From Acidobacteriaceae bacterium (GTDB lineage Bacteria > Acidobacteriota > Terriglobia > Terriglobales > Acidobacteriaceae): a stretch of DNA of 64,000 bases. Of this stretch, positions 1 to 64,000 are shown piece after piece. The DNA is taken from the NCBI GenBank assembly GCA_030041045.1, contig JASHOQ010000057.1, positions 1 through 64,000 of the forward strand. The letters are read 5' to 3'. The number at the start of each line of letters is the position of its first letter. The stretch's first letter is position 1. The translations under genes were made by a program, and so were the position numbers. The notes beneath the pieces are model-generated. The model searched no databases and was not told the DNA's origin. It saw only the letters and a list, made by a program, of their open reading frames with translations.

Positions 1-439
1 CGAGGTTGACGGCCGTGCGCCCGGGCACATTGTAGAGGGTAACGGGAATCGGGTGCACGGCGCGGGCGAGCGCGAGGAAATGCTGGAACTGGCCCTCCTG
101 CGTGGGTTTGTTGTAATACGGGCTGGCAGAGAGCACGGCGCTGACGCCGTGGACATGGCGCAACAGCGAGGCCTGGCGCACGGCCACGCGGGTGCAGTTG
201 TGGGTGCAGCCGGCCCACACGGGAACGCGGCCGGCGGCCGCCTCGATCACAAGGCGGATGGTCACGAGCCACTCGTCCTCATCGAGCGTGGCCGCCTCGC
301 CCGTGGACCCGCAGGCGACAAGAAAATCGATGCCCGAATCGATCTGCCAGTTCACCAGAGACCAGAGCGACGCTTCGTCGAGCGCGCCATCGGCGCGAAA
401 GGGCGTCACCAGAGCCGTACCGCATCCCGTCGTTTCCAT
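1..439 (-). CDS. dapA: 4-hydroxy-tetrahydrodipicolinate synthase (partial, C-terminus cut by window start)
   Basis: Minus-strand reading from the ATG at 439: METTGCGTALVTPFRADGALDEASLWSLVNWQIDSGIDFLVACGSTGEAATLDEDEW...LYNVPGRTAVNL; the GSTGEA and YNVPGRT motifs are typical of DapA. Confidence 0.93.
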   Translation of the reverse strand, partial: METTGCGTALVTPFRADGALDEASLWSLVNWQIDSGIDFLVACGSTGEAATLDEDEWLVTIRLVIEAAAGRVPVWAGCTHNCTRVAVRQASLLRHVHGVSAVLSASPYYNKPTQEGQFQHFLALARAVHPIPVTLYNVPGRTAVNL

Positions 440-553
440 CACCTGAAAGTTTATAACGGATGGGATGGCGTGGAGAGGTACGGCGCTTGTGCAATTCGCG
501 CCGTGCTGCCCGAGCAGGCGCAAAGATTTTCCAAAAAAATATTTCGCGCGAAC

Positions 554-580
554 TGTCGAATCTGCCCGGTTCCATTCGAT
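554..580 (+). promoter_or_regulatory. Candidate ECF42-type promoter (TGTCGA-N17-CGAT) upstream of the DGPF/YCII gene
   Basis: TGTCGA at 554-559, 17-nt spacer, CGAT at 577-580, 36 bp before the ATG at 616; resembles the target motif described for ECF42 sigma factors, one of which is encoded next door. Confidence 0.5.
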
Positions 581-615
581 TCCCAGGCAGAACAGGACCA
601 AGGAGACCTGAAAAC

Positions 616-972
616 ATGCAATACCTCTTGCTGATTTACGGCGCTGAAGGAGCGTGGGACGGAATGCCCGTCTCGGAAGCGAGCAAAATGACCCAGGAAT
701 TCGGCGCGTTTACGCAGTCGATCATGGACAACGGTAACTACAAAGGCGGGAACCGCCTGCACCCGACGAGCAAGGCGACGACGGTGCGCGTACGCGACGG
801 CAAGCGGGTGGTGACCGATGGGCCATTTGCGGAAACCAAGGAACAATTGGGCGGATACTATCTGATCGAGGCTGCGGACCTCGACGAGGCGACGGCGATT
901 GCAGCCCGCATTCCCTCGGCGCGGTTTGGATCCATCGAAGTCCGGCCCATCTTTGAGCGGCCTCCTGCGTAG
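616..972 (+). CDS. YCII-related / DGPF domain protein
   Basis: MQYLLLIYGAEGAW...VVTDGPFAETKEQLGGYYLIEAADLDEA; DGPF motif present; adjacent to an ECF sigma factor. Confidence 0.9.
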   Translation: MQYLLLIYGAEGAWDGMPVSEASKMTQEFGAFTQSIMDNGNYKGGNRLHPTSKATTVRVRDGKRVVTDGPFAETKEQLGGYYLIEAADLDEATAIAARIPSARFGSIEVRPIFERPPA

Positions 973-1039
973 TTGTGCAATCGGACCGCAACCGCGGGGG
1001 CTTTAGGCGGATGTACGCCCGCTGGGCTACGCTGGTCCT

Positions 1040-2284
1040 ATGCCCCCCGGCCGGGTTATCGAGCAGGTTTATCGCGAGGAGTGGGGCCGGATTGTGGCTG
1101 CGCTGATCCGGCTTTTCGGCAGTTTCGAGATCGCCGAAGAGGCGGCGCAGGAGGCCTTCACGGCAGCGGTGGAACAATGGCCGCGCCAGGGTACCCCGGA
1201 AAACCCGCGTGCATGGCTCATCGCCACCGCGCGCCATAAAGCCATCGACGCGCTGCGGCGGCGGTCGCGCTGGGAAGACGATGGCGATCCGGAAGAAAAG
1301 CTCGTTTTGGCGGAGCAGCCGGCGCGCGAGCCCTTTGACGAATCAGCGGTTGAAGACAATCGGTTGCGGCTGATCTTCACTTGCTGCCATCCCGCGCTGC
1401 GCCTGGAGGCGCAGGTGGCGCTCACCCTGCGGACCCTCTGCGGAATGACTACGGAGCAGATTGCGAAAGCCTTTCTGGTTCCCTTGCCGACCATGGCGCA
1501 ACGGCTGGTGCGCGCGCAGCAGAAGATTCACGATGCGGGCATTCCGTATCGAACCCCCGCGGCCGAGGATTTGCCGGAGCGGCTGGAAGCCGTTCTGCTG
1601 GTGATCTACCTCGTTTTCAACGAAGGGTACGGCGGGGCCGGCGAGGGCCGCGCCCTGTGCGAAGAAGCGATTCGCCTGGGCAGGCTGGTGGCGGAGCTGC
1701 TGCCCGGGCAGGTGGAGCCGCGCGGGCTGCTGGCCTTGATGCTGCTGCACCACGCGCGCCGTGCTGCGCGATTCGACGCGCTGGGCGAGATGATCCTGCT
1801 TGAAGAACAGGATCGCGAGCTATGGAATGGTGCGGAGATTGAGGAAGGCGCGCGGCTGGCTGAATCTGCGCTGCGCAGCGCGCCCGGTCCCTACTCCGTG
1901 CAGGCGGCGATTGCCGCCCTGCACGCCCTGGCGCGGGATGCGCGCGCAACCGACTGGCCCCAGATTGCGGCCCTCTATGACGTGCTATTGCGGATGCAGT
2001 CCTCGCCGGTGATCGAATTGAATCGCGCCGCGGCGGTGGCCATGGCGCAGGGATGCGAGGCCGGACTGAGTCTGCTCGATGAACTGGAGGATCGCGGCGA
2101 TCTGCGCGATTACCCGCTGCTCAAGGCGGCGCGCGCCGACCTTTTGCGGCGGCTGGAGCGATGGGAGCCTGCCGCTGAAGCCTATCGCCGCGCGCTGGCG
2201 CTCACAGCGAGCGCGGCGGAGCGGCGGTTTCTCGCGAAGCGGCTCGCGGAGGCGGAGTCGATGCTCAATGGGCGAGCCCGTTAG
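1040..2284 (+). CDS. RNA polymerase ECF sigma factor with C-terminal TPR-like extension (ECF42-type)
   Basis: Sigma region 2/4 features (IAEEAAQEAFTAAVEQWPRQGTPENPRAWLIATARHKAIDALRRR; LTLRTLCGMTTEQIAKAFLVPLPTMAQRLVRAQQKI) and a long C-terminal extension (FNEGYGG...). Confidence 0.93.
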   Translation: MPPGRVIEQVYREEWGRIVAALIRLFGSFEIAEEAAQEAFTAAVEQWPRQGTPENPRAWLIATARHKAIDALRRRSRWEDDGDPEEKLVLAEQPAREPFDESAVEDNRLRLIFTCCHPALRLEAQVALTLRTLCGMTTEQIAKAFLVPLPTMAQRLVRAQQKIHDAGIPYRTPAAEDLPERLEAVLLVIYLVFNEGYGGAGEGRALCEEAIRLGRLVAELLPGQVEPRGLLALMLLHHARRAARFDALGEMILLEEQDRELWNGAEIEEGARLAESALRSAPGPYSVQAAIAALHALARDARATDWPQIAALYDVLLRMQSSPVIELNRAAAVAMAQGCEAGLSLLDELEDRGDLRDYPLLKAARADLLRRLERWEPAAEAYRRALALTASAAERRFLAKRLAEAESMLNGRAR

Positions 2285-2509
2285 AGTCCGGGGCACGGGT
2301 ACAATCGCGATTACGCCGGCAATGAACTTGAGGGCGAGGGGCCGCTCGATGTGAAGCCGCAGATGCAGGGACACTCGTCGATCGGCGTGCGCATCAACAA
2401 AGTGTACTGGATCAAGGGCGCGGTGCTGATGGCGCGGATGACGCTGCGGGTGCTCACTTTGGATGAGTTGTTGAAGTTACCTGCGAAGTTAAACGCGCCA
2501 AAGCAGTAA
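2285..2509 (+). pseudogene. Possible gene remnant continuing in frame after the sigma factor stop
   Basis: In frame with 1040..2284 after TAG: SPGHGYNRDYAGNELEGEGPLDVKPQMQGHSSIGVRINKVYWIKGAVLMARMTLRVLTLDELLKLPAKLNAPKQ*; no good upstream start or RBS. Confidence 0.3.
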
Positions 2510-2608
2510 GTTCTGGAGGGTGCAGCTGCGCGTCCTTCGACTTGTCCGCCGAGGCGGACTGTGCCAGGACGACGGAGTATTCCCAAGGCGAATGTTCCTG
2601 CCGAGGCT

Positions 2609-3292
2609 TTAGAGCTGGTCGAAAATGTCGCGGAAGTCCCAGGCGCCGGCGGTCTTCTGGCGAGTGAGCCACTCGGCTCCGCGCACGGCGCCCAGCGCAA
2701 AGCCGCGGCGCGAGAATGCGTCATGGCGAATCTCGAGGATGTCCACTGCGCTCTTCGCGGTCACGACGTGCTCGCCCTTGGCGTCGCCGACGCGGTGCGA
2801 GGTGACGGGGATCTCCGCGCCGGGATGGGCGGCGGCGAGAATTTCCTTGAGCGTGATAGCGGTGCCCGAGGGCGCATCGACCTTGGTGACGTGGTGCGTT
2901 TCCGTGACGGAAAAATCGTAGTCCTCGAGTCGGGCCAGTTCCGCGGCGAGACGGAAGAGCTTCTGCACGCCGACGGAAAAATTGCTGGCGTAGAGTAGTG
3001 CGCCTCCGCGCTTGAGGGCGAGAGCTTTCATGTCGGGGAGCTTGGCGTACCAGCCGGTAGTGCCCACTACGATGCGGCAGCCGAGAGCCAGCACGGCGCG
3101 CATATTTTCAACAGCTGCTTCAGGTGCAGTGAAATCGACGATCACATCGACCCCGGCGAGATTGGGCGCGGTGAGCGCAGCGGCGTGTTCGTTCTCCAGG
3201 ATGTCGAGCGCACGCACGCTGTGGCCGCGCTCGCGCGCCACTTCGGCCACGAGGCTTCCGGTCTTTCCCTTGCCTAGCACGAGGATGAGCAT
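2609..3292 (-). CDS. dapB: 4-hydroxy-tetrahydrodipicolinate reductase
   Basis: MLILVLGKGKTGSLVAEVARERGH...VDVIVDFTAPEAAVENM...VVGTTGW...SNFSVGV...ETHHVTKVDAPSGTA; DapB signature. Confidence 0.95.
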   Translation of the reverse strand: MLILVLGKGKTGSLVAEVARERGHSVRALDILENEHAAALTAPNLAGVDVIVDFTAPEAAVENMRAVLALGCRIVVGTTGWYAKLPDMKALALKRGGALLYASNFSVGVQKLFRLAAELARLEDYDFSVTETHHVTKVDAPSGTAITLKEILAAAHPGAEIPVTSHRVGDAKGEHVVTAKSAVDILEIRHDAFSRRGFALGAVRGAEWLTRQKTAGAWDFRDIFDQL

Positions 3293-3294
3293 TT

Positions 3295-3360
3295 CAGTGG
3301 ACAGTGGACAGTGAACGGTGGACAGTGGACAGTGGACAGTGGTCAGTGGTCAGTGGTCAG
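3295..3360. repeat. Tandem heptamer array A (ACAGTGG / TCAGTGG)
   Basis: CAGTGG ACAGTGG ACAGTGA ACGGTGG ACAGTGG ACAGTGG ACAGTGG TCAGTGG TCAGTGG TCAG, about 9.4 units of 7 bp. Confidence 0.95.
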
Positions 3361-3722
3361 CGTTTGGTGCTCTTGAGCGATTCCAGGATTGAAAATAGCA
3401 TTTTCCCTACTTCATGCGACAGCCCTTCTGCCTCTTTGAGCAATTCCGGTGTACCGAACTGAAGCCGGCGGGCGAGGTCGATCTGCGTCTGCAGTTCGGA
3501 GTTTGAACCTCGCGCAATCCCCAGAAAATGGCGAAACTCACTGGTGTTGTTTCTGCCTTGCCCCTCGGCTATGTTACACGGAATCGAAATGGAGGAGCGC
3601 CTCATTTGGCTGGTTAGCCCGTACAGCTCTTCGGATGGAAATGCGCGCGTAAAGCGATACACCAGGACAGCCAAATCCATCGAACGCTGCCAGACGACCA
3701 AATCTCGAAAGGATTGCACCAT
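3357..3722 (-). CDS. Four-helix-bundle protein (S23 / 23S rRNA intervening-sequence protein family)
   Basis: MVQSFRDLVVWQRSMDLAVLVYRFTRAFPSEELYGLTSQMRRSSISIPCNIAEGQGRNNTSEFRHFLGIARGSNSELQTQIDLARR; canonical family motifs FRDLxVWQ, GLTSQMRRSSxSIPxNIAEG and GSxxELxTQ. Confidence 0.95.
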   Translation of the reverse strand: MVQSFRDLVVWQRSMDLAVLVYRFTRAFPSEELYGLTSQMRRSSISIPCNIAEGQGRNNTSEFRHFLGIARGSNSELQTQIDLARRLQFGTPELLKEAEGLSHEVGKMLFSILESLKSTKR

Positions 3723-3840
3723 TTCAGGCCCGGCACCTTGCGGTGAAAATCAGTTGTGCACCCGGAAGCGGGGAGATTAGCAGCCTAAAGCCTCAGCATG
3801 GTCAGTACGAATCGAAAACAAACGGGTTCCCTCGCACTCG

Positions 3841-3875
3841 CTGTCCACTGTTCACTGTCCACTGTTCACTGTCTG
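3841..3875. repeat. Tandem heptamer array B (CTGTCCA / CTGTTCA), inverted relative to array A
   Basis: CTGTCCA CTGTTCA CTGTCCA CTGTTCA CTGTCtg; reverse complement of the array A unit. Confidence 0.93.
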
Positions 3876-5279
3876 CGGCTTGCGGGCTTCGACATCGAAG
3901 ACGGCGGGATCGGGGTTTTGGAAAAAGGCCGCGTGGAGCGAGCGGATGGCCTCGTCGGCGTCGTCTTCCTCAATCATGAAGCTCATGTTGATCTCGCTGG
4001 CGCCCTGCGAGATCATGCGCACGTTGATGTGACGAATGGCGCTGAAGACCTGCGCGGCGATGCCGCTCTGGCCGCGGATGTCTTCGCCCACCATGCACAC
4101 CAGCGCCTTTCTGCCCTCGTATTTTACGTCGGCCAGCTTGCTCAAATCGGCGGCAATCTCAGGAAGGCTCGCGTTCGAGTCGACGCTGAGTGAAACCGAG
4201 ACTTCGCTGGTGGAGACCATATCCACCGGGCACTTATGCTTGTCGAAGATGGCGAACATCTGGCTCATGTAGCCGTGCGTCATGAGCATGCGGCTGGCCA
4301 CGATGTCGATGATGCTCAGCTTCTTCTTGACGGCGATGGACTTGAAGGGGCTTTTGCAGTGCGGCGCGAGCGAGATGATGCGCGTGCCCTCGCATTTGGC
4401 ATTGCGGCTGTTGAGCACGGCGACGGGAATGTTCTTTTTGACGGCGGGCAGAATGGTGGCCGGATGCAGGACCTTGGCGCCGAAGTAGGCGAGCTCGGCT
4501 GCTTCTTCAAAGCTGATGACGCGCACGCGCAACGCGTCCGGGCAGACGCGGGGATCGGCGGTCATGATGCCGTCCACGTCGGTCCAGATTTCGATGGTTT
4601 CTGCCGAGAGTGCGCCGCCGATGAGCGCGCCGGTAAAGTCGGATCCGCCGCGGCCGAGCGTGGTGGTGACGCCCGCCTCATTGGCAGCGATGAAGCCGCC
4701 CATGACGGGAATCTTGTGCTCGTGCAAAAGGGGAAGCAGCTTTTCCTGGGCGCGCTTTTCCGTGACGGCGTCGAGCGGAGCGGCTTTTTGAAATTCGGAA
4801 TCGGTGACGACGATCTGGCGCGCGTCGACGTGCACCGCGTCGAGGCCGCGCTCACGGAAGGCGGCGGTGACGATGCGGCTGGAAAGGCGCTCACCGTAGC
4901 TGACGATGAGATCGGCAATGCGCGGCGTGAGCTCGAGCAGGACAGCGAGGCCGCGCAGAACCTCATCGAGAGAGTCGAAGCGCTGATCGATGAGATCGAC
5001 CGTCGATGCGCATTCGTTGGGTGATTGAATAAGCTCGGCGGCCACGTCGCGATGGCGCCCGCGCAGGCGCGAGCTGATGGCCAAAGCCCCGGTACGGTCG
5101 CCCTGCGCCGCGGCGCCGGCCGCGCGAAGCAACTGATCCGTCACCTTGGCCATGGCGCTGACCACGATCACCGGGCATTTCCCCTGCGCCACGCGGCCCT
5201 TCACGATGGCCGCGGTGCGGGCGATGGCGGCCGCGTCTTCGACCGAGGTTCCGCCAAATTTCATCACGACCAGGTTCAT
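3852..5279 (-). CDS. lysC: Aspartate kinase
   Basis: MNLVVMKFGGTSVEDAAAIART...FIAANEAGVTTTLGRGGSDFTGALIGGAL...EIWTDVDGIMTADPR...; C-terminal ACT domains. Confidence 0.95.
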   Translation of the reverse strand: MNLVVMKFGGTSVEDAAAIARTAAIVKGRVAQGKCPVIVVSAMAKVTDQLLRAAGAAAQGDRTGALAISSRLRGRHRDVAAELIQSPNECASTVDLIDQRFDSLDEVLRGLAVLLELTPRIADLIVSYGERLSSRIVTAAFRERGLDAVHVDARQIVVTDSEFQKAAPLDAVTEKRAQEKLLPLLHEHKIPVMGGFIAANEAGVTTTLGRGGSDFTGALIGGALSAETIEIWTDVDGIMTADPRVCPDALRVRVISFEEAAELAYFGAKVLHPATILPAVKKNIPVAVLNSRNAKCEGTRIISLAPHCKSPFKSIAVKKKLSIIDIVASRMLMTHGYMSQMFAIFDKHKCPVDMVSTSEVSVSLSVDSNASLPEIAADLSKLADVKYEGRKALVCMVGEDIRGQSGIAAQVFSAIRHINVRMISQGASEINMSFMIEEDDADEAIRSLHAAFFQNPDPAVFDVEARKPQTVNSGQ

Positions 5280-5365
5280 GGGTGCATTCCCGTTTTCACT
5301 CGAGCGGGCGCGGCGTGGGCCGGTGGACATGGGGAGGACTCCGAGAGGTATAGCCGAAGCATGGT

Positions 5366-6502
5366 TCAGGCGTGCGCGGTTGCGGCCGCAGCGGCCGGCT
5401 CTCCACTCCACCGGCCCGGCTCCAGTTTGCCCAGGCTGGCCAGCAACTCAGCATTGAGAATGGTTGCGCCGGCAGCGCCGCGTATGGTGTTGTGTGAGAG
5501 CACGGTGAACTTCCAGTCGAGCACGCCGCACGGACGCAGGCGGCCCACTGTCACGGCCATGCCCTTGCCGCGATTGCGGTCGAGCCGCGGCTGCGGACGG
5601 TCAGGCTGCGCAGCCCACTCGATGGGCTGATCCGGGGCGGAGGGCAGATCCTTGCCGGCGAGCGGTCGAAACTCCGCCCAAGCAGCGAGAATGTCCTCGC
5701 GCGTGACGAACCGGCCCAGCTTGTTGCCGAGCTTAACGGAAACGCTCTCCATATGCCCGTCCTGGACGGCGACGCGGTTGCAGTGCGCAGTGATTCTGGC
5801 AGAGAGCGGAGTCACGGAGTGGCCGGCAATGCTCGATTCCAGTCTGCCGAGAAGCTTGAGCGTCTCCGCTTCCATCTTTTCTTCTTCGCTGGCGATGTAG
5901 GGAATCACGTTGCCGAGAATGTCCATCGAAGGCACGCCCGGGTAGCCGGCGCCAGAGACAGCCTGCAGGGTGGTGACGAAGATCTGCTCCATGCCGAAGC
6001 GCTCCTCAAGCGGCTTGAGCGCCAGGACCAGGCCGATGGTGGAGCAGTTGGGGTTGGTGACCATATAGCCGCCGGAGTCGCGGCGCGAGGGCTGGTCCTC
6101 AATGAGGTGCAGATGATCAGCGTTGATTTCGGGAATGACAAGGGGCACGTTGGCGGCCATGCGGTAGGCGCTGGAATTCGAAATGACCGCGCAGCCGGCG
6201 TTGGCGAACCTGGGCTCCATCTCGCGGGCAATGGCGGCGTCGACGCTCGAAAAGATGATTCTTGGGGCGGAGGACGATACGGAGGGAGGCTCGGCAGGAG
6301 AAACGACCATGCGGGCGATGCGCTCCGGCAGCGGCGTATCGAGGCGCCAACGGGCCGCTTCCGCGTAGGCCTTGCCGCAGGAGCGGTCGCTGGCTGCGAG
6401 CCAGACGATCTCAAACCAGGAGTGGTTCTCGAGCAGTTGAATGTAGCGCTGGCCCACTGCGCCGGTAGCGCCGAGAATCCCGATTGGATACTTCGCTTTC
6501 AT
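5366..6502 (-). CDS. asd: Aspartate-semialdehyde dehydrogenase
   Basis: MKAKYPIGILGATGAVGQRYIQLLENHSWFEIVWLAASDRS...GGYMVTNPNCSTIGLVLALKPL...LQAVSGAGYPGV; catalytic NPNCST motif. Confidence 0.95.
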   Translation of the reverse strand: MKAKYPIGILGATGAVGQRYIQLLENHSWFEIVWLAASDRSCGKAYAEAARWRLDTPLPERIARMVVSPAEPPSVSSSAPRIIFSSVDAAIAREMEPRFANAGCAVISNSSAYRMAANVPLVIPEINADHLHLIEDQPSRRDSGGYMVTNPNCSTIGLVLALKPLEERFGMEQIFVTTLQAVSGAGYPGVPSMDILGNVIPYIASEEEKMEAETLKLLGRLESSIAGHSVTPLSARITAHCNRVAVQDGHMESVSVKLGNKLGRFVTREDILAAWAEFRPLAGKDLPSAPDQPIEWAAQPDRPQPRLDRNRGKGMAVTVGRLRPCGVLDWKFTVLSHNTIRGAAGATILNAELLASLGKLEPGRWSGEPAAAAATAHA

Positions 6503-6770
6503 GGTCCTGAACACTCCAGTGTACAGGAGGACGAGGTTGGCGCGGGCGCGGCAGCAAAGGATGAGCCTGAAGGTAAACGGCTTTGCGCAGAAAGTTAGAA
6601 GCTTCTCATGTCCGGACAGGCGCGCTGAGCTCCCGGGGAGCGCACACTCGAAATCGGGAGCCGAAAGGAGATTGCAGCGCGGCCCCCGCGGAGACTGGCT
6701 GCAAGCGCGGGAGCCCCGGCCCAACCGATGAGGGAGCCGGGGCGTGCGCAGGAGTGGAAGCGCGTCAGGC

Positions 6771-6889
6771 TACAGCGGTTTCACAGTTGCTGTATCCCGA
6801 AGCCGCAGATGCTGAGTGGCCTTTTCACCAAGAAAAAGCCACCTTCCGCAACTGTGAAATATGGCTACATGTACTGTGGAACCGCTCTA
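6771..6889. repeat. Compound palindromic element (nested inverted repeats)
   Basis: Outer AGCGGTTTCACAGT (6774-6787) / ACTGTGGAACCGCT (6873-6886), 13/14 complementary; TTTCACAGTTGC (6779-6790) / GCAACTGTGAAA (6848-6859), 12/12; inner hairpin GTGGCCTTTT (6816-6825) / AAAAAGCCAC (6833-6842), 9/10. Confidence 0.8.
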
Positions 6890-7702
6890 GGGAACAAAGA
6901 CGCGGTAGGCGTAGCCGTTGCGAATCACAAGGACTGATCGGCGGGGCGCGTATACCACCGCCGGCGGCGCGGCAAAATAATAGACCGAAGGCGGCGGAGC
7001 CGGAGCGGGCGCATAGGCCACGACCGGAGGCGGCGGGGCCGGAGCGGGCGCGTAATCCATGGCCGTGGGGCTCGGAGCCGGTGGCTGTTGCTCGGGCGCG
7101 GGCGGCTCATAGGCGCTGGGACGCCGGTAGAGTCCGTCTGGAGTCTGCTCGAGCGGCTCGCCCATGGGCACTTCCATATCGTCCATCACCTTGAGCGTGA
7201 GCCGGGTTTCTTCCTTGAGGGTGGGGCGCGGCCCGCGGCGCGGCAGGTTGATCAAGTCGATGGGCCAGAGGATGGGGATCATCCACTCCACAGTGTCGCG
7301 CACGGCGTGGCCTTTGCCGAGGATGCGCCCGTACTCATCCACGTTATAACCGGGCACGCCCACCACGCGCGCGTCCACGGGGATTACGGTATCGGGCTCG
7401 ATGACCATGCGGTCGAACTTGAGTTCCATCCAACCCTTGCCGACGAAATGACCGGGATCCTTGTAATCTTCGAAGCGGCCCACGAGGTAGCTGTCATAGG
7501 GCAGAGTGGAGCGCCCGTAGCGCTCCGAGTAGCCGAGGCGGCAGAGCACGGGATCGCCGATGGCGGTGGTTTTGGAGTTGAGCTTGGGCTCCGACATGGT
7601 GCAACTGATCAGAGACCCGGCGGGAATGATCTGTTCACCGGCGTAGACAGACACCGGCGCGGCGAACAGGATAGCGCAGAGAGCCACTGGAACGCTCTTC
7701 AT
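6887..7702 (-). CDS. Secreted proline-rich hypothetical protein
   Basis: Signal peptide MKSVPVALCAILFAAPVSVYAGEQ; C-terminal YAPAPAPPPPVV repeats. Confidence 0.75.
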   Translation of the reverse strand: MKSVPVALCAILFAAPVSVYAGEQIIPAGSLISCTMSEPKLNSKTTAIGDPVLCRLGYSERYGRSTLPYDSYLVGRFEDYKDPGHFVGKGWMELKFDRMVIEPDTVIPVDARVVGVPGYNVDEYGRILGKGHAVRDTVEWMIPILWPIDLINLPRRGPRPTLKEETRLTLKVMDDMEVPMGEPLEQTPDGLYRRPSAYEPPAPEQQPPAPSPTAMDYAPAPAPPPPVVAYAPAPAPPPSVYYFAAPPAVVYAPRRSVLVIRNGYAYRVFVP

Positions 7703-8055
7703 GACGGTCCTCCTGATGGAAGCATCTTCGCCATGGCAGCGAACGGACGGAAGGCGTTCATCGCATCTTGGGCGAGAAAACGCGATGAGAACGCAATTCC
7801 TTCCGCGCAGATCCAGTGCGAAGACGCCTTTTTTAATGATTCCCCGAGAGCTGTTGTGCTGCGATTTGCGTTTTGAAGCGAGCCGAAGCCCAGGTAGGGC
7901 TTGATACCGTGGTGACCCCGAGGTTACAGGTAAGTTGCGGAGAGACGGAAATATTTTTTCGCAGATCAGGCAAGCGGGAAGGATGGGATAAACAAGCGGT
8001 TTGAGGTTACTTCAAGAGTTCTCATGCCGAGGCGGCGCGAAATGCGCACAACGCG

Positions 8056-9069
8056 CTACGACATGGCCGCCAGGACGGCATCAGCAAACTCGCTGGTGCC
8101 GGCCGAGCCGCCCACGTCGCGGGTGAGGGATTGGCGCGCCGTATAAACCTTCTCCAGGGCGGCTTGCACGCGGTCGGCGGCGGCGATCTCATCAAGATGG
8201 CGCAGCATGAGGATGGCCGACTGCAGCAGCGCCGTGGGGTTGGCCAGGTTCTTGCCGGCAATGTCGGGCGCGGAGCCGTGGACCGCTTCGAAGATGGCGC
8301 ACTCCGTACCCAGGTTGGCGCCGGGGACCAGGCCGAGACCGCCGACGAGGCCGGCGCAGAGGTCGCTGACGATGTCGCCATAGAGGTTCTCGAGCAGCAG
8401 GGTGTCGTACTGGAAGGGATTCATGACCAGCTGCATGCAGGTGTTGTCGATGAGGTGCTCGCCATACTGGATGTCAGGAAACTCCTCGGCCACGTTGCGC
8501 GCGCAGCGCAGGAAGAGACCGTCAGAGAGCTTCATGATGTTGGCTTTGTGAATGGAGTGGATCTTCTTGCGGCCGTGCTTGCGCGCATAGTCGAAGGCGA
8601 AGCGGGCGATGCGCGTGGAGCCTTTCTCGCTGATCACCTTGATGGATTCGACCACGCCGGGGACGACTTCATGCTCGAGACCCACATACTCGCCTTCAGT
8701 GTTTTCGCGGACGATGATGAGATCGACGCCGGGCCATTTTGAATCCAGGCCGGGCAGCGCGCGCACGGGGCGGAAGTTGGCGAAGAGATCGAACTTCTTG
8801 CGCAGCGTAACGTTGATGCTCTTGAAGCCGCCGCCGATGGGTGTGGTCACCGGGCCTTTGAGCGCCACGCGATTGCGCGCGATGGATTCGTAGAGCGCGG
8901 CGGGAATGTACTCGCCGTGAATCTCGAAGGCCTCAGCGCCGGCCAGATAGCGCTCCCACTCGAACCTGGCGCCGGTGCCTTCAAGGATGCGGAGGACGGC
9001 CTGCGTGACTTCAGGGCCGATGCCGTCGCCGGGGATGAGCGTGATGCGGTGGGTCTTGTTGTCAGACAT
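8056..9069 (-). CDS. Isocitrate/isopropylmalate dehydrogenase family protein (NAD-dependent isocitrate dehydrogenase-like)
   Basis: ITLIPGDGIGPEVTQAV...NFRPVRALPGL...DLIIVRENTEGEYVGLEHEVVPGVVESIKVIS...NLYGDIVSDLCAGLVGGLGLVPGAN...EAVHGSAPDIAGKNLANPTAL. Confidence 0.93.
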   Translation of the reverse strand: MSDNKTHRITLIPGDGIGPEVTQAVLRILEGTGARFEWERYLAGAEAFEIHGEYIPAALYESIARNRVALKGPVTTPIGGGFKSINVTLRKKFDLFANFRPVRALPGLDSKWPGVDLIIVRENTEGEYVGLEHEVVPGVVESIKVISEKGSTRIARFAFDYARKHGRKKIHSIHKANIMKLSDGLFLRCARNVAEEFPDIQYGEHLIDNTCMQLVMNPFQYDTLLLENLYGDIVSDLCAGLVGGLGLVPGANLGTECAIFEAVHGSAPDIAGKNLANPTALLQSAILMLRHLDEIAAADRVQAALEKVYTARQSLTRDVGGSAGTSEFADAVLAAMS

Positions 9070-9071
9070 TG

Positions 9072-9106
9072 CTTCTAGCTCCTAGCTTCTAGCTCCCAGC
9101 TAAAAG
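9072..9106. repeat. Tandem heptamer array C (CTTCTAG/CTCCTAG), 5 units
   Basis: CTTCTAG CTCCTAG CTTCTAG CTCCCAG CTAAAAG directly upstream of the icd-like start codon (9067-9069). Confidence 0.9.
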
Positions 9107-9155
9107 CGACTCTTGGCGGTCCGTTAATGATTACGCTTCAATCCAACAGCACAAA

Positions 9156-9183
9156 CTAAAAGCTAGCAACTAAGAGCTAGAAG
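9156..9183. repeat. Tandem heptamer array D, inverted relative to array C, 4 units
   Basis: CTAAAAG CTAGCAA CTAAGAG CTAGAAG; reverse complement CTTCTAG CTCTTAG TTGCTAG CTTTTAG matches array C units. Confidence 0.88.
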
Positions 9184-9190
9184 CTGTTTC

Positions 9191-9667
9191 TCACTTCTTT
9201 CCCTTTGCGGGACTGTGGTTGCGGAGCAGTTCTTCGAGCTCCTCTTTGAACTCGCGCACGTCCTTGAAGTCGCGATAGACGCTGGCAAAGCGGATGTACG
9301 CAACCGTGTCCAGCTTCTTGAGCTCCTCCATAATCAGCTCGCCGATCTCGCTGGTGGTGCGCTCGCGTTCCGGCGCGTCAACGAGGAATGCTTCGGTGGA
9401 GTCGACGACTTTTTCGAGCTGTCCGGAAGAGACGGGCCGCTTCTCACAGGCGCGCAGCAGGCCGCTCAGCACTTTTTGCCGGTCGAAGCGCTCGCGGCGG
9501 CCGTCTTTTTTCACCACCATGTAGGGAATCTCGTCGATGCGCTCATAGGTGGTGAAGCGGCGCCCGCAGCTCTCGCACTCGCGGCGGCGGCGGATGGAGT
9601 CGGCCTCCTTGCTCTCGCGCGAATCCACCACGCGATCCTGCCCGAAGCCGCAATAAGGACACTTCAT
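9191..9667 (-). CDS. nrdR: Transcriptional repressor NrdR
   Basis: MKCPYCGFGQDRVVDSRESKEADSIRRRRECESCGRRFTTYERID...; zinc ribbon plus ATP-cone. Confidence 0.96.
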   Translation of the reverse strand: MKCPYCGFGQDRVVDSRESKEADSIRRRRECESCGRRFTTYERIDEIPYMVVKKDGRRERFDRQKVLSGLLRACEKRPVSSGQLEKVVDSTEAFLVDAPERERTTSEIGELIMEELKKLDTVAYIRFASVYRDFKDVREFKEELEELLRNHSPAKGKK

Positions 9668-9725
9668 GCTGAGGCTGATTCTACGGCATGGAACCGCAAC
9701 CGCCCCTCAGGCAGGTTCGCTCTCC

Positions 9726-10271
9726 TCAGGCGGGCAGGCTGTGGCCTGCACACTGGAGGACGCCGAGGAAACGGGTCCAGGGGCCGACGGCACCGCGATA
9801 CTGCGCGGCCATGACGCGCGTGATCTGGTGCAGATGAGTAAGGTCGTGCGCGGCCCAGGTGGCCAGCAGCTCAGAGAGCGTGACCGCGCCGAGAGCCGGA
9901 TGCCTTCCGCGACGATTCATATCTTCGGTGGACAGATTCATCGCGCGCAGCTCCTTGAGCCCCGTCGCGCGCGCCTGGGCGAATTCGTCAAGCAGCTGCG
10001 CCAGGGTCTTTCCCTGGCCCAAGCGCGCGTGGCCCTCGCGGCCAAAGGGAACGAAGGTGCGTGTCTCGCCGAACTCAAGGATCATCTTGGCGCGCGGTAT
10101 CCAATTCTCATGCTCACTTTGGATCAGGTGTGCTACCACGCTTCGGGCGTTCCATGTGCCCTCGCCCTCATTGCGCTCCGTCCACATCTCCGGCAAACCG
10201 CGCAGCAGCGCATTGAGGACGGCGGGCGTGCGGGCAAGCAGCGGCAGGGTGTTTTCGAGATCGTGTTCCAT
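9726..10271 (-). CDS. DinB family protein
   Basis: MEHDLENTLPLLARTPAVLNALLRGLPEMW...EGTWNARSVVAHLIQSEHENWIPRAKMIL...LATWAAHDLTHLHQITRVMAAQY. Confidence 0.9.
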   Translation of the reverse strand: MEHDLENTLPLLARTPAVLNALLRGLPEMWTERNEGEGTWNARSVVAHLIQSEHENWIPRAKMILEFGETRTFVPFGREGHARLGQGKTLAQLLDEFAQARATGLKELRAMNLSTEDMNRRGRHPALGAVTLSELLATWAAHDLTHLHQITRVMAAQYRGAVGPWTRFLGVLQCAGHSLPA

Positions 10272-10481
10272 CTTCTCGCCCCTTGACAGCAACGGCCTGG
10301 GAACTCGCGTCCCCAGGCCGCTGCCGGTGATCTGTTGGGATTGGACTAAGGCCATCGCGCTGCCGCGATCGCCAGGGCCTGACGAGAGCAGGCTCCCGCC
10401 GGTCTTACCTGAGTCATGGGCGCGATGCCCTAGGCCTCAGTCACCTCACGTAGGGTACAACTCAAAGAATCTTTGCTCATT

Positions 10482-10500
10482 GGCTGGATCAACCTCCTTT
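10482..10500 (+). other. 16S rRNA 3'-terminus-like / anti-Shine-Dalgarno-like motif
   Basis: GGCTGGATCAACCTCCTTT versus the canonical 16S 3' end GGCTGGATCACCTCCTTT, with one extra A; no other 16S-like sequence around it. Confidence 0.5.
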
Positions 10501-10609
10501 CCCGTGTAAGCCCACCGTAGCGCCGGAGCGGACGCCAAGTCAAGAGCGCCCCGAGGGTTGCGCGCACCCAGCGCGGCTACGGGACCTGCGCCGGCGGCGT
10601 AATTTTCGG

Positions 10610-10639
10610 TTGCTCGCGGTTCGGGACCGCGCGTATACT
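10610..10639 (+). promoter_or_regulatory. Candidate sigma-70-type promoter (TTGCTC-N18-TATACT)
   Basis: TTGCTC at 10610-10615 and TATACT at 10634-10639, upstream of AAAGGAGG (10653-10660) and the ATG at 10666. Confidence 0.5.
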
Positions 10640-10665
10640 CCCGCCGTCCCCCAAAGGAGGAGTTC

Positions 10666-11142
10666 ATGAGCAGTATCAGCACGGGCCGCGTGATCCTCGG
10701 TGGTATTGTTGCGGGAATCGTCTCCGATGTTCTCGGGTACCTGGTGGACGGCGTGTGGCTTGCTCCGCGCTGGGCCGAGGGGTTGAAGGCCCTGGGCCAC
10801 GCCAACTTTGCAGCGAACCAGTGGATTGGCTTCAACCTTCTGGGCATCGCGGGCGGGATTGTGGCCATCTGGGTCTACGCTGCCATCCGGCCGCGCTTCG
10901 GCCCCGGCGTGGGCACGGCAATCAAAGCCGGCGCAGCGGTGTGGTTCGTAGGCACGCTTTTGCCGAACGCGGCCTTCATGTACCTGGCAGGCCTATTTTC
11001 GCGCCACCTCACGCTCTACACCACGATCGGCGCGTTTTTTGAGGTCGTAATCGGCACCATCATCGGCGCCATGCTGTACAAAGAAGCCGCCGGCGCCACC
11101 GAGGCGAACCTGGCAGCGGTTACGCAAAAGGCAGGCGCTTAA
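10666..11142 (+). CDS. Predicted integral membrane hypothetical protein
   Basis: Several hydrophobic segments (VILGGIVAGIVSDVLGYL; WIGFNLLGIAGGIVAIWVYAAI; AAVWFVGTLLPNAAFMYLAGLF); strong RBS. Confidence 0.8.
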   Translation: MSSISTGRVILGGIVAGIVSDVLGYLVDGVWLAPRWAEGLKALGHANFAANQWIGFNLLGIAGGIVAIWVYAAIRPRFGPGVGTAIKAGAAVWFVGTLLPNAAFMYLAGLFSRHLTLYTTIGAFFEVVIGTIIGAMLYKEAAGATEANLAAVTQKAGA

Positions 11143-11160
11143 GCAGCGGCCAGCGATGGG

Positions 11161-12036
11161 TCAAGCGAGCGCGAGGTTGAGGTTGTCAACGGCCTCGTCA
11201 ATCTCGGACGTGCTTTTGTAACCGACGGTAACCGAGTCGACGCCTGCATCCTTGAAGGCGAAGCGCATGGCGCGCTGGCGGTCTTCGTGATTGAAGACGC
11301 CCTCGCCGATGAGCTTCATGCTGACGATGCCCAGGCCCGCCTTGCGCGCCTGCTTCACGTGCTCCACGACCTCTGTCACGTTGCCGAGGACATCGGCGTC
11401 GTGCTCCTCGGCGTCCATGCGCACGCCCCTGTGGTTCATGCGGATCATGGCGACCTGAAGCCAGTCCATGGTGGGCACCTGGCGCAGCGCGGGCAGCCCG
11501 TGCACGGATGCGCCGCGGCCGCGGATGGTGCCCTTCTGCTCGGCTTCAAGGATCGCGTCCTGCCAGGGACGCGTGTCCGCAGGCCAGGTGCCGGTGTGCT
11601 GCCAGTGGAGGAGCATGATGTCGAAGTACTCGGTATCGGAGTTCCGGCGCAGCATGTCGAGCTTGGTGCGCGGATCGATGCCGTCGTTGGTGGTGACTTT
11701 CGACATGAGCGCGTAGCTCTCGCGCGGGAAGGGCTTGAGCGCCACGCCGAGCATTTGCTGCGAGTCGCCGTACGACTCGGCGGTTTCAAAAAAGCGAATG
11801 CCGCGCTCATAAGCGTGCTGCACCAGGCGATTGAAGCCTTCCTGGCCAAGCTCCTGCTGCACGCGGCCGCTGAAGCTCCCGGTGCCGAAGGCCAGCCGCG
11901 TCACTTTCACGTTCGACTTGCCCAGGGTGACGAGGCTCGCGGCCGTTTCGCGCTCGGCGTGCAGGGTATTCACGCCCGCCAAGGCGCCGGCGGCAACGCC
12001 TGCCTTCAGAAAATTTCGTCTGGAAACCTCATTCAT
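11161..12036 (-). CDS. Tat-exported aldo/keto reductase family protein
   Basis: SRRNFLKAGVAAGALAGV twin-arginine signal; VTRLAFGTGSFSG...HAYERGIRFFETAESYGDSQQMLGVAL... Confidence 0.88.
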   Translation of the reverse strand: MNEVSRRNFLKAGVAAGALAGVNTLHAERETAASLVTLGKSNVKVTRLAFGTGSFSGRVQQELGQEGFNRLVQHAYERGIRFFETAESYGDSQQMLGVALKPFPRESYALMSKVTTNDGIDPRTKLDMLRRNSDTEYFDIMLLHWQHTGTWPADTRPWQDAILEAEQKGTIRGRGASVHGLPALRQVPTMDWLQVAMIRMNHRGVRMDAEEHDADVLGNVTEVVEHVKQARKAGLGIVSMKLIGEGVFNHEDRQRAMRFAFKDAGVDSVTVGYKSTSEIDEAVDNLNLALA

Positions 12037-12256
12037 GGGTGCCTCCCGATTTGCCGTCCTGGCTGCGGCTGAGCGCCGGTTGCTTTCGAGGAGAGGAGCG
12101 GGGCTTCGCCCTCCCGGCCATTAGACAGCCGATTGCCTGGATGGTAGCACAAGCGCCGACGAGATTGCGTGAAGGCCTGCGCAATTGTTTTGCGCGGTGC
12201 CGAATGGACAGCTTCGGGCTCGGCACTCCTCGAGATGTGACTGGCGTGCGCTCATT

Positions 12257-13225
12257 TTACTCGGTCACTTCCACCTCGGCTGCCGGCTTGGGTTGGGCGG
12301 CGCGCGCGGTGGTGATGAGCACCACGCTTGCGAGCACGCACAGAGCGCCCGCGACGGTGCGCGCGCCCAAGGGCTCACCGCCAGCGAAATAGCCGAGCAG
12401 CACGGCGACGACAGGGTTCACATAGGCGTAGGTTCCCACCTTGGTTGGGGATTGGTGGTGAATGAGCCACATGTAGGCAGTGAAGCCGATGATGGAACCG
12501 AAGACGATCAGATAGGCGAGCGCGATCCAGGCCTCGAGAGTGACCGCCGCGGGGTGAAAGCCGCGCAGCTCGCCGTGCACGCATGCCACCAGCGCGAGCA
12601 GCACGCCTCCCAGGAGCATCTGCGCGCCGGAGCTCACGGATTTCGACGTCGGCAGCGGCAGCTTGCGCATGAGAACCGAGGCCACTGACCAGCTGATGGC
12701 CCCGGCGATGATGGCAACGGCGCCGGCGCGGTCAACGGGTGCGCCGCCCAGCCTGAGGCTGCGGCTGACGAGAACGCCCACGCCGCACAGGCCCACCAGC
12801 AACGCACCTGTAAGACGAAAGGTGAGCCGCTGCGTGCGCAGCAGCACGATCTCAAAGAGCGCAATAAAGGCGGGAATGGTGGCGAGCAGGACCGCGGCCA
12901 CGCCCGAGGGAACGCGCTGCTCAGCCCAGAAAAGACAGCCGTAGTCGCCGACGAAGATGAGGGAGGCAAGCAGGAACACGGAAAGCCACTGCCGGCGATC
13001 GGGTCCGCGCTCGCCTCTCGCCATCACCCAGCCGTACAGCAGCAGCCCGGCAACGAAAAAGCGCATGGCGGCAAACAGCAGCGGGGGAACCTGGAGCACG
13101 CCGATGCGAATAGCCAGGAAGGTGGAACCCCAGACGAAATAAATCATGGCGAAGGCAAGCAGCGTCATGCCGGTTGAAGGCCCGGCTCCACTTGTGGTTT
13201 GTCTGGCCGCCTGCATGGATTCCAC
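12257..13225 (-). CDS. EamA/DMT family transporter
   Basis: Ten-helix hydrophobic pattern; IYFVWGSTFLAIRIGV...FGSIIGFTAYMWLI...VNPVVAVLLGYFAGGEPL. Confidence 0.92.
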   Translation of the reverse strand: MESMQAARQTTSGAGPSTGMTLLAFAMIYFVWGSTFLAIRIGVLQVPPLLFAAMRFFVAGLLLYGWVMARGERGPDRRQWLSVFLLASLIFVGDYGCLFWAEQRVPSGVAAVLLATIPAFIALFEIVLLRTQRLTFRLTGALLVGLCGVGVLVSRSLRLGGAPVDRAGAVAIIAGAISWSVASVLMRKLPLPTSKSVSSGAQMLLGGVLLALVACVHGELRGFHPAAVTLEAWIALAYLIVFGSIIGFTAYMWLIHHQSPTKVGTYAYVNPVVAVLLGYFAGGEPLGARTVAGALCVLASVVLITTARAAQPKPAAEVEVTE

Positions 13226-13276
13226 TCTAACCCAAGCGGTGCCGCTTAAGGCGCTGGAGCGCGCGGCCGATTCCCT

Positions 13277-14134
13277 TCACCAGCTATGCAGCCATTCGTC
13301 GTCGCGGCCAATGCGCACGCGGGTGTGGAAAAGCTCACTGAGCGTGGATTCGGTCAGCAACTTCTCGCGGGGACCGTCGCCGACGATGCGGCCGGCGCGC
13401 ATAAGAATGATGCGATCAACTTCCGGCAATATGTCACCGAGATGATGCGTAACCAGCACCAGGCCCGTGCCCTCGCGGGCCAGGCGGCGCAGGGTTTCGC
13501 GCAACTCGCGCTGCGCGGCCAGGTCGAGCGCATTCGAGGGCTCGTCGAGCAGGAGCTGGCGGGGACGGTGCACGAGGGCGCGGGCGATGAGGATGCGGCG
13601 CTTTTCGCCGGCAGACATGGCGCCGACAAGCTGGCCGGCGAGATGCGCGGCTTCCATGCGCTCGAGGGCCTCGCGGGCGCGCTCGCGCATTTCCGCGGTG
13701 ACATGCAGATTGGGCCAGAGCGTGGAGGCAGAGAAAAAGCCGGCGATAACTGCGTCGAGACCGGTGGTGACGGCGGTGCGCTCACCGGGCAGATCGGCGC
13801 CGACGATACCGAAGTGGCGGCGCAGTTCGGTCAGGTCCCAGCGCTCGCGGCCAAAGATGCGCACATGCATTCCCGGACGGACGATGGGATAGAGCTGGCA
13901 GGTGATGGCGAGGATCAGCGTGGATTTGCCGCAGCCGTTGGGTCCGAGGATGGCCACGTGCTCGCCCGTGCGGATATGCAGGTTCACGTCGTGCAAAACC
14001 ACGCGTTCGCCGCGCGCCACATCGACGTGGCGCAGCTCGAGAAATTCCGCATGCGCCGCGGCGCGAGATCCGTCGCCGGAAGATTCGCGTGGGTCCTGGT
14101 GCAGAGCCGGGTTGCTGCTGCGCGCGCTGCTCAC
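13277..14134 (-). CDS. ABC transporter ATP-binding protein (orphan)
   Basis: Walker A GPNGCGKST; signature-like MSAGEKRR; Walker B QLLLDEPS; switch His VTHH; no adjacent permease. Confidence 0.92.
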   Translation of the reverse strand: MSSARSSNPALHQDPRESSGDGSRAAAHAEFLELRHVDVARGERVVLHDVNLHIRTGEHVAILGPNGCGKSTLILAITCQLYPIVRPGMHVRIFGRERWDLTELRRHFGIVGADLPGERTAVTTGLDAVIAGFFSASTLWPNLHVTAEMRERAREALERMEAAHLAGQLVGAMSAGEKRRILIARALVHRPRQLLLDEPSNALDLAAQRELRETLRRLAREGTGLVLVTHHLGDILPEVDRIILMRAGRIVGDGPREKLLTESTLSELFHTRVRIGRDDEWLHSW

Positions 14135-14203
14135 GGATTTCAGATTAACGCATGCGCAGAATGCCCGGCCGGGATCCGCCTGCTACATTGATGGATTGAC
14201 AGT

Positions 14204-15430
14204 ATGAGCGGCGCGACTCCATTTCCGATTCCCCGCGGATTCCGCTTCGGCGCGGCCATTGCCGGGATCAAGGCCAGCGGACGGCCGGATTTTTCATTGA
14301 TCGTCGCAGATGAGCCGGCGAGCGCGGCGGCGGCGTTCACGGCGAATCGCGTGATTGCGGCGCCGCTGATCGTCGACAAGGAAAATCTGCGCGCCTCCGG
14401 CGGCAAAGTGCGCGTGGTGGCCATCAACGCGGGCAACGCCAACTGCGCCGCGGGGCAGGCGGGACTGGATGCGGCGCGGGCCACGTGCGCGGCAGCGGCC
14501 CGGGTGTTCGGCTGCGCTCCGGAAGAAGTTTTTCCTTCCTCGACGGGCGTGATCGGTGTGCCTTTGCCGGCTGAAAAGCTCGCCGCGGCGATGCCGGGAC
14601 TGGCGGCGCGGCTGGGCGGGGAGCAAGATCACTTTCTTGAAGTGGCCAGGGCGATCCTCACCACGGACACGATGGAGAAGACGGCGTTTGCGCGCGTGCA
14701 CATCGACGGCGCCGGAGCGGCGAGCGGCGAAATTCGCATCGCGGCCCTGGGCAAGGGCTCGGGGATGATTGATCCGCAGCTTGTGCCCCATGCCACGATG
14801 CTGGTGTACGTGCTGACCGACGCAGCCATCGAGCCCGCGGACCTGAAGACGTTTCTCGAGCCCGCTATCGAAAAGAGCTTCAACCGCATCTCCGTCGACG
14901 GCGATATGTCGACCAACGACACGGTGCTGCTGCTGGCCTCAGGGGCGAGCGGAGTTTCAGTCGCGCGCGGCGACAGGGCGTTTCAAGGCGCGCTCACAGA
15001 GGTGTGCACTTCGCTCGCCAGGCAAATCGTCGCGGACGGCGAAGGAGTATCGCACGTGGTGGAGCTGCGGATCACGGGCGCGGCTTCGGACGCGGACGCA
15101 CTGCGCGTGGCCAAAGCGATTGCGCACTCGCCGCTGGTCAAAACCGCGTGGGCGGGATGCGATCCGAACTGGGGCCGGCTGGCGGCGGCCATCGGCTACT
15201 CCGGCGCACAGATCGATCCCGCCCGGATCGACATCCAATTCGGCGACCTGCCCATCTGCTGCGATGGCGGGCGCGCGGCTGAATATGATGAAGCCGCCGC
15301 GCACGCTTACCTGAGCCAAAGTGAATTTTCGATTTCCATCGAGCTTCACCAGGGACAGGGCGCGTGCGTGTTCTGGACCACAGACCTGACGGTCGAATAC
15401 GTTCACATCAACGCGGATTACTCGACCTAA
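14204..15430 (+). CDS. argJ: Bifunctional glutamate N-acetyltransferase/amino-acid acetyltransferase
   Basis: PRGFRFGAAIAGIK...NRVIAAPL...AINAGNANCAAGQAG...PSSTGVIGVPLP...TTDTMEKTA...GKGSGMI...; ArgJ family autocleavage-type ATML motif (HATMLVYVLTD). Confidence 0.95.
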   Translation: MSGATPFPIPRGFRFGAAIAGIKASGRPDFSLIVADEPASAAAAFTANRVIAAPLIVDKENLRASGGKVRVVAINAGNANCAAGQAGLDAARATCAAAARVFGCAPEEVFPSSTGVIGVPLPAEKLAAAMPGLAARLGGEQDHFLEVARAILTTDTMEKTAFARVHIDGAGAASGEIRIAALGKGSGMIDPQLVPHATMLVYVLTDAAIEPADLKTFLEPAIEKSFNRISVDGDMSTNDTVLLLASGASGVSVARGDRAFQGALTEVCTSLARQIVADGEGVSHVVELRITGAASDADALRVAKAIAHSPLVKTAWAGCDPNWGRLAAAIGYSGAQIDPARIDIQFGDLPICCDGGRAAEYDEAAAHAYLSQSEFSISIELHQGQGACVFWTTDLTVEYVHINADYST

Positions 15431-15518
15431 CCGACGCCGACGATGAATTCCCAGGGTCCAAGGGCGCCGGGTTCGCATTACGCTTTCATTCAACCCATAT
15501 TGAGGTCTCCTGAAGCCG

Positions 15519-16364
15519 ATGACTCCTCGCAAACACCAGCGCGACCCGGCGACGGCGACGCCGCCGAGCGAGAGTGGCTTCCCACTTATTTCCAACCAGA
15601 AGCTGGTGGCTCTTTACACGGCTATGCTTACGTGCCGCCTGCTGGAGCGGCGCATGCGGGCGGAATCCATCAGGCCGATTCCGCGGCTGCGCGGACGCGA
15701 GGCGGTTGCGGCGGGCGTGGCCCTCAATCTGCTTCCACAGGATCAGGTGAGCACATTGGACGGAAGCCTGCTACCGGGACTCATACGGCAAGAACCGGCC
15801 GCAGAAGACGCAATCAGAACTGCTTTCGCCCAGACCGGCGAGCGCAACGCTCGAGCGCGCAGCGGCGCGCCCTGGGACGAAGCGCTTCAGTCCGCGCGTG
15901 CGCTGAAGTGCGGAGAGAAGAAGAACGTGGTGGCGTTGTTTAGCGGGCTTGCACGAGCGCCGAAAGACGTGCTGCACAGCGCGGCCGCGGAAAGGCTGCC
16001 GATTCTCTTTGTCTGCCACAGCAAGCGAGAGGCGGAGAATCTGGCGGCAATAGCCGACGGCTGCGGTCTGCCGGGCATTGTCGTGGATTGCGAGGACGCG
16101 GTAGCCGTTTATCGCGTGGCGGCAGAGGCGCTGGCGCACGCGCGGCGCGGCAACGGGCCCACGCTGATGGAGTGCAGACAGTGGCCGGCGCTGCGCAAAC
16201 CAGAAAGGCGAAGCCGCGGGGACGACGATGCCGTGCGCAAGACGGAGCGTTACCTTGCCGGCAAAGGTTTGTGGACGATGGAACTCAAGAGGCAAACTCA
16301 AGCTGGGCTGGAACGCATGCTTGACAGAGCCGTGACTTCGGTGAGCAACGGCGCGCACTGTTGA
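15519..16364 (+). CDS. Thiamine-pyrophosphate E1-alpha-like protein, apparently degenerate
   Basis: YTAMLTCRLLERRMRAESI...GREAVAAGVALNLLPQDQ and GLPGIVVDCEDAVAVYRVAAEALAHARRGNGPTLMEC match E1-alpha; the expected GDGxxNEG TPP-binding motif is replaced by FSGLARAPKDVLHSAAAERLPILFVC. Confidence 0.7.
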   Translation: MTPRKHQRDPATATPPSESGFPLISNQKLVALYTAMLTCRLLERRMRAESIRPIPRLRGREAVAAGVALNLLPQDQVSTLDGSLLPGLIRQEPAAEDAIRTAFAQTGERNARARSGAPWDEALQSARALKCGEKKNVVALFSGLARAPKDVLHSAAAERLPILFVCHSKREAENLAAIADGCGLPGIVVDCEDAVAVYRVAAEALAHARRGNGPTLMECRQWPALRKPERRSRGDDDAVRKTERYLAGKGLWTMELKRQTQAGLERMLDRAVTSVSNGAHC

Positions 16365-16496
16365 GCCCTCGAAAATGGTGCTTTCAATCAAGGCAGCGAG
16401 CTGTCGAATAAGCAGCGCGCCGTGGCCCGGAATTATGCGTGGAGAGGCGCTGATGGGCGCGGCAAACGTCTGCCGGCCGAGTGGTAGAGTGAGGGT

Positions 16497-18443
16497 ATGC
16501 GTCTCAGCGGGCGTCCGGCAGTGGCTCTTTGGGTCCAATGTGCGGCCATCGCAGCGGGGCTCCTGTTGGGAAGCGCGGAATCACTCCGTGCGCAGCAGCC
16601 GGGAACAGCGGCGGCTGAGGCGCGCGATGCAGGCCGCCCCGAGCCGGTTTGCGCGCCGTCTGCGTTGGGCTCGCCCTACGTTCCTGTGGATAGCTGGGTA
16701 TATCCGGCCATGCTGCGGCTCTATGGGCTGGGCTATGTGGACAGCGTGTTTCTGGGGCTGCGGCCGTGGACGCGTGCAAGCCTTGAGCACATGCTGGAGG
16801 AGACTGGAGCGCGCATTGAAGACGCGGAAGCCGACGGCGAATCCACCGCCGATGAGGCACAGGGGATCTACGACGCGCTGAACCGGTTTCTCGAGCAGGA
16901 TGTGCAGGGTCCCTGCCTGACGCATCAGGGCGAGACGCGTGTCGAATCAGTGTACACGGTGGCGCGCGCCATCAGCGGCACGCCGTTGCGCGACAGCTAT
17001 CACCTGGGCGCGACGGTGATCAACGACTACGGCCGGCCGTATGAGGGCGGATTCAACAACTACTCCGGCGCGAGCGGCTACGCAGCCGCGGGCCGGTTTG
17101 TGCTGTATGTGCGCGGCGAGTTTGCGGGTGCGCCCTCAGCCACGGGCTATTCGCAATCGCTGGCGCAGGCGCTCTCCACCGTGGATGGGACGCTGTTTTA
17201 CGTGCCCTCGAGCACGCCGCCGTACGCGAACACGACCGCGATCTACAACCAGGCCACGATTCCCATGGGACCCATCGCGACGGCGACGGACGGGCGATTT
17301 CTCGAGGCGTGTATTTCCGCGCAGGTCCTCAATCACGTGATTTCGTTCGGCAAGCAGGACCAGTGGCTGGGCCCGGCGCTGGGCGGAAGCATGGCATGGT
17401 CAAACAACGCCCAGAACATTTACGGATTCGAGATCAACCGCATCGAGCCGCTGCATGTGCCGGGACTTTCCCGCGTATTCGGGCCGTTCCGATACGAATT
17501 CCTGGCGGGCCCGCTGCGCGGCCACACCTTCATGCCCAACGTGGCCTACGAGCTGAACCCCTCAGACAATCTCGCCAACGTGATCAATCCCGGCGACCCA
17601 TGGGTGCACATGGAAAAGGTCAGCTTCAAGCCCACGGAGAACCTGGAGTTTGGATTCGAGCGCACGGTGATCTGGGGCGGGCACGGGCATGAGCCGATCA
17701 ACCTGCACACCTTCTTGAAAAGCTTCTTCAGCGTGCAGAACGTTTCCGCTACGGAAAAGAACGGCGCCGGCGATCCCGGCGCGCGCTTTGGCGCCTTCGA
17801 CTTCTCTTACCGGCTTCCGTTTGTGCGCAAATGGCTCACGCTCTACACCGATTCCGAAGTCCATGACGACGTAAGCCCGATCTCGGCGCCGCGCCGGAGC
17901 GCCATTCGCCCGGGACTCTATCTTTCACACGTGCCCGGCGTCCCCAAACTCGACGTGCGCGTGGAAGCGGCGTCGACCGCGCCCGCCGCCGTGGACGTGG
18001 GCACGAACGTGTATGGCCACTTCATGTACTGGGAGGGGATCCAGAAGCAGGGTTACACCAACCAGGGCCAACTCTTCGGCGACTGGATCGGGCGCAATGA
18101 CAAGGGCGGGCAGGCGTGGGTGACGTATCACCTGAGCGGCGACGAGTGGGTGCAGGTGAGCGCGCGCAATCAGAAGGCGGCCAGCGAATTCATCCCCGGT
18201 GCGGAGACGTTCACGGACACGTCCTTTCCCTGCTCGGTCACGAACCCATGCCTGACGCCCGGGGGAACTACGCTCAATGACCTCGGCTTCCAGGCGGTCA
18301 AGCGCATCGGCAGAGACATCGAGGTGAATGGCAGCTTCACGCTGGAGCACTGGAAGGCGCCCGTTTACCTGCCGGGGGAGCAGACGGTGACCACAACCGA
18401 CATTCAGGTGACGTGGTATCCGGAACGCAAAGTCAGTTTTTGA
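16497..18443 (+). CDS. Capsule assembly Wzi-like outer-membrane protein
   Basis: Signal peptide; SPYVPVDSWVYPAMLRLYGLGYVDSVFLGLRPWTRASLEHML; beta-barrel-like pattern, FGKQDQWLGPALGGSMAWSNNAQNIYGFEINR. Confidence 0.8.
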   Translation: MRLSGRPAVALWVQCAAIAAGLLLGSAESLRAQQPGTAAAEARDAGRPEPVCAPSALGSPYVPVDSWVYPAMLRLYGLGYVDSVFLGLRPWTRASLEHMLEETGARIEDAEADGESTADEAQGIYDALNRFLEQDVQGPCLTHQGETRVESVYTVARAISGTPLRDSYHLGATVINDYGRPYEGGFNNYSGASGYAAAGRFVLYVRGEFAGAPSATGYSQSLAQALSTVDGTLFYVPSSTPPYANTTAIYNQATIPMGPIATATDGRFLEACISAQVLNHVISFGKQDQWLGPALGGSMAWSNNAQNIYGFEINRIEPLHVPGLSRVFGPFRYEFLAGPLRGHTFMPNVAYELNPSDNLANVINPGDPWVHMEKVSFKPTENLEFGFERTVIWGGHGHEPINLHTFLKSFFSVQNVSATEKNGAGDPGARFGAFDFSYRLPFVRKWLTLYTDSEVHDDVSPISAPRRSAIRPGLYLSHVPGVPKLDVRVEAASTAPAAVDVGTNVYGHFMYWEGIQKQGYTNQGQLFGDWIGRNDKGGQAWVTYHLSGDEWVQVSARNQKAASEFIPGAETFTDTSFPCSVTNPCLTPGGTTLNDLGFQAVKRIGRDIEVNGSFTLEHWKAPVYLPGEQTVTTTDIQVTWYPERKVSF

Positions 18444-18449
18444 GAGGCG

Positions 18450-19430
18450 CTATTTCGCGCGCGGGTGAGTCTTGTCGTAAACCTCGGCGAGCTGCGCGGC
18501 GGTGAGCTGGGTGTAACGCTGCGTGGTGGAGAGCCGCTCGTGGCCGAGCAGCTCCTGAATGGAGCGCAGATCGGCGCCTTCTTCGAGCAGATGCGTGCCG
18601 AAGGCATGGCGCAGGGTGTGCGGATGCACGTCCGAGGGAAGGCCGCGCAGAATGGCAATGCGTTTGACGATGCGGCCCACGCTGCGCGTGGTGAGCCGCG
18701 CCTGGCTTTTTGCGCCCACGCCGCGCAACTGCAAATTGAGAAAGAGCGCGGGCGAATGCGCGGATCGATCGCTACGCGCTGCGGCCAGGCGCGCGGCGCG
18801 CTCCACCAGGTACACGCGCACGGCAAGAGCGGCGGCCGCGCCCAGGGGCACGTAGCGCTGCTTCTGGCCCTTGCCACGGACCAGAACTGCTTCATTGGCC
18901 CAGTGAATGTCTTCGAGATTGAGGCCGGTGAGTTCCGCGTTGCGGATGCCGCAGCCATAGAGCAGCTCCAGAATGGCGCGATCGCGCGCGGGCCAGCTGG
19001 CGGCATCGTCGCCCACGGAATCGACCACGCGATTCATCTGCTCGATGGAGGGCACGCGGGGCAGATGCTTGGGAAGCTTAGGCGTGGAGACAAGCGCGGC
19101 GGGGTTCTGCGCGATGTGGCCGGCGCGGGCGAGCCACTTGAACCAGCTGCGGATGGCGGCAAGGGCGCGGGCGGTGCTGGCATTCGAAAGACCGCGGTCA
19201 TAGAGCGTGCCCAGATAAGCGCGGATGTGCGTATGCTCGATACCCTCAACGGGGATTTTTCCATCTGCGCCCGCCGAGGCCCGCAACTCGAGCCAGGACG
19301 CAAAGCTCTCGAGCTCGCGGCGGTACGCGCGCAGCGTGTGCGCAGAGGCGCCGCGCTCATTCCCGAGCACGTTGAGAAAATCAGTGACCAGCTTGGCGCA
19401 AGAAGACTCGGGCCCGGCTGAAGCGCTCAC
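18450..19430 (-). CDS. Tyrosine recombinase XerC/XerD-like
   Basis: [18 protein letters not shown]...[14 protein letters not shown]...[42 protein letters not shown]..HxxR..H..Y motifs. Confidence 0.93.
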
Positions 19431-20548
19431 TTGGGCTCCTTCTCAGGATTGAGATGAGCAGATGGGGGACCGGGTTCGCTGCCGGCAATCGATCCTCCGG
19501 GAAAGACGCGCAGGGATGGGGCGCGGGAAGCGGCCTGATCGTCGGTCGCGGCCGCGGTGCGCCGCTGCTCGCGGGGATGATGCATGCGATGCACGGCCTT
19601 GAGTCTTCCCAGGGCGAGATGGGTGTAGACCTGGGTGGTGGAGATGTCGGCGTGGCCGAGCATCATCTGCACGCTGCGCAGGTCGGCGCCGTTCTCTACC
19701 ATGTGCGTGGCGCAGCTGTGGCGCAGCTGGTGCGGGCTGGCGGAGCTGGAGGCCATCTTGACCAGGTGCCACACCCACTGGCGGGTGAGCGGCATCCCGC
19801 GCAGCGAGAGGAAGAGCCGCGCCCCGCTTGGGCGCGCGAGGCGGGCCTGGCGCGCGGTGCTGATGCGCTCGAGAAGCGGCCGGCCTTCGCGCAGATACTC
19901 TTCAAGCGCGGCGATGGCCGTGCGGCCGAGCGGTACGATACGCTCCTTGTCGCCCTTGCCGCGCACCTGCACGCGGCCCGCGTCGAGCGCCAGATCGCTG
20001 GTGGAGAGCGAAGTGACCTCGGAGACGCGCAGGCCGCCCGCGTAGAGGAGCTCCAGGATGGCGTGGTCGCGCAGCGCTGTGGCGTTGGCCTTGGGGTGCG
20101 TGGCCGCCATGTTGGCGCGCTCCAGCATCTCCGCGACCTCCGGCTCGGCCAGCGACTTGGGCAGAACTTTCCACGTTTTGGGCGACTCGATGTTGACCGT
20201 GGGATCGTGGTGGATGCGGCGGTCGAGCAGAAGCCACTTATAGAAGCCGCGCAGGCAGCTCAACTTGCGCGCCGCGGTACGGGAATCGATGCCGTGCGCG
20301 CGCAGATGCTCGAGGAAAGCGCGCACGTCGGCTTCGACGGCGGTGAGCAGCACGCCGTTGCGGCCTTCGATGAACTCGGCGAAGGTGCGCAGATCGCCTA
20401 GATAAGCTTCGCAGGTGAGCGGGCGAAGACCTTTTTCGACGCGCAGATACGCCTGGTAGTCCTTGAGCAGGGAAAGATTGCCTGGGCCTTCCACATCCCC
20501 GATTATCCCCTGTAAGCGATGAGCGCCTGGAGACGCGCCCGGGCCCAC
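19427..20548 (-). CDS. Tyrosine recombinase XerC/XerD-like (second copy; likely start downstream at [10 protein letters not shown])
   Basis: [18 protein letters not shown]...[14 protein letters not shown]...[41 protein letters not shown]; 4-bp overlap with 18450..19430. Confidence 0.93.
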
Positions 20549-20705
20549 CGAACCACTTTCATCAAGGAATCAACATCGGCAATAAGAAAGGACTTGCAAT
20601 TCATGCGTATTCACTTGCGATCAACATTTCCGCCGGTTACCCCGATGGCTCATGGGCGCGGTCCGCATGCAAAGGTTTGCCGTTTTAGAAGAGAATGGAA
20701 AATGA

Positions 20706-21482
20706 ATGGATTCCTTGAACTGGACTGAGGGTGAGGCGCAGCGAGCCGGGACTGAAGCGCGCGCGTGGAAGGCGGACGAGTTTGAGCGGCTGGTATTGGC
20801 ATGCAGCCCTCGCGTGGCCGTCTTCGATTGCGACGGAACGCTGTGGGGCGGCGATGCAGGCTACGGTTTCCTGGCGTGGTCGCTGGAGCAGGGACTGGTC
20901 TCGCGTGCGACCAGCGACTGGATCGACAATCGCTATCGCGCCTATCGCGCCGGACAGGTGAGCGAACTCGAGATCTGCGGCGAAATGGTTCAGATCTATG
21001 CCGGACTGCGGGAACAGGAGTTGCAGGCGGCAGCGCAGCGGTATTTCAACGAGTTTGTGCGCGGACATATCTTTCCTGAGATCTCCAAGCTGGTGGCGTC
21101 GCTGAAGACGGCCGGCGTGGACCTGTGGGCCGTGAGCTCCACCAACCGCTGGGTGGTGGACGAGGGAGCGCGCGCGTTCGGCATTCCCCAGGAGCGCGTG
21201 CTGGCGGCCGAGGTGCGCGTGCATGGCGGCGTGATCACGAGCGAGCTGAAGGACGTGCCTACCGACGAAGGCAAGGCGGCGGCGCTCCGGCGCGTGGGTT
21301 TGCCCCATCCCGATGCGGTCTTCGGCAACTCGCTGCATGACCTGGCGATGCTCGCAATGGCGCGGTGCCCCTTCCCGGTGAATCCTTCCCCCGCCCTCAT
21401 TGAAGAAGCAGGCAAGCGGGGTTGGGGCTATTTCCGGCCTGCGGCGGCGGGGCAGTTTGAAGCGGCGGTGGGCGGGGAGTGA
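20706..21482 (+). CDS. HAD family hydrolase (SerB-like phosphatase)
   Basis: VAVFDCDGTLWGGDAGYGFLAW...LWAVSSTNRWVV...GLPHPDAVFGNSLHDLAMLAMA. Confidence 0.88.
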   Translation: MDSLNWTEGEAQRAGTEARAWKADEFERLVLACSPRVAVFDCDGTLWGGDAGYGFLAWSLEQGLVSRATSDWIDNRYRAYRAGQVSELEICGEMVQIYAGLREQELQAAAQRYFNEFVRGHIFPEISKLVASLKTAGVDLWAVSSTNRWVVDEGARAFGIPQERVLAAEVRVHGGVITSELKDVPTDEGKAAALRRVGLPHPDAVFGNSLHDLAMLAMARCPFPVNPSPALIEEAGKRGWGYFRPAAAGQFEAAVGGE

Positions 21483-21584
21483 CCGGCTTGCCAAACCGAT
21501 GCGGTGCGGGGGCGGCCGGACGATGGCTGCTTTCGGACAGCGGGGCGAGTTCTGCATCTCTTTTGTTTCGTTTACACTGGAGGC

Positions 21585-22025
21585 GTGGAAGAGAACTCGC
21601 CCAACGCCGGGTCCCGCATTCCCGGGCCGGCCTTGCGCTTTGTGGCCGCGGCGTTAATCGTGCGCGACGGCGAGGTGCTGATCGGCCAGCGGCGCGCCGA
21701 CCAGCCCATGGCCTCGCTGTGGGAGTTTCCCGGCGGCAAGATCGAAGCCGGCGAAAGCGCGCAACAGGCTTTGGCGCGCGAATTGATTGAAGAACTGGGC
21801 ATCGCGGCAAGCATTGGGCCGCCGGTTACGCGCATCCGCCACAATTACCGCCACGGGGGCGCCGTCGATCTGCAATTCTTTTCGGTGCGCGAGTTTGCGG
21901 GCGAAATCCAGAACCGCGTTTACCAGCAAGTGCGCTGGGTGAAGCTGGCTGAGCTGCCCGCCTATGAGTTTCTAGCCGCTGACCGAGGACTGATCCGCGA
22001 TCTGGCGGCGGGCAAGCTGCTTTAA
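21585..22025 (+). CDS. NUDIX hydrolase (MutT-like)
   Basis: GTG start; NUDIX box GKIEAGESAQQALARELIEELGI. Confidence 0.92.
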   Translation: MEENSPNAGSRIPGPALRFVAAALIVRDGEVLIGQRRADQPMASLWEFPGGKIEAGESAQQALARELIEELGIAASIGPPVTRIRHNYRHGGAVDLQFFSVREFAGEIQNRVYQQVRWVKLAELPAYEFLAADRGLIRDLAAGKLL

Positions 22026-22218
22026 CTCCGCTCCCCGCGGAGGGAAATCTTCTCGCAAAAATAATTGCCGACTGCAGAGGCCAAATTCGGTTATTCTGGC
22101 GGCGGCTCAAAGAGCCCATCCAGGAAAACCCGACCACCTGCCTAGACCAGCGCAATCGCCGTCCTCCCCACGCGCGAGACCGGTTGTGAGCAAGCGGTTT
22201 CAAGAAGGGAGATAGGAA

Positions 22219-22614
22219 ATGGAATGGTATCAAATGGCGCTGAAGCGCTATGCCGAGTTCAACGGCCGCTCGCGGCGTAAAGAGTATTGGATGTTCACGC
22301 TGTATAACATCGTCATCACCATGGTGTTGTACGTGGCAGGACTCCTATTGTTGATGCGCGGCAGCATCGCCATGGTGTTCTTCGGCCTGGCTATCATTTA
22401 CTGGCTAGCGGTGCTGGTGCCGGGCCTGGCTGTCTGTGTGCGCCGGCTGCACGATATCGATAAGAGCGGGTGGTTCATCCTGGTGAGCCTGATTCCCGCC
22501 GTCGGCGGCATTATTCTCCTCGTCCTTCTTTGCCTTGACGGCACGCCCGGCGACAACCGCTTTGGTCCAAGCCCGAAGGCGATCGTGCAGGGACAGGCCA
22601 CGGCCATCAGTTGA
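22219..22614 (+). CDS. DUF805 domain membrane protein
   Basis: MEWYQMALKRYAEFNGRSRRKEYWMFTLYN...VRRLHDIDKSGWFILVSLIPAVGGIILLVLLCLDGTPGDNRFGPSPK. Confidence 0.93.
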   Translation: MEWYQMALKRYAEFNGRSRRKEYWMFTLYNIVITMVLYVAGLLLLMRGSIAMVFFGLAIIYWLAVLVPGLAVCVRRLHDIDKSGWFILVSLIPAVGGIILLVLLCLDGTPGDNRFGPSPKAIVQGQATAIS

Positions 22615-22767
22615 CGCAGACCCGGGGCTGATTCGCAAGCTGGCGGCAGACAAGGTGCTTGAGAGGTCTTTGGCTGGCAGTCATCCGCTTTCAGCCCTAG
22701 GCAGTGTTCTGCCAGGAGAGAAAGAGGGAGGGTGCTTGTCGGCCCGGCTCGCGGCCATCAAACGGCG

Positions 22768-24018
22768 CTAGCGGCCGGGAATCATGCCCCACAGCATCAC
22801 CAGCGTCATACCGATGACGAGGATGCTGGTGCCCCACGCGATCACGTCCCACAGGCGCGAGTTGCGGTGCTCGCCCATCAGGTCTCTGCGGTTGATCAAG
22901 AGCAGCATGAGGATGATGACGACCGGGAGCAAAACTCCATTGAGCACCTGCGAAAGAATGGCGACGTTAATCAGTTGCGAGTCCGGCAGGATGAGCACGG
23001 TGACGGCTCCGCCTGCGATGAGCAGCGTATAGAGCCAATAGAAAAACGGCGCCTCGCGGAAGCTCTTGTCGACCCCCGATTCGACGCCCAGACCTTCGCA
23101 CACGGTGTAGGCCGTCGAGATCGGGAGAATGGATGCGGCGAAGAGAGAAGCGTTGAAGAGCCCGAAGGCAAAGAGGATGAAGGCGTAGTCGCCGGCCAGC
23201 GGGCGCATGGCTTCGGCGGCGTCCGCGGCCACCTGGATGGCGCCCATGCCGTGCACAAAGAGCGTGGCCGCGCAGGCCACCACGATGAACCAGGCGATGA
23301 GATCGGTGAAGAAACAGCCCACGATCACATCGAGGCGCGAGGCCGGATAATCCTTCACGCGAATGCCTTTTTCCACCACCGAAGACTGCAGGTAGAACTG
23401 CATCCAGGGAGCGATGGTGGTGCCCACCACGCCGATGGCCATGTAGATGTAAGCCTTGTCGCGCCAGACGGACCTGGGGGGAAGCTCGATGGTGGCCCGC
23501 AGGGACTCGTGCCAGTCCGGCTGAGCGAGGACGCCGGCAAAGATATAGGCGATATAAACGAGCGACGCCGTGAGAAAGATCTTTTCCGTGCTCTTATAGT
23601 CGCCGCGGACGACGAGGAACCAGACCAGCACGGCGCAGAGAGGAACGGAAATAAGCTTGGAAACGTGAAACAGGTGCATGGAGCCGGCGATGCCGATGAA
23701 CTCCGTGACCACGTTGGTGTAATTGACCACCACCAGCAGCACCATGAGCACGAACGTGAGCCGCAGGCCGAACTCCTCGCGGATGAGGTCGCTCAGCCCC
23801 TTGCCCGTGACCACGCCCATGCGCGCGCACATTTCCTGCACCACCATCAGAGCGATGGTGATGGGAATCATGGTCCAGAGCAGCGTGTAGCCGTATTGCG
23901 CGCCGGCCTGCGAGTAGGTGAAGATGCCGCCGGAATCGTTATCGACGTTGGCGGTGATGAATCCGGGGCCAAGCACGGCCAGAAAGAGCAGGAACCGGAT
24001 TCGCCAGCGCTTCCACAT
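22768..24018 (-). CDS. Nramp family divalent metal transporter
   Basis: LGPGFITANVDNDSGGIFTYSQAGAQYGYTLLWTMIPITIALMVVQEMCARMGVVTGKGLSDLIRE. Confidence 0.93.
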   Translation of the reverse strand: MWKRWRIRFLLFLAVLGPGFITANVDNDSGGIFTYSQAGAQYGYTLLWTMIPITIALMVVQEMCARMGVVTGKGLSDLIREEFGLRLTFVLMVLLVVVNYTNVVTEFIGIAGSMHLFHVSKLISVPLCAVLVWFLVVRGDYKSTEKIFLTASLVYIAYIFAGVLAQPDWHESLRATIELPPRSVWRDKAYIYMAIGVVGTTIAPWMQFYLQSSVVEKGIRVKDYPASRLDVIVGCFFTDLIAWFIVVACAATLFVHGMGAIQVAADAAEAMRPLAGDYAFILFAFGLFNASLFAASILPISTAYTVCEGLGVESGVDKSFREAPFFYWLYTLLIAGGAVTVLILPDSQLINVAILSQVLNGVLLPVVIILMLLLINRRDLMGEHRNSRLWDVIAWGTSILVIGMTLVMLWGMIPGR

Positions 24019-24208
24019 GAGGTCGATTTCCCGATGGGGCGTTCATTGCAGGGATGGGTCCACGAACCGTGGTTTCCTCACTGACCATAACAGGCAAGGG
24101 GCCTGGAAGAAAAACGCGCTCAACGGCTTGCGGGCCCGCGCATCGGTACCCGGGCCGGGACCAAATTACAATACCCTCGCATTGCTTCTAGAACTCGAGG
24201 AGATGGGT

Positions 24209-25426
24209 ATGAATTGTCTTGAGAACTGGCGAAACCTGCCCACGCGGCGCACCATTCTGGGCGCGCTCAGCAGTGTTGTTCCGGCTGCGGCGCTTCTGGG
24301 AGCGCCCGCTATGGCGGCAAACGCCGAATCCTCACCGGCGTCAGAGGAAATGCTGGCGCTGGCGCGGCTGCGCAGTTACAAGAGCCGGCGCTCCTCGAGT
24401 TGGGATCGCACCGGCGGCAATGCCGACTGGGTGCGCGTGGAGCCGGGCCAGACGGCCACCCTGCTCGCTGTGGAGGGCGCAGGGGCAATCCAGCATCTCT
24501 GGTTCACCATCAATTCACCCGATCCGATGCACTTGAAGAACCTTGTCCTGCGCGCGTGGTGGGACGGCGAGGCTGCGCCCTCGGTCGAAGCGCCGATCGG
24601 CGATTTTTTCGGGCTCGGCCTGGGCGAATACTTTGTCTACCAGTCCGCTCTTCTGGCTGTGGCGCCCATCAAGGCGCTGAACGCCTATTTCCCCATGCCG
24701 TTTGCCGCCGCTGCGCGGATGACGCTTGAGAACGAGGGCGCCGCGGCCGTGCGCAGCCTCTACTTCGCCGTCGATTACGTTCTCTTCCCCAGCCTGCCCG
24801 AAGACGTCGGCCGCTTTCATGCGCAGTATCGCCAGGCCACGCCGTCGAAAGGCTGGACGAATGACTGGACGGACAACGGCAGCCCGGGGATCAACGAGCG
24901 CAAGAACCTGAGCGGCGCGGACAACTACGTTTTTCTTGAGGCCGCGGGCAAGGGACATTTTCTGGGCGTCACCGAGGCCGTGGAGCAGAACCAGAACGGA
25001 TGGTTCGGCGAGGGCGACGACATGATCTTCATCGACGGCGACACGCTGCCCACCATCAACGGCACCGGTACCGAGGATTATTTCAATGGTGCGTGGGATT
25101 TCGGCGGGCAGGCTTTCGGCTACCAGCACAACGGTGCGCCGTACGTGGTGGATCCCGAGCGGATCGGCGGCCGCTATTGCCTGTATCGCTGGCACGTGGA
25201 GAGCCCCATCGCTTTCGAGAAATCGATCCGCGTGACCATCGAGCACGGCCACGCCAACCACCGCTCCGACAATTTTTATTCAACCGCGTACTGGTACCAG
25301 ACGGAGCCGCATGCAGCGTTTCCCGCGCTGCCCGCGGCCGCGGAGCGGATTCCGCGCGTCTTTAACGTGGGCGGCGGCGCGGGCGCGGCGCCTGTGCCCG
25401 CAGACCGGCCGCTCCAGGAAAAATAG
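24209..25426 (+). CDS. DUF2961 (GH172-like) glycoside hydrolase family protein, Tat signal
   Basis: RRTILGALSSVVPAAALLG; AIQHLWFTI...FGLGLGEYFVYQS...IFIDGDTLPTINGTGTEDYFNGAWDFGGQAFGYQHNG...YRWHVESPIAFEKSIRVTIEHGHAN. Confidence 0.9.
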   Translation: MNCLENWRNLPTRRTILGALSSVVPAAALLGAPAMAANAESSPASEEMLALARLRSYKSRRSSSWDRTGGNADWVRVEPGQTATLLAVEGAGAIQHLWFTINSPDPMHLKNLVLRAWWDGEAAPSVEAPIGDFFGLGLGEYFVYQSALLAVAPIKALNAYFPMPFAAAARMTLENEGAAAVRSLYFAVDYVLFPSLPEDVGRFHAQYRQATPSKGWTNDWTDNGSPGINERKNLSGADNYVFLEAAGKGHFLGVTEAVEQNQNGWFGEGDDMIFIDGDTLPTINGTGTEDYFNGAWDFGGQAFGYQHNGAPYVVDPERIGGRYCLYRWHVESPIAFEKSIRVTIEHGHANHRSDNFYSTAYWYQTEPHAAFPALPAAAERIPRVFNVGGGAGAAPVPADRPLQEK

Positions 25427-25468
25427 CGGAGAACGGGCGCTGGATGATGGGGGCAAAAAAAATTCTCA

Positions 25469-25537
25469 AATACTGAAGTTTTCACTTGACTATTTTCCGG
25501 GCTTGCCTAATACTGAAGTCGTTGCTTCACTATATTT
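25469..25537 (+). promoter_or_regulatory. Candidate ArsR-type operator: two copies 40 bp apart
   Basis: TACTGAAGTTTTCACTTGACTATTTTC (from 25471) and TACTGAAGTCGTTGCTTCACTATATTTC (from 25511), same register at 40-bp spacing, just upstream of the SRPBCC/ArsR pair. Confidence 0.55.
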
Positions 25538-25552
25538 CGAATGGAGGATCCC

Positions 25553-26032
25553 ATGACTGCAACTGAACCGAAGACCATCCACAACACTTTTGTTATCGAA
25601 CGCAACTTTCCCTGGCGGCCGGGACGCGTCTTTTCCGGCTTTGCCCAGCCCGCCCTTAAGCGCCGCTGGTACGCCGAGGGCGACCAGCACGACCTCCAGG
25701 AGTTCCATATGGATTTTCGCGTGGGCGGAATCGAGCGGTTCCGGTATCGCTTCAGGGAGGGCCACCCGATCGCGGGATCGGAGATCGCCAACGAAAGCGC
25801 CTATCAGGACATTGAATCCGAAAAACGGATCGTGATGACCTCGAGGATGTCATTGAATGGAAAGCCGATTGTGGTAATGCTGACGACGTTCGAGTTTTTG
25901 CCTGCGGAGGAAGGAACGGACTTGATCCTGACCCACCAGGGAACCTACATTGACTGGCCCGACGGAGTGAAGATGATTGAGCTTGGATGGAACGGGCTGA
26001 TCGACCGGCTGCGGAAGGACCTGGCGCAGTAA
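25553..26032 (+). CDS. SRPBCC/AHSA1 domain protein
   Basis: IERNFPWRPGRVFSGFAQPALKRRWYAEG...MDFRVGGIERFRYRF...TDLILTHQGTYID; RBS GGAGG. Confidence 0.9.
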   Translation: MTATEPKTIHNTFVIERNFPWRPGRVFSGFAQPALKRRWYAEGDQHDLQEFHMDFRVGGIERFRYRFREGHPIAGSEIANESAYQDIESEKRIVMTSRMSLNGKPIVVMLTTFEFLPAEEGTDLILTHQGTYIDWPDGVKMIELGWNGLIDRLRKDLAQ

Positions 26033-26042
26033 GGGGGCCTCG

Positions 26043-26378
26043 ATGCGGGATCGACCCATCGATATCGATCGGCTCTTTCACGCGCTCGGCGATCCGACGC
26101 GGCGAGCCATTCTCGATCGGCTTGTGGAAAGGCCCATGTCGGTTTCGCAGCTGGCCGAGCCTCTCGGGATCACGCTCACCGCCGTCGCGCAGCACCTGCA
26201 GATCCTCAAGGATGCGCGGCTGGCGCATACGGAGAAAGTTGGACGGGTGCGGACCTGCCGTATTGAGCCTGCCGGGTTCCGCGCGCTCGAACAATGGGTT
26301 CGCGATCACCGCACGGCCTGGGAGAAGAAGCTCGATCGCCTCGGCCGGCTGCTCGCCGAAGAGGATGTGGACACGTAG
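26043..26378 (+). CDS. ArsR family transcriptional regulator
   Basis: DRLFHALGDPTRRAILDRLVERPMSVSQLAEPLGITLTAVAQHLQILKDARLAHTEKVGRVRTCRIEPAGF. Confidence 0.95.
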   Translation: MRDRPIDIDRLFHALGDPTRRAILDRLVERPMSVSQLAEPLGITLTAVAQHLQILKDARLAHTEKVGRVRTCRIEPAGFRALEQWVRDHRTAWEKKLDRLGRLLAEEDVDT

Positions 26379-26495
26379 TGCAATCAGTAATCCGCTGTGC
26401 TCGGTGGCCGGCGAAGGGACCGCTGAGAGTCAAGTGGAACTCGATCTTGAGATCGAGGATGCAAGCGCGAACGGCCCGGCGCAGGCATGGGGACT

Positions 26496-27581
26496 TCAAT
26501 CGGTGAGAGAGAAGGCCACGTTGATGGTGGTTTCGAAAACCGTGGGCTGGTTGTCAACCTCATAGGGCTTGAAGCGCCAGGAGCGGACAGCGTTCACCGC
26601 CGCCGGCCGCAACATCTCCGGCCCGCTGACGACGCGCACGTCTTCCACAGTCCCGCTCTTCGAGACTTGCGCATGCAGAACCACCATCCCGGAAATGCGA
26701 GAGTCTTTGGCAATCTTCGGGTAAATCGGGGGCGTTTTCCGGACCAGCAACGCAAATGCAACCGCGGACGAAACATTGAGAATCTTGGGGGATGCGGCCT
26801 GCACGTGGGGCTGCTGGGCGCTGCCAAAGACGGCGCCGATCGCGTTATTCGCCGATCCATCCATGCCGGTTCCGGCAAAGCCGCTCACCGGCGGAGGGGT
26901 CTGCGCTGCAAGTGCCGCTGCGGGGTGAATCCGGGCCGGCGCGCTCAGCTGATTATTCATCATTTGCGCCTGCGCCTCCGTGGGGCTCGCGTTCTTATTC
27001 TGCTGAACCGGCGCAGCGAGTTTAGGCGCATTGCTCTGGGGGTTCTGGGCAGGTGCGGTGGGCTGCGCAGGAGCCGGGGCAGGGAGCGTCGAAAGGGGCT
27101 GTGTGGAATCCGGGGTTTGCGGCTGCTCCGTTGGGGAAACCGCAGGCAGCGGATCGGGAACTGCCACCACCGGCAACGCCTGCCTTTCGTTCCACACGGA
27201 GATCATGACTGCAGCCAGGATCACCAACAGAGCAGAGCTCGCGCCTGCAAGGATGGGCCACTTTTTCCGCGCAGGCTTGGGCACGAGCCTCGGGGCCGCA
27301 CTGACTCGAAAAGCGGGAAAGAGAACTTTGTCGGCCGCGGATAGCGCTGACACCCTTTGAGCCAAAAGGGGCGATAGCGTCTGGCGCAGATTCCCTGACC
27401 CAGCCACGATAATGTGTGACGCTGCGGCCTGCGCGGCCGGCTTGGGAACCGGGACGGGGCCGAGCTCAGCGCCGGCAATGCGGGCCGGTTTGGTCGCGAG
27501 CGATCCTGCGTCGTCCCATTCGCCGAAATCTTCAGGAAGTGTTTCGGGTAGAAATTCGGTTATCTTCGCTGGAGATGCCAT
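26496..27581 (-). CDS. TonB-like protein with long cytoplasmic N-terminus
   Basis: TM segment WPILAGASSALLVILAAVMISVW after about 105 residues; Pro-rich linker; C-terminal TonB domain ISGMVVLHAQVSKSGTVEDVRVVSGPEMLRPAAVNAVRSWRFKPYEVDNQPT. Confidence 0.85.
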   Translation of the reverse strand: MASPAKITEFLPETLPEDFGEWDDAGSLATKPARIAGAELGPVPVPKPAAQAAASHIIVAGSGNLRQTLSPLLAQRVSALSAADKVLFPAFRVSAAPRLVPKPARKKWPILAGASSALLVILAAVMISVWNERQALPVVAVPDPLPAVSPTEQPQTPDSTQPLSTLPAPAPAQPTAPAQNPQSNAPKLAAPVQQNKNASPTEAQAQMMNNQLSAPARIHPAAALAAQTPPPVSGFAGTGMDGSANNAIGAVFGSAQQPHVQAASPKILNVSSAVAFALLVRKTPPIYPKIAKDSRISGMVVLHAQVSKSGTVEDVRVVSGPEMLRPAAVNAVRSWRFKPYEVDNQPTVFETTINVAFSLTD

Positions 27582-30220
27582 TGGCCGTCGTCTCCTTTCT
27601 CGTAGATGGCACCTTTATAAGTGCGAGTCTCCCGTTGAGGTCTTTCGCCGGCTTGACCGTTCTTTCCCCGAGCCTCTGGTTCGGCGGGGCCGGGCCGGTG
27701 AGCCTGAGCGCTGATGCCGGAAGCAAGCGGCACCGGCGAAGCTGCCCTGAACAGCGAGCCAACATTGGACAGCTCCTCTACGATAAGTAGCACGGCAGCG
27801 TGTGCTGTGACGTACCTCTCTTGATCCTCCGGGGTAAAGATGACGGAAAGTCTATGCTCACCCGGCGGCAAGACGACGCCGGCTGCCGGGGTATAGAGAA
27901 ACGATCCCGGCACTGAAGCGCTTGCATTGAACTGCTCCCCGCCCAGAGCTGTTCCATAAGAAATCGAGCGAGGGCTGGGCCAGGCAATCACCGCCGGCAC
28001 GACTTCGGCCACGGTCAGCGATACGCTGGCCCGCGCCGGCGTGAAGTTCCCGCCATCGGCAGGAGTGAAGGTGGCCAAGAGCGTATGGACTCCAGGCCCA
28101 AGCGTTTCGCCGGCCGCCGGACTGTAAGTAAAAGTTCCTGGGACTGAGGCGCGGGCATTCAGCTGGGCCGGTCCGAGCGGGGTGGCGCTGTATATGGGGT
28201 CAGGCTCGCGCCAGCCGATGACCGGAGTTGCCTGGGCGACGCTGAGCTGCATGGCAGCCTGTGCGGGAGTGTAATCAGACAGATTCGAGGGCGTGAAGAG
28301 GACAGAAGGCGTGTGTTTCCCCACAGCCAGCACTGCTCCCGGGCCGGGATTATAAAGGAAGGTTCCAGGCACCGATGCATTTGCGTTCAGCTGGGTTTCA
28401 TTCAAGGCGGATCCATAGGTGATTGTTTCCGGCGCCGGCCAGGAGATGACCGGGGTTCCCCGGATCACGGTAAGCGGCACGGTTGCCTGCGCAGGTGCGT
28501 AGCTCACTCCATCGCTGGGCGTGAAGGTGACCGAGAGCGTATGCGATCCGGCCGAAAGCATTTCACCGGCGGCCGGGGAGTATGCAAACGTGCCCGGGAC
28601 ACTGGTCGAGGCATTGAGCTGCTTGGCGCCGAGGGGGGTACCGCAGGGGATTGCGTCGGGCGGCGTCCAATCGATCTCCGGGACGGCCTTGGCCACGGTG
28701 ACGGGAACGGTGGTCTGCGCGGTTGTATAGTTGGCCAGGTCTTTGGGAGTGAACGTTACCGAAAGAGTGTGAACTCCTTCCGGGAGCACCTCGCCAGCCG
28801 CTGGCGAGTACTCAAAGGTACCCGGAACCGAGGCCGTTGCGTTGAGTTGAATGGAGCCAAGCGCGACCTCCGGGGGAATATGAGAAGGTGGGGGCCACTG
28901 GATGGAAGGCGCGGCTTTCGCGACCGCGATGGTAACCTCGGCCAGCACCGGATTGTCTCCCGGCGAGCCGGCCGGATTGAAGGTGACCCAGAGCGTGTGT
29001 GTGCCTGCCGGAAGCACATAGCCCGCGCCCGGCGTATAGAGGAATTTTCCCGGGATCGGAGACGTGGCATTGAGCTGGACCGAACTCAGCCCTGTTCCGT
29101 AGATAATTGGCTCCGGTGTGGCCCAGTTGACCGCCGGCTGATCGCTCAGGGCGGGAGCGGCCGGCTCCGCGGTTGCCGGCTTCTCGGGGATGGCGTCTTG
29201 GTCTGAATTGTGTTTTCCGAGACCCTTAACAAGATTAAGCACCCCCTTTCTCTTGGGAAGCGGAAGCTCGGTGACGGAGCCGGCTCTCTCCGGCATCAGC
29301 GGTGACAGGGGCCATTCGCTGTGAGAGGTGTCTTCCGCCGGGGGCGCGGACTCGCGCCCGGGCTCGATTTCCGGTGGCGCCTCGGGTTGAACTTCGACCG
29401 CGCCGGCAGATTCCACCCCCGAATCGGCGCTTGGGTTCAAGCGGGCGATTTCCATCGCCACATTTTCGTAACCGCCTGCATCGAGGGCAAGATTCAGCAG
29501 CGCGCGCGTTGCCTCTCCCGCGGTGCGAGACCCATCGGCCAATATGCGCTCAATCGCATGCTCCGAGACGTAACCCCAAAGACCCTCGGAGCAGAGCAGG
29601 AGTGTGTCGCCGAAATCGAGCGGCACCTCGCGCATTTCCACGCGCACGTTGAGGTCCTGACCCAGGAACCGCGTCAGCGTCGATCGATCCGGATGGGTCT
29701 CTGCCTCTGGAGCTGTGATCGGCATTCTGTCGAGCTGATTCTGCCTGATCGAATGGTCGCGGGTGAGCATGGTGAGCTTCCGGTTGTGGACCAGGTACGC
29801 TCGACAGTCACCCACGTGGCCGATGATCGCCTTCACAGGCGCATGTCGGCGATCGGTGTCCGTACGCAGCAGCGCGACAACCACCGTGGCGCCCACGCGA
29901 ACATCCGCGCCATGCGGCGCCGCAGAGGAGGCGGCAGCAATCGCCGCGTTCGCATGACACACCGATTCCTCAACCGCAATTTCAGGCGGGAAAAACGCCG
30001 GCATGCCGTCAACGCAGGATGAGATCGTCTCCGTTGCCATCTGCGAGGCTCGGCTGCCCCTGCTGGCGGCGACGCCGTCGGCAACCACGAGTAGATCGCC
30101 GAGCCGCGTGCTGGTGTGACGGATCGTGGTTTGATTTTCTTCGCGAACCTTTCCGCGATCGCACTGGCCTGCGATATCGATTGCGACCACGTCAGGAATT
30201 GCTGTGAAACTCATACGCAA
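27560..30220 (-). CDS. PP2C-like phosphatase domain fused to six Ig-like repeats
   Basis: N-term VVADGVA...IGHVGDCRAYLVHNRKLTMLTRDHSI...TLTRFLGQ...GDTLLLCSEGLW; C-term six ~75-aa repeats like P.I.W..P..I.YGT.L...QLNA.ASVPGTF.Y.PAAG.VL..G.HTLSVTFTP. Confidence 0.85.
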   Translation of the reverse strand: MRMSFTAIPDVVAIDIAGQCDRGKVREENQTTIRHTSTRLGDLLVVADGVAASRGSRASQMATETISSCVDGMPAFFPPEIAVEESVCHANAAIAAASSAAPHGADVRVGATVVVALLRTDTDRRHAPVKAIIGHVGDCRAYLVHNRKLTMLTRDHSIRQNQLDRMPITAPEAETHPDRSTLTRFLGQDLNVRVEMREVPLDFGDTLLLCSEGLWGYVSEHAIERILADGSRTAGEATRALLNLALDAGGYENVAMEIARLNPSADSGVESAGAVEVQPEAPPEIEPGRESAPPAEDTSHSEWPLSPLMPERAGSVTELPLPKRKGVLNLVKGLGKHNSDQDAIPEKPATAEPAAPALSDQPAVNWATPEPIIYGTGLSSVQLNATSPIPGKFLYTPGAGYVLPAGTHTLWVTFNPAGSPGDNPVLAEVTIAVAKAAPSIQWPPPSHIPPEVALGSIQLNATASVPGTFEYSPAAGEVLPEGVHTLSVTFTPKDLANYTTAQTTVPVTVAKAVPEIDWTPPDAIPCGTPLGAKQLNASTSVPGTFAYSPAAGEMLSAGSHTLSVTFTPSDGVSYAPAQATVPLTVIRGTPVISWPAPETITYGSALNETQLNANASVPGTFLYNPGPGAVLAVGKHTPSVLFTPSNLSDYTPAQAAMQLSVAQATPVIGWREPDPIYSATPLGPAQLNARASVPGTFTYSPAAGETLGPGVHTLLATFTPADGGNFTPARASVSLTVAEVVPAVIAWPSPRSISYGTALGGEQFNASASVPGSFLYTPAAGVVLPPGEHRLSVIFTPEDQERYVTAHAAVLLIVEELSNVGSLFRAASPVPLASGISAQAHRPGPAEPEARGKNGQAGERPQRETRTYKGAIYEKGDDGQWHLQRR

Positions 30221-30999
30221 ACCTTGGGGTAATTACCGACGGCTATTGCAGCCGCTCCATCGTTACTGAAGGAAATTGCTCTTGTTTTACCGCCGATCTT
30301 CAAAAGCGATCTGGTTCCGGGCCTTGCGAAGGAGATACGAAAGATCGGCAAGATTTTCAAACTCTAGCACGGAATGTGACTAATGGAGAGACGAAGGTAC
30401 GGTAACTATCTAACGTGATCAGCGATCCAGTTACTACGCCGCACGGTTGGCGGTAACGCGAGTAATTCTGTTTTGAAGAGATCAAACGCTCAATGCACTT
30501 GCAACAAAATTCCGGTCAACGAATCCGCAAGAGGTCTCGAAAAGGCGCCGCGAGCTGCTCTCCCTGCGGACTGAAAAGGAATCTCCCGGTCCTGGTTTCT
30601 ATGCGGAGAACCCGGCATCGCGGTTCGCGCTGCGATCTCGGTTTGCCGGGAAAAAATTTTGCCGGCGTTGTCACCAGTGAGCTAAACGGCGTTAGAATGT
30701 TCCCACTCTCGAGTTCTAGAAAAAACGCGCCCGCACAATCCGTGAGCTGTTTTGGGGCTGAATTGCGCATACGTAGAATGAGCCGTTGAATTTTTTCACG
30801 GCCGGCTTGACGTGTCAGCAAGCACCACCTTGGGGTCTTCCCTTGGGGCTTTCCTGTCGCTGGGTTTTGGCTACGGCCTGACGACGGGTTCCAATCGACG
30901 GGACGCCCGTAGAGGCGAGAAAACTGAGCAACTTCAAAAGTTGTGATCGAAAGGGCGCCCCCTGTCTGGCGCGCTCTTTCGCGATGAGGGAGTGTTGCC

Positions 31000-33900
31000 A
31001 TGACTCGCAGAAAGAGCTTAGGATTCCCCGGATTTCTGACCGAAACCATTCGCCTTGCGACGCTCCGTCGATCCTTCTTGCCGAGCAGAGGACGATCCCA
31101 TGGCCATTCGTCCTGCGCCTCCGACGCCTCCTTTGCTCCTCGCGGATTCCGCTGGTTCCCGTGTGTGCTGCTGGTATTTTTTGCCGTCGCTCTCGATATT
31201 CTGTCCCTCACCGGGTGCGGCGGGAGCAGCCACAAGGCCATCACCGTAACCATCGGCACCCCGTCGGCAACGTCCCTCGATGAGGGCGATTCCGTCAGTC
31301 TGACCGCGACGGTGGCAAATGACACCACCAACGCCGGAGTTACGTGGTCGATCACCTGCTCTGTGGGAACGTGCGGCACACTCTCCAACAACACATCTAC
31401 TTCCGTAACCTACACGGCGCCGGCCCAGGTAACCGCGCAGTTCACGGTCACCATCACGGCAACCTCCAACGCAAAGGGAGGCATTACCGGAACCGTGACG
31501 CTCACCATCGTCGTGCCCCCGACCATCGGAACCGCCTCGGGCCCACTTACAGGCGGCAGTGTGGGATCGACCTATAGTGTGACTTTTTCCGCGTCGGGCG
31601 GAGTGACTCCGTATATATGGAGTGTGTCCCAAGGCACGCTCCCCGCCGGTCTCACACTCAGCTCGAGTGCCGGCACGATCACCGGAGTTCCGACAGCTTC
31701 CGGTTCCAGCGACTTTACCATCACGCTCACCGATTCAGGCTCGCCGGCGTTGACTTTCAGCCTGACCTTCAGCATCACCATTGCAGCCGCCCCCCCGATT
31801 ACCTTTACGACGACGAGTCTGCCGGGAGGATCGGTTGGCACGGCATACGCAGCCGCAGTGGTGGCAACGGGCGGCGCGGGAACGCTGACCTACAAACTCA
31901 CCGCAGGATCGCTGCCGGCAGAGCTGGGCCTGTCTGCTGCCGGCGCCATCAGCGGCACGCCGGCAACGGCAGCCACGAGCAGTTTTACCGTCACTGCCTC
32001 TGACGCCTACGGCGATACCGGCAGCGCGAATCTTTCCATTACAATCGCCGCTGCCCCGCCCATCACATTTACGACCACCTCTTTGCCTGCGGGGGTGGTG
32101 AACGTGGCGTACTCACAGACCGTGGTCGCGACCGGCGGCGGGGGAACGCTGACCTACAAAGTCACCACGGGTTCGCTGCCAGCCGGATTGACCATGTCCT
32201 CAGCCGGCGCCATCACCGGAACTCCTACGACCACCGGGACAAGCGGCTTTACGGTCACTGCGTCTGACGCGTACGGGGACTCTCAAAGCGAAGCTCTGGG
32301 CATTGTCATCAACGGCACCGCGCTCAAAGTATCCACCTCGACGCTTCCCGCAGGGGTTGTAGGAAGCGCGTATTCGCAACCGCTTTCGGCCACAGGCGGC
32401 AGCGGCGCCGGGTACACCTGGACCAAGACGGCTGGATCTTTGCCTGCCGGGGTTACGCTTTCGAGCGCAGGCACAATTTCCGGAACGCCGACCGCGGCAG
32501 GGACTTCGAGCTTTACCGTTCAGGTAACGGACTCTGACTCGGATACGGCAACAGCCCAGCTTTCGATCACCATCAATGCGGCACTGGCTGTCTCAACGTC
32601 CTCGCTGCCCGCAGGGACGGTGAACACGAGTTATTCGCAAACTTTGGCGGCTACGGGCGGAGTGTCTCCGTATACCTGGAGCATCAGCGCGGGTTCGCTG
32701 CCCGCGGGGTTGACACTCACTGGCAGCACCGGAGTAATCTCCGGCACGCCGACGACCGCAGGGCCGGCGGTGAACTTCACGGTTAAGGTCACCGACTCGG
32801 ACAGCAACACGGCCACAGCCAGCCTGAGCATCACCATCAACTCGGCGGCGCTGAGCATCACCACTACATCGCTGCCCTCCGGGACGGTGAACACAAGTTA
32901 TTCGCAGACTTTGGCGGCCACGGGCGGAGTGTCTCCATATACCTGGAGCATCAGCTCGGGTTCGCTGCCCGCGGGGTTGACCCTCAGCGGCAGCACAGGA
33001 GTAATCTCCGGCACGCCGACGACGGCAGGGCCGGCGGTAGACTTCACAGTGAAGGTCACCGACTCGGACAGCAACACGGCCACAGCCAGCCTGAGCATCA
33101 CCATCAACGCGACGGCGCTGAGCATCACCACAACCTCGCTGCCGGCCGGGACGGTGAACACGAGCTACTCGCAGACTTTGGCGGCCACGGGCGGAGTGTC
33201 TCCATATACGTGGAGCATCAGCTCGGGTTCGCTGCCCGCGGGGTTGACCCTCACTGGCAGCACCGGAGTAATCTCCGGCACGCCGACGACGGCAGGGCCG
33301 GCGGTTGACTTCACGGTGAAGGTCACCGACTCGGACAGCAACACGGCCACAGCCAGCCTGAGCATCACCATCAACGCGACGTCGCTGAGCATCACCACCA
33401 CCTCGCTGCCCGCCGGGACGGTGAACACGAGCTACTCGCAGACTTTGGCGGCCACGGGCGGAGTGTCTCCGTACTCCTGGAGCATCAGTTCGGGTTCGCT
33501 GCCGGCGGGGTTGACCCTCAGCGGCAGCACCGGAGTAATCTCCGGCACGCCGACGGCCGCGGGGACCGCGAACTTCACAGTGAAGGTAACCGACACGGAC
33601 AACAACACGGCCACGCAGAACCTGAGCATCACCGTCAACGCCGCGGCGCTGGAGGTGACAACAACACAATTGGCCAGCGGCGTGGTTGGTACTTCATACT
33701 CGCAAACGCTCGCCGCCTCAGGAGGCGCCGCGCCCTACACGTGGAGCATTATTTCGGGCTCGCTTCCGGCCGGTCTCACGCTGACTGCGAGCACCGGCGT
33801 CGTCGCCGGCACACCGACCGCATCCGGCAACTCGAGCTTTGAAGTGCAGGTGGAGGATTCCGAAAGCCACACGGCAACGGGCAATGTGACGCTCGATATC

Positions 33901-36690
33901 ACTGCCGCCACTCTCACCATCTCCACTCTGTCGCTGCCGAACGGGGTAACGAATGAGCCGTATCAATCCACTCTGGAGGCAACCGGCGGAGTGCCTCCTT
34001 ACACGTGGAGCATCCTCTCCGGAGGCTCACTGCCTGCGGGCCTTACGCTCAACGCCGGCACCGGCGTTATCTCCGGCACACCCACGGCGACGGGGACCTC
34101 GAGCTTCACCGTGGAGGTAACCGACACGGACAGCGATACCGCCATGCAGGCCCTGAGCATTAAAGTGACGATGGCACCGCTAACCGTCGAGACCGAGGGA
34201 AGCTGGACGGGCACCGAGGGCATTGCATTCTCGCAAACCATGGTCGCCACCGGCGGAACTCCTCCCTATACCTGGAGCGTTCTTTCGGGCTCGCTTCCGG
34301 CCGGGATCACTCTCGACTCGAGCACCGGCGTCATCTCCGGTACACCCACCACGCCGGGCAAGTCGACCTTCGAAATACAGGTCGAGGATTCGGCCAGCAA
34401 CACGGCAGATTCGTCGAGCCTGTCCATCCGTATATTCTCCGGGCTCTCGATCACAACCAGAAGCCTTCCCAACGGACAAACCAGTGTCAGCTATAACAAC
34501 AGCCTCACCGCCACAAGCGGCACCAGTCCCTATACCTGGGCTGTGACTTCCGGGTCGCTCCCGGCGGGATTGACTCTCAGCAGCAGCGGCGATATCAGCG
34601 GCACGCCCACCTGCACGTGCACCACTCCCAGCACCAGTGTCTTCCAGGTTACGGTTACTGACTCCGAATCGACGCCGGCCACAGTGACTGCAAACTTCAG
34701 CATCACCATCAACAATGCAAACCTGCCGCGGATCGAATCGTACACCTTGAACAACGGCACCGTGGGCACTGCCTACAGCTCTGAATTGCAGGAGACTGGA
34801 GGCACTGCGCCATATACGTGGGCCATCATTTCCGGTTCGCTTCCCGCGGGACTCACCTTGGCCTCCAACGGAACCATCGGCGGAACGCCGACTACAGTAG
34901 GCGAATCGAGCTTCGTCGTCCAACTCGAAGACGCCGATTCCAACACGACGTCCAGGCCGGAAGCGATCCAGATCTATCCTTCCGCGCTGCAAGTGGACAA
35001 CGCCAGCCTGCAATTTGCCGATGTCGGCAGGAGCTACGCCACGGAACTCGACGCCTCCGGAGGAAGTGGAGTTTATTTGAGCTGGACCATCACCTCCGGA
35101 TCGCTACCCACCGGACTTTCGCTGGGCTCGAGCGACGGCGTGATTTCCGGAACCCCAGCCTCCGCCGGCGCCTCCACATTTACCGTGCAGGTGGAAGATT
35201 CCGATTCAAACACCGCGAGCGCTTCCTTGACGCTCACCGTATACAACAACCCGGCCTGCGCCAGCGGCAGCGAGTCTGAGCTCAACGGAACCTATTCGAT
35301 GCTGGTGAGCGGATTCAACGGCGGCGGGCTGGGCGTCCCCGTGGCTACTCTGGCAAGCTTTACCGCCAATGGCGCCGGCGGCGTGACCAGCGGCGAACTC
35401 GACTCGAACAGCGGCGCTTCAACCACCGGCAGCACGAATGTGGCCATCGATGCCGGCAGCTACTACTCGGTGGGCGCGAATGGATCCGGCTGCATCACCA
35501 TCAATACGGCAAACGGCACCAACACCTACGCCTTTGTTCTGGGTGGAGTCACTTCCGGCGTGGCCTCGCGTGGCCGCGTCATGGAGTTCGACAACGAGGC
35601 CGGCTACGGCCAGTTGCAAACCGGCTCGCTGGCGCTGCAAACTTCCGCGGACTTCGCGTTCAACCAGCTGGCGTCGAACCTCGCCTTCGGTATCAGCGGC
35701 GACGATTCCTCCGTGGGCCACTTTGCCTTCGGCGGCTCGCTCACCAACAGCTCTTCGGGCGGTTTCACCGATATTTATGGCGATTCAAACGACAATGGAA
35801 CCGTCAATGCGAGCATGAGCGGGGGAAGTGGAGGTTTCGGCGCGGCTCCGGATGCGAACGGCCGCACCACCGCCAGCATTTCCATTGGGGGCACCACGTA
35901 CAACTACATCGCCTACATCGTGAATGCGGACGAAGTATTTCTCCTCTCCTCCGACCCCATCACCACGAACCCCGTGGCCAGCGGGATGATGCTGGAGACG
36001 GCCAGTTCCTTCACCAGCTCCTCCGCATCGGGAAATTACATCATTGCGGCATCGGGAGCCGACGCCAGCAACCGCGGATATTCCTTTGCCACATTCGGGA
36101 TCGTAAACTTCAACGCAGGTGACTGGAGCGCGACAATTTACCAATATGAGCTCGATGGACCCGGAGAGGCTCAAGGCGCACCGATCAGCATTGGAGGCAC
36201 GTATACCGTCAATGCGGCTTCCGGGCGTATCACGATGACGCAAACGGGTGGCGGCACACAACCGGCCATTTATATCACCAGCGCCGGCGTCAACGGGACG
36301 GCCGCCTTCTTGATCGACCAGAGCAGCGGAGCGGGCGCACCGGCTTTTGAAGGAACCGCGCTGGTGCAGCCGAGCGAGACTTACAGCACTTCCTCTGTCT
36401 CGGGGAATTTCGAAACCAGCATGGCCAACATGCCCAGCGGTGAGGACGAAACCTTCGTTGGCTCGGCTTCAGCCAGCGACGGCGTGGCCATGTTCACACT
36501 CGATGCTGACGAAATCGGCGCTGCGCAGATTGGCGGACTCACCGAGCAGGCCACCTACTCCATCAACGCCGATGGCACGGGAACGTCAGGGTATGGAACC
36601 AAATCCCTGCTCCTGACGAACGGCACCACCGTGTACCTCCTGGATATCGGCGGCGGACCGGCGGAGATCATCGAATTCGACCAGCAGTAA
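31000..36690 (+). CDS. Giant putative lipoprotein with many He_PIG-type Ig repeats
   Basis: Lipobox-like LTGCGGS; repeats such as [54 protein letters not shown]; ATG at 31000 preceded by GAGGGAG. Confidence 0.88.
   Translation: [1896 protein letters not shown]
32583..33650 (+). repeat. Near-identical 267-bp tandem repeats (about 4 units, 89 aa each)
   Basis: Matching boundaries at about 32631, 32898, 33165 and 33432 with almost identical nucleotide sequence. Confidence 0.9.
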
Positions 36691-36855
36691 GAGAAACCGA
36701 AGCATGAAGGGATGCCGTTCACGGGCCACGTGCGGGCCATGCGGCATCCCCTGCTCGCGTACACGCATTGCCCAGTGTTTTCCCGGTTTCGCCGGCCGCC
36801 ACCGCGCCTTCCGTCCCCCTCGCGTACACTGGAGGGTCCCGCATGGACGGAGGGA

Positions 36856-39800
36856 ATGCGCACTGGCGCGTTGACCATGGGAAGAACCGGAGTGGGTGCT
36901 TTGTTGCTGTTGGCGGCGATTGCCTTTCACGCCGGAGCGCAGGAACGATACGACCTTGAAGCAATTGCATTGAATAATCGCGGCGTGGCGCTGATGGGGC
37001 AGCAATTCACCCAGCGCGCCGCGGATGCATTCGCAGCGGCGTACAAAAAAGATCCCCATCTTGCCCAGGCTGCCACAAACGAAGGCATCGCATTGCTGAC
37101 GCTCGAAAAACTGGATGACGCCAAGGCGTGGCTGCGCAAATCCATTGCTATCGATCCCAAGAGCGCGCAGGCGTGGTACAACCTGGGCCTGGCGCAGCGA
37201 GCCGGCAACGAACTCGACTCCGCCTTGGCCAGTTTTCAGCAGACAGCCAAACTCGATGCGAACGACGCCGACGCGCTTTACTTCGAAGGCGTCACCTACG
37301 AGGAGATGAAGCAGTACGACAAGGCGATTGAGGTGCTCCAAAAGGCGCTTGCCATCGATCCCCTGCACGCTTCGGCGGAATTTGTACTCGCGCGATCGTT
37401 CCAGCGCACCGGCCGTATGGACGAAGCGCGAGAGCACTTCCGGCGCTTCCAGCACCTAACGGGCACGAAGATTTCGGCAGCGATCGGCCTGAGCTATGGC
37501 GAGCAGGGCCATTACTCGCTGGCGAGCACGGTGAAAGAGCCAGAGAGCCCGCGGCCGGCCATGATCCCGGTACACCTTGTAGCGCAGCCGCTGGTGGCGC
37601 AGGCGGCGGCCGCAAGTTATGCGACCACGGGCGGCGCGTGCATGATGGATGCAACCGGCTCGGGCGAGATGGATCTGGTATTGATGCAGGAGGGCACGCA
37701 GGCCATCCGCGTTCTGCATAACCCCGGCGACGGCAACTTTGTGGACTGGGATGCGGCGGGCGCGGGCCTGAAAGCCAGCGGCCACGCAGTTGCCTGCGCG
37801 GTGGGCGATTTCGACGGCGACGGACTGAACGACCTCGCCGTGGCTTTTGAGGACAAGGTCCTTCTCTTCCGCAATCTCGGGCATGGGAAATTCAGCGACG
37901 TTACGGCCAAATCCGGCATCGTGCCGCGCAATCACCCCACCGGGATCACCTTCGTCGATTACGATCACGACGGCGATCTGGACCTGCTGCTGACCGGCTC
38001 GGGCCTGAAACCCGGGGATGCGCCGAATGTGTTGTGGCGCAACAACGGCGACGGAACCTTTACGGAGCAGACGGAACCAACCGGATTGGGCGGGAGCGGG
38101 AACACGGCAGCGGCGATCCTCACGGATTACAACAACGACCGCGCCGTCGATCTGGCTGTGACCGGCGACGCTCCCGCGCCCTTGATCTATGTGAATCCGC
38201 GCGAGGGCAAATTTCCTGCTGTTCCTCTCTTTGAGGACACGGCTCTGCCGCCCACGACCGGCATTGCCGTCTTCGACTACAACAAGGACGGATGGATGGA
38301 CGTTGCCGTCACGCATGCGGGTGCGCCCGGAGTTACGCTCTGGCGCAATGTGCAAGCCGCGGACCACGTGAGCCGGCGTTTTGCGCGGGTCGAGCTTCCA
38401 CTCCAGGGCGCTTTGCGCGGGTGGGGGCTCACGCCCATCGACATCGACAACGACGGATGGATCGACCTAGCTGCTGTTGTGGAGACGCGCCAAGGGCCTG
38501 AAGTGCGCGTCTTCCGCAACCGGGGCGATGGAAGCTTCGAGGATGTGAGCCACGCACTGGGGCTGGACGCGGTTCGATTGCAGGCGCCGCGAGGCCTGAT
38601 TGCCGCGGACGTGGATGGCGACGGCGCGGCCGATCTGATCGTGACGCAGTTGAACGCTCCTCCGATTCTTCTGCGCAACGTGGGCGCGAACAAGAACCAC
38701 TTTGTGCGGCTCGATTTGACCGGACTGGCCGACAACAGGACCGCGCTGGGCGTGAAGGTTGAGGTTTTTGCAAACCAACTCTGGCAGAAATGGGAATTGC
38801 CGGGCTCTTCAGGCTACCAGACGCAGGCTGCGCCGCAGATCCTGGTGGGACTGGGGGCAGCTCCGCGCATCGATCTGCTGCGCATTTTGTGGCCGACCGG
38901 CGTTTTGCAGGACGAGATCGATCTGCCGCAGCAGCCCGTGATTGCCATGAAAGAAGCGGACCGCCGCGGCAGCTCGTGCCCGGTGCTCTTTGTCTGGGAC
39001 GGGCACGAATACAAATTTGTGACCGACGTGATCGGCGCGGCCGTCGTGGGCCATTGGTTCACACCCGCTCGCACCAATATTCCCAATCCCGGCGAGTGGG
39101 TGAAAGTGGATGGCGCGAGCGCGGCGCCGGTGGACGGCAGGGTGAGCGTGCGCTTTATGGAGCCGATGGAAGAAGTGAATTACATTGACCAGCTGCGTCT
39201 GGTCGCGGTTGACCATCCGGCTGATGTGGACGTGAATCCCGACGAGCGCTTTCTTGACGATCCGCCTTTTGCTTCGGGCCGGGTGGTGGCCAGCTCCGGT
39301 GCGCGCCTTCCCGCAGGCGCATGGGATGGCGAAGGCCGGGACGTGCTCGATCTACTGAGCCGCCGCGATCACCGGTTTGCAAGCGGATTCACGACGCTCC
39401 CTTACGACGGCTTTGCCAATCTCCACGCGCTTACGCTGGACCTGGGCGAAGTAAAGCCGGGCGCGCCCCTGCGGCTGCTGATGACCGGTTACGTGAACTA
39501 CTTCAGCGCAACCTCGCTCTACGCCGCATGGCAGGCAGGCTTGAAAGAGATTCCGCCGTATGTCGAAGCGCAGCGGCCCGATGGCTCCTGGCTGCGCATT
39601 CCCGGGGATGCGGGATTCCCCGCCGGTCTCGAGCGCACCATCGTAGTCGATCTGACCGGCAAACTGCCTCCGGGCACGCGGCACATCCGGCTGATGACGA
39701 ATCTGCAGATTTACTGGGACCAGGTGCTTATCGACCAGAGCACGGATGCCCGGTTCCGGACGAGTGAAGCGCCGCTTTCGTCGGCCACGCTGCGCTTCCG

Positions 39801-40317
39801 CGGTTATCCCAAGGAAATCGACCGGCCCAGTCCCGGCGATCTTCGCTATGACTACAACCTCGTCAGCGCCACGGGTACGTATCAACACGAGCGCGGCAGC
39901 TACACGCGCATGGGCGATGTGACTCCGCTGCTCAAAGCCATCGACAATCGCTTTGCAGTTTTTGGCAGCGGCGAAGAGATTGCGGCGGAGTTCGACGTCT
40001 CCCAACTGCCTGCGCTTCCGGCCGGATGGAAGCGCGACTATTTCTTTTACGCCAACGGCTACGTGAAGGACATGGATTGGTGGGACGCATCGCCGTTCAC
40101 CGTGGCGCAGATGCCGTTCCACGGCATGAGCCAATATCCATATTCCGAGCCGGAGAAGTATCCGGACAATGCTGACTCGCTCACCTACCAGCTGGATTGG
40201 AACGATCGTTTCGATTCCGGCGACCCCGTACGTTCCCACCGCTTCGACTTTCAATGGTCGCCTTCGACCCCGCTCGATGATCTGCCTGCGAGACCTGCTG
40301 CGGGAACCCGGCGATGA
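36856..40317 (+). CDS. Secreted TPR plus FG-GAP/VCBS and ASPIC/UnbV-like repeat protein
   Basis: TPR units (AWYNLGLAQRAGNELDSALASFQQTAKLDANDADALYFEGVTYEEMKQYDKAIEVLQKALAIDP); FG-GAP (VGDFDGDGLNDLAVAFED; DYDHDGDLDLLLTGSG). Confidence 0.85.
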   Translation: MRTGALTMGRTGVGALLLLAAIAFHAGAQERYDLEAIALNNRGVALMGQQFTQRAADAFAAAYKKDPHLAQAATNEGIALLTLEKLDDAKAWLRKSIAIDPKSAQAWYNLGLAQRAGNELDSALASFQQTAKLDANDADALYFEGVTYEEMKQYDKAIEVLQKALAIDPLHASAEFVLARSFQRTGRMDEAREHFRRFQHLTGTKISAAIGLSYGEQGHYSLASTVKEPESPRPAMIPVHLVAQPLVAQAAAASYATTGGACMMDATGSGEMDLVLMQEGTQAIRVLHNPGDGNFVDWDAAGAGLKASGHAVACAVGDFDGDGLNDLAVAFEDKVLLFRNLGHGKFSDVTAKSGIVPRNHPTGITFVDYDHDGDLDLLLTGSGLKPGDAPNVLWRNNGDGTFTEQTEPTGLGGSGNTAAAILTDYNNDRAVDLAVTGDAPAPLIYVNPREGKFPAVPLFEDTALPPTTGIAVFDYNKDGWMDVAVTHAGAPGVTLWRNVQAADHVSRRFARVELPLQGALRGWGLTPIDIDNDGWIDLAAVVETRQGPEVRVFRNRGDGSFEDVSHALGLDAVRLQAPRGLIAADVDGDGAADLIVTQLNAPPILLRNVGANKNHFVRLDLTGLADNRTALGVKVEVFANQLWQKWELPGSSGYQTQAAPQILVGLGAAPRIDLLRILWPTGVLQDEIDLPQQPVIAMKEADRRGSSCPVLFVWDGHEYKFVTDVIGAAVVGHWFTPARTNIPNPGEWVKVDGASAAPVDGRVSVRFMEPMEEVNYIDQLRLVAVDHPADVDVNPDERFLDDPPFASGRVVASSGARLPAGAWDGEGRDVLDLLSRRDHRFASGFTTLPYDGFANLHALTLDLGEVKPGAPLRLLMTGYVNYFSATSLYAAWQAGLKEIPPYVEAQRPDGSWLRIPGDAGFPAGLERTIVVDLTGKLPPGTRHIRLMTNLQIYWDQVLIDQSTDARFRTSEAPLSSATLRFRGYPKEIDRPSPGDLRYDYNLVSATGTYQHERGSYTRMGDVTPLLKAIDNRFAVFGSGEEIAAEFDVSQLPALPAGWKRDYFFYANGYVKDMDWWDASPFTVAQMPFHGMSQYPYSEPEKYPDNADSLTYQLDWNDRFDSGDPVRSHRFDFQWSPSTPLDDLPARPAAGTRR

Positions 40318-41723
40318 GCGAGATCGTCCTTGCGACGGCATCGCGCCAGCTGGAGATGGTGCGCACGGGTGAGATTTCCGTGACGGAGCTGGCCGAGGCG
40401 CACGTTCGGCAGATCGAGCGCCTGAATCCCGCATTGCGTGCGCTGGTTGATTTCGATCCGGAGCGCGTTCGCCGGCGTGCTCGCGAGCTCGAAGCCGCGC
40501 CGGAACCGCACGGCGCACTGCACGGCCTTCCTGTGACGATCAAGTCATCCATTGCCACCGCGGGCTGCCGCTGCGAGCTTGGCAGCTTTCTGTACGAAGG
40601 TGAGGTTCCCTCGAAAGATGCCGAAGCGGTGGCGCGTTTGCGCGCGGCGGGTGCACTGATCCTCGGCACCACCAACTGCCCCGAGCTGCTGATGGCGTAT
40701 GAAACGGCGAACCTGTTGCATGGGCAGACGCGCAATCCGTGGGACCTGGAGCGATCGCCCGGCGGGTCGAGCGGAGGTGAGTCAGCGGCCATCGCCGCAG
40801 GGCTTTCTGCCGCCGGCCTCGGGAGCGACAGTGGCGGCTCCGTGCGCGTGCCCGCGCATTTTACCGGCATCTGTTCGCTCAAGCCCACGCCGGGCCGCAT
40901 TCCCGGCCGCGGCCATCTTCCTCCGTGCGTCGGGCCGTTCTCCATTCTCGGTGTCATTGGACCCATGGCGCGTTCCATTGCCGACATTTCGCTGCTCTTC
41001 CGCGCGCTCAGCGGACAGGATGGTCTCGATCCGGTGAGCCCTCCGCTCGCTCTGCGCGAGCCCAGCCTGGACGATCTGCGGAAGAATGCGATCGGCTATT
41101 TCGAAGATGATGGCCTGGCGGCGGTGACCGGTGAGACTCGTTCTGCCGTAAACGCAGCAGCGCAGGCACTGCGCGACGCCGGCTTTCGCGTTGAGCCATT
41201 CCGGCCGGGCACGCTGGAGCCGCTGCGGAAGCTTTGGTGGAAGTTTTTTGTGCAATGCGGAGCGATGTTTTACGCTCCCGTGATCGCAGGCAAGGAACAG
41301 CGGCTCAGCCCCATCTTCAAGGAGTTTCTTGCCATCGCGGCGGCACAGCGGCCACTCACTGCGACCGATCTGCTGAACGCCTGGGCGGAGCTGGACATCC
41401 TGCGCGCCAAAACCCTCGATGAGATGAGCGACTTCCCTGTCCTGCTCTGCCCTGTCGCCTGCATTCCCGCGTTCCGGCACAACGAACGTGCGTGGCTGAT
41501 TGACGGCAAGCGGGTCGAGTATCTGGATGCCGTGCGTCCTGCGCAATGGTTCAACGCGTTGGCTGCGCCGGCGGCGGTAGTTCCGGTCGGGTGGTCGCCC
41601 GAAGGCATGCCCATCGGCGTACAGATCGCAGCGCGCCCCTTTGAAGACGAAGTGGCGCTGGGGGTGGCTGCCGTTGTGGATGCTGCGTTCGGCTTCCGGC
41701 CCCCGCCCATGGCCACGGGTTGA
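40314..41723 (+). CDS. Amidase family protein (GatA-like amidase signature)
   Basis: LHGLPVTIKSSIATAG...ILGTTNCPELLMAYET...NPWDLERSPGGSSGGESAAIAAGLSAAGLGSDSGGSVRVPAHFTGICSLKPTPGRIP. Confidence 0.94.
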   Translation: MSEIVLATASRQLEMVRTGEISVTELAEAHVRQIERLNPALRALVDFDPERVRRRARELEAAPEPHGALHGLPVTIKSSIATAGCRCELGSFLYEGEVPSKDAEAVARLRAAGALILGTTNCPELLMAYETANLLHGQTRNPWDLERSPGGSSGGESAAIAAGLSAAGLGSDSGGSVRVPAHFTGICSLKPTPGRIPGRGHLPPCVGPFSILGVIGPMARSIADISLLFRALSGQDGLDPVSPPLALREPSLDDLRKNAIGYFEDDGLAAVTGETRSAVNAAAQALRDAGFRVEPFRPGTLEPLRKLWWKFFVQCGAMFYAPVIAGKEQRLSPIFKEFLAIAAAQRPLTATDLLNAWAELDILRAKTLDEMSDFPVLLCPVACIPAFRHNERAWLIDGKRVEYLDAVRPAQWFNALAAPAAVVPVGWSPEGMPIGVQIAARPFEDEVALGVAAVVDAAFGFRPPPMATG

Positions 41724-41850
41724 AAAAGCGCATCGCGGAAGCTCGGGTTCCTGCCAGCGGGCCCGCCTCGATCCCTCCGCAAGCCGCTTGACAATCCAGG
41801 TGCGCTCTGCTCTCATCTTGGACATCCAAAGAAAGCAGTGCGAAATTCGC

Positions 41851-41860
41851 TTGTTAACAA
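41851..41860. promoter_or_regulatory. Perfect palindrome upstream of GH30 gene (candidate operator)
   Basis: TTGTTAACAA, about 80 bp before the GTG start at 41939. Confidence 0.3.
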
Positions 41861-41938
41861 ACGGTTGTCTTGACGCGCTTAGAAACTGGCTGAATGAAAG
41901 CAGGAAATGGCGCAACCACCTGAAATCGAGAGGGAATC

Positions 41939-43348
41939 GTGAACCTGAAGCGCATTGTCCTTATCCCATATGCCGCTCTCATCTTTTTCGCAGTGGCTTC
42001 GCGGGCGCAAACCGTGCCCGATGCCGAGGAGTGGTTGACGACTATCGACCGGAGCGCACTGTTCGAGCGCCAGGCAGAGCCATTGCATTTCTCCGATGCG
42101 AACGGCGATCTGCCGGCAATTGCGGTTAACGACATGGAACAGTACCAGACCATCGAGGGATTCGGCTTCGCCGTGACCGGAGGGAGCGCGCAGTTGCTGA
42201 TGCGCATGACGCCGAAGGGCAGAACTGCTTTGCTGAAACAGATCTTCTCCACGGAGGGCGACGGCATCGGCGCCAGCTACATCCGGGTGAGCATCGGCTC
42301 CTCGGATATGAACGACCATGCGTACTCTTATGACGACATGCCTCCAGGGCAGACGGACGAAGACCTGAAGAACTTCAGCCTGGCGCCGGATCAATCTACG
42401 GTCATTCCGGTGCTCAAGGAGATTCTGTCTATCGAGCCGCAAATCAGGATTCTCGGCTCGCCCTGGTCTGCGCCCGCGTGGATGAAAACCAACGACGCTG
42501 TGAGGGGAGGCGAATTGAAGCCTGAGTGCTACGGCGTCTACGCGCAATACCTCGTGAAGTACGTCGAGGGGATGGAAAGCGAAGGCATTCCCATCACTGC
42601 AATCACGGTTGAAAACGAGCCTTTGAATCCCAAGAATACGCCCAGCATGGTGATGTTTGCGGATGAGGAAGACAAATTCATCGGGAAGTATCTGGGGCCG
42701 GCGTTTCAGGCAGCGGGGTTGAAGACCGAGATCCAGGTATACGATCACAATCCGGATGTTCCGTCGTATCCGCTGTCGATTTTGGGCGATCCGGTCGCGG
42801 GCAGATATGTGGCCGGAACGGCGTTTCATCTCTATGGCGGGAGCGCCAGCACGCTCACCGATGTCCACAATCAATATCCCAACAAGAATCTTTACCTCAC
42901 CGAGCAGTCGGTCACCGATTGGCCCGGGTCGGATACGATCGGCATTGCCGATCCGGTGAGCGACGTGCTGATCGGCGCCACGCGCAATTGGAGCCGCAAC
43001 GTGCTGCTCTGGAACCTGGCTGCCGATCCGCACGCCGGTCCGCATACCAACAATGGCGGATGCGACAGCTGCTTCGGTGCCATCACGCTTGACGGCGACA
43101 GCGTAATTTTGAATGTGGCCTACTACGCCCTGGCGCACTTTTCAAAATTCGTACGGCCGGGCTCCGTGCGCATCGGATCGAGCGAACTGGAGCAGTTGTC
43201 GACCGCGGCCTTCTTGACGCCCGAGGGGAAGATAGTGCTGGTCGTTGCCAACACGGGCAACTTTCCCAGGAACTTCGTCGTCGGCTATCATGGAAAATTC
43301 CTGCAGACGACGATGCCGTCGGAGTCAGCGGGAACCTATGTTTGGTAG
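41939..43348 (+). CDS. GH30 family glycoside hydrolase, secreted
   Basis: YQTIEGFGFAVTGGSAQLL...SYIRVSIGSSDMNDHAYSY...ILGSPWSAPAWMKTN...TVENEPLNP (acid/base Glu) and NLYLTEQS (candidate nucleophile). Confidence 0.92.
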   Translation: MNLKRIVLIPYAALIFFAVASRAQTVPDAEEWLTTIDRSALFERQAEPLHFSDANGDLPAIAVNDMEQYQTIEGFGFAVTGGSAQLLMRMTPKGRTALLKQIFSTEGDGIGASYIRVSIGSSDMNDHAYSYDDMPPGQTDEDLKNFSLAPDQSTVIPVLKEILSIEPQIRILGSPWSAPAWMKTNDAVRGGELKPECYGVYAQYLVKYVEGMESEGIPITAITVENEPLNPKNTPSMVMFADEEDKFIGKYLGPAFQAAGLKTEIQVYDHNPDVPSYPLSILGDPVAGRYVAGTAFHLYGGSASTLTDVHNQYPNKNLYLTEQSVTDWPGSDTIGIADPVSDVLIGATRNWSRNVLLWNLAADPHAGPHTNNGGCDSCFGAITLDGDSVILNVAYYALAHFSKFVRPGSVRIGSSELEQLSTAAFLTPEGKIVLVVANTGNFPRNFVVGYHGKFLQTTMPSESAGTYVW

Positions 43349-43423
43349 ACACACGTCATTCACTTAAGGCAACCGATTGTTCGCATTTCCGGTTACAGCC
43401 GAATCAGCGAAGGAGGACACGCT

Positions 43424-44128
43424 ATGGCTCGAAAGGGTATCTGTTTCTGGCTGGCGCTGGCTGCGCTTTCAGCTGTCGGAGCCAAGTGCGCTTCCCGGGC
43501 TGATTTTCTGGCCCAGTACAAAGGCACTCCGTATGAAGACAGCCGTTATCACAGTGGCGCACAGAAGATCCCCGGCAAGGTGTATTGCGCTTACTACGAT
43601 CGCGGCGGCGAGGGAGTGGCATATCACGACTCCGACGCCAAGAATAACGGCAGCGGAACGCTCAATCCAGCCGACGGTTCTTATCTCAACGAATTCCGGA
43701 TGAACGAAGGCGTGGACATCTCCTATACGAAGATGGACCGCAATCCGCCCATCGACAATACGCAATACGACAGGGTACAGCCGCCGGCGAACATGTTTTA
43801 TGTGGGCTGGACAGTGCCCGGGGAGTGGTTCAACATCACCGTGGATGTGAAGCAGTCCGGATGGTACAACGCCGATCTGCTCTTCACCTCGAACCGTGGT
43901 GGGACCATTTCACTCGACGTGAACGGCAAACCTGCGACGGGGCCGCTGAAGATCGAGTCGACGTTCGATGCATCCGATCCTGTGGCCTGGCGGCAGTGGC
44001 ACCACTGGAATATTGCGCCCGGAATCTTAAAGGTGAAACTTGATCGTGGAACCAACGTGCTAACTGTGCACATTCTCACCGAGGGACAAATGAATCTGGC
44101 CTACTTCGATTTCAAGAAGTCAGGCTGA
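43424..44128 (+). CDS. Secreted carbohydrate-binding (CBM6-like) protein
   Basis: Signal peptide; VYCAYYDRGGEGVAYHDSDAKNNG...VDISYT...VGWTVPGEWFNITVDVKQSGWYNADLLFTSNRGGTISLDVNG. Confidence 0.75.
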   Translation: MARKGICFWLALAALSAVGAKCASRADFLAQYKGTPYEDSRYHSGAQKIPGKVYCAYYDRGGEGVAYHDSDAKNNGSGTLNPADGSYLNEFRMNEGVDISYTKMDRNPPIDNTQYDRVQPPANMFYVGWTVPGEWFNITVDVKQSGWYNADLLFTSNRGGTISLDVNGKPATGPLKIESTFDASDPVAWRQWHHWNIAPGILKVKLDRGTNVLTVHILTEGQMNLAYFDFKKSG

Positions 44129-44243
44129 GCGTGCATCCGCATGCCCCCGCTCATGCTTCCGGACCTGCAATAATCTGCGAACCCCTCCAAAAACGGGGAA
44201 GCATGCACCTTGAATTGCAGAGAACATCGCCGGAGCACGCAAA

Positions 44244-44435
44244 ATGGAAATGACGCGCCGGCAATTCGCCCTGTCCATTGCAGCGGCGAGCAGCCTGCGT
44301 GCCTCCTTGTTCTCACGCGCAATCTCGGCGGGAATGAGGGGATTGGTCTGCACCTGGTCAGTTCATGAACGGCATGGATTGCGCCCATTCGGCGCGAGTG
44401 ACCTCGATCCGGATCGTATGCACCCGAGATCTTAA
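44244..44435 (+). pseudogene. Probable truncated gene: twin-arginine leader with no mature domain
   Basis: MEMTRRQFALSIAAASSLRASLFSRAISAGMRGLVCTWSVHERHG...; stops after 63 aa. Confidence 0.4.
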
Positions 44436-47400
44436 TAGATGAGCTTGAGAGAAAACTGAATCTGCCTCGAAGTGCCGGCGGTCTTGCTGATGAAGCCAAA
44501 ACCGGAACCCTCAATGGTGTTTGCCGGCAGCCCCATGTTGACGACATTGAAAATGTTGAAGAACTCTCCGCGGAACTGCAGGTCCTCCCGCTCGAGACCG
44601 CTCTGCCGGCGCCCGATTGGCGTGGTCTTGATCAGGGCGTAATCGAAGTCGTAGTAAGCCGGCCCGAAGAAGGTGTTCCGGCCAAGCGTTCCGAAGCGCC
44701 CGGAGTTCGGTCCGCTGCCTCCCGCTATTCCAATGGGAATCGAAAAAAAGCTGGCGTTGTTCGCGCCGCGGCCGAAATAATCTTCCCGTGGCCGCGTCGA
44801 GCTGTGCGCCGTCGACAGGTCCGGGTTCCCAATCTGATCCGGGCGGTCGGCGCCAATCGTGCCAAAACCCGTTTGCTGAATGCCTGAATACACCGTGAAG
44901 GGCGACCCGCTTGTGATGGTCGAGATACTCAGCAACTCCCAGCCGTTTGTCAGCACGCGGGCCCTCGACGAATGAAAAGCCAGGCCCTCGATGTGCAAAT
45001 CCTGTGCTGCGCTCACCGTGAATGCGTGGGTCACGTCAAAGTTCGATGGACCTTTCTCCAGGTGCGTGTCGAATGGATTCTGCGGACTGAAGACGACCAC
45101 GGCGCCCGCCGAGCCCGTGCCGCCCTGCAGACCGCTGACATCATCCAGCGACTTACCCCATGTGTAGCTCGCCTGCAAGCCCGGACCTCCGTGTCCGACC
45201 TGCCCGGCCAGCGACGTCTGCAATGCGTTATAGGACGAGTGTGCTGTATCCGAGACCACGTTCTCGAAGCCGAAGCCTCCCGTAATCGTCCCGCTACTGT
45301 CGAAGTCCGTAAACGGCGCAAAGCCGGTACCGGCTCCCGGGTACGCGTTCGGATACGACATGCGCGGCAGGCGGAATGACTCTGTGCCCACATAGGCCGC
45401 ATCAGCCGTAAGTCCGCCTAAGGTACGCTCGAAGCCCAACGTCCACGTTTGCAGAAACCCATCCCCGAAGCGTGGATCGATCGCGCTCAGGCTGAGCAAC
45501 GAAAGCTGGTGCCCAGGCGCCAGCGCGGCCAGATCCTGCTGGTAACGATTCACATCCATCACCGTGTTGGCCGGCACTTTCTTAGGATCGCCGCTGGCAA
45601 ACAGATCCGACCCTGCCAGGGTATAGGTTTGTGGAAGTTCATCCGGCGTGATCTCAAATCCGTACGCGATCTCCCCGCTCTCGGCAGCGTTGACGCGCGG
45701 ATAGACGGCGAAGGGGGTCGATCCGGTCAGCAAGTTGTCCTGCCAGATGTTCGGGGGAATGACCGTGATGCCTCCACCCGCGTGTACGCGAACCTGGCCT
45801 GGCGCATTCCAGTCGATCTGAACGCGCGGTCCCCAGCCGTTCCAGCCCATCCGATAGCCGGGCTGCGGATTGATCAGATACTCCTGTCCCACGCCCGCGG
45901 CGGGAAACGGGTTCAGGAAGCCTGACGTACGATGCGCCCGCTCTGTGATAGGGGTGTATACCTCATAGCGCAGTCCATAGTCGAGCGCCCAGTGGTCGCT
46001 CATCTTCCATGTGTCCTGCACATAACTATTCACATCGTTACGGTTGATCGCCGCGGGCCCGATATGCGCTCCATTCGAAAAGTACGGCGGAGCCACGGCG
46101 ATCGTATAACCGTAGGGATACCCCAGCAGCAAACTGCTGAGAGTATCCGGCAGCGCATCGCCCGGCTGCACATTGTGTTGCCCGCTCGCCGACTGGATGA
46201 AGACCGGCGAGTACACGGTCCCCCCGCCAAAATCGTATTCCCCATTCGGGCTGATCCCGAAATACGTGGTGTCCCGGTTGAGCCGCGCCTCGACGCCCCA
46301 CTTCACCGCATGCCGCCCGGATGTCCACGCGAAGTTTAGTTGCCCCTGAAAAAGATTTCCGAATGCCGACATCACCGAGCCGCCTGCCGCATTGAACGGT
46401 TCGTATAATCCATCCACAAACTTCAGCGCAGGATCGGTGTGGTTCGGCGTGGGAAAGGAGGGAGTCGAGCGGGTGATGCTCAGCGATGCCGACCATAAAT
46501 ATCGCGGAGACACTGTCCGCGCGTAAGTGAACACCACATTGCGCTGCCGGTCAATATACTGCACGCCAAAAGTCGGATCGAGCAGGGTCTGATCGGGGTT
46601 GGTCGTCGGCCCTGTCAGATTGTCATAGGTGAATCGGCCGAAGAACTGTCCCTTCTCGCTCAGCCTCTGGTCGACGCGAATGGAAAACTGATCCGCGTTG
46701 GTGTCGACGTTCGATGGCGCCGCATACGTTCGCGGTCCATAGGCGCCCGTCGGGTTGTTCGGCAGAGGATACTGTGCCAGCACCGCGGCAATCGCCGGAT
46801 TCACCGGCACCGCGAGCGTATCCGTGCTCCCGTCCGGATAGGTGACCACATCCTGACCGGCTCTCTCGGCAGCCGTCGGCACAGCCAGGACCTGCGTGGT
46901 TCCCAGGACCTGACGAAAACCCTGATATTCGCCGAAGTACCACGTCCGCTCCCGTCCGTCATACACGTGCGGCAATTCCACAGGCCCGCCATTGGTGAAT
47001 CCGAATTCGTTTCTGCGGAAGGGCGGAATCCGCCCCGGGTCCGCGATGGACGGATGGTCAAAGTAATTCCGCGCATCAAGAGCCGAATTACGTAGAAACT
47101 CGAAAAACGAGCCGTGGAAGCCGCTCTTGCCGGAGCGCGTAATGATATTGGTGAAGCCAGACGCGCCGCGACCAATCTCGGCCGGCATCCAACCGGAGCT
47201 GGATTCGAGCTCTTGAATCGCGTCGACGTTAAAGTTGGTGAAGATGGTGCCCCCCATCTCCGGGTCGCTGATGTCGGCGCCATCCATGGCGAACACCGCC
47301 TCCACGCCGCGCTGCCCGTCAATGGCGAATTGCTGGGTGAAGTTTGTGGCGCCGTTAACGTCTGTCATGGTGCCGGCGACCAGCAGCAGCAACGTGCTGA

Positions 47401-47968
47401 AGTCGCGTCCATTGAGCGGCAGCTCACTCACTGACTGGCTCGATAGCTTCTCGCCGCCGGTCGCACCCGTCGCATTCGCGTTCGCGCCCGGGTTGGCGAT
47501 CGGCGTTTCCGGCGCCGGAGCCTGCGATCCGGCGCTGATGGTCAGCACATTCTGGTCGGAGACGGTCAAGGTCATCAATGCGTCCGTCAGATTGATCGCA
47601 GAGGGCGCGGTCGGCGACTGGCCGGGCAGTTGCACAGTGACGATATATTGTCCTGGCGTTACGTCCGCAAGGGCAAAATGCCCATCGGCCCCGGTGACCG
47701 CGGCGTAACGCTCGCGATGAGTCTCCGGGCCGATGAAAGTTACGCGCGCACCGGCGATGGGTGCGCCGGCAGTGGTGCGAACTACGCCGGTGAAAGTTGC
47801 CGCAGACCTCGACGTCCCTTGCGCGCCGAGTGGCATGGCGATGAGAAGTCCCAACAGGCAGCCCGCCCGTAAAAGCAGGAGGCAGGTGCGAAGACCCCAT
47901 CCGCTTGCGGACCATAAGCGCCTCTGCAGCACACTTGCTCCCGGTGGTTCCATCAGCTCAAGTCTCAC
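44432..47968 (-). CDS. TonB-dependent receptor (Oar-like) with N-terminal carboxypeptidase-regulatory-like domain
   Basis: FTGVVRTTAGAPIAGARVTFIGPET...; plug region LNGRDFSTLLLLVAGT...QFAIDGQRGVEAVFAMDGADISD; GTG (47968) or ATG (47953) start. Confidence 0.92.
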   Translation of the reverse strand: MRLELMEPPGASVLQRRLWSASGWGLRTCLLLLRAGCLLGLLIAMPLGAQGTSRSAATFTGVVRTTAGAPIAGARVTFIGPETHRERYAAVTGADGHFALADVTPGQYIVTVQLPGQSPTAPSAINLTDALMTLTVSDQNVLTISAGSQAPAPETPIANPGANANATGATGGEKLSSQSVSELPLNGRDFSTLLLLVAGTMTDVNGATNFTQQFAIDGQRGVEAVFAMDGADISDPEMGGTIFTNFNVDAIQELESSSGWMPAEIGRGASGFTNIITRSGKSGFHGSFFEFLRNSALDARNYFDHPSIADPGRIPPFRRNEFGFTNGGPVELPHVYDGRERTWYFGEYQGFRQVLGTTQVLAVPTAAERAGQDVVTYPDGSTDTLAVPVNPAIAAVLAQYPLPNNPTGAYGPRTYAAPSNVDTNADQFSIRVDQRLSEKGQFFGRFTYDNLTGPTTNPDQTLLDPTFGVQYIDRQRNVVFTYARTVSPRYLWSASLSITRSTPSFPTPNHTDPALKFVDGLYEPFNAAGGSVMSAFGNLFQGQLNFAWTSGRHAVKWGVEARLNRDTTYFGISPNGEYDFGGGTVYSPVFIQSASGQHNVQPGDALPDTLSSLLLGYPYGYTIAVAPPYFSNGAHIGPAAINRNDVNSYVQDTWKMSDHWALDYGLRYEVYTPITERAHRTSGFLNPFPAAGVGQEYLINPQPGYRMGWNGWGPRVQIDWNAPGQVRVHAGGGITVIPPNIWQDNLLTGSTPFAVYPRVNAAESGEIAYGFEITPDELPQTYTLAGSDLFASGDPKKVPANTVMDVNRYQQDLAALAPGHQLSLLSLSAIDPRFGDGFLQTWTLGFERTLGGLTADAAYVGTESFRLPRMSYPNAYPGAGTGFAPFTDFDSSGTITGGFGFENVVSDTAHSSYNALQTSLAGQVGHGGPGLQASYTWGKSLDDVSGLQGGTGSAGAVVVFSPQNPFDTHLEKGPSNFDVTHAFTVSAAQDLHIEGLAFHSSRARVLTNGWELLSISTITSGSPFTVYSGIQQTGFGTIGADRPDQIGNPDLSTAHSSTRPREDYFGRGANNASFFSIPIGIAGGSGPNSGRFGTLGRNTFFGPAYYDFDYALIKTTPIGRRQSGLEREDLQFRGEFFNIFNVVNMGLPANTIEGSGFGFISKTAGTSRQIQFSLKLIY

Positions 47969-50206
47969 TCAGCGGACCTGAAGGATTCCGGTAAGAGGCG
48001 TGCTGTCGGAGGATCCGCCCACGAACATTGCGTAATCGCCTGGCGCGAAGTTCCAGCGGTTGTTCGCTTCATCAAACGTCTTGAGGACGCGAGAATCGAT
48101 CGGGACGGTGACGGTTTGTGATTCGCCCGGCTCAAGCGTGATTCGCTTCCAGCCAGCCAGCCGCTTATACGAGGATTCTTCTGCGCCTTGAGGAAGCCGG
48201 GCGTACACTTCTGCGATTTCTGTACCTGCCCGTTTGCCGGCATTCGTGACCGTGAAGCGTACCGTCTTCGCAGTCGAATCGACCGTCAGGCCGGAATATT
48301 CGTACTTTGTGTACGAGAGCCCGAAGCCGAAGGGAAACAGGGGCTGCTTGTGCTGCGCCTCAAACCACTTGTAGCCGACTTCGGCGCCTTCGTTGTATTC
48401 AACCGCGTAGGCCGGCGGCCCAGATGAAATGGGATGCGGGGATGAATCGGCCACCGCCCGACTGTGATCCTGACGCGGGGGCGGCGGAATGGCAGGACGC
48501 GGCAGATCCTTGTCGCTTATGGGGAAGGTGATGGGCAGTTTGCCCGATGGATTCACGACCCCGGCGAGTACATTGGCCAACGCCTTGTCTCCCGAACTGC
48601 CTGCGTACCACGCCTCGACGACACCGGCAACCCTGTCAATCCAAGGCATGGTGACCGCCGTCCCGCTTTCGAGCACAACGATGGTGTGAGGATTTGCCGC
48701 CGCCACCTGTTCAATCAGGGCGTTCTGGTTGCCGGGGAGCGCCAGGCTCGGCAGATCCATACCCTCGGATTCCCACTGATATGCGAAGACGATGGCCAGA
48801 TCAGAGTTCTTTGCGAGCGCCGCCGCCGACTGCAGGTCCGTTCCCGGATCGAAGTCAATTTTCGTGTTCGGCAGTTTCGTTCGGAGGGCCTTCAGCGGAG
48901 ACGTCGGGAACCAGATCTGCTCCTGCCATTCCGTGGCGCCCTTCCCTGGAGGCATGATGGCATTGCCGCCCGGCGGGTCCACCTGCGCCGATCCTCCGCC
49001 AGAAATCATGCCGACATCCGCATGCCCGCCGATGATCGCAATGCGGTGAACCTGAGCAGGATCGATAGGCAGCAGGTCATGGTCATTTTTGAGCAGGACG
49101 ATGCTCTCTTCTTCCACCCGCTGAGCGGCTTCGAATCCCTTCGCGACGTCGACCACGCCCTTCTGCGGCGGATCGTCAACAACGCCGGAGAGAAACTCCG
49201 CAAACAAAACGCGCCGGGCATGATCGTCGATCTCGGAAAGCGGCACCTTTCCGGACTCAACTGCTTCTTTCAGCTTCGGGCCATAGTAATCCGCCATAGG
49301 CTGCTCCTGATCGAGCCCTGCCGCAGACGCCGCGATCATGCTGTGGGTCCCACCCCAATCGGAAACCACGAAGCCCTTGAAGCCCCAGTCTGTCTTAAGC
49401 ACATCATGCAATGTGTACGGGTTCTCGCAGGCGTAAGCGCCATTGACTCGGTTATAGGAACACATCACCGCGCCCGGATTGGCGATGGAGATGGCGATAT
49501 GAAACCCGAGCAGGTCAGACTCCTGCATGGCCTTTTTAGAAATGATGGCGTTGACAAAGTTGCGCCCCGTCTCCTGGTCGTTCATCACATAGTGCTTGAT
49601 GTCGCCGACGACATGTTGCGCCTGTTCGCACTTCATCATGCTTCCGTCCATCGTTCCGGCAAGCAGCGGATCTTCCCCCGTATATTCGAAGGTGCGCCCG
49701 TTTCTGGGCTCTCGAACAAGGTCCACTCCTCCGCCCAAAGTCATATCGAAGCCCTGGGCCCTCAGTTCCTGCCCGATCACTGTGCCGTATGCGCAGGCCG
49801 ATTCCGTGTCCCAACTTGAAGCAGCGCCCAAATTGGAAGGCATCGCCGTCGAATAGCGCCCGTTCACGCCGCTGTCTCTCACGCCGTAGGCCGCGTCGGA
49901 AATGATCAGCGGCGGAATGCCGAGACGGGGAACGCCCTCGACGTAACCGGCTCCTCCGTTCGACAGAGATGTCAGCGGCATGGTCCAGTTCTCGTTGTGC
50001 GCCATTCCGTTCCCATGGAGCAGGGCCAGCTTCTCGTCGAGCGTGAGCTGCTTCAAGACCATCTCGGCCCGTTCCTCCGGCGATAGCTTAGGGTTCTTCC
50101 AAGGCCGATCTGTATCCTGCGCGGCCAGCCGGCTGGTTCCGGAAAGGACCGCCGAGAGGAGAATCAGTAAATGAACAAGGTTCGCATCACGCTTGAAAAT
50201 GTGCAT
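47969..50206 (-). CDS. GH3 family beta-glucosidase-like glycoside hydrolase
   Basis: MVLKQLTLDEKLALLHG...PPLIISDAAYGVRD...GVDLVREPRNGRTFEYTGEDPLLAG...GFKGFVVSDWGGTHS; RBS GGAGG before the ATG at 50206. Confidence 0.93.
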   Translation of the reverse strand: MHIFKRDANLVHLLILLSAVLSGTSRLAAQDTDRPWKNPKLSPEERAEMVLKQLTLDEKLALLHGNGMAHNENWTMPLTSLSNGGAGYVEGVPRLGIPPLIISDAAYGVRDSGVNGRYSTAMPSNLGAASSWDTESACAYGTVIGQELRAQGFDMTLGGGVDLVREPRNGRTFEYTGEDPLLAGTMDGSMMKCEQAQHVVGDIKHYVMNDQETGRNFVNAIISKKAMQESDLLGFHIAISIANPGAVMCSYNRVNGAYACENPYTLHDVLKTDWGFKGFVVSDWGGTHSMIAASAAGLDQEQPMADYYGPKLKEAVESGKVPLSEIDDHARRVLFAEFLSGVVDDPPQKGVVDVAKGFEAAQRVEEESIVLLKNDHDLLPIDPAQVHRIAIIGGHADVGMISGGGSAQVDPPGGNAIMPPGKGATEWQEQIWFPTSPLKALRTKLPNTKIDFDPGTDLQSAAALAKNSDLAIVFAYQWESEGMDLPSLALPGNQNALIEQVAAANPHTIVVLESGTAVTMPWIDRVAGVVEAWYAGSSGDKALANVLAGVVNPSGKLPITFPISDKDLPRPAIPPPPRQDHSRAVADSSPHPISSGPPAYAVEYNEGAEVGYKWFEAQHKQPLFPFGFGLSYTKYEYSGLTVDSTAKTVRFTVTNAGKRAGTEIAEVYARLPQGAEESSYKRLAGWKRITLEPGESQTVTVPIDSRVLKTFDEANNRWNFAPGDYAMFVGGSSDSTPLTGILQVR

Positions 50207-50431
50207 TTGCCTCCAGGTGCCTGCACGGTCCCGAAACAAGGGCTGCCCCGCTCTCTTCTGGCTGCATTCAAATCCCGTCATTCTGAGAGCATCTTCTGCC
50301 CGCGGTTTTCTCGCACTCATTTTCTCTTACGCCACAGGCGTCCGCAACCAGAACGGAGAATCCCTGCAATTGGGTTTGAGGTGGGGATCACCCCGGCCGT
50401 CTATCATTGACCATGGCGCCGTTCGTCTTTT

Positions 50432-50449
50432 CTCAAGAATATACTTGAG
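50432..50449. promoter_or_regulatory. Inverted repeat CTCAAG-N6-CTTGAG, candidate operator
   Basis: CTCAAGAATATACTTGAG between the GH3 gene and the CRTAC1 gene. Confidence 0.4.
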
Positions 50450-50656
50450 TATCCGTGGCAATTTCCGCGCAAGCTGCAATTGAGAAGATCTACCTTGAAG
50501 CGCAGAGGAAGCTAAGAAAGATCGAAATGGGAAAGACGGTGCTCTACTGGAAGCCGGCGAAAAGGAGGGACCTCACGCGGCAGCACCTTCCCACCGCTGT
50601 CTTGAGTGCGAGATTCTGTGTGACCGCCGCCGGAAAGATTCGCGAAGACGAGCCCG

Positions 50657-52510
50657 ATGAAAAATAGACTAGCGATCCAGGGCACAGGCAAAACGCGAAG
50701 AGGATTGGGGTCACTGCTGTTGATGATTTGCGCTGCGCTGTTGACGGCGCTGGTCCCCTCGGCGTCCTCCGGGCAGATGGGCAATCCCACGCCGTTGCCT
50801 CCGGCAGAACGCCAAAAAGCGGAAGCGGAAAGGGCAGCACGGGGCCCCGTTCCGAATTACCCGCAACTGGTCGACATCACTCAGTCCACCGGGATCGCCT
50901 TCGACCACAAGTCGGGCCCGGAAGCCAAGTTCATTGCGGAATCGATGAGCGGCGGCGTGGCGCTGATCGATTACGACGGCGATGGCTGGCCGGATATCTA
51001 TTTCACAAACGCGCAAAGCGTCGACATGGCTCTTCACGGCATTCAATCGCGGAGCGCGCTCTTCCATAACAATCACGACGGCACGTTTACGGATGTAACC
51101 GAAAAGGCGGGAGTGGGGTATCCATGCTCGGGTATGGGCTGGGCGATGGGCGCGGTGGTGGGCGATTATAACAACGACGGCCGGCCGGACCTGCTCGTGA
51201 CCTGCCTGAACGGGGTCGCACTCTACCGCAACAACGGCGATGGGACGTTTACCGACGTGACCAGGGAGAGCGGGCTCGCTGCCGATTCCCGATGGGCGAC
51301 GGGCGCGGCCTTTGGCGACTATGACAACGATGGCCGCGCCGATTTGTTTGTTTCGCACTATGTGGATTTTCACCTCGATAATCTGCCCGTGTTCGGATCG
51401 AACAAAGGATGCAAGTACCTGGGTATCGACGTGCAGTGCGGCCCGCGCGGACTGAAAGGGCTACCGGACAATCTTTATCACAATAATGGCGATGGGACTT
51501 TCACGGATGTTTCGAAGCAGGCCGGAGTGGACGATGCGGAAGGCCGGTACGGACTGACGTCGATCTGGTCGGACTTCAACAACGACGGCAAGCTGGACCT
51601 GTTGGTGACCAACGATGGCGAGGCGAATTACCTTTATCAGGGCGATGGCCAAGGCAAGTTCGAAGACGTGGCGTTGCTTGCGGGTGTGGCCGCGAACGAG
51701 GATGGAGTGGAGCAGGCCAATATGGGGGTCGCCTATGGAGACTACCTGCATACCGGACGTTTATCGCTCGCACTTTCGCACTTTGACGTGGAGTACACCG
51801 CGCTCTATACCAACGACGGCGGCATGAACTTTACAGATAGCTCCATCGCGTCAGGGATCGCGCGCGGGACGCAGGGCTACGTGGGGTGGGGAGACGCGTT
51901 TGTCGATTTTGCGAATAGCGGCTGGCTCGATTTTTTCCAGGTGAACGGGCACGTGTATCCGCAGGTGGATACGACGCACACAGCCACGCATTATCTACAG
52001 CCAAAGCTATTGTTCCTGAACCAGCATGACGGCTCGTTTCTAAATGTAAGCCGCCGCGTCGGGCCGGCTTTGGAAATTCCGCAGGTGAGCCGCGGTCTTG
52101 CCGTGGGCGATTTATTTAACGATGGCAGAATGGAAGCCGTGGTTGAGAACCTGGTCGGCGAACCGATGATTCTGCGGCCGGAAGGCGGCCCGAAAAACCA
52201 TTGGGTGAGCTTCCAGCTGGAGGGCGTGGAGTGCAATCGGCTTGCATTGAATGCGCGCGTGCGCGTGACTGCGGGAGATCTTATCCAGACTGGCGAAGTC
52301 ATCAGCGGAGGAAGCTATCTTTCACAGAACGACCTGCGACTCCACTTTGGACTCGCCAGTCATGAGTTTTTGGATCGTGCCGAGGTTCTGTGGCCGGACG
52401 GGAAGAAGGAAACACTGTCCCATTTGGCCGCCGATCGGTTTTATGTGGTTCGCGAAGGACAGGGGATCGTTGCGACCGGCCTGCCGGAGCATTCAACAAA
52501 GCTTCCCTAA
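50657..52510 (+). CDS. CRTAC1 family protein (FG-GAP/VCBS repeats plus ASPIC/UnbV)
   Basis: LIDYDGDGWPDIYFTNAQS; VGDYNNDGRPDLLVTCLNGVALYRNNGDGTFTDVTRESG; C-term VRVTAGDLIQTGEVISGGSYLSQNDLRLHFGLASHEFLDRAEVLWPDGKKE. Confidence 0.93.
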   Translation: MKNRLAIQGTGKTRRGLGSLLLMICAALLTALVPSASSGQMGNPTPLPPAERQKAEAERAARGPVPNYPQLVDITQSTGIAFDHKSGPEAKFIAESMSGGVALIDYDGDGWPDIYFTNAQSVDMALHGIQSRSALFHNNHDGTFTDVTEKAGVGYPCSGMGWAMGAVVGDYNNDGRPDLLVTCLNGVALYRNNGDGTFTDVTRESGLAADSRWATGAAFGDYDNDGRADLFVSHYVDFHLDNLPVFGSNKGCKYLGIDVQCGPRGLKGLPDNLYHNNGDGTFTDVSKQAGVDDAEGRYGLTSIWSDFNNDGKLDLLVTNDGEANYLYQGDGQGKFEDVALLAGVAANEDGVEQANMGVAYGDYLHTGRLSLALSHFDVEYTALYTNDGGMNFTDSSIASGIARGTQGYVGWGDAFVDFANSGWLDFFQVNGHVYPQVDTTHTATHYLQPKLLFLNQHDGSFLNVSRRVGPALEIPQVSRGLAVGDLFNDGRMEAVVENLVGEPMILRPEGGPKNHWVSFQLEGVECNRLALNARVRVTAGDLIQTGEVISGGSYLSQNDLRLHFGLASHEFLDRAEVLWPDGKKETLSHLAADRFYVVREGQGIVATGLPEHSTKLP

Positions 52511-52828
52511 GGCCTGTCCAGGCAGGTGTGCAGATCGCGGGACGCTTTTCCGCGCAGCACAAAGTCGAGCAAAGAAGGTTCAGATGGGATGGGCGATGCT
52601 CTACCCAAACCCGGCAAGAGGCGGCTTGCCGGACTCCTCCTTGAAACAAACGGATGTCGAATAGGCGCCATGACCGAAGCTCTGGAGTTTGCCATGCGGA
52701 ACTCGCCTCCGAAAATCAGCGGGAACTGCACGAATTACCTGCCGGAGCCGGCAATCTCGGCTTGACACCCATTCTTTCGCGAGGGTTTAATATCGCATAA
52801 GAGATTCAACTTCTTCGCAAAAAGCTTC

Positions 52829-52845
52829 TCAAGTTAATCGATTGT
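52829..52845 (+). promoter_or_regulatory. Candidate LacI-family operator copy 1
   Basis: TCAAGTTAATCGATTGT; matches the reverse complement of 53175-53191 at 15/17. Confidence 0.5.
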
Positions 52846-53174
52846 CTTAGTCAACAAAGCGAGAACGGAAGCGAATGCGGCCAAAGACCCGGAAGAGGAG
52901 GGAGCAACGATCATAGTAATGCCGTGTGGAGCGCCGACGACGGCAAAATCCTTAGTTCTTGGCCATCTCGAGAGGTCGGGAAAACTCGCTTCGAACCGAG
53001 GCTGTTCTCCGCAAGCAATCGGAATTGCTTGGAACGAATATCGAAAGATGAGCGTATGTCTGTCCTGGCGGCGTCGCCATTTCCAAGCCTTGCCGGAGAA
53101 CAGAGAAATTCCCTAGTCCTTAGCTGAAGCACGGAATGATAAATTTAACCCTGAGCAGCTATAACATCGACAGT

Positions 53175-53191
53175 AAAATCGATTCACTTGA
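53175..53191 (-). promoter_or_regulatory. Candidate LacI-family operator copy 2, in the lacI-like gene leader
   Basis: AAAATCGATTCACTTGA (reverse complement TCAAGTGAATCGATTTT), 15 bp before the ATG at 53206. Confidence 0.5.
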
Positions 53192-53205
53192 AGGTTTAAC
53201 AGCAC

Positions 53206-54264
53206 ATGAGCGACTTTGCGGGGGATACCAAAGCCAAGGAAACGGCCAAACCACGAGCTCGGCAGACCTCGAGCCTGAAGCAACTTGCCGAACATCTGGG
53301 CCTGAATCCGGCGACGGTCTCCGTGGTTTTGAACGACGTGCCGGGAAGATCGATTCCGCAGGCGACGCGCGACCGGATTAAGGCCGCCGCCAAGGCCATG
53401 AATTACCAGCCGAACCTGCTGGCACGGTCCTTGCGCAACCGGCGGACATTGACGATCGGCATCCTGGTTCCGGAACTGGGCGACGGGTATCACACGCAGG
53501 TGATGAGCGGCATTGGCGACCAGCTGATCCAGGCCGGATATTTCTACTTCACGGCGCACCACCGGCACAAGCGAAGCCTGATTGAGGACTACACGCGGAT
53601 GCTGGTCGGACGCGGAGCGCAGGGGCTCATTGCCATCGACACGCAGCTCGAACATCCGGTCTCCATACCGGTGGTGGCTGTGGCTGGTCACCGGCATATC
53701 GAGGGCGTGACCAATGTGCTCCTCGATCATGCGCGCGCGGCCGAGCTGGCTTTGAACCATCTTTACGGGCTCGGGCACCGCAGGATCGCATTCATGCGCG
53801 GGCAGCCGTTCAGCTCGGATTCGAACGAACGCTGGAAGAGCCTGGTTGCCGTGGCCGAGCGGTTGAAGCTGGAGATCAAGCCGGAGCTTGTTGTGAGTCT
53901 TGACCGCGATATGTCTTCACCGGAGCTTGGTTATCCGGTGGTACAAGAGCTTCTGGGGACAAAGGAGCCGTTCACTGCAATTGTTGCTTTCAACGACATT
54001 TCAGCGATCGGGACCATTCGCGCTTTGCGGGACTTCAATCTGCGTGTTCCCGAGGATGTTTCCGTGATCGGTTTCGACGACATCAAGGCAGCGGCCTACA
54101 CGCTGCCGCGTTTGACCACGATCAATCAGCCGCTGGAGGAGATTGGCAGAGTGGCCACTCAGAGCCTGCTCAATCGCATTCACAACACGGTTCCGCCGCG
54201 CGATGAAATCACGGTAGAGCCCGAGCTCATCATCCGCGAATCCACGGGCCCCGCCAAATCGTGA
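53206..54264 (+). CDS. LacI family transcriptional regulator
   Basis: SLKQLAEHLGLNPATVSVVLNDVPGRSIPQATRDRIKAAAKAMNYQPNLLARSLRNRRTLTIGILVPE...VSVIGFDDIKAAAYTLPRLTTINQPLEEIGRVA. Confidence 0.95.
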   Translation: MSDFAGDTKAKETAKPRARQTSSLKQLAEHLGLNPATVSVVLNDVPGRSIPQATRDRIKAAAKAMNYQPNLLARSLRNRRTLTIGILVPELGDGYHTQVMSGIGDQLIQAGYFYFTAHHRHKRSLIEDYTRMLVGRGAQGLIAIDTQLEHPVSIPVVAVAGHRHIEGVTNVLLDHARAAELALNHLYGLGHRRIAFMRGQPFSSDSNERWKSLVAVAERLKLEIKPELVVSLDRDMSSPELGYPVVQELLGTKEPFTAIVAFNDISAIGTIRALRDFNLRVPEDVSVIGFDDIKAAAYTLPRLTTINQPLEEIGRVATQSLLNRIHNTVPPRDEITVEPELIIRESTGPAKS

Positions 54265-54286
54265 CGCGCGGCGCGCAGAATCGCTT

Positions 54287-55675
54287 TCAAGATTGCGCGT
54301 TCCGCCACACCTTCCGGCAAGTTTCTTCATAGCGCACGACAATCTCTTCCTCAAGTACGTGTCTCCCGTCGCGCACCAGCAGCCGGCCGTTGACGGCCAC
54401 ATCGCGGATGGCCGTGCGGTTGAGGCCGAAGACAAGCAGCGGCAGGAGGTCTTCGCTCGCGTGCCCGGCGATGGAAGGATCGCGAAGATCGACGGTGAAA
54501 AAATCGGCAAAGGACCCAGCAGCAAGGTTTCCCGCTTCCACTTGGAGGGCATGCGCGCCGTTGATCGTTGCGCAGGCAAAGAGGCGCTCCGCAATCGACT
54601 TTTTGCCGATCCGATCGAGGATCGCTCTTTGCCGATGCGCGAGCCGCAAGTGATAGTCGAGCTCGCGCGCATCCTCAAGCGGATCGATCTGCGCCTGGCT
54701 GTCCGATCCCAGGGCAATGCGCACTCCTCTCTCCATGAATGCACCGGCCTCGAGAATGCCATCGCCCAGGTTGCGCTCCGTGGTGGGGCAGGAGCAGACG
54801 GTTACGTCCGCATCTGCAAGCATGGCTCGTTCTCGATCGTTGACGTGAATGGCGTGAACGGCGGTCCATTCCGGCCCAAGAATCCCGGCATTTGCAAGAA
54901 GCGTAACCGGCGTCGCGCCGTACTCGCGCACGCAGGTCTCGTTTTCGAGCGGCTGCTCCGAAATATGCATGTGAATCGGCAGCTTCTTCGATCCACCGTA
55001 ATCCGCGATATCGCGCATTGCATCGAGCGGCACGGCGCGGATGCTGTGCGGTGCAATGCCCAGGCGCACCTCGTTCGAATTCTCCGGACAGTCTCGCAAA
55101 AGCGCATCCATATTCGCTTTGAATTCTGCGGATGATTCAAAGAATCGCCTCTGGCCGGGATCATGCGCGAGCTCGAAACCTGAGCGCAGGTACGCCGCGC
55201 GCAACAAAACGATGCGAATTCCGACTGACTGCGCTGCGCCGATTACCTGTTTGGAAAGCAGGTTGGGGTCGTCGTAGGGTTTCCCGTCAGGCGTCTTGTG
55301 CAGGTAATGAAATTCACCCACCGTAGTGATGCCCGAGAGCGCCATCTCAAGAAAAGCCATGCGCGCGACGTCGTAGATATCGGCCGGATCGAGCTGCGCC
55401 GCCGCACGATACATGGTGCTGCGCCAGGACCAGAAATTGTTGCCGCTGGTTGCGCGCGATTCGGCTTTGCCGCGAATGAGCCTTTGGAATGCGTGCGAGT
55501 GAGTGTTGACGAATCCGGGGAGCAAGGCCTTGCCTGGCAAATCGACCGTTGCATCTGCCTGCGATGCATCTTGCGTGATGGCGAGGATGCGGCCGTTTTC
55601 GCCGGCGAGAAGACCCGCATGTCGAAGGAATTCGCCCTTCGCATAGAGAAGATCAGGGCGGTAGAGCGTGCTCAT
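54287..55675 (-). CDS. hutF: Formimidoylglutamate deiminase
   Basis: ALLPGFVNTHSHAFQRLIRGKAE...FWSWRSTMYRAA...GEFHYLHKTPDGKPY...RLGIAPHSIRAVP...CPTTERNLGDGI...LGSDSQAQIDPLEDARELDYHLRL. Confidence 0.95.
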   Translation of the reverse strand: MSTLYRPDLLYAKGEFLRHAGLLAGENGRILAITQDASQADATVDLPGKALLPGFVNTHSHAFQRLIRGKAESRATSGNNFWSWRSTMYRAAAQLDPADIYDVARMAFLEMALSGITTVGEFHYLHKTPDGKPYDDPNLLSKQVIGAAQSVGIRIVLLRAAYLRSGFELAHDPGQRRFFESSAEFKANMDALLRDCPENSNEVRLGIAPHSIRAVPLDAMRDIADYGGSKKLPIHMHISEQPLENETCVREYGATPVTLLANAGILGPEWTAVHAIHVNDRERAMLADADVTVCSCPTTERNLGDGILEAGAFMERGVRIALGSDSQAQIDPLEDARELDYHLRLAHRQRAILDRIGKKSIAERLFACATINGAHALQVEAGNLAAGSFADFFTVDLRDPSIAGHASEDLLPLLVFGLNRTAIRDVAVNGRLLVRDGRHVLEEEIVVRYEETCRKVWRNAQS

Positions 55676-55706
55676 GGTGCAGCCTCAAAGGTTCGAATCA
55701 AGTTTC

Positions 55707-56933
55707 TCATCTGCTCACCCTTTTACCCCGAATCCACACTTCGCCTGCAGGATTTGCGCCCAGAATGTAAACAAGCTCGCGCCAGTCGGAGCCGGCAAGT
55801 ACGAGAAAATCCGCGGGCAGGCCAGCCTCGATGCGGCCGGCATCGACGAGCCCGAGCGCGCTGGCGGCATTTGCGGTACCGGCAACCAGCGCCTCCTGCG
55901 CGGTGAGGCCGTTGAGGCGCACAGCAAGAGCCAGAGCCGCTGCGGTGGAAAATAGCGGGCTCGAACCGGGATTGAGATCCGTGCCCACGGCAACCGCCGC
56001 GCCCGCGTCAATCAGCGTTCGCCCTGGCGCCGCGGGCAGTCCCAGGTGCAGCGAGACTCCCGGAAGGAGGGTTGCAATGGTTGGGCTGGCGGCCACGATG
56101 GCGATTTGCTCGGGCTTGCACGCTTCCAGGTGGTCCACGCTCAGCGCGCCCATCCTCACTCCCAGTTCGAGTCCGCCGACATTGTGGAACTGCTCGCAGT
56201 GAAGCTTGATGCCGAGACCGAGCTGCTGAGCGCACTTCAGAATCCGCTCCGCCTCCGCTGCGCTCCACGCTTCGCGCTCGATAAATACATCGACTGCTGA
56301 CGCCAGCCTGCGCTGCGAAGCTTCGGGGATCAGCTTTTCACACACTGCGGAGAGAGACGCAGCGCGATCGTTCGATTGCTGTGGCGGAACGTGAATCAAC
56401 AGGGTGGGAACGATGCGGACCGGCGTGCGTTTGGCAAGCGCGCAAATCGCGCTGAGCAAGGCGAGTTCTGCAGCCGGCGTAAAGCCGTATCCGGATTTCA
56501 CTTCGATCACGGCGGCCCCGGAGCGCTGGAGCGCCTCGATGCGCGGCTGTGCAAGCGAAAGCAGTTCCTCTTCAGAGGCTGCTGCCGTGGCTCGAATCGT
56601 GCTCCAGATGCCGCCGCCCGCGGCAAGGATGGTTTCATACCCAACGCCGGCGCTGCGGGCCTCGAAGTCGGCGAGACGATCTCCGGCCCAGACTGCGTGC
56701 GTATGCGGATCGACCAGGCCGGGAATGACGGCGCGCCGATGAACGTCGATTGTGGTTGCGGCTTCTCCCCGCCAGTCGGCTTCACTGCCCACCCAGACGA
56801 AGACGCCCTTCGCGATGGCAATGGCTGCGCGCTCGACGATGAGCAACTCGCGCATCGCCAATCCTCGCTTGGGTCCCGCGCCTTGCGCTGTGACCAGTTG
56901 CGAGATTCCTGTGACCAGCAGATCGGCTTTCAT
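55707..56933 (-). CDS. hutI: Imidazolonepropionase
   Basis: [82 protein letters not shown]...[10 protein letters not shown]. Confidence 0.95.
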
Positions 56934-58603
56934 GAGGAGCTCGGCATGTCGAGACCAGGCAAATTTAATCCGCGCGCGCGGGCAACGGCAATGGCCTTGT
57001 CGTAGCCCGCATCGGCGTGCCGGATGACGCCGAGAGCGGGATCGTTTCTGAGGCACAGGCGCAGCCGTTCTTCGGCTTCGTCGCTGCCGTCGGCGACAGC
57101 GACCAGCCCCGCGTGTTGACTCAGGCCCATGCCCACGCCGCCCCCATGGTGAAAACTCGCCCACGCGGCGCCGCTGGCAATGCTGGTGGCAAAGTTAAGC
57201 AACGGCCAATCCGAAACGGCATCGGAGCCATCGCGCATGGCTTCGGTTTCACGGAACGGGCTGGCAACGGAACCCGCATCCAGATGATCGCGGCCGATGA
57301 CGATGGGAGCCTTCAGCCGCCCGTCCCGGACCATGGCATTGAAGAGAAGACCGGCGCGATCGCGCTGCCCGAGGCCAAGCCAGCAGATGCGTGCGGGCAG
57401 GCCCTGAAACGCGATCTGGTTAGCAGCGAACGTGAGCCATTGGGTCAACTTTCGGTCGTCGGGAAAGAGCGTGAGCAGCGCCCGATCAGTGGCGCGAATA
57501 TCCGCGGGGTCGCCGGAAAGCGCAACCCAGCGGAACGGTCCGCGGCCCTCACAGAAGGAATCGCGAATGAAGGCGGGAACGAAACCAGGATAGGAAAAGG
57601 CTTCCCGCACGCCGGCGCGCTCGGCTTCCGCACGCAGATTGTTTCCGTAATCGAAGGCTACCGCGCCGCGCTCCTTCATGATGAGGATAGCGTTGGCGTG
57701 CGCCGCAATCGAAGCGCGCACCCGGTCGAGGTACAACTCCGGCTGGCGCATCCGCTCAAGCTGAAGATCTTCATCGGGCTTGCCGACGGGGATGTAACCC
57801 CAGAGCGGATCGTGAGCGCTGGTCTGATCCGTAACCAGGTCCGGCGTGAATCCGAGCTCCACCATCCGGGGCAGGATTTCGGCTGCGTTGCCCATCAAGC
57901 CGATGGAGAGCGCCTGCCGCGCGGATTTTGCCTCTTCAGCCAAACGGATGGCCTCGTCCAGTGAGCCGGCTGCCCGATCGACGTAGCGCGTCTCGAGCCT
58001 GCGCCGTATGCGGTTTCCATCGACTTCCACGCAGATGCTCACACCGCCGGCGAGCTTCACCGCCAACGGCTGCGCGCCGCCCATGCCGCCCAGGCCCGCG
58101 GTCACCGTGATGGTGCCGGCGAGCGTGCCGTGGAAATGCTGTTCCGCCGCAGCCTGGAAGGTTTCGTAAGTTCCCTGGAGAATGCCCTGCGTGCCGATGT
58201 AAATCCACGAGCCGGCCGTCATCTGGCCGAACATGATCAGGCCCAACCGATCGAGCCGGTCGAACTCTTCCCACGTGGCCCAGCGCGGCACAAGATTGGA
58301 ATTCGCGATGAGCACGCGCGGGGCCAGAGGCTGGGTTTCAAGCACGGCAACCGGTTTGCCTGACTGCACCAGCAGGGTCTGATTGTTTTCGAGGTGCTCG
58401 AGCGTCTCGACAATCCGCCGGTAGCACTCCCAATTGCGCGCCGCCTTGCCCCGGCCTCCGTAGACAATCAGCTCTTCAGGCTTCTCGGCAACCTGGGGAT
58501 CGAGGTTGTTCATCAGCATCCGCTTGGCCGCTTCCTGAATCCAGCCGCGCGCGGTTCGCGTGTTGCCGCGCGGAGCACGAATCGGTTGCTCGCTCAATTC
58601 CAT
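56930..58603 (-). CDS. hutU: Urocanate hydratase
   Basis: [68 protein letters not shown]...[48 protein letters not shown]. Confidence 0.96.
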
Positions 58604-58743
58604 CGAGTGCCTCTTTTGTATCGATCTATCCCGCCGCGCATGCAAGCCTTGAGCCGGACCTGGAACCGAAGACGCGGGCCCGGAGCTGGTTACTCTCTGG
58701 TAGAGTAACCGCCTCGGCGACGGTTGGAAATGGGGTTTTGCGG

Positions 58744-61140
58744 TCAGGGGTGCGCGTTCAAGGTGTCGCGCAGATGGAGTGCACGCTTCAGGAGCGGAAG
58801 GTTGGGATCGGCGTGGTCCCATTCAACAAAAATCGCATGAAGCGTGTTCTTCGCATCCTCGCGATCCCCTTTCTGCTGGTAATCCTGGGCCAGGAGGAAG
58901 TAAGCGTCGAATAGGCGCTGTTGCGGTTCCCAGCCCACCGCTTGAGAGCTTCGCGAATCGGTAAACTTCCGCATCCATTCGATGGCTTCGTCGAGGTTGC
59001 CCATCTTCTGGTAGATGTAGCCGAGCGACTCGCGCACCACCACGGAAGAAGCGTCACTGTCATTCGGTCCCGGCGGCCTGAGGAATTGAAGCGCGGTTTG
59101 ATAGTCGCCCGCTTCGGCGGCAACCTCAGCCTTGAGCACCTGGGAGTAGGCAACCTGCTCTTCGATGCGCTCATTCACGAGCGGGGAAATCGTGTCCAGC
59201 AGTTTCCTGGCTTTGGCCAGCTCCCCGGCCCGCGCATACGCCTGGCCCACGAGCGCTCCGTACACAATTTTCGGGCCGATCTTATCGAGGCCGGCGGCGA
59301 TGCTGTCAAGCTGGGCGATCTGCTCCTGCCGGTTGCCCTCACCCTCAGCTGCAACGGCCAGCATGTAATGAATCCGCGCAATAGAAAACTGATTCCGTGC
59401 ATCGCCCAAGGCTGTGAGCAGCCGTTTCCGCGCGCTTGCGTACTGACCGCGATAAAGATCGAGAAACGCCAGGGAGCGCTCAGCGTCGCTGACGTGACCG
59501 GGATCCTTGAGCAGAAGTGAGAAGACCTGCGCGGCCTTTGCTTCCTGGTCATCCTGAACCAGCGTAAACCCATACTCCTGGTTGATGATTGGGTCGGTGA
59601 GGAAGTGCGGATCGAGCGAGAAGGCTTTCTCATACGCCGCAATGGCCCGGGGGTATATGGCGAGCGTGCTGCAGGCGGTTGCTTCTTCGACATAAAGTCC
59701 GGGATCGTTGGCATTGTCGTGTTCGAGCTGCTCGTAGAGGGCGAGGGAATCACGCGCATGGCCGTGCATGCGCATCAGGCGCGCGTAGCTCACGCGGGCC
59801 ACCCAGTCGCTCGGATATCGATCGACATAGGCCTGATAGAGCCGGATGGCGTCGTCCACGCGGCCCTGGCTTTCCGCATAGCGCAGCTCAATCCAGGCGT
59901 GCTCGCGCTCGGTGGTTCGCGAAGACAAGGCAAGCGCGTTGCGAAACTCGATTTCGCCCTGCGCCGGCTCGTTAAAGAAGAAGCTGTAATAAGCGTAGCC
60001 GAGCGCCGCATGCGCCATGGCGAAATCGGGATCGGCGGCGATGGCGGCCTTGTACAGGCGGACGGCGCCCTCCGCCTGACGGCCCGCAAACATGTCTGAG
60101 CCGTCCGAAAAATCCTCGAGAGCCGCAAGCGAAGCCGTGGTGACCTGCGGCAAGGGCTGATGGGATTGACGAATGGAAAGACGCGACTCGCCGAGATCGC
60201 GCCGAATCTGGACTGCAATGTGGTCCAGGGCGTCGAGCAAATGATCGGGATCGCGCGCCTCGGCCGAGTAGGAACGCACCACCACGCCGGTAAACGGATC
60301 CATGAGCTGCGCGCTGACGGCGAGGGAGGAGCCGCTGCGGGCGACGCCCGGAACAATGAGCGCGTGGATGCCCTGGCGGCGGCAGATTTCGCGCGCCGTC
60401 GCGGCGCTGATGCGCGTATCCTCCGGCTGCTCCATCAGGCGCAAGGCGTCCTCTGTCTGCGAGCGGGAAAAGACGGTAAGGTAGTCAGACTGTTCCAGAC
60501 CGACGCTGAGCGCGGTGTGCAGGGCCGCATTAAAGCGCGGCTCGCCGGTTTGATTGTCGAAATCGGCAATCATCACGGGATCGCGGTTGCCCGAGGAAAG
60601 AACGGCGTGTCCATGCGCAAGCCAGCGCCAGACGCCGAAAGCGGTCCCAAGCGCAAGACAGAGCACCAAAGCCGACCACGCGGCTAGCCGGGAGTGTACA
60701 CGCGCCCTGGTTCCGAACCGGGCCGGAGCAGCGTACCGCGCAAATTCATCCGCTGCGAGTTGAGCGGCGAAATCGGGCACGGCGCGCGTCTGGGAACGCG
60801 CCGCAATGGGCTCCACTTCGCCGATGAAGCGGTAGCCGCGGCCGCGCACGGTCTCAATAAACCGGGGTGATTGAGGGTCGTCGCCGAGGGCCTCGCGCAG
60901 CTTGCTCGCCGCCGTGTTCAGGCCATCTTCAAAGCCGACAAAGGTGTCGTCGGGCCAAAGGCGCAGACGCAGCTCATCGCGGGTAACCAGCTCGCCAGGC
61001 CGCTCGAGCAACGCAACGAGCAGGTTGCACGGTTTCTCCTGCAAGGGAATGCGGCTGCCATCCAGCGTCAGCTCACCCGTTCGAACGTCCAGCGCGAATA
61101 GTCCGAATCGATAACCGGACACCGTGGTAAAGATTGCCAT
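58744..61140 (-). CDS. Winged-helix (OmpR/CadC-type) DNA-binding protein with TM segment and TPR repeats
   Basis: N-term w[127 protein letters not shown] units. Confidence 0.92.
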
Positions 61141-61281
61141 AACCGTGGCCCGACCAGGCGTTCTACAAGCTATTTCAAAGGAGGAGAATCTGGAATTCGA
61201 TTGACATTACGATAGCACAATTTGCTTTGCGCGCAGCGGTCTGATATGGGCTAAATCCATGCTGTCAAACGACTTCTACCG

Positions 61282-61303
61282 GTACAGACAAAGTACAGAT
61301 AAA
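61282..61303 (+). promoter_or_regulatory. 11-bp tandem direct repeat, candidate wHTH binding site
   Basis: GTACAGACAAA GTACAGATAAA between the divergent wHTH gene and the secreted protein gene at 61408. Confidence 0.5.
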
Positions 61304-61407
61304 AGCCAGACACAGTTCATTGACCTTCCCTGCAGGCAACCGTACTTTCTCCATGAGCTCGAGCGAACTGTGACCGAATTTCGGCCGCCGGCTCAAGGAG
61401 AACTTCG

Positions 61408-62247
61408 ATGCGAATGGCCCGGGTGACATTCTTCCCTAGCAATCCCCTCCCCGCTCAGCCCATGCTCATATCCGGCCTGGCGCTCTGGGCACTGCTTCTG
61501 CTGGGTCTGGCAACGCCGAGGGCGCACAGCCAGGCGTCGGCACCGACAGCGCGGCAACCGGCCAGGCCGGCAACGCAGACCGCGCGCAGACCCGGCGGCG
61601 GAGGGATGCACGAAGGGCTTAAAGTGCACGGCCACTGGGTCATCGAAGTGAGAAACCCCGATGGCAGCCTGGTACGCCACGTCGAATTCGAAAATTCGCT
61701 TGCCGGGGCCTACTACATTCCGCCGGGATTCCCGACAGGGAGCGGACCTTTGACAAATGGAGCTAACCTGCCCCCCGGCGCCACGTACATGAATGCTCTG
61801 CTGGTGGGCGAAGCAGCAGCGCCGGCGGGCAATCTGGAGATCGCGCTCATGGGTCCGAACGTGACCGGATTCGCCTCGGCGGGCGCTCCCTGCGTCTCCC
61901 TGCCGCAATCGTTGGGCGCCTGCTTTCTCCTGATGGCGGGCGCGTCTTGCACCGCGAGTGCAGGGGTCTCGTGCAATCTGACGACCGGAAACCAAACCGC
62001 GACGTATGCTCCCGGGCCGATCCAATTCTCGGGCAGCGTGGTGACCACGCAGACAGGGTCTATCAATGGCGTGGCCACTTACATCGCCAACCCGTGCGCA
62101 AACATAAGCCACTGCTTCCTGGGATCGCAATACCAGCAGCCAATCGACACCTTCACTGAAGTCGACTCCGACACTTCCAACTTCCCAGTCGTACAGGTAA
62201 ATGCAAACCAGTCCATTTCGGTGCTGGTCACCATCAGCTTCCAGTAA
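61408..62247 (+). CDS. Secreted hypothetical protein
   Basis: Signal peptide; GLKVHGHWVIEVRNPDGSLVRHVEFENSLAGAYYIPPGF... Confidence 0.75.
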   Translation: MRMARVTFFPSNPLPAQPMLISGLALWALLLLGLATPRAHSQASAPTARQPARPATQTARRPGGGGMHEGLKVHGHWVIEVRNPDGSLVRHVEFENSLAGAYYIPPGFPTGSGPLTNGANLPPGATYMNALLVGEAAAPAGNLEIALMGPNVTGFASAGAPCVSLPQSLGACFLLMAGASCTASAGVSCNLTTGNQTATYAPGPIQFSGSVVTTQTGSINGVATYIANPCANISHCFLGSQYQQPIDTFTEVDSDTSNFPVVQVNANQSISVLVTISFQ

Positions 62248-62301
62248 TCCCGGCAAGCGTGCATATCCATATCGCGCGCTGTGACGCGAGGAGGAAGCGA
62301 G

Positions 62302-64000
62302 ATGCGCAGACGGACCCATTCAATTCGTGACGCACGTTTCGGACCGGACTCTGCGGACTCCCCAGGTCTGCGCGCAATCCTTCTCCTGAGCGCCGTGGCC
62401 TTCATCCTTCTGCAATGCGGTTTCACCGCGCAAGCGCAGTCGAACGCCCCGCATAACGCGAATTCATCGCCAGCCGATAGCGGCGCGCCCACCAGAGCGT
62501 CAGCCCGGATAACAGCGGCGAACAACTTCGCCCAACTGCCGTTGAGCTTTGAAGAAAACCGTGGACAGACTGACCCGCGCGCGAAGTTCCTTTCCCGCGG
62601 CCCCGGATATACGCTCTTCTTCACGGATCGGGAGGCAGTCTTCGCCTTCCCGTCGCACGCCGGCGGAAGCGCACAACCGCCGGCGGTCTTGCATCTCCGC
62701 TTCGACCATGCCGATCCCCGTGCGCACGTCAGTGGCCGCGGCATTCTGCCCGGTAAGACGAATTATTTTCTTTCGGCCGACCGCAGCACCTGGCGCTCCG
62801 GCATCCGCAACTACTCCAGCCTGGCGTACCACCAGATTTATCCCGGCATCGATGCCGTCTTCCGCGGCAGCCCGCAGCGGCTGGAATTCGACTGTGACTT
62901 GGCCCCCGGAGCGGACCCTTCGAAGATCGTTCTCGATATTGCGGGAGGGCGCACGCTGCGCGTGAACCAGGACGGCGACATCGTTCTCCGTGTTGGCCAA
63001 TCGGATCACGGCGGCGAAGTCACGTTGGGCCGCCCCGTCGCCTATCAGGAGATTGCGGGAGCGCGGCATGAGATTCAGGCCAAGTTCGTGCTGCGCGGCG
63101 AGCGCCGCCTGGGATTTCAACTTGGCACGTACGATCGCGCCCGTCCGCTGGTGATCGATCCCACGCTGAGCTACTCGACTTATCTGGCCGGCAACTTCGG
63201 CCAGACTACTCTCTATTCCGTGGCTGTCGACTCGTCGGGCAGCGCGTATGTGGCTGGATTCACCGAAGACTCAACCTTTCCCGGGCCCAGCGGCTCGACA
63301 CCGGTTCCTAATTCTTATGCCGATTTCGTCGCCAAGTTCACACCTGACGGGTCAGCGCTCGATTACCTCACTTTCCTGCCGCCCGGCTCCCAGCCGGAAC
63401 TGGCACTCGATCCAACTGATTCAGCCTACGTAAGCATGCAGTTGAGCCAGATTTACCTGGTTGGAGGTGGTTATCAGAATCCCAATGTAGGCGCCTCCGG
63501 ATATAACAGCAACCAACTTACTGCAATCAAATTGAGCACCGACGGTTCAGAGGTCGTCTACGCGGCCCAGATAGCCGGTATCTCTGCGGACCTTTTGGGC
63601 GTATACGCCAATATTGCCGTTGACTCCCAGGGCAGCGCCTATGTGGTTACCGGTGCCGATGACACATCGTATTACCCAACGACCACCAATGCCTATCAGA
63701 CGGGATTGGTCAACGGGTTGGAGATGGCCGGCATCACCAAGCTGAGCGCCGACGGTACGTCCCTCACTTACTCAAGCCTTCTGGGCAGCCCCAGCGGTGC
63801 CGGCGCGGCGCAGGCACTGGCCGTGACCGTCGACGCGGCGGGAGATGCCTACGTGGTTGGGGCAACCGATGCGCCGGACTTCCCTGTCACCTCCGGTGCA
63901 GTGGAGTCAGCTTGCACCTCGTTCGGATGCGGTTTCAACCCCGCCTTTATCACCAAGCTGAACCCTGACGGATCGGCGCTGCTTTATTCCACTTACTTCG
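62302..64000 (+). CDS. SBBP-repeat (beta-propeller-like) secreted protein, truncated by window end
   Basis: Open frame from ATG 62302 (RBS GAGGAAG) to the window end, so absent from the ORF track: LPLSFEENRGQTDPRAKFLSRGPGYTLFFTDREAVF...YSTYLAG...VDSSGSAYVAGFTEDSTFP... Confidence 0.9.
   Translation, partial: MRRRTHSIRDARFGPDSADSPGLRAILLLSAVAFILLQCGFTAQAQSNAPHNANSSPADSGAPTRASARITAANNFAQLPLSFEENRGQTDPRAKFLSRGPGYTLFFTDREAVFAFPSHAGGSAQPPAVLHLRFDHADPRAHVSGRGILPGKTNYFLSADRSTWRSGIRNYSSLAYHQIYPGIDAVFRGSPQRLEFDCDLAPGADPSKIVLDIAGGRTLRVNQDGDIVLRVGQSDHGGEVTLGRPVAYQEIAGARHEIQAKFVLRGERRLGFQLGTYDRARPLVIDPTLSYSTYLAGNFGQTTLYSVAVDSSGSAYVAGFTEDSTFPGPSGSTPVPNSYADFVAKFTPDGSALDYLTFLPPGSQPELALDPTDSAYVSMQLSQIYLVGGGYQNPNVGASGYNSNQLTAIKLSTDGSEVVYAAQIAGISADLLGVYANIAVDSQGSAYVVTGADDTSYYPTTTNAYQTGLVNGLEMAGITKLSADGTSLTYSSLLGSPSGAGAAQALAVTVDAAGDAYVVGATDAPDFPVTSGAVESACTSFGCGFNPAFITKLNPDGSALLYSTYF

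Follow-up and report, generated by a model that had tools for sequence, protein, structure and literature searches.

S23 genes framed by inverted heptad arrays: a putative insertion element related to 23S rRNA intervening sequences

S23 proteins ('four helix bundle proteins') are widespread in bacteria, yet to our knowledge they have no known function, nor do we know of an agreed explanation for the heptamer repeats that are present in many bacteria. The occurrence of S23 in rRNA intervening sequences, the heptamer repeats and the S23-like protein Avd are each known, separately from one another. Intervening sequences of the 23S rRNA gene that code for S23 are found in Coxiella burnetii, and also in Leptospira and Brucella. 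In C. burnetii the S23 gene lies between complementary ends that make up a 28-bp stem, the 5' arm contains tandem GACAGAT heptamers in variable copy number, and the whole sequence, located in helix 45 of the rRNA, is excised by RNase III (PMC4990558). Avd, a component of diversity-generating retroelements, resembles S23 both in its fold and in its five-chain assembly (Foldseek matches to 4dwl and 8ub7, TM about 0.75-0.79). Heptamers with the consensus GGGNATC have been described in Xanthomonas and Nostoc, where arrays of about four units are paired in inverted orientation in the gaps of aligned genes, covering a stop codon or closely preceding a start (Rehm 2015, PMC4692102); they have been read as G-quadruplexes, and the main text of that paper does not mention S23. 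TAACTGA heptamers of Beggiatoaceae, Cyanobacteria and Bacteroidetes are described, in the abstract and passages of MacGregor 2015 (PMC4679880), as intergenic, located near gene ends and patchy across phyla, and these parts of the paper draw no link to S23; unlike the arrays reported here, they are mostly direct and precede start codons.

The locus studied here is located in the window, i.e. the whole analysed stretch of 64,000 nucleotides of an Acidobacteriaceae genome, where the minus strand carries, in this order, lysC, array B, S23, array A and dapB (Table 1). As in the 23S rRNA intervening sequences, its ends are complementary and could form a stem that encloses an S23 gene; in contrast to them, it lies between the protein genes lysC and dapB and not inside an rRNA gene. 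Tandem Repeats Finder (TRF) identified 4.7 copies of CTGTCCA in array B (score 52) and 9.4 copies of CAGTGGA in array A (score 97); the two arrays are mutual reverse complements, with arms of 33 nt and a complementarity score of 28, and they pair with each other in the predicted RNA fold (z=-4.1). TRF, the sequence and Pfam all agree with the original prediction that reverse-complementary arrays flank a single S23 gene, whose TGA stop codon (3357-3359) had been correctly placed within the last unit of array A. Two further contacts with the host genes had been overlooked: array B includes the stop codon of lysC (3852-3854), and array A reaches to 2 bases from the start of dapB. There is no Shine-Dalgarno sequence between array A and the ATG of dapB (3290-3300), and relatives have TTCCAAAGGAAC or similar; judged by its sequence, the window's dapB has lost this signal, array A now abutting the start codon.

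Table 1. Positions of the features in the window.
Feature	Position	Strand	Remarks
dapB	2609..3292	-	downstream host gene; TIGR00036, E=6e-41
Array A	3295..3360	-	3' arm; 9 CT-type heptads (CCACTGNC)
S23 gene	3357..3722	-	121 aa; Q55 and F63
Array B	3841..3873	-	5' arm in the direction of transcription, GACAGTGAACAGTGGACAGTGAACAGTGGACAG; about 5 heptads that begin with AG (AGTGNAC)
lysC (aspartate kinase)	3852..5330	-	upstream host gene; NCBIfam PRK09084, E=9e-157, and gene call; extended by an ORF open to 5411
S23-less paired arrays, AGCT family	9071..9190	-	another operon gap; TRF; stem score 16

The window protein is a member of the 23S_rRNA_IVP family (PF05635), which it matches with E=5.6e-38 and 129.9 bits, well over the curated cut-off of 33.8, and it also matches TIGR02436. 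Its AlphaFold model (pLDDT 94.9) exhibits the four-helix fold, superimposed by Foldseek on 2gsc with a TM of 0.91, and puts residues 55 and 63 on the two sides of one turn, at the end of helix 2 and the beginning of helix 3, respectively. Both solved S23 structures, 2gsc and 2rld, comprise five chains, and an assembly of five four-helix bundles is named in the title of the 2gsc paper (as cited in PMC10053308). The GC content of the gene is 0.53, compared to 0.63 and 0.65 in its neighbours. The S23 proteins of this genome, three in number, share only 47-59% identity among themselves or with the window copy; the second is encoded between grpE and dnaJ.

A search with the single motif CAGTGNN initially suggested that the arrays are independent of S23, because this motif (three consecutive units) is dispersed genome-wide, with 294 hits as against none for the reversed control pattern; it was also absent from the surroundings of the other two S23 genes of this genome, and its counts were patchy over the phylum. 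This conclusion was overturned by motif-free detection of 7-bp periodicity, which revealed that other S23 genes have arrays as well, each with its own motif. An arm test that scores complementarity between the two flanks of a gene, regardless of motif, gave at least 10 for 30 of the 31 S23 genes of the genus vs 17 of 152 short control genes taken from this genome, where such hairpins are abundant in general. In a wider set of 80 S23 loci from many phyla, found by profile, 63 of the 78 testable loci reached at least 12, compared to 58 of 1655 intervals drawn at random from these loci (3.5%), while 15 of the 78 have no detectable arms. Held-out loci behaved alike, with arms in 81/88 from other Acidobacteriota and 19/21 from viral contigs, and arms were also present at 7/8 S23 loci on plasmids. 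Two of the plasmid loci, both cyanobacterial (L387 and L390), have an armed S23 gene inside a CRISPR-Cas operon, between cas6 and cas4, the operon of L390 including cas1d of type I-D. The proposal that the arrays are the ends of a unit is supported by inverted heptad arms around S23 in almost every lineage sampled.

The arms obey a common strand grammar. On the S23-sense strand, AG recurs in the 5' arm and CT in the 3' arm, with units of 7 nt at most loci and of 8 or 9 at some, while the unit sequence differs from one S23 locus to another; GACAGAT of Coxiella, put in the AG register, becomes AGATGAC, which is the unit of locus L126. The median arm is 31 nt long, i.e. 4.35 units. Both neighbours are co-directional with S23 at 28/30 loci of the genus and 44/53 of the wider set, against a background of 41%. 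The loci with periods of 8 or 9 (L106, L113, L115, L117, L277, L287 and L288) have related S23 proteins that share the unit length, hence the protein subtype may set the unit spacing as well.

The third base of the units covaries with the protein. Out of all columns of the alignment, 63 and 55 are its best predictors in the complete data, and these two residues also lead outside Acidobacteriota alone. Tyr at position 63 is accompanied by G at base 3, and Phe by T or C (Fisher p=5e-14 in the training set and p=1.5e-6 in held-out loci). Among pairs of S23 proteins at least 60% identical, base 3 is shared in 16% if residue 63 differs vs 76% if residues 55 and 63 agree; for instance, L270 and L278 (EGQARRTTGDY) have AGGGACG units, as against AGTGATG in L254 (EGQARRTTGDF). 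With both residues masked during tree construction, there were seven F/Y contrasts that were supported and independent; they scored 5.8 in the same direction and 0.1 in the opposite one (median p=0.03), and these contrasts gave no support for residue 55 as an independent determinant. A residue-55 rule, fixed before the new loci were fetched, was right for 21/27 held-out Acidobacteriota (permutation p=1e-4) and for 6/9 in a small viral-contig set, where the result is not significant. The window protein (Q55, F63) is predicted to go with AGT-type units and the observed AGTGGAC fits. The Xanthomonas S23 XCC0516 (structure 2gsc) has Tyr at the position of residue 63, in agreement with G-type units. 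The suggestion that the arrays are recognition sites gains support from the covariation with residue 63, which holds at held-out loci and on independent branches.

We consider it probable (roughly 0.7) that the S23 element is an insertion element related to the 23S rRNA intervening sequences, and that its S23 protein reads its own heptad ends. In such an element a single S23 gene is framed by two inverted arrays whose heptads begin with AG, and the whole would have been inserted in the sense orientation between operon genes of the same direction, past the upstream stop codon. S23 would most likely sit on the arrays as a pentamer, with about one unit per subunit, and the site at the turn between helices 2 and 3 (residue 63, perhaps 55) would read base 3 of the unit. 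The arrays would be the termini of the element as well as the sites that its own protein recognises, and the paired arrays without S23 that are present in many operon gaps would be non-autonomous or decayed forms of the element. The data show the architecture, the strand grammar, the covariation, the genomic position and the empty sites. We infer the binding of S23 to the arrays, the match of pentamer to repeat and the mobility, as well as the level, DNA or RNA, at which the recognition would take place.

The strongest alternative places the whole process in RNA. TRAP is known to bind GAG/UAG repeats in RNA. In a similar manner, the element could be an mRNA intervening sequence, whose arms pair and are cut by RNase III to release the S23 RNA, with S23 binding the RNA heptads and controlling its own expression or processing. 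This is quite conceivable, even if we would not bet on it: S23 loci are co-directional within operons, between a stop codon and a Shine-Dalgarno sequence, the arms pair in the predicted fold of the window locus, and there is the Coxiella rRNA precedent for an S23 gene, arm heptamers and excision by RNase III in one element (PMC4990558). However, selection for pairing in the sense RNA would be expected to produce an excess of G-U over A-C mismatches in the arms, and none is seen (179 vs 177), hence selection on RNA pairing is unsupported, which leaves room for recognition of DNA.

The reading of S23 as an insertion element is also supported by the relatives, in which the gene is missing from both junctions that were compared, lysC-dapB (29/29) and grpE-dnaJ (29/29). 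The former comparison had been proposed as a check of insertion as a unit, and it came out in favour of that claim; 'mobile' means here that the element was presumably inserted and implies no mechanism of movement. Many relatives have a short gap between grpE and dnaJ, and that of the closest relative, 26 bp without a hairpin, resembles the right flank, which puts the element directly behind the grpE stop codon. The boundary is approximate, the right end has a TGAGTT(A/C) repeat that may be there by chance, and no clear target-site duplication was found at grpE-dnaJ. The lysC-dapB gap of some relatives (L036, L042, L045 and L058) harbours another gene, by eye resembling a DUF3237 protein, so this gap takes up genes repeatedly.

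An alternative that we regard as unlikely is that S23, itself devoid of arrays, landed in the loop of pre-existing host intercistronic hairpins, for which it has a preference. Hairpins of heptamers with other motifs and without S23 are indeed present in relatives at both lysC-dapB and grpE-dnaJ, but a passive site does not explain why the unit type follows residue 63 locus by locus, and grpE-dnaJ of the closest relative is a short gap with no hairpin. Least probable by far is that these are ordinary heptanucleotide repeats, made by replication slippage or maintained as G-quadruplexes, with S23 nearby by chance: among the long simple repeats of many bacteria, the heptamer class is the most frequent (Mrazek 2007, as cited in PMC4679880), and GGGNATC arrays were read as quadruplexes (Rehm 2015, PMC4692102), but the link to S23 goes far beyond the controls, there are no runs of three G in the AGTG and AGCT families, so that quadruplexes fail as a general explanation, and slippage accounts neither for the inverted pairs nor for the covariation with the protein. 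This account is refuted as a complete explanation, and it may explain the lengthening of arrays.

The insertion element that we favour differs from a classical insertion sequence or MITE in the absence of a transposase gene between its ends, where only S23 was found. No recent copies within the genome were detected, and the loops of S23-less forms are unlike between loci. Recent MITE-type copying was rejected since no match was seen between the loops of different loci, the only exceptions being two dispersed repeats that are unrelated. One of these, MITE-like and about 120 bp long, lies at about 6770-6890 of the window and has about 12 near-full copies of 90-98% identity in the 0.8 Mb sampled. 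The other, also of about 120 bp (GCATTTTCTGAGTGACTGT..., L075, at about 80486-80607 of contig C35 of this genome), has a dozen or so full or partial copies of 88-98% identity in the same sample. A local diversity-generating retroelement was likewise rejected: Avd requires a reverse transcriptase and template/variable repeats, none of which adjoins the S23 gene of the window, and the single RVT_1 match of the genome is on contig C22, not beside S23.

A search of the open literature found no work that assigns heptamer ends to free-standing S23 genes or that describes the covariation of residue and base, and an earlier description elsewhere is possible. Should S23 prove to read the repeats on either side of its own gene, the puzzles of S23 function and of the heptamers would become one, with a concrete link between residue and base; free-standing S23 genes and rRNA intervening sequences would form one class of elements, and thousands of orphan genes would obtain a simple annotation rule. 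A broader proposal, for which we see slightly less than an even chance, is that S23 proteins are ring-shaped readers of tandem heptads, with one AG-headed unit per subunit and residue 63 selecting the third base, and that a class of insertion elements found throughout bacteria is defined by them. Relatives of these elements without S23 would then make up many of the heptamer repeats that lack an explanation in bacterial genomes, among them the arrays of the ribosomal-protein operons.

Heptanucleotide simple sequence repeats, tandem above chance and dispersed over the genome, are abundant here: in a sample of about 0.8 Mb, in which genes were called by a simple custom program that overlooks some short ones, S23 included, there are 100 period-7 arrays with a score of at least 10 in 802 kb vs 2-6 for periods 5, 10, 11 and 13. 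Many operon gaps contain paired arrays without S23, the first arm at a stop codon and the second before the next start, as in the second array pair of the window, whose arms lie near 9071-9101 and 9154-9180; the GGGNATC repeats of Xanthomonas and Nostoc resemble this form. The possibility that heptamers are distributed independently of S23, which would count against the original prediction, holds only by half: arrays also occur in operon gaps without S23, but S23 loci are strongly linked to arrays. The median density of AG heptads is 52 per Mb in genomes with S23 vs 12 in those without (p=6e-4), and genomes with no detected S23 may hold many arrays (G035 and G464). Genomes whose known S23 belongs to the AGT type have a higher fraction of AGT arrays (p=0.003, with one S23 per genome). 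In the ribosomal-protein operons (L102 and L103, on contigs C4 and C7 of this genome), from tuf-rpsJ through rpoA, most intercistronic gaps contain a heptamer hairpin of about 100 nt, the heptamers belonging to several motif families; Rfam gave no match in the window or in the ribosomal contigs. Between rplB and rpsS, a hairpin of about 120 bp is inserted in seven members of the genus, and in about eleven the gap measures 10-21 bp. The loops of these hairpins are alike between species, as compared by eye, and their arms differ (AGCT or CAGTG), so the arms appear to turn over in place.
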